IMG/VR virus record: IMGVR_UViG_3300030012_001297
Location: 1 to 22,762 of that record
Reading direction: 5' to 3' (one strand)
DNA from: a virus
DNA length: 22,762 nucleotides
Shown: one piece after another, positions 1 through 22,762 of the stretch
How the letters are laid out: each line of letters opens with the position of its first letter
How positions within the stretch are numbered: position 1 is the first letter of the stretch
The notes under the pieces: generated by a model
Told to the model about the DNA's origin: nothing
The model's database searches: none
What the model saw: the letters and a program-made list of their open reading frames with translations, nothing else
Made by a program: the position numbers and the translations under genes

Positions 1-79
1 TGTATAGCTCAGACTTAGCTTGTCCCATTGTTTCTTCAATGAATATCTCCCAGACTATCCTATTTATTGTCTTGTTCAT
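1..79 (-). CDS. Partial small ORF running off the left edge
   Basis: An ATG at 79-77 opens a frame that stays open to base 1 (26 complete codons, beginning MNKTINRIVWEIFIEE). It overlaps the end of the preceding gene by 20 bp, which is normal for this compact genome. No family is recognised. If the window ends are joined as a circle, the frame continues four more codons and stops at TGA (22751-22749), giving a 30-aa product 44 bp upstream of the small terminase gene. An alternative in-frame ATG lies at 28-26 behind an A-rich leader (GAAGAAACA). Support is limited to the open frame, the overlap and the strand. Confidence 0.4.
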   Translation of the reverse strand, partial: MNKTINRIVWEIFIEETMGQAKSELY

Positions 80-326
80 ACTTTTCTATTTCAAATTCAA
101 TGTGTGCTATTGCTTTCTTCAAACAGTCAATAGGTGTGTCGTGTTTATGATAGCTACGGATAATGTAAGTTGTAGCAGTTGCTAAGTGATAAGTTAAATC
201 AAAGTTATCACACACTTTCCTTGCCTCATATCCTTGTTTACCTTTGTAATAATAAGGGACTCTTTCATCTACTAAAAGAGTTTCAGTGTTCCTTGTATAG
301 TCATAATAGTATTTACTTTTCTTCAT
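60..326 (-). CDS. DUF3310-like small phage protein
   Basis: The product has 88 residues. The N-terminal half is tyrosine- and lysine-rich (YYYDYTRNTETLL, VPYYYKGKQGYEARKVC). The C-terminal half reads DLTYHLATATTYIIRSYHKH, then a CLKKAIAHIEFEIEKYE helix. That pattern (F/YH...A..Y..R...K, then a short gap and LKKAI.(H/Y).E.EI) resembles DUF3310, a small all-alpha phage family sometimes annotated as nucleotide kinase without proof. The function is unknown. The gene overlaps the HNH gene by 14 bp and is therefore probably translated from the same message. The DUF3310 link is my motif reading and is moderate; that it is a real gene is more certain. Confidence 0.6.
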   Translation of the reverse strand: MKKSKYYYDYTRNTETLLVDERVPYYYKGKQGYEARKVCDNFDLTYHLATATTYIIRSYHKHDTPIDCLKKAIAHIEFEIEKYEQDNK

Positions 327-645
327 TTCTTCTTTTCATTTTAGCCCAAGCAGTTTTTTGGTTGTGGTGTACTTGACAAAGCGTTTGTAAGTTATCAAAG
401 CTTAATGTATCGCCTCCATCTTTAATCTCGACAATGTGGTCCACAATCTTTCCCTCAGTCACCCTTCCTTCTTCTTCACACCACTTGCATATCGGATTCA
501 TTGAGAAGTAGGCTTTTCTAACTTTGCGCCAAGCACTACTGTTATAAAAGTTAGAGTTCTCTGAAATGTGCTTTTCAGTGAATCGTGTTTTCTTTTTACT
601 ATTAGCAATCCAGCTCTTAGGTTTTCCCTTTGGTAGCTTTGGCAT
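313..645 (-). CDS. HNH endonuclease
   Basis: The product has 110 residues with a complete HNH beta-beta-alpha metal finger. A zinc pair CxxC sits at C53/C56 (PICKWC), DH at 69-70 (VDHIVEIKDGGD) supplies the first catalytic His, N85 lies in SFDNLQ, and C90 with H93/H94 (LCQVHHNQKT) complete the site. The basic N-terminus (about residues 1-22) suits DNA contact. HNH proteins of this size in HK97-like phages sit next to terminase and assist cos cleavage or packaging. Here the gene becomes terminase-proximal only if the window ends are joined. The start overlaps the stop of the next gene upstream (TAATG-type junction). The fold assignment is strong; the packaging role is inferred from family context. 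Confidence 0.88.
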   Translation of the reverse strand: MPKLPKGKPKSWIANSKKKTRFTEKHISENSNFYNSSAWRKVRKAYFSMNPICKWCEEEGRVTEGKIVDHIVEIKDGGDTLSFDNLQTLCQVHHNQKTAWAKMKRRNEEK

Positions 646-845
646 CAGTTCAATAGTTTTATTTCTTTGATGTATTCAAAATCCACATCATATTCAATCT
701 TTATATAAGGTGTCAATCCATCCTTATCATTTATCCATTCATCCACAACTTCAATCAGCTTATCAATAACTCTTGAATTTGCCTCTTCAACAGTTTCATC
801 TTCTTGAATAATAATGCTAACTTCTAGGACTGCTTTCAACTTCAT
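645..845 (-). CDS. Hypothetical acidic protein, 66 aa
   Basis: The product has 66 residues beginning MKLKAVLEVSIIIQEDETVEEANSRV. I chose the ATG at 845 over an in-frame TTG at 851. The pattern (short beta strand ending in an acidic turn, an amphipathic helix EEANSRVIDKLIEVVDEW, then a second strand YIKIEYDVDFEYIKEI) suggests a small alpha/beta fold, but I cannot name a family. Its stop is fused to the HNH start, and its 5' end overlaps a 36-aa membrane ORF by 29 bp. No role can be assigned. Confidence 0.6.
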   Translation of the reverse strand: MKLKAVLEVSIIIQEDETVEEANSRVIDKLIEVVDEWINDKDGLTPYIKIEYDVDFEYIKEIKLLN

Positions 846-927
846 ATTCAATCACAAATTTAAGGAATAAAAAACTAAACCACACCACGACAAAAGGAAG
901 CATTATGAAAAGCATAACAACCCCCAT
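817..927 (-). CDS. Putative small membrane protein, 36 aa
   Basis: A 36-codon frame starting at ATG 927-925 encodes one long hydrophobic segment (MLFIMLPFVVVWFSFLFLKF, about residues 5-24) and a short polar tail (EYEVESSPRS). It begins 7 bp after the previous gene ends and overlaps the next start by 29 bp, filling what would otherwise be an 89-bp gap. Single-pass micro-proteins are common in phage early regions. No sequence family is recognised. The hydrophobic run on a gene-facing strand and the packing support it, but at this length chance cannot be excluded. Confidence 0.4.
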   Translation of the reverse strand: MGVVMLFIMLPFVVVWFSFLFLKFVIEYEVESSPRS

Positions 928-934
928 TGTAATT

Positions 935-1150
935 CTAAACAAATTTCTTAAAATGCTCAATGTCTTGATAAGTTCTACACTCATATTTTTCAGCGTTGGT
1001 TGTTTCTCTTTGTGTTTGTTCGTTGTGGCTTTCTGCTTCTCCGAACATCAATTGAAAGTTTATATCTGTATTTATAATTCTAGGCAATCTCAACTCAGCT
1101 CCGTTTTTAGTGCTTTTCCAAATCAGTTGAGAGAGCGTTCGTCTAGGCAT
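935..1150 (-). CDS. Hypothetical protein, 71 aa
   Basis: The product has 71 residues (MPRRTLSQLIWKSTKNGAEL...), basic at the N-terminus and charged towards the end (EYKECRT-like polar stretch). The ATG at 1150 overlaps the stop of the preceding gene by 8 bp, so translational coupling is likely. A longer open frame of 89 codons exists on the plus strand over the same bases, but no other gene in the window uses that strand and it lacks linkage to neighbours. No domain is recognised. Confidence 0.55.
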   Translation of the reverse strand: MPRRTLSQLIWKSTKNGAELRLPRIINTDINFQLMFGEAESHNEQTQRETTNAEKYECRTYQDIEHFKKFV

Positions 1151-1508
1151 CCAGAGTTGCTTTGTATTTATTGATTATTCTTTCGAGTTGTGATTCGTAC
1201 CAAATAGGAAAGTCGTAAGTCTGCTCTGTTTGTTCCCATACTCTATACAAAACAGCTCTAAGTCTTTGGCTTGGAGTTTTGCCGCCAACCTCAAAATCAC
1301 TTGTAAACTTTTCTACTTCTTCAACTTCTTGCTTGCTTATACCATCCGAACTAATTAGAACCATTCCTGGCTTTTTTCTTAGCTTAAATAGTCGCATCAT
1401 TGTTTCTTCTGGAAGCTCTTGTGTGTGTATCGTTAATGAGAGTGAGCCATCTGCAAGGGTTGATACTTTAGCAATTCCTCCTTCAAATATTGTGCTAATC
1501 TTTGTCAT
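1143..1508 (-). CDS. Conserved phage early protein, 121 aa
   Basis: The product has 121 residues. The N-terminal half is beta-like (ISTIFEGGIAKVSTLADGSL) and includes a central KKPGMVLISSDG. The C-terminal half has the motif TPSQRLRAVLYRVWEQ followed by DFPIWYESQLERIINKYKATL. Proteins with this SQRLR.VLY..WEQ...F..YY...E.II..K pattern recur in phage replication/recombination regions, in my recollection, without an assigned activity. It is separated from ninG by 68 bp in which I see no further gene. The position between ninG and the HNH gene suggests DNA metabolism, which is inference only. Confidence 0.7.
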   Translation of the reverse strand: MTKISTIFEGGIAKVSTLADGSLSLTIHTQELPEETMMRLFKLRKKPGMVLISSDGISKQEVEEVEKFTSDFEVGGKTPSQRLRAVLYRVWEQTEQTYDFPIWYESQLERIINKYKATLDA

Positions 1509-1576
1509 TGTCGCTAATATAAAATATTGATTCTATAATCCAATCGTTAAGGTCAAAAAATATTAACACCTCATTG

Positions 1577-1975
1577 TTAATTGAGTTCGTTAATCTTTTG
1601 CTTAATGTTTTCGATTGCTTCTTCATAATCTCCTCTTGATAGTTTTACAACTGTGTGCGCCCTTTGTTCTAGCTCTGCTGAAGTTCCTTCTCCCCACTTT
1701 CTATCTATTCCAATTGATTGTCTATACTGCTCACCCCCGCGAAAAGTATTACACCCCGCACACTGTCCGTTCACATTCTTTTCATCCCATCTTGTTGCTA
1801 AGTGCCTTCTGCTCATAAAGTGTCCAGCGTGGATAGAACCCCCAAAAGCTGGAGCTTCTTTGCCACAACTAATGCACTTGCATATCCCTCTATGGTCGCT
1901 GTCTCTTTTCCTTATGTATTCACTAAAGAGCTTGTCTAGCTTTGCCTTGAGTTTGGCTGTTGTTGTTTTTGCCAT
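1577..1975 (-). CDS. ninG: Recombination protein NinG (Rap) family
   Basis: The product has 132 residues and the NinG layout. A basic N-terminal helix (KLKAKLDKLFSEYIRKRD) is followed by a zinc-binding module: CKCISCGK with C32/C34/C37, then IHAGHFMSRR with H49/H52, RWDEKNVNGQ, and QCAGCN with C72/C75. In lambda, NinG/Rap is a structure-specific nuclease that acts on recombination intermediates and helps Red-mediated recombination. The family contains an HNH-like metal site, which matches the AGHF...NV..QC..CN pattern. The start overlaps the upstream gene by 53 bp, the longest overlap in the window; the conserved N-terminal helix lies within it, so I keep this start. Confidence 0.88.
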   Translation of the reverse strand: MAKTTTAKLKAKLDKLFSEYIRKRDSDHRGICKCISCGKEAPAFGGSIHAGHFMSRRHLATRWDEKNVNGQCAGCNTFRGGEQYRQSIGIDRKWGEGTSAELEQRAHTVVKLSRGDYEEAIENIKQKINELN

Positions 1976-2273
1976 TATATCCTAAATCTTTTCTCCATTT
2001 GTCTTGAATTGCTCCTTTTCTTACTGAGTAATTTTTACCTCTTAAAGATGAATCTTCTTCTTGTAGTTTTGCCCTTGACCTTCTTATAGTTTCTGGGTTT
2101 GTAATTTTAGAGTCAGCAAATAAATGAAGGAACTCCATTCCATTCATTTCATCTGGATTCAATCCTTTTCTCTTTATTTCCTCAAACCAATAAGCAGCAA
2201 TCAATTTATTATCCGAATCTCTAAAGTGTGGATATTTGGTAAGTAATATTTTTACTTTATCTTTTGCTTTCAT
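1923..2273 (-). CDS. Conserved phage protein upstream of ninG, 116 aa
   Basis: The product has 116 residues: KVKILLTKYPHFRDSDNKLI, then WFEEIKRKGLNP, then ITNPETIRRSRAKLQEED followed by SLRGKNY. The TNPETIRRSRAKLQEE segment resembles the recognition helix region of a helix-turn-helix and recurs in small uncharacterised phage proteins with a R(K)LQEE..LRG(K) ending. The start overlaps the preceding stop as ATGA, and the C-terminus overlaps ninG by 53 bp. Function unknown; DNA or RNA binding is a guess from the basic helix. Confidence 0.7.
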   Translation of the reverse strand: MKAKDKVKILLTKYPHFRDSDNKLIAAYWFEEIKRKGLNPDEMNGMEFLHLFADSKITNPETIRRSRAKLQEEDSSLRGKNYSVRKGAIQDKWRKDLGYNGKNNNSQTQGKARQAL

Positions 2274-2524
2274 ACCTCATCAAAATACTCTCTTATTCTT
2301 GTTCTTAAACCCTCCTCCCATTTTGGAACAAGTTTGCTTTCTAATTTAGCAGCTTCGATTTTTTTGTTGTTTTTCTTCAAAAGATATAAATCATAATAAG
2401 CAAGAGCTTCCGAAAGCAATGCTTTCAAGTCTTGTGTGTCATAGTCATTTTTGCTGTTAAGTATGTGTTTGCATACCGACTCCAAAATCCTAACTGTTTC
2501 GAGTTTTAATTGTCCTTTTTTCAT
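2270..2524 (-). CDS. Hypothetical helical protein, 84 aa
   Basis: The product has 84 residues, lysine- and leucine-rich and predicted mostly helical by composition (LETVRILESVCKHILNSK, then ALLSEALAYYDLYLLKKNNK). Both ends are coupled: its ATG lies in an ATGA overlap with the upstream stop, and its own stop is fused in the same way to the next ATG. No family or motif is recognised. It sits inside the replication block. Confidence 0.65.
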   Translation of the reverse strand: MKKGQLKLETVRILESVCKHILNSKNDYDTQDLKALLSEALAYYDLYLLKKNNKKIEAAKLESKLVPKWEEGLRTRIREYFDEV

Positions 2525-2925
2525 TTTAATAATTTTGCTTTGTTAATAGTTGCGCCCAACAAACGAGCGTTCTCAATAATTTCTAGTTCTTGTTGCTTGT
2601 GTAATTCAATTACTTTTTTTGCAACCTTTTGCTTTTCTTTTCGTAGCCATATATTCCAAGTCCTTACATTCAGAAAGACACTTGCTTCATCTCCAGCTCT
2701 CACGCCCTCTCTAAAACCCCTTGAAACATCCTCCATTGTCATTGTACTGAATTGATTGTTATTGGCTAAGTCATCCACTAGGATGTTTGCCATTGTAACA
2801 ATGTCCTCAACACTTGGCTTTTGTCCTATCTCCAAGTATGTACGAGAAAGTATGTCAACAGCATCTTCTTTTAGTTTAGGTAGTTCGTTCTTCCAACGAT
2901 ACCAAATTTGTTGTTTTTTATCCAT
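2521..2925 (-). CDS. Replication-block protein, 134 aa, unknown
   Basis: The product has 134 residues. The N-terminal part (QQIWYRWKNELPKLKEDAVD) is helical; the middle reads KPSVEDIVTMANILVDDL, then TMTMEDVSRGFREGVRAGD and FLNVRTWNIWLRKEKQKVAK, with a charged helical tail. The motif of a DV..(A/G)F..G(V)R followed by a LN.RTW..WL segment is one I associate with proteins encoded next to phage replication initiators, but I cannot assign an activity. The start overlaps the replisome organizer by 8 bp. A helicase-loader-like role would fit the position but is not supported by any visible P-loop. Confidence 0.65.
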   Translation of the reverse strand: MDKKQQIWYRWKNELPKLKEDAVDILSRTYLEIGQKPSVEDIVTMANILVDDLANNNQFSTMTMEDVSRGFREGVRAGDEASVFLNVRTWNIWLRKEKQKVAKKVIELHKQQELEIIENARLLGATINKAKLLK

Positions 2926-3592
2926 TGTTTATAATATTACGAGCTTTCTGCCAGTTGTCAAGTGCGCTCTTAGTTTTTGATTGTTTTTGTTCTCTAAGGT
3001 CAAAAATACCTTTCCATCCGTTTTCAATAGATTGCTGAATGATTTGTTCTTGCACTTCGTGGCATCCTTGAGAAAGTCGCATTAGCTTTCCAATCGCTGC
3101 TTTTTCTCCTATTGGTTTATAAGTCAAACGGAATGTTTCTTTTCTATATGCTCTCCACTTTTTCCATACCTCAACATTTAATTCTTCTAATTCTTCAAAA
3201 TCAAAAACCTCTTTTTTAATTATATCAGTATTTAATTTAATATTAGTATTTAATAGTGGTGCTTTTTCGGCATCCCGTTTATCGGTTTCCCGTTTTTGGG
3301 TAAACGGTACTTCGTGAACTATATATTCATAACCCTTAAATAAGCCCTTATTTCTTTTTTGTAGTCTTTCTATATATCCAAGCTGTGAAAGTTCCTTAAA
3401 TGCGCTGTAAATAGCTTTCTTACCGTCTTTGTGCCACTTCTCAACCTCCTCTACATACAAATCCCAATATTCTGGAAGTGCTAACAAGTGACACAATAAA
3501 CCCTTTGCTTTCAAACTCATATCCTTATTGAAGATGAACTCATTGTTAATCGTAGTGAAGTTGCTACTTTTTTTGACTAGAATCTTTTTCAC
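2918..3592 (-). CDS. Phage replisome organizer / replication initiation protein
   Basis: The product has 224 residues. Residues about 1-85 form a winged-helix domain of the replication-initiator type (NNEFIFNKDMSLKAKGLLCH, LLALPEYWDLYVEEVEKW, AFKELSQLGYIERLQ). A variable linker follows, then a C-terminal module with AIGKLMRLSQGCHEVQEQII and SIENGWKGIFDL near 165-200, typical of phage replisome organizers, where I...SI.NGWKG(I/L)F is the hallmark. These proteins bind the origin and recruit the host helicase. No helicase or polymerase is visible in the window, so host enzymes are presumably used. It overlaps the preceding gene by 4 bp. Confidence 0.78.
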   Translation of the reverse strand: MKKILVKKSSNFTTINNEFIFNKDMSLKAKGLLCHLLALPEYWDLYVEEVEKWHKDGKKAIYSAFKELSQLGYIERLQKRNKGLFKGYEYIVHEVPFTQKRETDKRDAEKAPLLNTNIKLNTDIIKKEVFDFEELEELNVEVWKKWRAYRKETFRLTYKPIGEKAAIGKLMRLSQGCHEVQEQIIQQSIENGWKGIFDLREQKQSKTKSALDNWQKARNIINNG

Positions 3593-4047
3593 AATCCCAA
3601 AAGTTTTGCTTCTTCATTAAGTTTTTTCAATCTTCTTTCAATAGCATTTTGTTGCTGTCGTGCTTTTTCTATCTCTTGGTAAAAGTCGTAAGTTCTTTTA
3701 GATTTAAAAATATTTTCTTTATTATTCAAATACAAATCTCTTAGTTTTGTATAAAATTCGTAATATTCTGGATAAATCTTTGGATTTTCCATATAAGATA
3801 AATGCTTCTTATTGTAGTGATAAAAAGAAGTCCTGTGTCTTTTAAAATAATATTTTGCTTGGTCGTAATTCAATCCAATTTCGCAAGTTACAAAAGCAGC
3901 AGCAGCAGTTCTTGCAAGTGCGTGCATTCTTTTTCTTGAACTTTGGTCAATTGAACCAAAAGGAATATCAGCAAGTTCTTCAGCAATAAACTTTATTTTC
4001 TTTATTTCCTCTTGGATTGTTTCTAATCTGTCGCTCAAATTATTCAT
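3589..4047 (-). CDS. DnaA domain IV-like DNA-binding protein (tentative)
   Basis: The product has 152 residues. An N-terminal coiled-coil-like helix (ETIQEEIKKIKFIAEELAD) is followed by a central segment SRKRMHALARTAAAAFV...GLNYDQAKYYFKRHRTSFYHYNKKH. This parallels the helix-turn-helix of DnaA domain IV (R..AR..A.YL....T...L..IG..F..RDHSTV.H...K), with RHRTSFYH in place of RDHSTVIH. The C-terminal half is charged and helical (EIEKARQQQNAIERRLKK). The family resemblance is by eye and partial. Encoded directly before the replisome organizer with a 4-bp overlap, it could contact the replication origin. Confidence 0.6.
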   Translation of the reverse strand: MNNLSDRLETIQEEIKKIKFIAEELADIPFGSIDQSSRKRMHALARTAAAAFVTCEIGLNYDQAKYYFKRHRTSFYHYNKKHLSYMENPKIYPEYYEFYTKLRDLYLNNKENIFKSKRTYDFYQEIEKARQQQNAIERRLKKLNEEAKLLGL

Positions 4048-4249
4048 TATCTTCTATTTTTCTTCTGATATTATCCACATACTCATCAGCAATATTGAAA
4101 AGTAAATCTGAAACATCAGTGTTTTTATAAATTATTTTGTCAATCTCAACAGAGTAATAAGCTGGAGTGTGATAATCACCAGAGTCCTCCCAAACTGTAA
4201 ACTCAAACTCCAGCCCCTCCTCTGTTAAATATGTGTCTTTTCTATTCAT
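4040..4249 (-). CDS. Hypothetical acidic protein, 69 aa
   Basis: The product has 69 residues, strongly acidic and rich in aromatics (EEGLEFEFTVWEDSGDYHTP, YYSVEIDKIIYKNTD). The alternating pattern suggests a small beta-sheet protein with a C-terminal helix (LLFNIADEYVDNIRRKIED). It is coupled to SSB by a TAATG junction and overlaps the next gene by 8 bp. No family is recognised; an acidic partner of SSB or a DNA-mimic-like role is conceivable but unsupported. Confidence 0.65.
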   Translation of the reverse strand: MNRKDTYLTEEGLEFEFTVWEDSGDYHTPAYYSVEIDKIIYKNTDVSDLLFNIADEYVDNIRRKIEDNE

Positions 4250-4671
4250 TAGAACGGTAAATCGTTTTTAGTTGTTGAGGTTGGTTTTTCGCCTTTTAGA
4301 ACCCAATCAGAGAACACCTCAGCAACTTCAATAATCTTTGCAACATCAGCTTCTCCAATCACATTACAAGCGTTTGTGAGAGCGTTTTGTTTTACAATAA
4401 GCTCATCTCTGTTGCCACTTTTAAGAGCTTGTCTTTGTGTACCTTGAAAGTTTGAAACGGGTTTTACTTTGTTGATTGTTTTACCATTATATTCTCTTTG
4501 AGTAACTTCAACATCAATCTCTTGACCAGCTACAAACTTATTTTGTTTTTCTGATTTGCTAAGATATTCAGCAATTATTCCATCTTCAAAAGTGATAATA
4601 AACTTGTAAAAATAACCCCATTGAGAGTCAAATCCACCTTTCGATTTTACATCTTCTACAATCTTTTTCAT
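4249..4671 (-). CDS. Single-stranded DNA-binding protein (OB-fold, SSB-like)
   Basis: The product has 140 residues from ATG 4671. Residues about 14-65 read as an OB fold (QWGYFYKFIITFEDGIIAEY, then FVAGQEIDVEVTQREYNGK). The C-terminus ends KNDLPF, the acidic-hydrophobic tip by which SSBs recruit partner proteins. The role would be to coat ssDNA during replication and recombination (with NinG and the initiator downstream). The frame is open 34 codons further upstream to 4773, but that extension is Cys/Phe-rich and unlike SSB. The same bases encode a better membrane ORF in another frame whose TAA overlaps this ATG (TAATG), so I reject the long start. Confidence 0.72.
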   Translation of the reverse strand: MKKIVEDVKSKGGFDSQWGYFYKFIITFEDGIIAEYLSKSEKQNKFVAGQEIDVEVTQREYNGKTINKVKPVSNFQGTQRQALKSGNRDELIVKQNALTNACNVIGEADVAKIIEVAEVFSDWVLKGEKPTSTTKNDLPF

Positions 4672-4796
4672 TACATCTTGATATTTAAAATTCCTACTAA
4701 ATCCATTGCAATAATTCCTAAAAAAACTAATGCAGCCACTGTATAACAAAATATTGCTCCAGCGTTGTTCCATAAAAAGTTCTTAATCGTTTTCAT
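4671..4796 (-). CDS. Small single-pass membrane protein, 41 aa
   Basis: The ATG at 4796-4794 opens a 41-codon frame: a basic N-terminus (MKTIKNFLWNN), then a hydrophobic helix (AIFCYTVAALVFLGIIAMDL, about residues 14-33), ending at a TAA fused to the SSB ATG as TAATG. It overlaps the end of the upstream gene by 14 bp. Positive-inside charge predicts the N-terminus in the cytoplasm. No family is recognised. The exact coupling at both ends and the clear membrane segment make it more convincing than its length suggests. Confidence 0.55.
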   Translation of the reverse strand: MKTIKNFLWNNAGAIFCYTVAALVFLGIIAMDLVGILNIKM

Positions 4797-5079
4797 TTAT
4801 ATTCAAATTGATTTGTTTAAATAATATATCAGCGTTCAATTTACGCAAGTGAATCAATGCTATTTGAAGTCCTTTGTTTACTCCTTCTGTAATAGCTAAA
4901 TCAGTCAAATCATTTTCTTGCTTGTAAACTTTTATAAGTTCAGCGTTTCGCATCTCTTGTTCTTTAAGTTCAGCGATTAGCTGATTGATTGTAGCTTCTA
5001 CCATATCAGCGTTGAGAGTTCTTGTTTTTAGTTCTTCTTTAGGATTGAAGAACAAACTTGAAATTAAATCGTTTGTCAT
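4783..5079 (-). CDS. Early protein, 98 aa, unknown (third leader gene)
   Basis: The product has 98 residues from ATG 5079 (MTNDLISSLFFNPKEELKTR...), mostly helical, with a coiled-coil-like middle (INQLIAELKEQEMRNAELIK) and an Asn-rich acidic end (NLNINEND). The frame is open further up to 5121 through the repeated leader, but the ATG at 5079 follows the shared A-rich leader ending AAAACA and matches the two sister genes, so I use it. Its 5' leader carries terminator-leader module copy 1. No family is recognised. Confidence 0.65.
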   Translation of the reverse strand: MTNDLISSLFFNPKEELKTRTLNADMVEATINQLIAELKEQEMRNAELIKVYKQENDLTDLAITEGVNKGLQIALIHLRKLNADILFKQINLNINEND

Positions 5080-5153
5080 TGTTTTGTGTTTTAGTGCTTG
5101 GCTTCGTTGCCCTGCACCCAAAAACCCCGCATTTATTTCAGTGCGGGGCGGTG
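5077..5153 (-). repeat. Terminator-leader module, copy 1
   Basis: This 77-bp segment is nearly identical to 5321-5398; apart from one single-base indel near the start-codon end I see no difference. In transcription order it holds a GC-rich hairpin (7-bp stem CCCCGCA/TGCGGGG) with TTTTT, a second weaker potential stem (GTGC...GCAC), an A-rich leader and the ATG of the next gene. The same module precedes two adjacent unrelated early genes. Confidence 0.9.
5125..5148 (-). terminator. Intrinsic terminator/attenuator in leader copy 1
   Basis: On the minus strand, CCCCGCA and TGCGGGG form a 7-bp stem (5148-5142 with 5131-5125) around a 10-nt loop, followed at once by five T before a GGG. The T tract is short, so partial termination or attenuation is more likely than a complete stop; the downstream genes, including SSB and the initiator, would depend on read-through or antitermination. 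Confidence 0.65.
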
Positions 5154-5167
5154 AGGTTTTTTACTTA

Positions 5168-5323
5168 TTATCTTTTTTTAAGTTCTATTAATATTTGATT
5201 TTTTAGCTCCTTTAGTTCATCGTGCGATAAATTAAAGCTGTTACAAACTTGTATAACTAGCATCTCACTAACTTTTGATAATACTGTTTGTAGTTCCGTT
5301 TTTGTGTAATTTGTTAAATCCAT
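5168..5323 (-). CDS. Small early protein, 51 aa, unknown
   Basis: The ATG at 5323-5321 opens a 51-codon frame (MDLTNYTKTELQTVLSKVSE...) ending at TAA 5170-5168. It is helical by composition, with a heptad-like C-terminus (HDELKELKNQILIELKKR). It follows the same A-rich leader (CAACAAAACA) as its two neighbours and is flanked on both sides by terminator-leader modules, so it is a discrete transcription/translation cassette. No family is recognised. The KTEL.(T/E)...K segment hints at a small nucleic-acid-associated helical protein, which is only a guess. Confidence 0.6.
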   Translation of the reverse strand: MDLTNYTKTELQTVLSKVSEMLVIQVCNSFNLSHDELKELKNQILIELKKR

Positions 5324-5398
5324 TGTTTTGTTGTTTTAGTGCTTGGCTTCGTTGCCCTGCACCCAAAAACCCCGCATTTATTTCAGTGCGGGGCGGTG
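5321..5398 (-). repeat. Terminator-leader module, copy 2
   Basis: This 78-bp segment is the sister of 5077-5153, with the same hairpin, T5 tract, second potential stem and A-rich leader, ending in the ATG of the 51-aa gene. Retention of both sequence and position relative to an ATG indicates duplication of a regulatory leader rather than of a coding sequence. Confidence 0.9.
5370..5393 (-). terminator. Intrinsic terminator/attenuator in leader copy 2
   Basis: The stem CCCCGCA/TGCGGGG (5393-5387 with 5376-5370) has a 10-nt loop and is followed by TTTTT then GGG on the minus strand. It lies between the first early gene and the 51-aa gene and would trim most transcripts starting at the early promoter near 5644 unless read through. 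Confidence 0.65.
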
Positions 5399-5411
5399 GG
5401 TTTAGTTTTGA

Positions 5412-5612
5412 CTATTCTTTGTTGGTTAAGATAAGTCCTTTCATTGGTCTGCCATCTGGGTAAGTTTCACCGATTGGCTTTTGTAGGTTGTCGTTTGTTT
5501 TTGCAATAACTTCTAACTCTGATAATTCTCTTTGAGCTTTCTTCTCTGCTTCTTCTTTTTGCTCTTGTAAGTGTAATCTCATTACTGCTAATTCAATTTG
5601 ATAATCGTTCAT
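5412..5612 (-). CDS. First early gene, 66 aa, unknown
   Basis: The product has 66 residues from ATG 5612 (MNDYQIELAVMRLHLQEQ...). It has a long charged helix with coiled-coil character (QEQKEEAEKKAQRELSELEV) and then a proline/glycine segment (KPIGETYPDGRPMKGLI). The frame runs open to 5666, but that part crosses the promoter-like box and encodes a Cys/Ile-rich stretch, so the ATG behind the leader AACAACAAAACA is preferred. It is the first gene after the early promoter and thus likely among the first phage products made. No family is recognised. Confidence 0.62.
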   Translation of the reverse strand: MNDYQIELAVMRLHLQEQKEEAEKKAQRELSELEVIAKTNDNLQKPIGETYPDGRPMKGLILTNKE

Positions 5613-5643
5613 TGTTTTGTTGTTTTTGTTAATAATTATGCAG

Positions 5644-5674
5644 CAAATATATGCACTCCCAACCAATTACACAA
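5644..5674 (-). promoter_or_regulatory. Early promoter, Bacteroidetes type
   Basis: On the minus strand TATATTTG (5651-5644) matches the Bacteroidetes -7 consensus TAnnTTTG, with TTG (5674-5672) exactly 20 nt upstream, matching the -33 element spacing. The start site would fall near 5637, giving a leader of about 25 nt before the first early ATG at 5612. This is the best promoter match in the window and lies in the main regulatory gap. Confidence 0.68.
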
Positions 5675-5678
5675 GAAT

Positions 5679-5744
5679 TTCAACAAAAAAAAGTTGAATA
5701 AATTATAAAATAATTAACAATACTAGATAAGAATGGCTGTTAAT
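5679..5744. promoter_or_regulatory. Inverted repeats upstream of the early promoter
   Basis: Two inverted repeats sit in the 5667-5841 gap: TTCAAC-A8-GTTGAA (5679-5698), whose left arm lies just 5 bp upstream of the -33 box, and ATTAACA...TGTTAAT (5713-5719 with 5738-5744). Either could be an operator for a host or phage regulator of the early genes. The region is very AT-rich, so chance is a real alternative. The rest of the gap is A-rich with no ORF on the minus strand. Confidence 0.4.
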
Positions 5745-5754
5745 AACTATAAAA

Positions 5755-5784
5755 ATAAAAAAAGAAAAGGGGCTAAAAAGCCCC
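5755..5784 (-). terminator. Rho-independent terminator of the late operon
   Basis: On the minus strand GGGGCT-TTTT-AGCCCC (5784-5769) is followed by a long T-rich tract (TTTTCTTTTTTTAT). This is a textbook intrinsic terminator about 58 bp after the metallophosphoesterase stop. It closes the structural/lysis transcription unit and insulates the early promoter. Confidence 0.88.
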
Positions 5785-5833
5785 AAATCAATACAAAAAC
5801 AATGAAAAACTTGTTAATTTACCAAAAACAGCG

Positions 5834-5867
5834 CAAATGTATCAAAAAATATGAGTTAAATGCGCAA
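5834..5867 (-). promoter_or_regulatory. Possible promoter for a short terminator-proximal RNA
   Basis: TACATTTG (5841-5834, minus strand) fits TAnnTTTG, with TTG at 5867-5865, 23 nt upstream (at the long end of accepted spacing). A transcript starting near 5827 would end at the 5769-5784 terminator after about 60-75 nt and contains no obvious ORF. The evidence is weak and consists only of the two boxes. Confidence 0.28.
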
Positions 5868-6900
5868 TTTGACCATTTTCTTTTGAGTGTATAAAACCTT
5901 CAACAGCTTTAGGGCTTCCAGTATATCCCTTTTGATAGTGCCAAGCATCCGCACCACTAGGGCTTCTAAGAAATTCTAAAGTGACTGCAATTTCATCAAA
6001 GCTCGTTAAATATTTAAATCGTTGCTTATGGTGTATGTGGTGAAGATACCAGTATCGGTGTTTAGTCTTTGCCCAAAGCTCTGGCTTCTCTTGAGCCATA
6101 AGCAAAGCAAGATTGTTTGATTTTGCACCGTCACCGTGAGTAAGTCCAATCAAACTTGATCCGTAAACATAGTATTTTCTATGAATAGGCGAATCATCCA
6201 CGCTTACTGAATCCGTATTTCGAAACCAAGACTTCAAAGCGTGCGCTAAGTGGAATCCACTCATATAATCGTGATTGCTCATTGAGTGAACACAATCAAC
6301 AGGAGCGATGTTCATAAGCATCTCAACACACTTAACATATACCTCAAGAGCTGTTGTGAAGTGTCGATACCATTTTCCATCGGTGTCTTGTCTTGTTAAT
6401 TTTGTGGTGCTTCCTGTTGTATTGTCGGTGTGCAAAATATCGTTTCCTATACAAAACAACACCTTTTCAATGGTGAACCCCTCAGACTTGGAGATAATGC
6501 CTCTCACACCGTCTAAAATGCGTTTTCTAGCTGTTTTAACATTATATGTGTCCCCTGTTTCTAAAGCATCAGCATATTTACCAATGTGAACATCGGCTGG
6601 GTTTATTACCAAAAGGTGTCCTTCTTTTCGTTTAGGATAGTCAATAGAAGGATAAGAAGGTGAATAATTAGAAATTAGGTCCTCTATGCTTTTTAGAAAA
6701 TCATCTCTTGAAAACTCATTTGGCTTGGCAAATATTGAGAATCGTTTGCTCTTATACCAATAGTGATGAACAGAGCCGACATCTATTCCAGCTTCGTTAC
6801 ATTCTTTTGCTAGTAGTGCTTTGTTTTCTTTGTCTTGTCTATAATCATCAATCAATCGCCATTCATCTTCACTTAGACGGTATCGCTTCTGATTTTTCAT
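5842..6900 (-). CDS. Calcineurin-like metallophosphoesterase
   Basis: The product has 352 residues. After an N-terminal helical region with a possible helix-turn-helix (LLAKECNEAGIDVGSVHHYW, residues about 29-48), the metallophosphoesterase motifs appear in order: DVH (103-105), GNDILHTD (152-159), SNHD (208-211, the GNHE/D motif), THGD (254-257) and HHIHH (287-291, equivalent to GHxH). All dimetal ligands appear present, so it should be an active phosphoesterase or nuclease. The substrate is unknown; candidates are DNA, RNA, or cyclic nucleotides used in host defence. It is the last gene before the late terminator and overlaps the 3TM holin by 4 bp. Confidence 0.82.
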   Translation of the reverse strand: MKNQKRYRLSEDEWRLIDDYRQDKENKALLAKECNEAGIDVGSVHHYWYKSKRFSIFAKPNEFSRDDFLKSIEDLISNYSPSYPSIDYPKRKEGHLLVINPADVHIGKYADALETGDTYNVKTARKRILDGVRGIISKSEGFTIEKVLFCIGNDILHTDNTTGSTTKLTRQDTDGKWYRHFTTALEVYVKCVEMLMNIAPVDCVHSMSNHDYMSGFHLAHALKSWFRNTDSVSVDDSPIHRKYYVYGSSLIGLTHGDGAKSNNLALLMAQEKPELWAKTKHRYWYLHHIHHKQRFKYLTSFDEIAVTLEFLRSPSGADAWHYQKGYTGSPKAVEGFIHSKENGQIAHLTHIF

Positions 6901-7286
6901 TGTTTCTTTTTTACTTTCTCAATCGAACGACCAGCAAAGTAAGCTCCGTATACGGTAATAAGTAAAGTTTGATAAATTGGTTTATAAGCATCGTCAATAG
7001 TAAAATTTCCAATATTTCCATCAAAAATTGACATTATTACAAACATAACAGTCAAAAATATTAATGTAAGTGGTCTGATGTTTGCTGGTAGCCATCCAGC
7101 TTTGGAATCAGCTTCCCAGCGTTTTGTAACCTCTTGTTGAGCTGACTTTTCGCTTTCAATAAGTATTTTGTGAAATTCGTTTTTGAGTTTCCACTTTTCT
7201 TCCTTAGTGGTAACTGTTTCATCTATAATTGTAGATGCTTGTTTAGATAAAGTGGTGAATAATCCACCTAGTAAATTGTTAAGCAT
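6897..7286 (-). CDS. 3TM holin family protein (GTA-holin type)
   Basis: The product has 129 residues. The soluble N-terminal half (LGGLFTTLSKQASTIIDETV, then KEEKWKLKNEFHKILIESE) leads to RWEADSKAGWLPANIRPLTL, a transmembrane helix (about 69-88, LTLIFLTVMFVIMSIF), a short loop, a second hydrophobic helix (about 103-119) and GRSIEKVKKK. The RWEAD...W...NIRPL and Y..GRS.EK signatures match the three-TM holin family first noted in gene-transfer agents. It would form inner-membrane lesions to trigger lysis. It overlaps the lysin candidate by 8 bp. Confidence 0.78.
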   Translation of the reverse strand: MLNNLLGGLFTTLSKQASTIIDETVTTKEEKWKLKNEFHKILIESEKSAQQEVTKRWEADSKAGWLPANIRPLTLIFLTVMFVIMSIFDGNIGNFTIDDAYKPIYQTLLITVYGAYFAGRSIEKVKKKQ

Positions 7287-7746
7287 AGTCTTTGTATTGT
7301 ATTGTTACCTTGTTTCCAAGTTCTAGTTGTTTTGCTATTAAGGGATAAATTCTTTTGTACGCGTTTGCTGATTTTCCAATAAATCCATCTTTTATTATAA
7401 TGTTATTCTCTTGACTATCGCCAACCAAAAGACACCCAGCGGTGTGTTCATCTGTATTTCCTTGATGAATCAATATAAATTGAAAGTTGGGAACATCCAT
7501 AACTTGAAGCATACCTTTGTGAAAAGAAGGATATTTTTTAGAATATCTTGCATTGAACCCCCCTTCTTTTCTGAACTCTATATTATAGATGCCTTCGGGA
7601 ACTCTTGTTTCTCCTTTAACCTTTAAAGCCCTTCTCTCATCCTCTAAAGTATAACAAAGAAAATTTAATCCTAAGTCTGTTTTCTCAAACAGCAGTCCAC
7701 TTGTAGAATCAGCTTGACTTGATATTCTTAAAACAATCAATTCCAT
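7279..7746 (-). CDS. DUF5675-family protein, putative endolysin
   Basis: The product has 155 residues from ATG 7746 (TTG at 7755 and GTG at 7752 are in-frame alternatives). The beginning LIVLRISSQADSTSGLLF, the YTLEDE segment, the RVPEGIYNIEFRKEGGF segment and ILIHQGNTDEHTAGCLLVGD are the DUF5675 pattern. H94, D99 and C105 form an H..GN...D..GC arrangement like that of L,D-transpeptidase-fold enzymes, suggesting a peptidoglycan-active site. No signal peptide is visible, so release would need a holin. No other muralytic domain is present in the window, which makes this the best lysin candidate. The catalytic role is inference; family membership is fairly clear. Confidence 0.72.
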   Translation of the reverse strand: MELIVLRISSQADSTSGLLFEKTDLGLNFLCYTLEDERRALKVKGETRVPEGIYNIEFRKEGGFNARYSKKYPSFHKGMLQVMDVPNFQFILIHQGNTDEHTAGCLLVGDSQENNIIIKDGFIGKSANAYKRIYPLIAKQLELGNKVTIQYKDYA

Positions 7747-7767
7747 TAACACCAAATTACAACTATG

Positions 7768-7899
7768 TTATTTACCTTGACCGTTGTATCTTTTTTCGTA
7801 TTGCTTACAACCTTTGGTTCGGCTTTTGTTTTTGGAGTGGATTCCTTTTCTTTTCTTTTTAGGTTTTTCACGATGAGTGAAGTTTATACCTTTTGCCAT
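7768..7899 (-). CDS. Very basic micro-protein, 43 aa
   Basis: The ATG at 7899 directly follows the upstream stop (TAAATG). The product has 43 residues, about half of them basic or polar: GINFTHREKPKKKRKGIHSK, NKSRTKGCK, and the ending KRYNGQGK. Short basic proteins with a K(R)(K)G(I/V)H(S/A)K...(K)..Y...Y.GQG pattern occur in Bacteroidetes phages, as I recall, with no assigned function. The charge suggests nucleic-acid or membrane-surface binding. Placement inside the lysis block is striking for such a protein. Confidence 0.62.
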   Translation of the reverse strand: MAKGINFTHREKPKKKRKGIHSKNKSRTKGCKQYEKRYNGQGK

Positions 7900-8109
7900 T
7901 TAACTATTTTTTTTAATGAACTCTAGAATAGTGTCAATTTTACTTTTAACATATTGCATATCCTTAGCAGCGTTTTCGTGATGTTTTGAGAACTCTCCTT
8001 TGACTTCGTAAATACTAAACACAAAAAACTTGTAAAGAGCATATAAACTACCAAGCAATAAAATCAGAGTCAGTCCGTATCGTTCTATCAATTGTAATAT
8101 CTCCTCCAT
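7900..8109 (-). CDS. Holin-like single-TM protein, 69 aa
   Basis: The product has 69 residues: a short acidic start (MEEILQLIERYG), one hydrophobic helix (LTLILLLGSLYALYKFFVF, about 13-31) and a charged helical tail (KHHENAAKDMQYVKSKIDTI). The topology resembles BhlA/UviB-type small holins. It is coupled to its neighbours on both sides: TAATG at the start and TAAATG at the end. It could be a second holin, an antiholin or an accessory lysis factor; sequence alone does not decide. Confidence 0.6.
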   Translation of the reverse strand: MEEILQLIERYGLTLILLLGSLYALYKFFVFSIYEVKGEFSKHHENAAKDMQYVKSKIDTILEFIKKNS

Positions 8110-8192
8110 TATTTCTTGCAGTTTTTACAGATACCGAAACAAACTTTTTTAAAAGTCAAATAATAAATCGTTTTGCAAATCAAATTTTTCAT
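8109..8192 (-). CDS. Cysteine-rich micro-ORF, 27 aa
   Basis: The ATG at 8192-8190 lies one base after the upstream TAA (TAAGATG), and its own TAA overlaps the next ATG (TAATG). The 27-aa product is basic with four cysteines (C6, C18, C22, C25) and ends KVCFGICKNCKK, a CxxxCxxC arrangement. No family is recognised. The exact coupling at both ends argues for translation; the product may equally serve only to hand ribosomes to the 69-aa holin-like gene. Confidence 0.45.
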   Translation of the reverse strand: MKNLICKTIYYLTFKKVCFGICKNCKK

Positions 8193-8193
8193 C

Positions 8194-8355
8194 TTATTTG
8201 TTTTTTTGGTTTTTAATTAATTTATCTGCTGTATATATAATAGATAAAAGCAAAAGCACAATCTTCAAAAGCATCTCAACTTGAGTGAATGAAATTGCAA
8301 GAGTTGTTATATTTAATGTGAGTACATCGCTGCACTCTTTGAGTAGTGTTTTCAT
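8194..8355 (-). CDS. Small membrane protein in the lysis block, 53 aa
   Basis: The ATG at 8355-8353 overlaps the stop of the 267-aa virion gene (TAATG) and the frame ends at TAA 8196-8194. The product has 53 residues: a weakly hydrophobic N-terminal half (DVLTLNITTLAISFTQVEM), a strong helix (MLLKIVLLLLSIIYTADKLI, about 28-47) and a basic tail (KNQKNK). It is another single-TM candidate at the head of the lysis block. No family is recognised; a holin, antiholin or spanin-like partner are the usual options. Confidence 0.55.
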   Translation of the reverse strand: MKTLLKECSDVLTLNITTLAISFTQVEMLLKIVLLLLSIIYTADKLIKNQKNK

Positions 8356-9158
8356 TATATTGGGTTTTTAAACATTTCTACACAAAAACCAATGTCAGCA
8401 TACCATTTTACACCACCAGACTTAGTTCCTGTTCTTTTAATACTTACAAAAACAAAATCTCCTTCAGCTAAAGGGTATCCGCTAGCTGGATTATCCTCGA
8501 TATCAAAGATGTGGTTTTGATTGTTTTGACTTGTCAGAGTGAATGATTTAAGAAGTTCAATTGTAATATTTGTAGTTGTTCCAGCATTTGGTGAAGCATA
8601 CCAAACAGATACAACAGCATTATCTCCACTTCCAGCATCAGAGCTTGACCATCCTTTTATCTTTTTAATTGAACAAGCGTACGGGGCTACAAATATTCCA
8701 AATTGTGAGGCCCATCTATTTGGTTTGGAGTTTCCGTCTGCTAACTGTGCGCCACTGTTAACGGTGAAGGAGGATGTTCCAAAAGCTGAAAGATAGTCGT
8801 TTCCATTTGTGCCAGTTGTTAAATATAAGGATTGTTGAAAGTATAAATCCGTATTGTTGATTTTGTCGAATTTAGGTTCTTGTCGCATCAAAATTACGCT
8901 CCCAGCTTCAACTATGTCATCAAAGTCAATCGAGCTAAAGCTGCAAGTTGTGGTTCTACCTAAGTCAGCAGTCAAAGTCAACTCATAAAGAAGGTTTGAG
9001 TATTTTGTAAATAAAAAAACTTTTTCTCCACTTTTTGCGACTATTTTATTTCCAGCAGCAACGGCAAGTTGTGATTGACTCGTGCTACCTCCTGATGGCT
9101 CTGTTACATAAGCCAGAGAATCGTTTACCAAAGTTCTATTGTAAGTTGATGCTTGCAT
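8355..9158 (-). CDS. Tail-tip or receptor-binding virion protein (putative), 267 aa
   Basis: The product has 267 residues, rich in Ser, Thr, Gly and Asn and beta-strand-like throughout (SGGSTSQSQLAVAAGNKIVA, VFLFTKYSNLLYELTLTADL, then RWASQFGIFVAPYACSIKKI and VVSVWYASPNAGTTTNITIE). The composition is that of a phage fibre head or carbohydrate-binding jelly-roll domain. It begins two bases after the large tail-tip gene ends and precedes lysis genes, the usual place for receptor-binding proteins. There is no recognisable depolymerase or peptidase motif. The function is inferred from position and composition. Confidence 0.6.
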   Translation of the reverse strand: MQASTYNRTLVNDSLAYVTEPSGGSTSQSQLAVAAGNKIVAKSGEKVFLFTKYSNLLYELTLTADLGRTTTCSFSSIDFDDIVEAGSVILMRQEPKFDKINNTDLYFQQSLYLTTGTNGNDYLSAFGTSSFTVNSGAQLADGNSKPNRWASQFGIFVAPYACSIKKIKGWSSSDAGSGDNAVVSVWYASPNAGTTTNITIELLKSFTLTSQNNQNHIFDIEDNPASGYPLAEGDFVFVSIKRTGTKSGGVKWYADIGFCVEMFKNPI

Positions 9159-9159
9159 A

Positions 9160-11346
9160 TTACCATTCAGTTGTTACGGTTGCGTTTTCATCTGTACCAG
9201 GAGCAATGTCATCCGAAGTATAACTTTGACCGCTAGCGTCCAAATCTGTTTCTATCCATTGACCATCCCAGATTCCTTCATTTGCATTATATGTTATATC
9301 ATTAGGGACATAAACTCTGGAAGAAGAAATATTGTCAAAAGCGAGGTGATATTCGTAATTAGTAGCTGTATTCGTTTGTAATGAACCGTTGTAAACATCA
9401 ACGCCCGTTTTTCTCCCAGCAAGTATTTCTTTGCAAAGTATTTTTGTGATGCTTCCCGTTTCTCCATCTCCTGTCGTTTCTTGGAACACTTGCCAAGTTA
9501 TTGCAGTTCCATCGTCTCCATTTCCAGCAGCATCGAAAGTAATAATTCTTGTAGGTGTTTGTGCTGTAGGCCCGCTTCCTAAGTTTACTGAATCGAGTTC
9601 CAAAATTGAGTTCGAGATTGATGTACCTTGAGAAGCAGAGATAAGCTGTTGAGCTACTTGGTTATTGTCTACTAAGTATCTCACATAATAATTAGTTCCA
9701 TCTGGCTTATCCATTCCAAGTGCTAAACCTTTAATGATTGAACTGTTTTGATTTGGCATCAAAGCATTAGATAGTCTAATCTCATCAGTTGTAGCATCAT
9801 AACTGTTTTGTGGGTCAACCCAGTTAAACCGCCCAAATCCAGTCAAAAAAAGCTCTCCCGACTCTGGAATATCTTGTGTGCTTCCTGCTCGTGGCTGTAA
9901 ATTATAAGACGAACTTGTTGGGTTTTCATAATCAGATAAAGTACCCTCAAATATAGAAGGCAAACCAGCATTCGCTCCAGTAGTCCATTGATGAGTCGAA
10001 CCATTTGACCCCGAAGTCATATTGATATGGTATGTTGTGCCACTATCTCCAACGAGTTTCAGTCTGAGATTCAGATTGCATTTTAAAGTTCCAGCAAAAC
10101 CACCTAAACCAGCAGCTGCTTTGCTAGTGTTCCAGTCATTAGTAAGAGCGGTATTCGCTACACCTCCAACAATGTAACCTCCATTATAATAAACTAGCTG
10201 AGGTCTGAATAATAGATTCCATTCTATTGTAGCTCCTGTTTGCGCTGAAATAACCCCAAGAGATTGTTCAAAAATACCCGTTGTCCCTTGATTCACATTG
10301 CTACTCCCTCCATATACGTCAGTTGTTGGCGGATTGTCTTTGGGATTCCCTCCTGGACCAGCCCCCACCTTTGTCATCCAAAGTGGGACGCTAAAATTAC
10401 AAAGTTGCAAGTTGTAAAGTAAGTCATAATACATCTGAACTGTTTGTACAGGATGGAGTGAGTCAAATGTCCCACCTCCTAAAACAACTCCAGCATTTGT
10501 TTTTAATTGAACTGCGCTGCTAGAAATTACAGTTGTATTTCCTTTTCTATAAGTTCGCTCATAATTTGTGTCTGAATATCCATTCGGCTGTATTACTCTC
10601 CACATTCCGTCTGATAAGATTAATCTTGCTCCCCAGCACTTCATAATTCTATCTAAAGCAGTAAACGCATCAATGGGAACAAAAACTTGATTTTCTTCTT
10701 TGTCAAGCGCATCTCGTCTAATTCCAGAAAAGAAAAGGGGGTCTTTATCGGCTGCTGGTGTTGGCATTTGTCCTGTGTACCAGTTTACTTGAGTTTGTAA
10801 AAAGTTGTCAGTTGCTCCCCAGTATTGTGATGTATTAAGTATAGCTGTATCTCTTAGGATATTTAAAATGATTTGTAAAAATCTGTAAGTCGTTCCATCA
10901 AGATAAGTGTTTCCCGTTGTCCATTTAACATCAACAAGTTCAGCGAGTCCATCTGTTGCTGTTATTATTTGTTGTGTTCCAGCTTGAAAAGATAAGTTTT
11001 GTCTTGAACTTACATCACTTAAAATATTCCCGACCCAATAGTTATTAAATGAAACTCCATCACTAGACTTGAGAATCTTTAGTTGAAACCTACCATAAGC
11101 AGCAGCAGCAATATCATCAACGACAGCTTGCTCCGAGCTATTTCTTGGGACTATAGTAAATTTACAACTTGAAGGAATTACACCCGAAAAGCGTGTCCTA
11201 TCTTCTGCTTCATACTTGAGTTCAAATCCACTAGCTCCAAGCTGTAAAGTTAAAGCTGAGGGGCTACCAAGTGCGCTATCGTAAATTTCTAGCTTGTAAT
11301 GAATCCCTTTGTCGTTTTGAAACTCTGCTGTTCTTCTTAGTGCCAT
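9160..11346 (-). CDS. Large tail-tip/baseplate hub protein, 728 aa (putative)
   Basis: The product has 728 residues and follows the tape measure directly, where distal-tail and hub proteins are encoded. The first 140 residues are Dit- or hub-like (HYKLEIYDSALGSPSALTLQ, GFELKYEAEDRTRFSG, then YGRFQLKILKSSDG and VGNILSDVSS). Around 220-260 a DAFTALDRIMKCWGARLILSDG segment resembles the D..LD.I....G.R.....G.W.V patch found in phage tail-hub proteins. The rest is Gly/Asn/Thr-rich beta structure ending in an acidic tail (DDIAPGTDENATVTTEW). No enzymatic motif is seen. It may combine the roles of two or more standard proteins (Dit and Tal), because no separate Dit is present. Confidence 0.62.
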   Translation of the reverse strand: MALRRTAEFQNDKGIHYKLEIYDSALGSPSALTLQLGASGFELKYEAEDRTRFSGVIPSSCKFTIVPRNSSEQAVVDDIAAAAYGRFQLKILKSSDGVSFNNYWVGNILSDVSSRQNLSFQAGTQQIITATDGLAELVDVKWTTGNTYLDGTTYRFLQIILNILRDTAILNTSQYWGATDNFLQTQVNWYTGQMPTPAADKDPLFFSGIRRDALDKEENQVFVPIDAFTALDRIMKCWGARLILSDGMWRVIQPNGYSDTNYERTYRKGNTTVISSSAVQLKTNAGVVLGGGTFDSLHPVQTVQMYYDLLYNLQLCNFSVPLWMTKVGAGPGGNPKDNPPTTDVYGGSSNVNQGTTGIFEQSLGVISAQTGATIEWNLLFRPQLVYYNGGYIVGGVANTALTNDWNTSKAAAGLGGFAGTLKCNLNLRLKLVGDSGTTYHINMTSGSNGSTHQWTTGANAGLPSIFEGTLSDYENPTSSSYNLQPRAGSTQDIPESGELFLTGFGRFNWVDPQNSYDATTDEIRLSNALMPNQNSSIIKGLALGMDKPDGTNYYVRYLVDNNQVAQQLISASQGTSISNSILELDSVNLGSGPTAQTPTRIITFDAAGNGDDGTAITWQVFQETTGDGETGSITKILCKEILAGRKTGVDVYNGSLQTNTATNYEYHLAFDNISSSRVYVPNDITYNANEGIWDGQWIETDLDASGQSYTSDDIAPGTDENATVTTEW

Positions 11347-13196
11347 TAGTAACCTCTTGTTCTGTTTCTGTTTCCTCTTGCTCTATCGCTTGCTAGTAAT
11401 ATATCAGAGCCGCTTATTTTACCTACAACCTCAACTTGTCCTCCAGCGTTTCCAATCATACCTTGTAACTTGTCTAGCGGAGCAATGACCTCTGGATTGA
11501 TTGCGCTTGTTCCTGGTCCTTCACCCACCATTGCAAGTGTTGCTCCGCTAACCATACCACCATCTGCAAACGGAGGAATAATTTTGTTGAATAAACTACC
11601 AACAACACTTCCAGCAGCAGCAGCTAAAGCTAAGTTAAACGGAAAAGGTACACTTGAAAAAACCTTAGCAGCATAAGAGGCTGTCGCTTCCGCAATTTGA
11701 GTTTTAATAATCTGTCTTGCAGCATTTCCAGCAGCAGCAGCCATATCTCCAAAAGAAGCATCTGCACTAACTGCCATTGAATGAAAAGCTCTCTCAAAAG
11801 AATTTGCTGTGTCTTGCATTTTAATCTGTAAGTCTGTCAATCCAGCAGCATAAGATTCAATTGGTGTTGTGTCTAAAGCATCCTCCGAAAGTGGAACAGG
11901 TCCAGCAGCTTTTGGCTCAAAATTCAAAATCCCTGTTGACTGCATCCCATCTCCACTAACACCAATGGGAGCGGTAGGCATTTCTCCCATTGATTTAACT
12001 AGTTTGTCAATAGATTCTTTTTGTTCTTCAATTTTGCCTGTTGTGTCCTCCATTGAGTCAGCAAGCTTCTCTTGTTCCTTACCCAAAACATCAATCATAA
12101 GAAGCTGCGCTTGCATTTCGGCTGGATTCTTACCTAAAGCACCATTGATTCTGATAATTGCTTTTGCAACAATTTGACCTACTTTTCCGAAACTAAGAGC
12201 TGTTTTGATAAAGCTTTCAAAGTCTAAAATTGCGAAACCTAACAATCCAACAAGACCAGCAACAGCAGAAGCAAATACAACCATCGGATTTGCAGAAAGG
12301 AAAATCAATGCTTTTCCAACAGCAGTTATTGATGTAACAAGTTTGCCTAAAATTATTAGCAAAGGACCAACAACAGCAGTTATCCCAGCTATTTTGATAA
12401 TAGTCTGTTTTTGTTCTTCGCTTAAACTTCTAAGGTTAGCAGCTAAATCTTGAAGCGAAGTTTTAAGGGGTTCAATGTTTTCTACAATCAGTTTCCCAAA
12501 CTCCTCTGATACATCACTCAATTCGTTTTGCAATTGTTGAAATGGTCCTAATCCAGCTTTTGCAGCAGCTTCAGCAGCCCCTCCGAATTGCGTTTCAAGT
12601 TCTTGAAGTATTATATTTTGAGCTTCTGCTAGTCGATTAGTTTCCGCAAGAGATTTTATTGTTTCTTTCTGTTCTACTGAAAATTGAATACCAGCCCTAC
12701 TTAATGCGGAAAGATTTGCGACAGGGTCATTTAATGCCTTTCCTAATTGGATTGAAGCACTTTTCAAATCACCATCAAGTCTAGTCGCTAAATTAAGAGC
12801 AGCAATTTGAGTTTTTTCAAATTGTTCTCCTGTTATATTTGTGAAAGTTAAAAGTTGAGCAGTTGCGTCTTTTAAGATAACTTCATCACCAAACAAAGTT
12901 TTTGCTTGTAGGTCAGCGGCTAATTTTTGCAGTTGTTCAGAAGTAAATCCAGCAGACTGTCCTGTTGACCTCAAACCAGCCTCAACTTGTGCAACCGCTT
13001 TTGATTGTGCGTCAAATGCTTTGACTGAAGCAACACCAAGAGCAGCAATTGGAAGCGTTAAGGACTTTGACAAAGTTTGACCAGTTCGCTGCATTGACTT
13101 ACCGAATTTAGTCATTGAGCGAGTTGCCTTTCTAAGTCCACTTTGGAACTGTTTATCGTTCAAAGTTAGCGCAATCGAGAGTCTTTTTCCAGCCAT
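11346..13196 (-). CDS. Tail tape measure protein, 616 aa
   Basis: The product has 616 residues. The N-terminus (RKATRSMTKFGKSMQRTGQT, LSKSLTLPIAALGVASVKAF) is the classic tape-measure start. A long Ala/Gln-rich helical region follows, then membrane-like hydrophobic segments at about 268-330 (IIKIAGITAVVGPLLIILGK; MVVFASAVAGLVGLLGFAI) and a C-terminal Gly/Ala-rich domain with GGMVSGATLAMVGEGPG. The protein sets tail length and passes into the cell envelope on DNA ejection. By the usual rule of about 1.5 angstrom per residue it implies a tail of roughly 90 nm. It is coupled to the tail-tip gene by TAATG and preceded by a 130-bp gap with repeats and a promoter-like box. Confidence 0.9.
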   Translation of the reverse strand: MAGKRLSIALTLNDKQFQSGLRKATRSMTKFGKSMQRTGQTLSKSLTLPIAALGVASVKAFDAQSKAVAQVEAGLRSTGQSAGFTSEQLQKLAADLQAKTLFGDEVILKDATAQLLTFTNITGEQFEKTQIAALNLATRLDGDLKSASIQLGKALNDPVANLSALSRAGIQFSVEQKETIKSLAETNRLAEAQNIILQELETQFGGAAEAAAKAGLGPFQQLQNELSDVSEEFGKLIVENIEPLKTSLQDLAANLRSLSEEQKQTIIKIAGITAVVGPLLIILGKLVTSITAVGKALIFLSANPMVVFASAVAGLVGLLGFAILDFESFIKTALSFGKVGQIVAKAIIRINGALGKNPAEMQAQLLMIDVLGKEQEKLADSMEDTTGKIEEQKESIDKLVKSMGEMPTAPIGVSGDGMQSTGILNFEPKAAGPVPLSEDALDTTPIESYAAGLTDLQIKMQDTANSFERAFHSMAVSADASFGDMAAAAGNAARQIIKTQIAEATASYAAKVFSSVPFPFNLALAAAAGSVVGSLFNKIIPPFADGGMVSGATLAMVGEGPGTSAINPEVIAPLDKLQGMIGNAGGQVEVVGKISGSDILLASDRARGNRNRTRGY

Positions 13197-13200
13197 TTTC

Positions 13201-13250
13201 AGCGTTTTTAAGCGTTCGTTTTAAGCGTTGTTTTAGCGCATTTAAGCAAT
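13201..13250 (-). repeat. Phased AGCG-TTTTA repeats before the tape measure gene
   Basis: On the plus strand, units beginning AGCG (last one AGCA) and followed by a T-rich stretch start at 13201, 13211, 13224, 13235 and 13245 (spacing 10, 13, 11, 10). On the minus strand this reads as repeated (A)ACGCT separated by AAAA runs, ending 5 bp before the ATG. The spacing is close to one helical turn, like an operator or iteron array. It lies in the 13197-13325 gap, which otherwise holds only a promoter-like box and no ORF. Confidence 0.6.
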
Positions 13251-13303
13251 TATCACCCGTCTGTCGTATATATACCCTAAAAAGTTTAGTTCTTTTATTA
13301 GAG

Positions 13304-13311
13304 CAAATTTA
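13304..13311 (-). promoter_or_regulatory. Candidate -7 box upstream of the tape measure gene
   Basis: TAAATTTG on the minus strand matches the Bacteroidetes -7 consensus TAnnTTTG. No convincing TTG appears 17-23 nt upstream. A start here would give a leader of about 100 nt carrying the phased repeats. Such boxes are expected by chance every 1-2 kb in this composition, so only the intergenic position supports it. Confidence 0.35.
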
Positions 13312-13325
13312 CTAGATAAGGGTTT

Positions 13326-13649
13326 TTAGTCATTTTCGTTGTTTTCTGGAATCTCGATTTTGTACTTTTTGACTGCATATTCAGCAGCTTTTTTGCGTTT
13401 TTCGAGTTCCATTTTTTCTTCTTTTTTCTCCCATTCAAACCTCACCAAATCGGTTGGGTTTAGCTTGGAATTTTTCTTTTTGTGTGGCTGTAAAATCAAA
13501 CAAGCCAGCCATCTTGTCCTTTCCCATTCAAACCTTTCTTTCATTTGAAGTTGTTCATTTCGACCTCTCTGCAATAGAAAGAACTCGTGAAATGTTAAGC
13601 TCCAAAACTCTTTTGGGAGTAAGCCAAAACCGTATGCAATGGCTTCCAA
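13326..13649 (-). CDS. Tail assembly chaperone, frameshift extension (gpT-like)
   Basis: The frame starts at a TTG (13649) with no ATG and no independent leader, but it is open upstream across the end of the previous gene in the -1 frame. Reading through gives IDWDDLEAIAYGFGLLPKEF followed by WSLTFHEFFLLQRGR, matching the D(W)D.L...A.G.LGL.P..FW.LT..E(L/F) pattern of the gpT-type part of tail chaperones. The C-terminus is a long charged coiled coil (EKKEEKMELEKRKKAAEYAV). It is most likely made only as a roughly 228-aa G-T fusion by -1 frameshifting; TTG initiation is the alternative. Confidence 0.72.
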   Translation of the reverse strand: MEAIAYGFGLLPKEFWSLTFHEFFLLQRGRNEQLQMKERFEWERTRWLACLILQPHKKKNSKLNPTDLVRFEWEKKEEKMELEKRKKAAEYAVKKYKIEIPENNEND

Positions 13650-13660
13650 ATCATCCCAAT

Positions 13661-13690
13661 CTATTTTTTCTTTTGAGGAGTTTTTTTCTC
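13661..13690 (-). promoter_or_regulatory. Candidate -1 programmed frameshift site
   Basis: In the 0 frame the last codons read GAG AAA AAA ACT CCT CAA AAG AAA AAA TAG. Two G-AAA-AAA runs, the second directly before the stop, allow Lys-tRNA to slip back one base onto AAA. The -1 frame is open through both. Slipping at either gives a fusion of about 228 aa. Neither is a perfect X-XXY-YYZ heptamer, because the base before the A run is G. Confidence 0.6.
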
Positions 13691-14011
13691 CTCTTTTTCG
13701 TTTCCCTCGTCTTTGAATTTTGCAGAAAACTGTTCTCCGAATACATCAAAACACTTTTGTAGTGCTTCGAAGTCCTCATCTAAAATATCTGCAATATCCT
13801 CAATTGTCAAATCAAAATCTTTTCCAGCTACTCTTGCTCCGTCTTGCAATCCAGCAAGGATAAGCTGACAGGCATCGTCTAAAGATATATCTTGACCTAA
13901 CTTGTCAAGGTCTTGCAAACTTGTGTTTGTTCTTTTACAATAAATTCTAAGAGCGTTCATTCCGAATCTAATCGGATAGTCTTTTTCGTTGAGTAATATA
14001 ACTTCATACAT
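13661..14011 (-). CDS. Tail assembly chaperone (gpG-like)
   Basis: The product has 116 residues: MYEVILLNEKDYPIRFGMNA, then LRIYCKRTNTSLQDLDKLGQ, LILAGLQDGARVAGKDFDLT and IEDIADILDEDFEALQKCFD, ending in a Lys/Glu-rich tail. The opening (P.(R)FGMNAL..Y...(T)..SL.DL) is typical of siphophage tail chaperones of the TAC_12 kind. It lies between the tail tube and tape measure genes, as expected. The chaperone coats the tape measure during tail assembly and is absent from mature virions. Its ATG lies 2 bp from one arm of a 10-bp inverted repeat. Confidence 0.8.
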   Translation of the reverse strand: MYEVILLNEKDYPIRFGMNALRIYCKRTNTSLQDLDKLGQDISLDDACQLILAGLQDGARVAGKDFDLTIEDIADILDEDFEALQKCFDVFGEQFSAKFKDEGNEKEEKKTPQKKK

Positions 14012-14012
14012 T

Positions 14013-14073
14013 TTTCGTTGGTTTTAAAAGTTAAGTTGATGGAGAGAGCCGAAGCCCATCCCCACCAACGAAA
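14013..14073 (-). promoter_or_regulatory. Intergenic stem-loop after the tail tube gene
   Basis: The 66-bp gap holds a perfect 10-bp inverted repeat (TTTCGTTGGT at 14013-14022, ACCAACGAAA at 14064-14073) enclosing a smaller GATGG/CCATC stem (14038-14042, 14056-14060). Its loop contains GAGCCGAAGC on the plus strand. In RNA the outer arm ends 2 nt before the chaperone ATG, so folding could limit its translation relative to the abundant tube protein. There is no T tract at the 3' side, so it is not a standard terminator. Confidence 0.62.
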
Positions 14074-14077
14074 TAAA

Positions 14078-14509
14078 TTAAATAGAATTTTGAGTTAATG
14101 TTCCAGTCCCTTCAATAGATACTGAATAAGTTGGAGCATCTTCTACTCCTCCTGTCATCTCTAAAGAAGTTATGAAACCAGAACCGCTATAAGTGTAATC
14201 ACCAGAAGCTGGAGAAGCCAAGCCAAAAACAAAAGTTACAGAAGTTCTTGCCATCATTTGAGTAAACAATTCATCTGGTTCAGTGTCAGCAGCAACACCA
14301 GCGAAGTCCATCAATCCATCAGCAGAAAGTGAGAAAGACTTTTGTCCTCCTATAATATCTCTAAAACCTCCAGAGTCTTTTGTTGATGTGTCAATTGCAT
14401 CTACATTCACTGACAAAGAGCAGCTTGTAGCGTGCATTAATTTTGCGTTAGACCCCCCACTTGACGGGCTAACTGTTAGGATTAAATCCGTTCCGTTAAA
14501 AATAGCCAT
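14078..14509 (-). CDS. Major tail tube protein
   Basis: The product has 143 residues: AIFNGTDLILTVSPSSGGSN, HATSCSLSVNVDAIDTSTKD, SGGFRDIIGGQKSFSLSADG, then YTYSGSGFITSLEMTGGVED and TYSVSIEGTGTL. The ordered beta strands with D.(S)TKDS.G(F)....G.(K)SFS.S(A/C)DG and the final G.E...(T)(Y)S(V/I)S..G(T)G(T) are the pattern of TP901-1/gpV-type tail tube proteins. It forms the tail tube as stacked hexamers. The position is as expected, after tail completion genes and before the chaperone. It is followed by a stem-loop. Confidence 0.85.
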   Translation of the reverse strand: MAIFNGTDLILTVSPSSGGSNAKLMHATSCSLSVNVDAIDTSTKDSGGFRDIIGGQKSFSLSADGLMDFAGVAADTEPDELFTQMMARTSVTFVFGLASPASGDYTYSGSGFITSLEMTGGVEDAPTYSVSIEGTGTLTQNSI

Positions 14510-14536
14510 TTTTCTTTTTTTTTTAGTTATTAATTA

Positions 14537-14713
14537 TTAGCTAATGTCTAAGTCTGAAGGGGTGTCCTTCTTTTTAGATTTTTTTTTCGTTGTGTCTATT
14601 GCATCGTGAAAGTTTAGAAAGTTTCGAACAGTTCTAGGTACTTCGTAAGTTTCGCCCTTCTTATATTCAATACCTCTACACTCGATGTCTTTTTTTATTT
14701 TTACTTTATACAT
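14537..14713 (-). CDS. Small lysine-rich protein, 58 aa
   Basis: The ATG at 14713 follows the upstream stop by 3 bp and the frame ends at TAA 14539-14537. The product has 58 residues: a compact N-terminal part (MYKVKIKKDIECRGIEYKKG, ETYEVPRTVRNF) and a charged tail (TTKKKSKKKDTPSDLDIS). The ..(K)(G)(E)(T)Y(E)V.....N(F)L..(H)(D)A.. pattern is like small SH3-like or head-tail-associated proteins encoded between tail completion and tail tube genes in some siphophages, but no family is certain. It fills a 207-bp gap exactly, which supports it. Confidence 0.68.
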   Translation of the reverse strand: MYKVKIKKDIECRGIEYKKGETYEVPRTVRNFLNFHDAIDTTKKKSKKKDTPSDLDIS

Positions 14714-14716
14714 ATC

Positions 14717-15115
14717 TTATCTATTTATGTTAAATCTGAAATCCATTGCTACATAGTGGATTCCGTCATCTCCAAATTTATCATCGAAAACATCGTTAGC
14801 ATCTTCAAAGAAGCATTTGTCTATCTCGACTCCTTCGACTGTTCCTGTCTTATAATCTAAAGCATTTCTAACCTCAGCAGATAAGTCTTGAGCTTCAGCG
14901 TAAGTAGTGCCGAAAGAAGTTATCTGGCATCTTACATAGTCGTATGTCGAAACTCCGTTCTTTGTATTGTTAGGAGTGGTGTCAATTATAAAATAAGTAA
15001 TTGCTGGCATAGTTTCTCCAAATGGTATCTTTTGAGGAAATATCCTAGAACCAACATAGTTAGAAACTCCAGCAGTGTTTCTCAATATAGAACTTATTGC
15101 TTTTCCTATATCCAT
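14717..15115 (-). CDS. Tail completion protein (DUF3168-type)
   Basis: The product has 132 residues. IGKAISSILRNTAGVSNYVG is followed by SRIFPQKIPFGETMPAITYF, then NGVSTYDYVRCQITSFGTTY and AEAQDLSAEVRNALD, ending GIHYVAMDFRFNI. The I...L...(AV)..(V)G.RI(F/Y)P...P......PAI.Y and (Q)I..(F)...Y.EA..L...(V)R.AL pattern is DUF3168, the tail terminator or completion family (compare HK97 gp10-gp11 region proteins). It caps the tail tube at the head-proximal end. Coupled to its neighbours by TAATG and a 3-bp gap. Confidence 0.82.
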   Translation of the reverse strand: MDIGKAISSILRNTAGVSNYVGSRIFPQKIPFGETMPAITYFIIDTTPNNTKNGVSTYDYVRCQITSFGTTYAEAQDLSAEVRNALDYKTGTVEGVEIDKCFFEDANDVFDDKFGDDGIHYVAMDFRFNINR

Positions 15116-15561
15116 TATAAACCTTTCTTTTTAAATCTTCTATCAATAATACCTCTCAAACTTGGAATGATTGAATTTGCAACTTGTTGACCTGTTTCTT
15201 TCAAAGTTTTATCTAAATATCTCTCTCCAGCTTTTCCATCTTTTCCGTACTCGATATAATACATATATCCAGTTGGAAGTTTACTATTTTGCTTTCCTGT
15301 GGATGTTTTTCTTGGACCTACTCCAACAATCGGAGCTTTACTTTTTGCTGTTTTTACATTGAAAAGTCCAATAGACTTATACAAATCCCCACTATCTCTA
15401 TGTTCTTTTAAATATCCTTTTAATTTTTTGACAGATGGTTTGAGTGCTTTTCTCATTGCTTGGCGCACAATAGTTTTTGTACCTCTATCAAATGGAAGAA
15501 GTTTATCCAAGTCCTTTTGGATTTGGCGCAATTCTTTTTCATCAACTTCAAGCGTAATCAT
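15115..15561 (-). CDS. HK97 gp10-type head-tail component
   Basis: The product has 148 residues: LRQIQKDLDKLLPFDRGTKT, VRQAMRKALKPSVKKLKGYL, SGDLYKSIGLFNVKTAKSKA, GTGKQN-like linker, then MYYIEYGKDGKAGERYLDKT. The R.A..(K)A..P.......(R)......SG.L..S(I) and (Y)....E(Y/F)G......(P/R)(F/Y)(L/M)..(A/T) pattern is that of the HK97 gp10 / minor tail completion family. It acts at the junction between connector and tail. TAATG couplings lie at both ends. Confidence 0.8.
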   Translation of the reverse strand: MITLEVDEKELRQIQKDLDKLLPFDRGTKTIVRQAMRKALKPSVKKLKGYLKEHRDSGDLYKSIGLFNVKTAKSKAPIVGVGPRKTSTGKQNSKLPTGYMYYIEYGKDGKAGERYLDKTLKETGQQVANSIIPSLRGIIDRRFKKKGL

Positions 15562-15887
15562 TAGTCAGTTGTTTTTTCTTCTACTCTTAAAATCAATCCT
15601 TCTTTTCTTCCTATCTCCTCAACAGAACGAATGAACCAATCTTTTGAGTTGTATTCAATATAATGTTTTGGAGAAATTTGTATATCAGAACGATAACGAA
15701 TTGTCATCTTTGCTGGAGCAGTTCCAATAAAAGTGTCTGCTTCATAACCAACTTTTCCCTTTTCAAATTCAAACCTTGCATAAACAGAAGCTAATGTTGA
15801 ATTACTTGCAATGTTTTCACCATAAGCATCCTGCGTGAATGTAGCTTGTTTTATCACTACCAACCTATCTAGTTTGCCTATGTTCAT
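15561..15887 (-). CDS. Head closure / head-tail joining protein
   Basis: The product has 108 residues: KLDRLVVIKQATFTQDAYGE, SVYARFEFEKGKVGYEADTF, AKMTIRYRSDIQISPKHYIE, YNSKDWFIRSVEEIGRKEGL. The LD..(V/I).I....(T)(Q)D.(Y)GE, V(Y/W)A..E...G.E......(T)........IRYR.(D)I.......(I).(Y)....(W)(F/Y)I..(V).E...(R)(E/K) pattern is that of the SPP1 gp16/HK97 gp7-like head-tail adaptor family. It seals the connector after packaging. Coupled to both neighbours by TAATG. Confidence 0.82.
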   Translation of the reverse strand: MNIGKLDRLVVIKQATFTQDAYGENIASNSTLASVYARFEFEKGKVGYEADTFIGTAPAKMTIRYRSDIQISPKHYIEYNSKDWFIRSVEEIGRKEGLILRVEEKTTD

Positions 15888-16507
15888 TATCCTTGTACTC
15901 GATAAGGCATCAATAAGTATTCAGCCGATTGTGGTATCTCTTTATAAGTCCTATCACTAACAGTTTGTCTTGTTTCGTAATAAGTTCCAACCATCAAAAG
16001 AATAGCTTGTTTGATAGGTGCTGGAACTTGTGAAGCTGCACTAAATCCAAGAGTAAAATCTACAGTTACAGCATTTGGTTTGTCGTATGTACTTGGGATA
16101 GTTGCATCTGGTGCAAAGTAAATTCTTGCTGGCTTTATGCTACCATCAGCAAAATAATTAGCGGCAGCTAAAGATTGACTTGCATTGTTCTCATCAGAAT
16201 AAGTGATTGAGTTTATTGTCAAAGTTCTTAGCGTTCCTTTTAATAAGTTAAAATAATCTGGAAAAGCATCAATATCTAAAAACCAAGATTGTTCCATCAA
16301 AGCCAGATTCGTGTTATTCTCAGCAGCAGAAGTAGCCACATTGATAAGCGTTTCAATATAAGTGTCATCAGCTGTGAATGAACTATCAATTCGCAAATGT
16401 GTTTTTGCTTCTGCAACAGATACGGGAGTAAGTGTTGGAGCTGTTTTCAACCTCAACTTTCCATAACCTGTTGTTACTGCAATACCTAAATCTGTATTTG
16501 TTATCAT
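15887..16507 (-). CDS. Head-tail connector protein (HK97 gp6-like)
   Basis: The product has 206 residues: LRLKTAPTLTPVSVAEAKTH, LRIDSSFTADDTYIETLINV, AAENNTNLALMEQSWFLDID. The (P)(V)(S)(V/L)(A/E)EAK.HLR(I/V)......(DD).YI..LI..A....E..T(N).(A)L..Q(S/T)(W) signature defines the gp6-like adaptor. The C-terminus has PAPIKQAILLMVGTYYETRQ, the (P)..(I)(K/R)(Q/A)A(I/L)L.(L/M)(V)..(Y)(Y/W)..R family end. It forms the adaptor ring below the portal. It follows the capsid gene after a 56-bp gap with a hairpin. Confidence 0.85.
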   Translation of the reverse strand: MITNTDLGIAVTTGYGKLRLKTAPTLTPVSVAEAKTHLRIDSSFTADDTYIETLINVATSAAENNTNLALMEQSWFLDIDAFPDYFNLLKGTLRTLTINSITYSDENNASQSLAAANYFADGSIKPARIYFAPDATIPSTYDKPNAVTVDFTLGFSAASQVPAPIKQAILLMVGTYYETRQTVSDRTYKEIPQSAEYLLMPYRVQG

Positions 16508-16525
16508 ATCTTTTGTTGGTAAAAT

Positions 16526-16549
16526 GGAGGAGAGCCGAAACCCTCCTCC
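16526..16549 (-). promoter_or_regulatory. Stem-loop after the major capsid gene
   Basis: GGAGGAG (16549-16543 on the minus strand) pairs with CTCCTCC (16532-16526) in a perfect 7-bp stem around a 10-nt loop, 14 bp after the capsid stop; ATTTT follows. The loop and 3' arm share TTCGGCTCT with the stem-loop after the tail tube gene. A possible partial terminator or mRNA 3'-end stabiliser that lets the capsid be made in excess. Confidence 0.6.
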
Positions 16550-16563
16550 AGTATTTAAATCAA

Positions 16564-17787
16564 TTATGCTTCAATCAATGTAGCAAAAGCAGTATCATTT
16601 TGTACTGCATCACCATCAATCAAAGAAGTTAAAACATAGCGAGGTTCACCAGTTCCAGCGTTAGTATAAATGTCATAAATCACATCTAAACCACCAAACT
16701 GAGCAATGTGAACTTTAGAGAAATCTCCAAAAAGTGCGTGTTCTTTTCCAGCTACTCCAGAAGCAGCAACATTACTAGAAATGAATGTAAAATATCCATT
16801 TGCAGTCTTATCTCTGTTATCATACAAAGCAGACACACCAGTTACTTGAACTGCGTTTTTAACAGCAGTGTATGCATCTAAGTCCATTAAGTAAGCCATT
16901 CTAGCACCTTCTAATTGTACGCCGTTACCTAAAACAGTTGTTTCAAGAGCAGTCAATGAAGAAGCAGAAACAGCAGCAGTTGAGCCAGCAGCAGCATCAG
17001 CAAAGATAGAAGCTGGAGCGTTTGAAACATCTGAAGTATCTAATAAAGCATTCTCCAAAGCAGATGCAACGGATTGAGCCATATTTCTTTGTAAAGCAGC
17101 TTCGATAGAAGCGTTTTGAGTAATAGCTTCAGCAGAAACATTCACGATAGAAATAAGTTTCTTTGGGCTTAATGTTACGCTAGTAGCAGTACCATTTGCC
17201 GTAGGAGCATTACCACCCGTTTCAGCAACGAAACCAGAGTTGATTGAGCTAAAAACTGGAAACTTCATATTGTTCACACCTGAATAGAAGTTTGCGCCAG
17301 CAGAAGCAAGAACTAAGTTTGATTCTAATTGGTCAGTCCAAGGCATCACTTCAGTAGCGTTTCCAGCAGCAGTAGCAACAGCAGCACGAGTCAAAACAGA
17401 AGCTGGAATTCCTATACCTTTGAAAGATTGTCCAGTGTAACGAGATTCGTTTCTAGCTTCTTGGTCCATTTCTTTCACTAATCCAGATAATCTACCAGAT
17501 GCAGCTTGTGCTAAAGCTTCTTGGAATGAATAATTACGAATTTCTGAAGGTGTGTTTTCTTCAGAAACTGGCTCTGACTTTGCAGCTTTGTTTGCTTGTA
17601 ATGCTTCAAATGAAGCAGCTCTTTTAGCCATACTCTCTAAAGAGTCAGCTTTTTCATTTAGAGAATCAAATTCTTTAGTTTCTGAATCAGTAAGCTCACG
17701 ACCCTCAACTTTCGCTGAGTCAACGATTGCTTCCATATTTTCAACAACTGAAGCTCTCTCCTCTGTGTAGAATTTAGATGTTTTCAT
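16564..17787 (-). CDS. Major capsid protein, HK97 fold
   Basis: The product has 407 residues. Residues about 1-100 form a charged coiled-coil delta (scaffold) domain (TEERASVVENMEAIVDSAKV, ETKEFDSLNEKADSLESMAK), expected to be cut off by the protease. After a linker come capsid motifs: MPWTDQLESNLVLASAGANF, MKFPVFSSINSGFVAETGG, VTLSPKKLISIVNVSAEAIT, RNMAQSVASALENALLD, then GARMAYLMDLDAYTAVKNA, HALFGDFSKVHIAQFGGLDV. These match the HK97-type spine helix, E-loop region and P domain. The absence of a separate scaffold gene agrees with the delta-domain arrangement. It is followed by a hairpin. Confidence 0.93.
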   Translation of the reverse strand: MKTSKFYTEERASVVENMEAIVDSAKVEGRELTDSETKEFDSLNEKADSLESMAKRAASFEALQANKAAKSEPVSEENTPSEIRNYSFQEALAQAASGRLSGLVKEMDQEARNESRYTGQSFKGIGIPASVLTRAAVATAAGNATEVMPWTDQLESNLVLASAGANFYSGVNNMKFPVFSSINSGFVAETGGNAPTANGTATSVTLSPKKLISIVNVSAEAITQNASIEAALQRNMAQSVASALENALLDTSDVSNAPASIFADAAAGSTAAVSASSLTALETTVLGNGVQLEGARMAYLMDLDAYTAVKNAVQVTGVSALYDNRDKTANGYFTFISSNVAASGVAGKEHALFGDFSKVHIAQFGGLDVIYDIYTNAGTGEPRYVLTSLIDGDAVQNDTAFATLIEA

Positions 17788-17810
17788 CTTTTTTTCAGTT
17801 TTTAAAATTA

Positions 17811-19445
17811 TTACTTTTTATTTATGATTGACAAACGCAACTCAGCGAGAGAGCGTTTAGTTAAATCCTTGTCCTCTTTCTCTCTTTCTTCCTTCTCTTT
17901 TTCAAGGTTCTCTTTCATAACCTTTTCTTCTTCTGTTTTTTTCCATTCTTCCATCGAACGAAGTGCAACAGATGCTTCTTCATAAGCTGGATAAGTGACA
18001 GCACTTACATCGTACAAACGAGATACTTTGTTGATAGTTCTTATATTCATTCCATCTCTAACCTCCCAAGAGTCATCTTCAACAACAAATGCAAAAGAAC
18101 TCTGATTGATTGTTCCGTTTCTCATTAGCTCTACTAAGTCACGACCTAATGAAGTGTTTGCAACTCTAGCTTCATATTTTAAACCTCTTTCATCAGTAGA
18201 TAAGCGAAGTGTTCCGTTTGTTGTTCTAGCTAAAGGAAGTCCATCGTGATTGATTAAGAAACGAACATCGTCCTCTAAGCGACCATCAAAAGCACCTTCA
18301 GCAATAATCTCTCTAAAACCACCAAGCTCGTTTGAAAGAGTATTGAACACGCTTCCATAACCAACAACAACATTGTCATCTCCTTCTTGTCTTAGCTCTA
18401 AGTCTTGAACATTAAATGTTCTTATCTCTTTGTTTGGGTTAGAACGATAGCCCATTGGCTTGTCATCTTCTTCATCGTGTCCTTCGATATGGTCGTTTTC
18501 TTCCATTATCTCAGATTCCATAGCAGCTTTTATTTCATCGTGTGAGTTGAAAGGCATATAATAAGTAACACCGTCAAGAGTGTGTTCGTGATGTCCTTCT
18601 CCTCCCATCTCTTTTGCTATTTCTTCTGCTTCTTCAATGGTTGTGTAAAGTGGCATCTCGATTCCATCTGTTATCATTGTGCCTACTAAATCTCTGTTTT
18701 CTTTTTCCATAACTATAATAAGTTTTTCTTCCATCTCCTCCCTAACTGGATGATTCGGAGGAAGTAAATCTGTATCGTGTTTGCCGCCTTGAAACCTTCC
18801 TTTTCTTAATGCGAAAAGAAAAGAATTTACTCTTGAGTAACCCCATTGCTCTGGACTTCCAACATTTGGTCTTACGCTTTGAGGGTTTGTCTTATAAGCT
18901 CCGATTCCTCTTTCCATAACCTTAACCAGTTTGTTAAGCGTTACTCTTGGATTCCAAGCAACATCCAAATCTTTTACTTTTTCGTTGTGTTCTTCAACTT
19001 TATTTTCAAGCGCTTTCATTACAGTTTCGTTCAACTGCTTTTCTTCTTTTTTACCCTCTAGCTTTTTTGTCATTTCTAAAATAACATCCTTCATTCCTTG
19101 CTCTCCTAGAACTCCAATCGTTCCCCACTTCATTTGAGCTACAACACCACCAATGTTTGACAAGTTTGGTTCGGTGTCCCCTTCAAATTGTTTTCCATCT
19201 TCAAAGTGTCTAGCAATCCACGCTTCTCTTTCTTTTATCCACTCTAAAACAGAAGGACTATCATCCCCATCCCTTGCTCTTTCCCACAGCTTGAAAGCTT
19301 CATTCCCTCTTATATTTCCTCCAGCTTTCCAAATCTCTGGAGTTTGTTCTTTTACATTAGAAGCAAAATCAAAATCAAACTGAGGATGGTTTGAGTTTCT
19401 AAGACTAATTTTTTTGTCCTCTCCTTTAGTTGGAAAATCAGTCAT
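17811..19445 (-). CDS. Prohead protease with two N-terminal extra domains, 544 aa
   Basis: The product has 544 residues, about 2.5 times the usual HK97 protease. Three regions are visible. Residues about 30-130 include PEIWKAGGNIRGNEAF, REAWIARHFEDG and GVVAQMKWGTIGVLGEQGMK. Residues about 150-330 include VTLNKLVKVMERGIGAYKTN, QWGYSRVNSFLFALRKGRFQ and HDTDLLPPNHPV, seen in other phage structural proteins. From about 341 comes the U35-type serine protease: VVGYGSVFNTLSNELGGFRE, NHDGLPLART with His400, NQSSFAF with Ser449/450, and LYDVSAVTYPAYEEASVALR supplying the third acidic residue. A Lys/Glu-rich coiled tail ends it. It should process capsid delta domains; the roles of the extra domains are unknown. 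It overlaps the portal gene by 8 bp. Confidence 0.88.
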   Translation of the reverse strand: MTDFPTKGEDKKISLRNSNHPQFDFDFASNVKEQTPEIWKAGGNIRGNEAFKLWERARDGDDSPSVLEWIKEREAWIARHFEDGKQFEGDTEPNLSNIGGVVAQMKWGTIGVLGEQGMKDVILEMTKKLEGKKEEKQLNETVMKALENKVEEHNEKVKDLDVAWNPRVTLNKLVKVMERGIGAYKTNPQSVRPNVGSPEQWGYSRVNSFLFALRKGRFQGGKHDTDLLPPNHPVREEMEEKLIIVMEKENRDLVGTMITDGIEMPLYTTIEEAEEIAKEMGGEGHHEHTLDGVTYYMPFNSHDEIKAAMESEIMEENDHIEGHDEEDDKPMGYRSNPNKEIRTFNVQDLELRQEGDDNVVVGYGSVFNTLSNELGGFREIIAEGAFDGRLEDDVRFLINHDGLPLARTTNGTLRLSTDERGLKYEARVANTSLGRDLVELMRNGTINQSSFAFVVEDDSWEVRDGMNIRTINKVSRLYDVSAVTYPAYEEASVALRSMEEWKKTEEEKVMKENLEKEKEEREKEDKDLTKRSLAELRLSIINKK

Positions 19446-20628
19446 TGCTTTCTTCTGTTGTTCCTATCGGTGCAAAGTTCAACGGGAAATAGTGAACATC
19501 GCCTTCATCACCGATTCTGTTTAGTTGTTCGGCTTGTCTTACTTCGTTGATTGACAAAGCTCCTATTTGCATCATTTCACGATAATAAGTCGCTCTTGCA
19601 TTGCTATCTCCTCTTAACAAACCTTTAGTGTCAAACTTCACTTCATACTCTCCGAACTCATTCTCTCTAAAAAGTTTAATGTTCATTTCTTGTTCTAACT
19701 GTACTAAGTAAGGTGTCAAAGTAAAGCGAACAAAGTCAGTTGATAGTTGTTCTATTGAGTTATGATTTGCAGACTTCTCAAGGTGTCCTATCAATGAAAG
19801 TGGAGTTCTGAATATCCTAGCTATTTCTTCAACTTGAAACTGTCTTGATTGAAGCAACTGCTTATCATTTGCACTAATAGAAATCGGTTTGAAATCCATT
19901 CCTTGTTCTAATATTGCAGTCTTGTTTGAATTGTAAGGACCTTGATATCTTGTGTTCCAAGAGTTTCTCAATCTTTGTATTTGTTCGTCAGTAAGTTTGT
20001 GGTCTGTTTTTAATACACCAGCCACTTGAGCGGATTGTCCAAAGTAAGTTGCTGCTGTTATATTAGCACCCAAAGAAAGACCAATTGTGTCTTGTTGCAT
20101 TTTAAGAACTGACTTTCCTTTTTTACCATCAAAACCAGTTCCCATAAAGTGCAGGATGTCGGTTTGTGGAATCGGTTGTTCAAAGTCAGCGTGCTGATAA
20201 AATAAGTTTCCTTCAAATGGAATTACATCTACCTTGTCTGGGTTAAGATAAATCAATGCTATAGGTCGTGCGCTTCCATCTCTTTCTATTAAGAAATAAC
20301 AATTACCTTCAAGAAGCAAGTTTGTCATTGCTACTGAAAAGAAGTTGTAAGTTGTTTGATATTGATTAGGTCTTTGAATCAGTTTTGAAACAGGATGCGC
20401 TTTGTCCATTTTCCTATCTCCATCTTCTTCAACTCTATAAGTGTGGATAGGTAGTGAACCGATACTCTCAGAGATAACACGAACACAAGCTAGAACAGCC
20501 GAGAAAGAAAGTGCAGAATTTTTGTCAACAGCAACCCCAGCATTTGCGCCAAATAGCGGAGAGTTGACTTTTAGAAAAGTGTTTCCGTTATCTCTTTTTT
20601 CTGAACGGAGAAAATCAAATAATCCCAT
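19438..20628 (-). CDS. Portal protein, HK97 family
   Basis: The product has 396 residues: ALSFSAVLACVRVISESIGS, LPIHTYRVEEDGDRKMDKAH, PVSKLIQRPNQYQTTYNFF, then LLEGNCYFLIERDGSARPIA, LIYLNPDKVDVIPFEGNLFY, and ILHFMGTGFDGKKGKSVLKM. Towards the C-terminus QFQVEEIARIFRTPLSLIGH, NSIEQLSTDFVRFTLTPYL and ARATYYREMMQIGALSINEV complete the phage_portal pattern (A..(C)(V/I)..ia..ia.lp, ..P(N).......f, G.a(y)......g....l..l.p). A dodecameric ring is the DNA entry/exit point. It begins 37 bp after terminase, with a -7-like box between them, and overlaps the protease. Confidence 0.93.
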   Translation of the reverse strand: MGLFDFLRSEKRDNGNTFLKVNSPLFGANAGVAVDKNSALSFSAVLACVRVISESIGSLPIHTYRVEEDGDRKMDKAHPVSKLIQRPNQYQTTYNFFSVAMTNLLLEGNCYFLIERDGSARPIALIYLNPDKVDVIPFEGNLFYQHADFEQPIPQTDILHFMGTGFDGKKGKSVLKMQQDTIGLSLGANITAATYFGQSAQVAGVLKTDHKLTDEQIQRLRNSWNTRYQGPYNSNKTAILEQGMDFKPISISANDKQLLQSRQFQVEEIARIFRTPLSLIGHLEKSANHNSIEQLSTDFVRFTLTPYLVQLEQEMNIKLFRENEFGEYEVKFDTKGLLRGDSNARATYYREMMQIGALSINEVRQAEQLNRIGDEGDVHYFPLNFAPIGTTEESND

Positions 20629-20645
20629 AAAATAAAACTATAATA

Positions 20646-20653
20646 CAAAGATA
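20646..20653 (-). promoter_or_regulatory. Candidate -7 box upstream of the portal gene
   Basis: TATCTTTG on the minus strand matches TAnnTTTG and lies in the 37-bp gap between terminase and portal. No TTG is seen at the usual distance. A start about 7 nt downstream would give only a short leader before the portal ATG (20628). It would allow head genes to be made at higher levels than terminase. Confidence 0.35.
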
Positions 20654-20665
20654 CAAAACACTTCC

Positions 20666-22234
20666 CTAAATGAACACGAAACCTCTGTCATCGTAAGGGT
20701 TTTCTTCCGTAGTGTTTCCGTTCATATAAGAACCCAAAGCCATTACAAGAGAAATCATTCCATCTATCTTTTCACTTGACTTTGCTTTGTCCATTTTAAT
20801 ATTACCAGCTGGGTCGGTTTTCATTGCTAAATTTGAACACATCCAACGAAGCACTTTGTTTCCACCGTGATTTAATTCTTTAGCTAGGACAATCTTTTCA
20901 AGTTCTTTTGTGGGTGCGCTCATTGAAGCAAAACCTTGTCCAAATGGAATCATTGGTAGTCCATCGTTTACCAAGTCAATAACCAACTGACTAGAGTTCC
21001 AACGGTCATACGCTATCTCTTGAATGTTTACAACCTCAGCAATCTCTTTAATTCGTTCTTTGATATAATTGTAATCAGTAACATCGCCTTCGGTGAGTTC
21101 CATCAATCCTTCTTTTTCCCATCCAATATAATCCACACCATCTCTTCTACTCCTCACAAATGCTGTTTCTTTAGGAGTCCAGAAGTAAGGTAAACACACT
21201 AGCTTTTCGTCAATCTCTGCTAATAATACAATACAGGAAACATCTCGAACACTTGCTAAGTCAAGTCCGCACCAAACTCTCCGACCTTTAAACTGTTCAA
21301 GTGTTACCTCCTCAAAGTTGCACTCCATCCATTGCGCATCGCTTAACCATTTAGAAGCTGATGACATCCATTGATTGAGATGCAGCATTCGGAATGTGTT
21401 TTCATAGCTTGGCATTTTAACAGCTTTTTCTTGTTCTCTTTTTAGATAGTCAAGTTTAACAACCCCACTTTCAAGAGCTGGATTTGCTAACCTCAACGCT
21501 TCTTCACTGTCCCAATCAACATCCATAGGACAAGCAAACTTCACATAGTAGAAACTTGAATCTTCAATGACACCCTCTGAAACTTTGCGACCATATTCTT
21601 CTGTTTTAAAACAAATAGATTCACGATTGTAACCAGCAGTAGTGATTGCTATTGTCAATGGCTGCCTTCTAGCACCTACCGAAGTTGTAAGAGCATCCCA
21701 GAGCTGTGCGTCTTTCTGAACAAAGAACTCATCCATACAAACGAAACTAGCGTTGTAACCAAACTTTGAACTTGCTTCAGCACTGATTGCCTTGAATGCT
21801 GAATTGCTCTTTTCGTGTATTACAGAGCTTTTAAATACTTTCAGATTGTTATTCAGTTGACTATCAGAACGCACCATAGAACTAGCAACATCAAATATGA
21901 TTCCAGCTTGCTGCCTATCCCCAGCCGCAACATAACATTCGGCCGATGGCTCACCATCAGCGCAAAGCATATACAAAGCGATAGCAGAAATAAGAGTTGA
22001 CTTTCCGTTCTTTCTTGGTAAGCAAATGTAAGCAGTTCTAAATCTTCTTAGGTTTGATTCTCGGTATTTCCAACCGAACAAATCACGAACAATCTTTTTC
22101 TGGAATGGCTCTAGTAGAAATGGCTGACCGCCCTTCTCACCTTTAATGTGTTTAATATGTCTTTCAACAAAAGCCACCACCCTATCAGCAGCAGCTTCAT
22201 CAAAATAAAAAGTTTCACATTCCTTGAGTTCCAT
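20666..22234 (-). CDS. terL: Terminase large subunit
   Basis: The product has 522 residues. The ATPase part has an adenine-binding-like QPFLLEPFQKKIVRDLFG (about 37-54), a Walker A variant PRKNGKS (73-79), Walker B VCMDE (165-169) and coupling motif TIAITTAGY (194-202). The C-terminal RNase H-like nuclease has D325 (GLDLAS), D410 (IAYDRWNSSQ) and D491 (EKIDGM), the three acidic metal ligands. It packages DNA into the prohead and cuts the concatemer. The layout is Terminase_1-like (HK97/phi-type). It is coupled to the small subunit by TAATG. Confidence 0.95.
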   Translation of the reverse strand: MELKECETFYFDEAAADRVVAFVERHIKHIKGEKGGQPFLLEPFQKKIVRDLFGWKYRESNLRRFRTAYICLPRKNGKSTLISAIALYMLCADGEPSAECYVAAGDRQQAGIIFDVASSMVRSDSQLNNNLKVFKSSVIHEKSNSAFKAISAEASSKFGYNASFVCMDEFFVQKDAQLWDALTTSVGARRQPLTIAITTAGYNRESICFKTEEYGRKVSEGVIEDSSFYYVKFACPMDVDWDSEEALRLANPALESGVVKLDYLKREQEKAVKMPSYENTFRMLHLNQWMSSASKWLSDAQWMECNFEEVTLEQFKGRRVWCGLDLASVRDVSCIVLLAEIDEKLVCLPYFWTPKETAFVRSRRDGVDYIGWEKEGLMELTEGDVTDYNYIKERIKEIAEVVNIQEIAYDRWNSSQLVIDLVNDGLPMIPFGQGFASMSAPTKELEKIVLAKELNHGGNKVLRWMCSNLAMKTDPAGNIKMDKAKSSEKIDGMISLVMALGSYMNGNTTEENPYDDRGFVFI

Positions 22235-22704
22235 TATCCAAAGAAATTAAAGTCATCAGGTTTTTCTTCATCTTGTTCTGGCATAGAAAGTGAAGCCCGA
22301 GAACTAGGAGTAAATCCAAATTGCGTAGCAATTTTCATTGCATTTGCCAAAGCAGCTTGAGCGATTTTGTATTGTGGTGCAATCTTAGAAGCCCTCAATT
22401 TACCGTCTTTGTCAAAAGTCCTTTCGGTGAATTTGCCGCCCATCTCATACATTATTCGGTGATAAGTTCCAATCTCAAAACAGTAAGCAGCCAAGATAGA
22501 TAGGTCAACAATATGAAGCATTTTAATCTTTGACAGTTCACTGGTTGTAACATCCCATTCTTTTTGAGCAAATTCATCAAAATAACTTGGAGCAACTGGC
22601 AACTCAACAACCTCAGTTACTTGCATCTCGTTGGCGATTTGTCGACAAGGTTGAAGAGTGCCTTGAAGCTCTTTTATTTTTGTTGGTTTCTTTGGTCTTG
22701 CCAT
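22234..22704 (-). CDS. terS: Terminase small subunit (P27 family)
   Basis: The product has 156 residues. The start ARPKKPTKIKELQGTLQPCR is the P27-family signature (RPKKP...L.G(T)). Then VAPSYFDEFAQKEWDVTTSE, LSKIKMLHIVDLSILAAYCF and a C-terminal AQAALANAMKIATQFGFTPS, RASLSMP close with the (L)(G)(L/F)(T)P..R..(L) end. It binds the packaging site and hands it to the large subunit. The usual A-rich Bacteroidetes-type leader is weak here. A -7-like box lies 46 bp upstream, near the right edge of the window. Confidence 0.9.
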   Translation of the reverse strand: MARPKKPTKIKELQGTLQPCRQIANEMQVTEVVELPVAPSYFDEFAQKEWDVTTSELSKIKMLHIVDLSILAAYCFEIGTYHRIMYEMGGKFTERTFDKDGKLRASKIAPQYKIAQAALANAMKIATQFGFTPSSRASLSMPEQDEEKPDDFNFFG

Positions 22705-22749
22705 ATATCTACATCTAGTTCCCCACTAAATAGCTATAGTTATGCATAT

Positions 22750-22757
22750 CAAAAATA
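22750..22757 (-). promoter_or_regulatory. Candidate -7 box upstream of the terminase genes
   Basis: TATTTTTG on the minus strand matches TAnnTTTG, 46 bp before the small terminase ATG. The -33 position falls outside the window, so it cannot be judged. No ORF is supported between 22705 and the edge. Confidence 0.35.
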
Positions 22758-22762
22758 GGTGG

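Follow-up and report, generated by a model that had tools for sequence, protein, structure and literature searches.

Imperfect hairpins with an internal loop lie between successive genes of the polycistronic early mRNA of phage T7, where they are RNase III processing sites. Bacteroidota mRNAs mostly lack Shine-Dalgarno leaders, and post-transcriptional control in the phages of this phylum has been little explored. Antitermination signals such as λ nut and HK022 put lie where early transcripts begin and precede the terminators that they override. The intrinsic terminators of Bacteroidia (GCCCCGCA..TGCGGGGC-TTTTTT) possess short variable loops, comparatively long U-runs and no outer stem.

The promoter-early stem-loops (PeSLs) of T4-type phages are described as "mobile regulatory cassettes" (Arbiol 2010 and Comeau 2014, cited in PMC4503421). 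In Cluster K mycobacteriophages, the SAS/ESAS repeats are located at the translation starts of some non-structural genes, and some are accompanied by inverted repeats (PMC3203893). The SAS itself is a 13-bp linear start-codon sequence, present in 11-19 copies per genome in a single phage cluster (PMC3203893).

The subject of this study is a hairpin found twice in the window, that is, the whole 22,762-base virus record analyzed here, and in many uncultivated phages. By analogy, its nearest functional parallel would be the T7 early-gene hairpins and its nearest evolutionary parallel the PeSL cassettes. Like the former, it is an imperfect hairpin that separates genes within a polycistronic phage message, and the position fits; its stems are shorter, its loop is conserved, the phages and hosts are unrelated, and cleavage would be assumed by analogy. 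With PeSLs, as these are outlined in PMC4503421, it has in common that a repeated stem-loop lies between small accessory genes and is tied to their shuffling between phages. A PeSL, according to the same outline, contains an early promoter; the hairpin element does not and is therefore not a PeSL by definition. Compared with PeSLs so described, it is located in probably Bacteroidota phages, inside the operon between stop and start codons, and it possesses a conserved loop, a U-rich bulge and an outer stem that covaries; the phages carrying it are many and unrelated. Unlike the SAS, it is tied to a stop as well as a start codon, is present in 1-4 copies per record and also follows capsid genes, and its consensus lacks an SAS-type 13-bp GGGATAGGAGCCC sequence at the start codon. 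It shares the GC-rich inner stem sequence of the Bacteroidia terminators, whereas its U-run is 3-5 nt and lies inside a longer stem; its placement also differs from that of nut and put. A recognizable hairpin at gene boundaries offers a handle on operon punctuation in Bacteroidota phages.

The repeated segment and its operon

The window carries its genes on the minus strand, and the operon holding both copies of the repeated segment begins at the early promoter (5651-5644). Three genes (Table 1) lead from there toward the replication block, with a replication initiator at 2918-3592. The 66, 51 and 98 aa ORFs flanking the segments are mutually unrelated, and none of the three has a match in Pfam. 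The host probably belongs to the phylum Bacteroidota, judging from the Bacteroidota-type promoter and start-codon context and from the presence of phages of Flavobacterium, Elizabethkingia and Nonlabens among the best cultured relatives of the exonuclease and holin.

Table 1. Features of the early operon and of the two repeated segments (window coordinates)
Feature	Position	Strand	Basis or remark
Ordinary intrinsic terminator, GGGGCTTTTTAGCCCC + TTTTCTTTTT	5769..5784	-	Terminator scan; boundary between upstream operon and early promoter
Early promoter, -7 box TATATTTG (TAnnTTTG, Bacteroidota-type)	5644..5651	-	Sequence; nearly all relatives have TAnnTTTG at this position
Cassette gene 1, 66 aa	5412..5612	-	
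Whole repeated segment, copy A (hairpin, second potential stem, A-rich leader, gene 2 ATG)	5321..5403	-	
Hairpin, copy A	5360..5400	-	Model R1 match 5343-5414, 61 bits; fold
Second potential stem, copy A (GTGC-AG-GGC..GCC-AA-GCAC)	5339..5362	-	Without covariation support
Cassette gene 2, 51 aa	5168..5323	-	
Whole repeated segment, copy B (through gene 3 ATG)	5077..5159	-	
Hairpin, copy B	5115..5155	-	Model R1 match 5098-5169, 62.5 bits; fold
Second potential stem, copy B	5094..5117	-	Fold
Gene 3, 98 aa	4783..5079	-	Conserved first early-operon gene in 20 relatives

The first-pass annotation had reported two near-identical segments ahead of unrelated genes of 51 and 98 aa, and BLAST confirms this by aligning copy B (5077-5159) with copy A over 83 nt at 98% identity; an ungapped repeat search aligned 5082-5158 with 5327-5403 at 95%. 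Such an identity over 83 nt rules out chance, and no other near-identical direct repeat in the 22.8-kb record comes close to this length. Both copies have the sequence CACCGCCCCGCACTGAAATAAATGCGGGG-TTTTT-GGGTGCAGGGCAACGAAGCCAAGCACT-AAAACA(A)CAAAACA-ATG. The same annotation had described a hairpin with T5, which is present, but the structure is longer than claimed: an outer stem (ACCC/GGGT or CACC/GGTG) encloses both the inner stem GCCCCGCA/TGCGGGGT, with its loop CTGAAATAAA, and the T5 on the 3′ side. Relative to dinucleotide shuffles, the fold has a z of about -3.5 in both copies. A third occurrence, before gene 1, comprises the end of the A-rich leader (20 nt, 95%) and has no hairpin.

The second potential stem is restricted to a subgroup consisting of the window, L004, L005 and L019, an assignment based on the exact sequence having no match in viral contigs and a search with flexible gaps matching two phages only. 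In L005, L019 and L004 a window-like extra stem, GTGC-A[AG]-GGC-AAC[GC]AA-GC[CT]-AA-GCAC, lies directly 3′ of the main hairpin and shows few variants.

A hairpin family in viral contigs

Viral contigs yielded 75 distinct copies of the hairpin, with 1-4 per record and up to three in a row; homologous modules, whose existence the first-pass annotation had put forward as a check, were found in related and unrelated phages. A scan of the viral contigs with the core CGCACTGAAANAAATGCG gave 70 stretches, most of which are intercistronic hairpins of unrelated phages, and the identical core between unrelated genes amounts to 25 nt. No recognizable copy was recovered from about 85,000 bacterial species genomes; the core scan of these gave 43 matches against about 30 expected, none in an element-like context, and they look like chance. 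A model search of 295 genomes of the class of Mucilaginibacter returned five matches, all of them ordinary terminators with short loops. Searching the consensus against cultured phages with blastn produced chance matches only, and the model search of four cultured Flavobacteriia phages revealed nothing convincing. Rfam 15 had no match at the gathering threshold, the best weak match having an E of 0.17 and 11 bits where 50 are needed. The hairpin family is previously uncatalogued and occurs in many uncultivated phages, which probably infect Bacteroidota.

The loop is CTGAAANAAA in 69 of the 75 copies, a figure partly fixed by the scan patterns. It is not universal: other loops, together with other perfectly paired upper stems, are found on the lower frame [G/A]GG-NTTT-GGTGGTA. 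A broad scan with the 3′ frame recovered mostly a coding motif of unrelated phages, and also added hairpins with other upper stems.

Compensatory changes bear out the earlier suggestion of a structured RNA for the main hairpin. Fifty aligned copies were tested for a structure consisting of an outer stem, an inner stem and a U-rich bulge; standard pairs account for 85% of the proposed structure, and 99% of the inner-stem cells are paired. Cells changed on both sides number 38 against 13.2 ± 5.0 in shuffled alignments (0 of 500 shuffles as high). The covariation score is 0.220 versus 0.136 for shuffled alignments and at most 0.095 for slid partners, the latter being a generous control since the structure was derived from the same sequences; part of the inner stem was also fixed by the search patterns. 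Two extra scans were designed against presupposing the result. When the pattern held the loop constant and left the inner stem open, CGC/GCG is replaced by CCT/AGG, CGT/ACG and CAC/GTG; the converse pattern, constant in the stem and open in the loop, recovered CTGAAANAAA or a one-letter variant of it from all but three distinct copies. The most telling individual example is the pair L073 and L137: they have in common a non-coding cassette of roughly 345 nt and the flanks of its hairpin, but one has the stem CGCA/TGCG and the other CCTA/TAGG. Across all 75 copies the inner stem contains 26 G-U or U-G combinations against a single A-C, one column pair giving 24 of the 26; since G-U is tolerated on the transcript strand only, the structure acts in RNA. 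The hairpin is a real structured transcript element.

Position was scored for the 57 copies having both flanking ORFs. In 52 of them a stop codon lies 5-28 nt upstream of the hairpin (median 13), and in 56 an ATG follows at 15-37 nt (median 24); such a spacing would allow one ribosome to terminate and another to initiate next to the folded hairpin. The neighbors fall into about 58 upstream and about 50 downstream protein clusters, the former including capsid (PF05065; L084, L150) and ArdC-type (L053) genes. In L084 and L150 the hairpin is immediately 3′ of the major capsid gene, and L150 repeats it behind the next gene, of 51 aa. A TAnnTTTG promoter is present in 1 of the 75 elements, and a promoter scan of the window module found none. 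Because copies occupy stop/ATG gaps between so many different clusters, the hairpin is generic punctuation and not a gene-specific switch. Blastp among the carriers revealed no common protein family, the best reaching 14 of 26 records, which at the sensitivity of blastp makes a shared phage-encoded reader unlikely.

Cassettes around the hairpin

Twenty relatives of gene 3 were recovered from viral contigs, giving 21 loci with the window. The promoter stands directly before gene 3, without the module, in 11 of these; the hairpin precedes gene 3 in six, and four (L006, L008, L010 and L025) contain other cassette genes and lack a hairpin ahead of gene 3, these counts being not fully independent owing to the near-duplicate contigs L007/L009, L017/L018 and L019/L020. 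The interval between promoter and gene 3 is a variable slot holding 0-4 small genes. That the modules might gate the replication block, as proposed from the window, did not hold up: in view of the 11 loci that run from promoter to gene 3 without it, and the four more lacking the hairpin before gene 3, the module is no required gate. Gene 1 has a 95% identical homologue in a different phage (L004), likewise promoter-proximal and likewise followed by a hairpin, and the homologue of gene 2 in L014 (88% identical) is the first gene after the promoter and is then followed by a hairpin.

Flanking sequences were compared between copies, in pairs that are few, related and not independent. Pairs in which homology is confined to the downstream gene have an identity of 0.84 in the right flank and 0.67 in the left, the background for unrelated pairs being 0.60 and 0.57. 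Between the window and L014, homologous on both sides, the left flanks are 0.94 and the right flanks 0.54 identical, which is a changeover at the core. Pairs having only an upstream homologue in common reveal no overall difference between left and right (0.74 versus 0.73). Judged from these alignments, the comparison supports, but does not prove, exchange at the core, and the flanking genes appear to move as cassettes. The idea of a reusable cassette element, raised in the first-pass annotation, is supported by the homologues in related and unrelated phages. Such an element would represent a second route, one without a promoter, to gene-shuffling cassettes of the kind known in T4-type phages, and the flanking hairpin lets one locate accessory early genes, which are likely host-takeover and anti-defense genes.

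Function of the hairpin

The reading we lean toward, at somewhat less than an even chance, is that of an intercistronic mRNA insulator or processing hairpin, the identical core of which doubles as a recombination joint. The hairpin would form in the polycistronic phage mRNA directly after the stop codon and ahead of the A-rich start of the next gene, where it would most likely insulate neighboring genes after transcription. To the upstream message it may be a 3′-end barrier, with a stabilizing effect, or an endonuclease processing site; to the downstream gene it would leave a short unstructured leader. The reader would probably be a host factor such as an RNase, since blastp revealed no phage gene that all carriers possess. 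The identical core between genes would supply short homology for the gain, loss and exchange of cassettes between phages, presumably by homologous recombination. A mere barrier would leave unexplained why the loop CTGAAANAAA and the lower 3′ strand are conserved, and the hairpin is not obligatory between cassette genes, as the four loci lacking it before gene 3 reveal. A wider reading, possible but doubtful, is that of a phage-wide RNA punctuation mark, in which one hairpin class with a reader in the Bacteroidota host turns every small gene into a unit expressed on its own and serves as recombination joint. If this were true, diverse phages would share interchangeable gene and non-coding RNA cassettes without a dedicated integrase.

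Transcription offers two other explanations, both raised in the first-pass annotation. As a leaky intrinsic terminator or attenuator, the inner hairpin would cause partial termination by RNA polymerase and graded downstream expression. Its GC-rich stem of 7-8 bp is followed by T5 in the window, with a T-tract score of 3.8 against 5.1 for the phage's own terminator (5784-5769), whose long T-run contrasts with the element; the GCCCCGCA/TGCGGGGC stem is also found in bacterial terminators, and leaky termination would make sense behind the capsid genes of L084 and L150. Most copies, however, possess T3 followed by GG and score 1.5-3.4, so that strong termination is unlikely as the shared function, and partial termination by the T5 copies of the window is possible. 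Neither the conserved loop nor a covarying outer stem extending past the U-run is needed for termination, and the terminator scan made no call for the element, although its loop limit of 3-8 nt alone would exclude it. With a U-run mostly of three, and a promoter-less gene whose ATG follows at a median of 24 nt where a terminator would mark the end of a transcription unit, strong termination or attenuation did not emerge as a general function; we regard the leaky terminator as rather unlikely. An antitermination signal of the nut or put type might suit an element that occurs one to four times per record, in untranslated gaps between genes close to an early promoter, but copies also lie between successive genes, follow late genes including those for capsid protein, and stand up to three in a row. 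Furthermore, close relatives without the element keep the same operon, and no boxA-like sequence was seen. We found no positive evidence for such a signal, which seems highly improbable.

The identical 25-nt core between unrelated genes, flanks that go with their respective genes and change over at the core, and the insertion and loss of cassettes in the slot between promoter and gene 3 would also be compatible with a joint acting chiefly at the DNA level, either as repeated homology or as an attC-like folded single strand, with no RNA function. Mere homology would not be expected to produce stem covariation, strand-specific wobbles and fixed stop/start spacing; blastp revealed no protein family, hence no integrase, that the carriers have in common, and the attC core motifs (RYYYAAC / GTTRRRY) are absent from the consensus by inspection. 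This explanation is improbable. The loop CTGAAANAAA in 69 of 75 copies and the U-rich bulge between two stems have the usual look of a protein-binding hairpin, as in a translational operator or RNA-binding site for a phage-encoded regulator of the MS2 or T4 RegA or gp43 kind. Since the carriers lack a shared protein family, the neighboring genes are unrelated and hairpins with other loops occupy the same frame, we consider an operator very improbable. The start of a tiny leader peptide (M-R-G-F...), with its ATG in the inner stem behind the A-rich loop, would agree with an ATG in 65 of the 75 copies, most reading MRGF, and with a 3′ strand better conserved than the 5′ strand. The ATG is largely fixed by the scan patterns, though, and the CCTA/TAGG or CGTA/TACG stem variants, recovered with the stem unfixed in the search, lack it; four others stop after three codons, and lengths run from 3 to 60 or more. 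A leader peptide is scarcely credible.

Several further features of these phages deserve mention. The DNA repair exonuclease of the window (5842-6900, minus strand) has its closest cultured relative in Synechococcus phage S-CBS2 (50%), with 44% for Flavobacterium Lillamyvirus phages and 43% for an Elizabethkingia phage; no prophage relatives of it were found at the set cut-off in the 295 genomes sampled from the Mucilaginibacter class. The terminase is nearest to those of phages of Firmicutes.

An ORF-less cassette of roughly 345 nt is well conserved between two phages (L137:2291-2660 and L073:8965-9325; also at the end of L037). In L137 it immediately follows the early promoter, and in L073/L019 it follows a hairpin element; it has no match in Rfam and is possibly a structured non-coding RNA.

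The late operon of the window, on the minus strand, contains two intercistronic hairpins, GGGCTTCGGCTCTC and GGGTTTCGGCTCTC (about 14010-14080 and 16507-16566), which possess a UUCG-type loop and are without a U-run. Similar hairpins are found in the relatives G024, G025 and G026, and they constitute a second class of punctuation hairpin.
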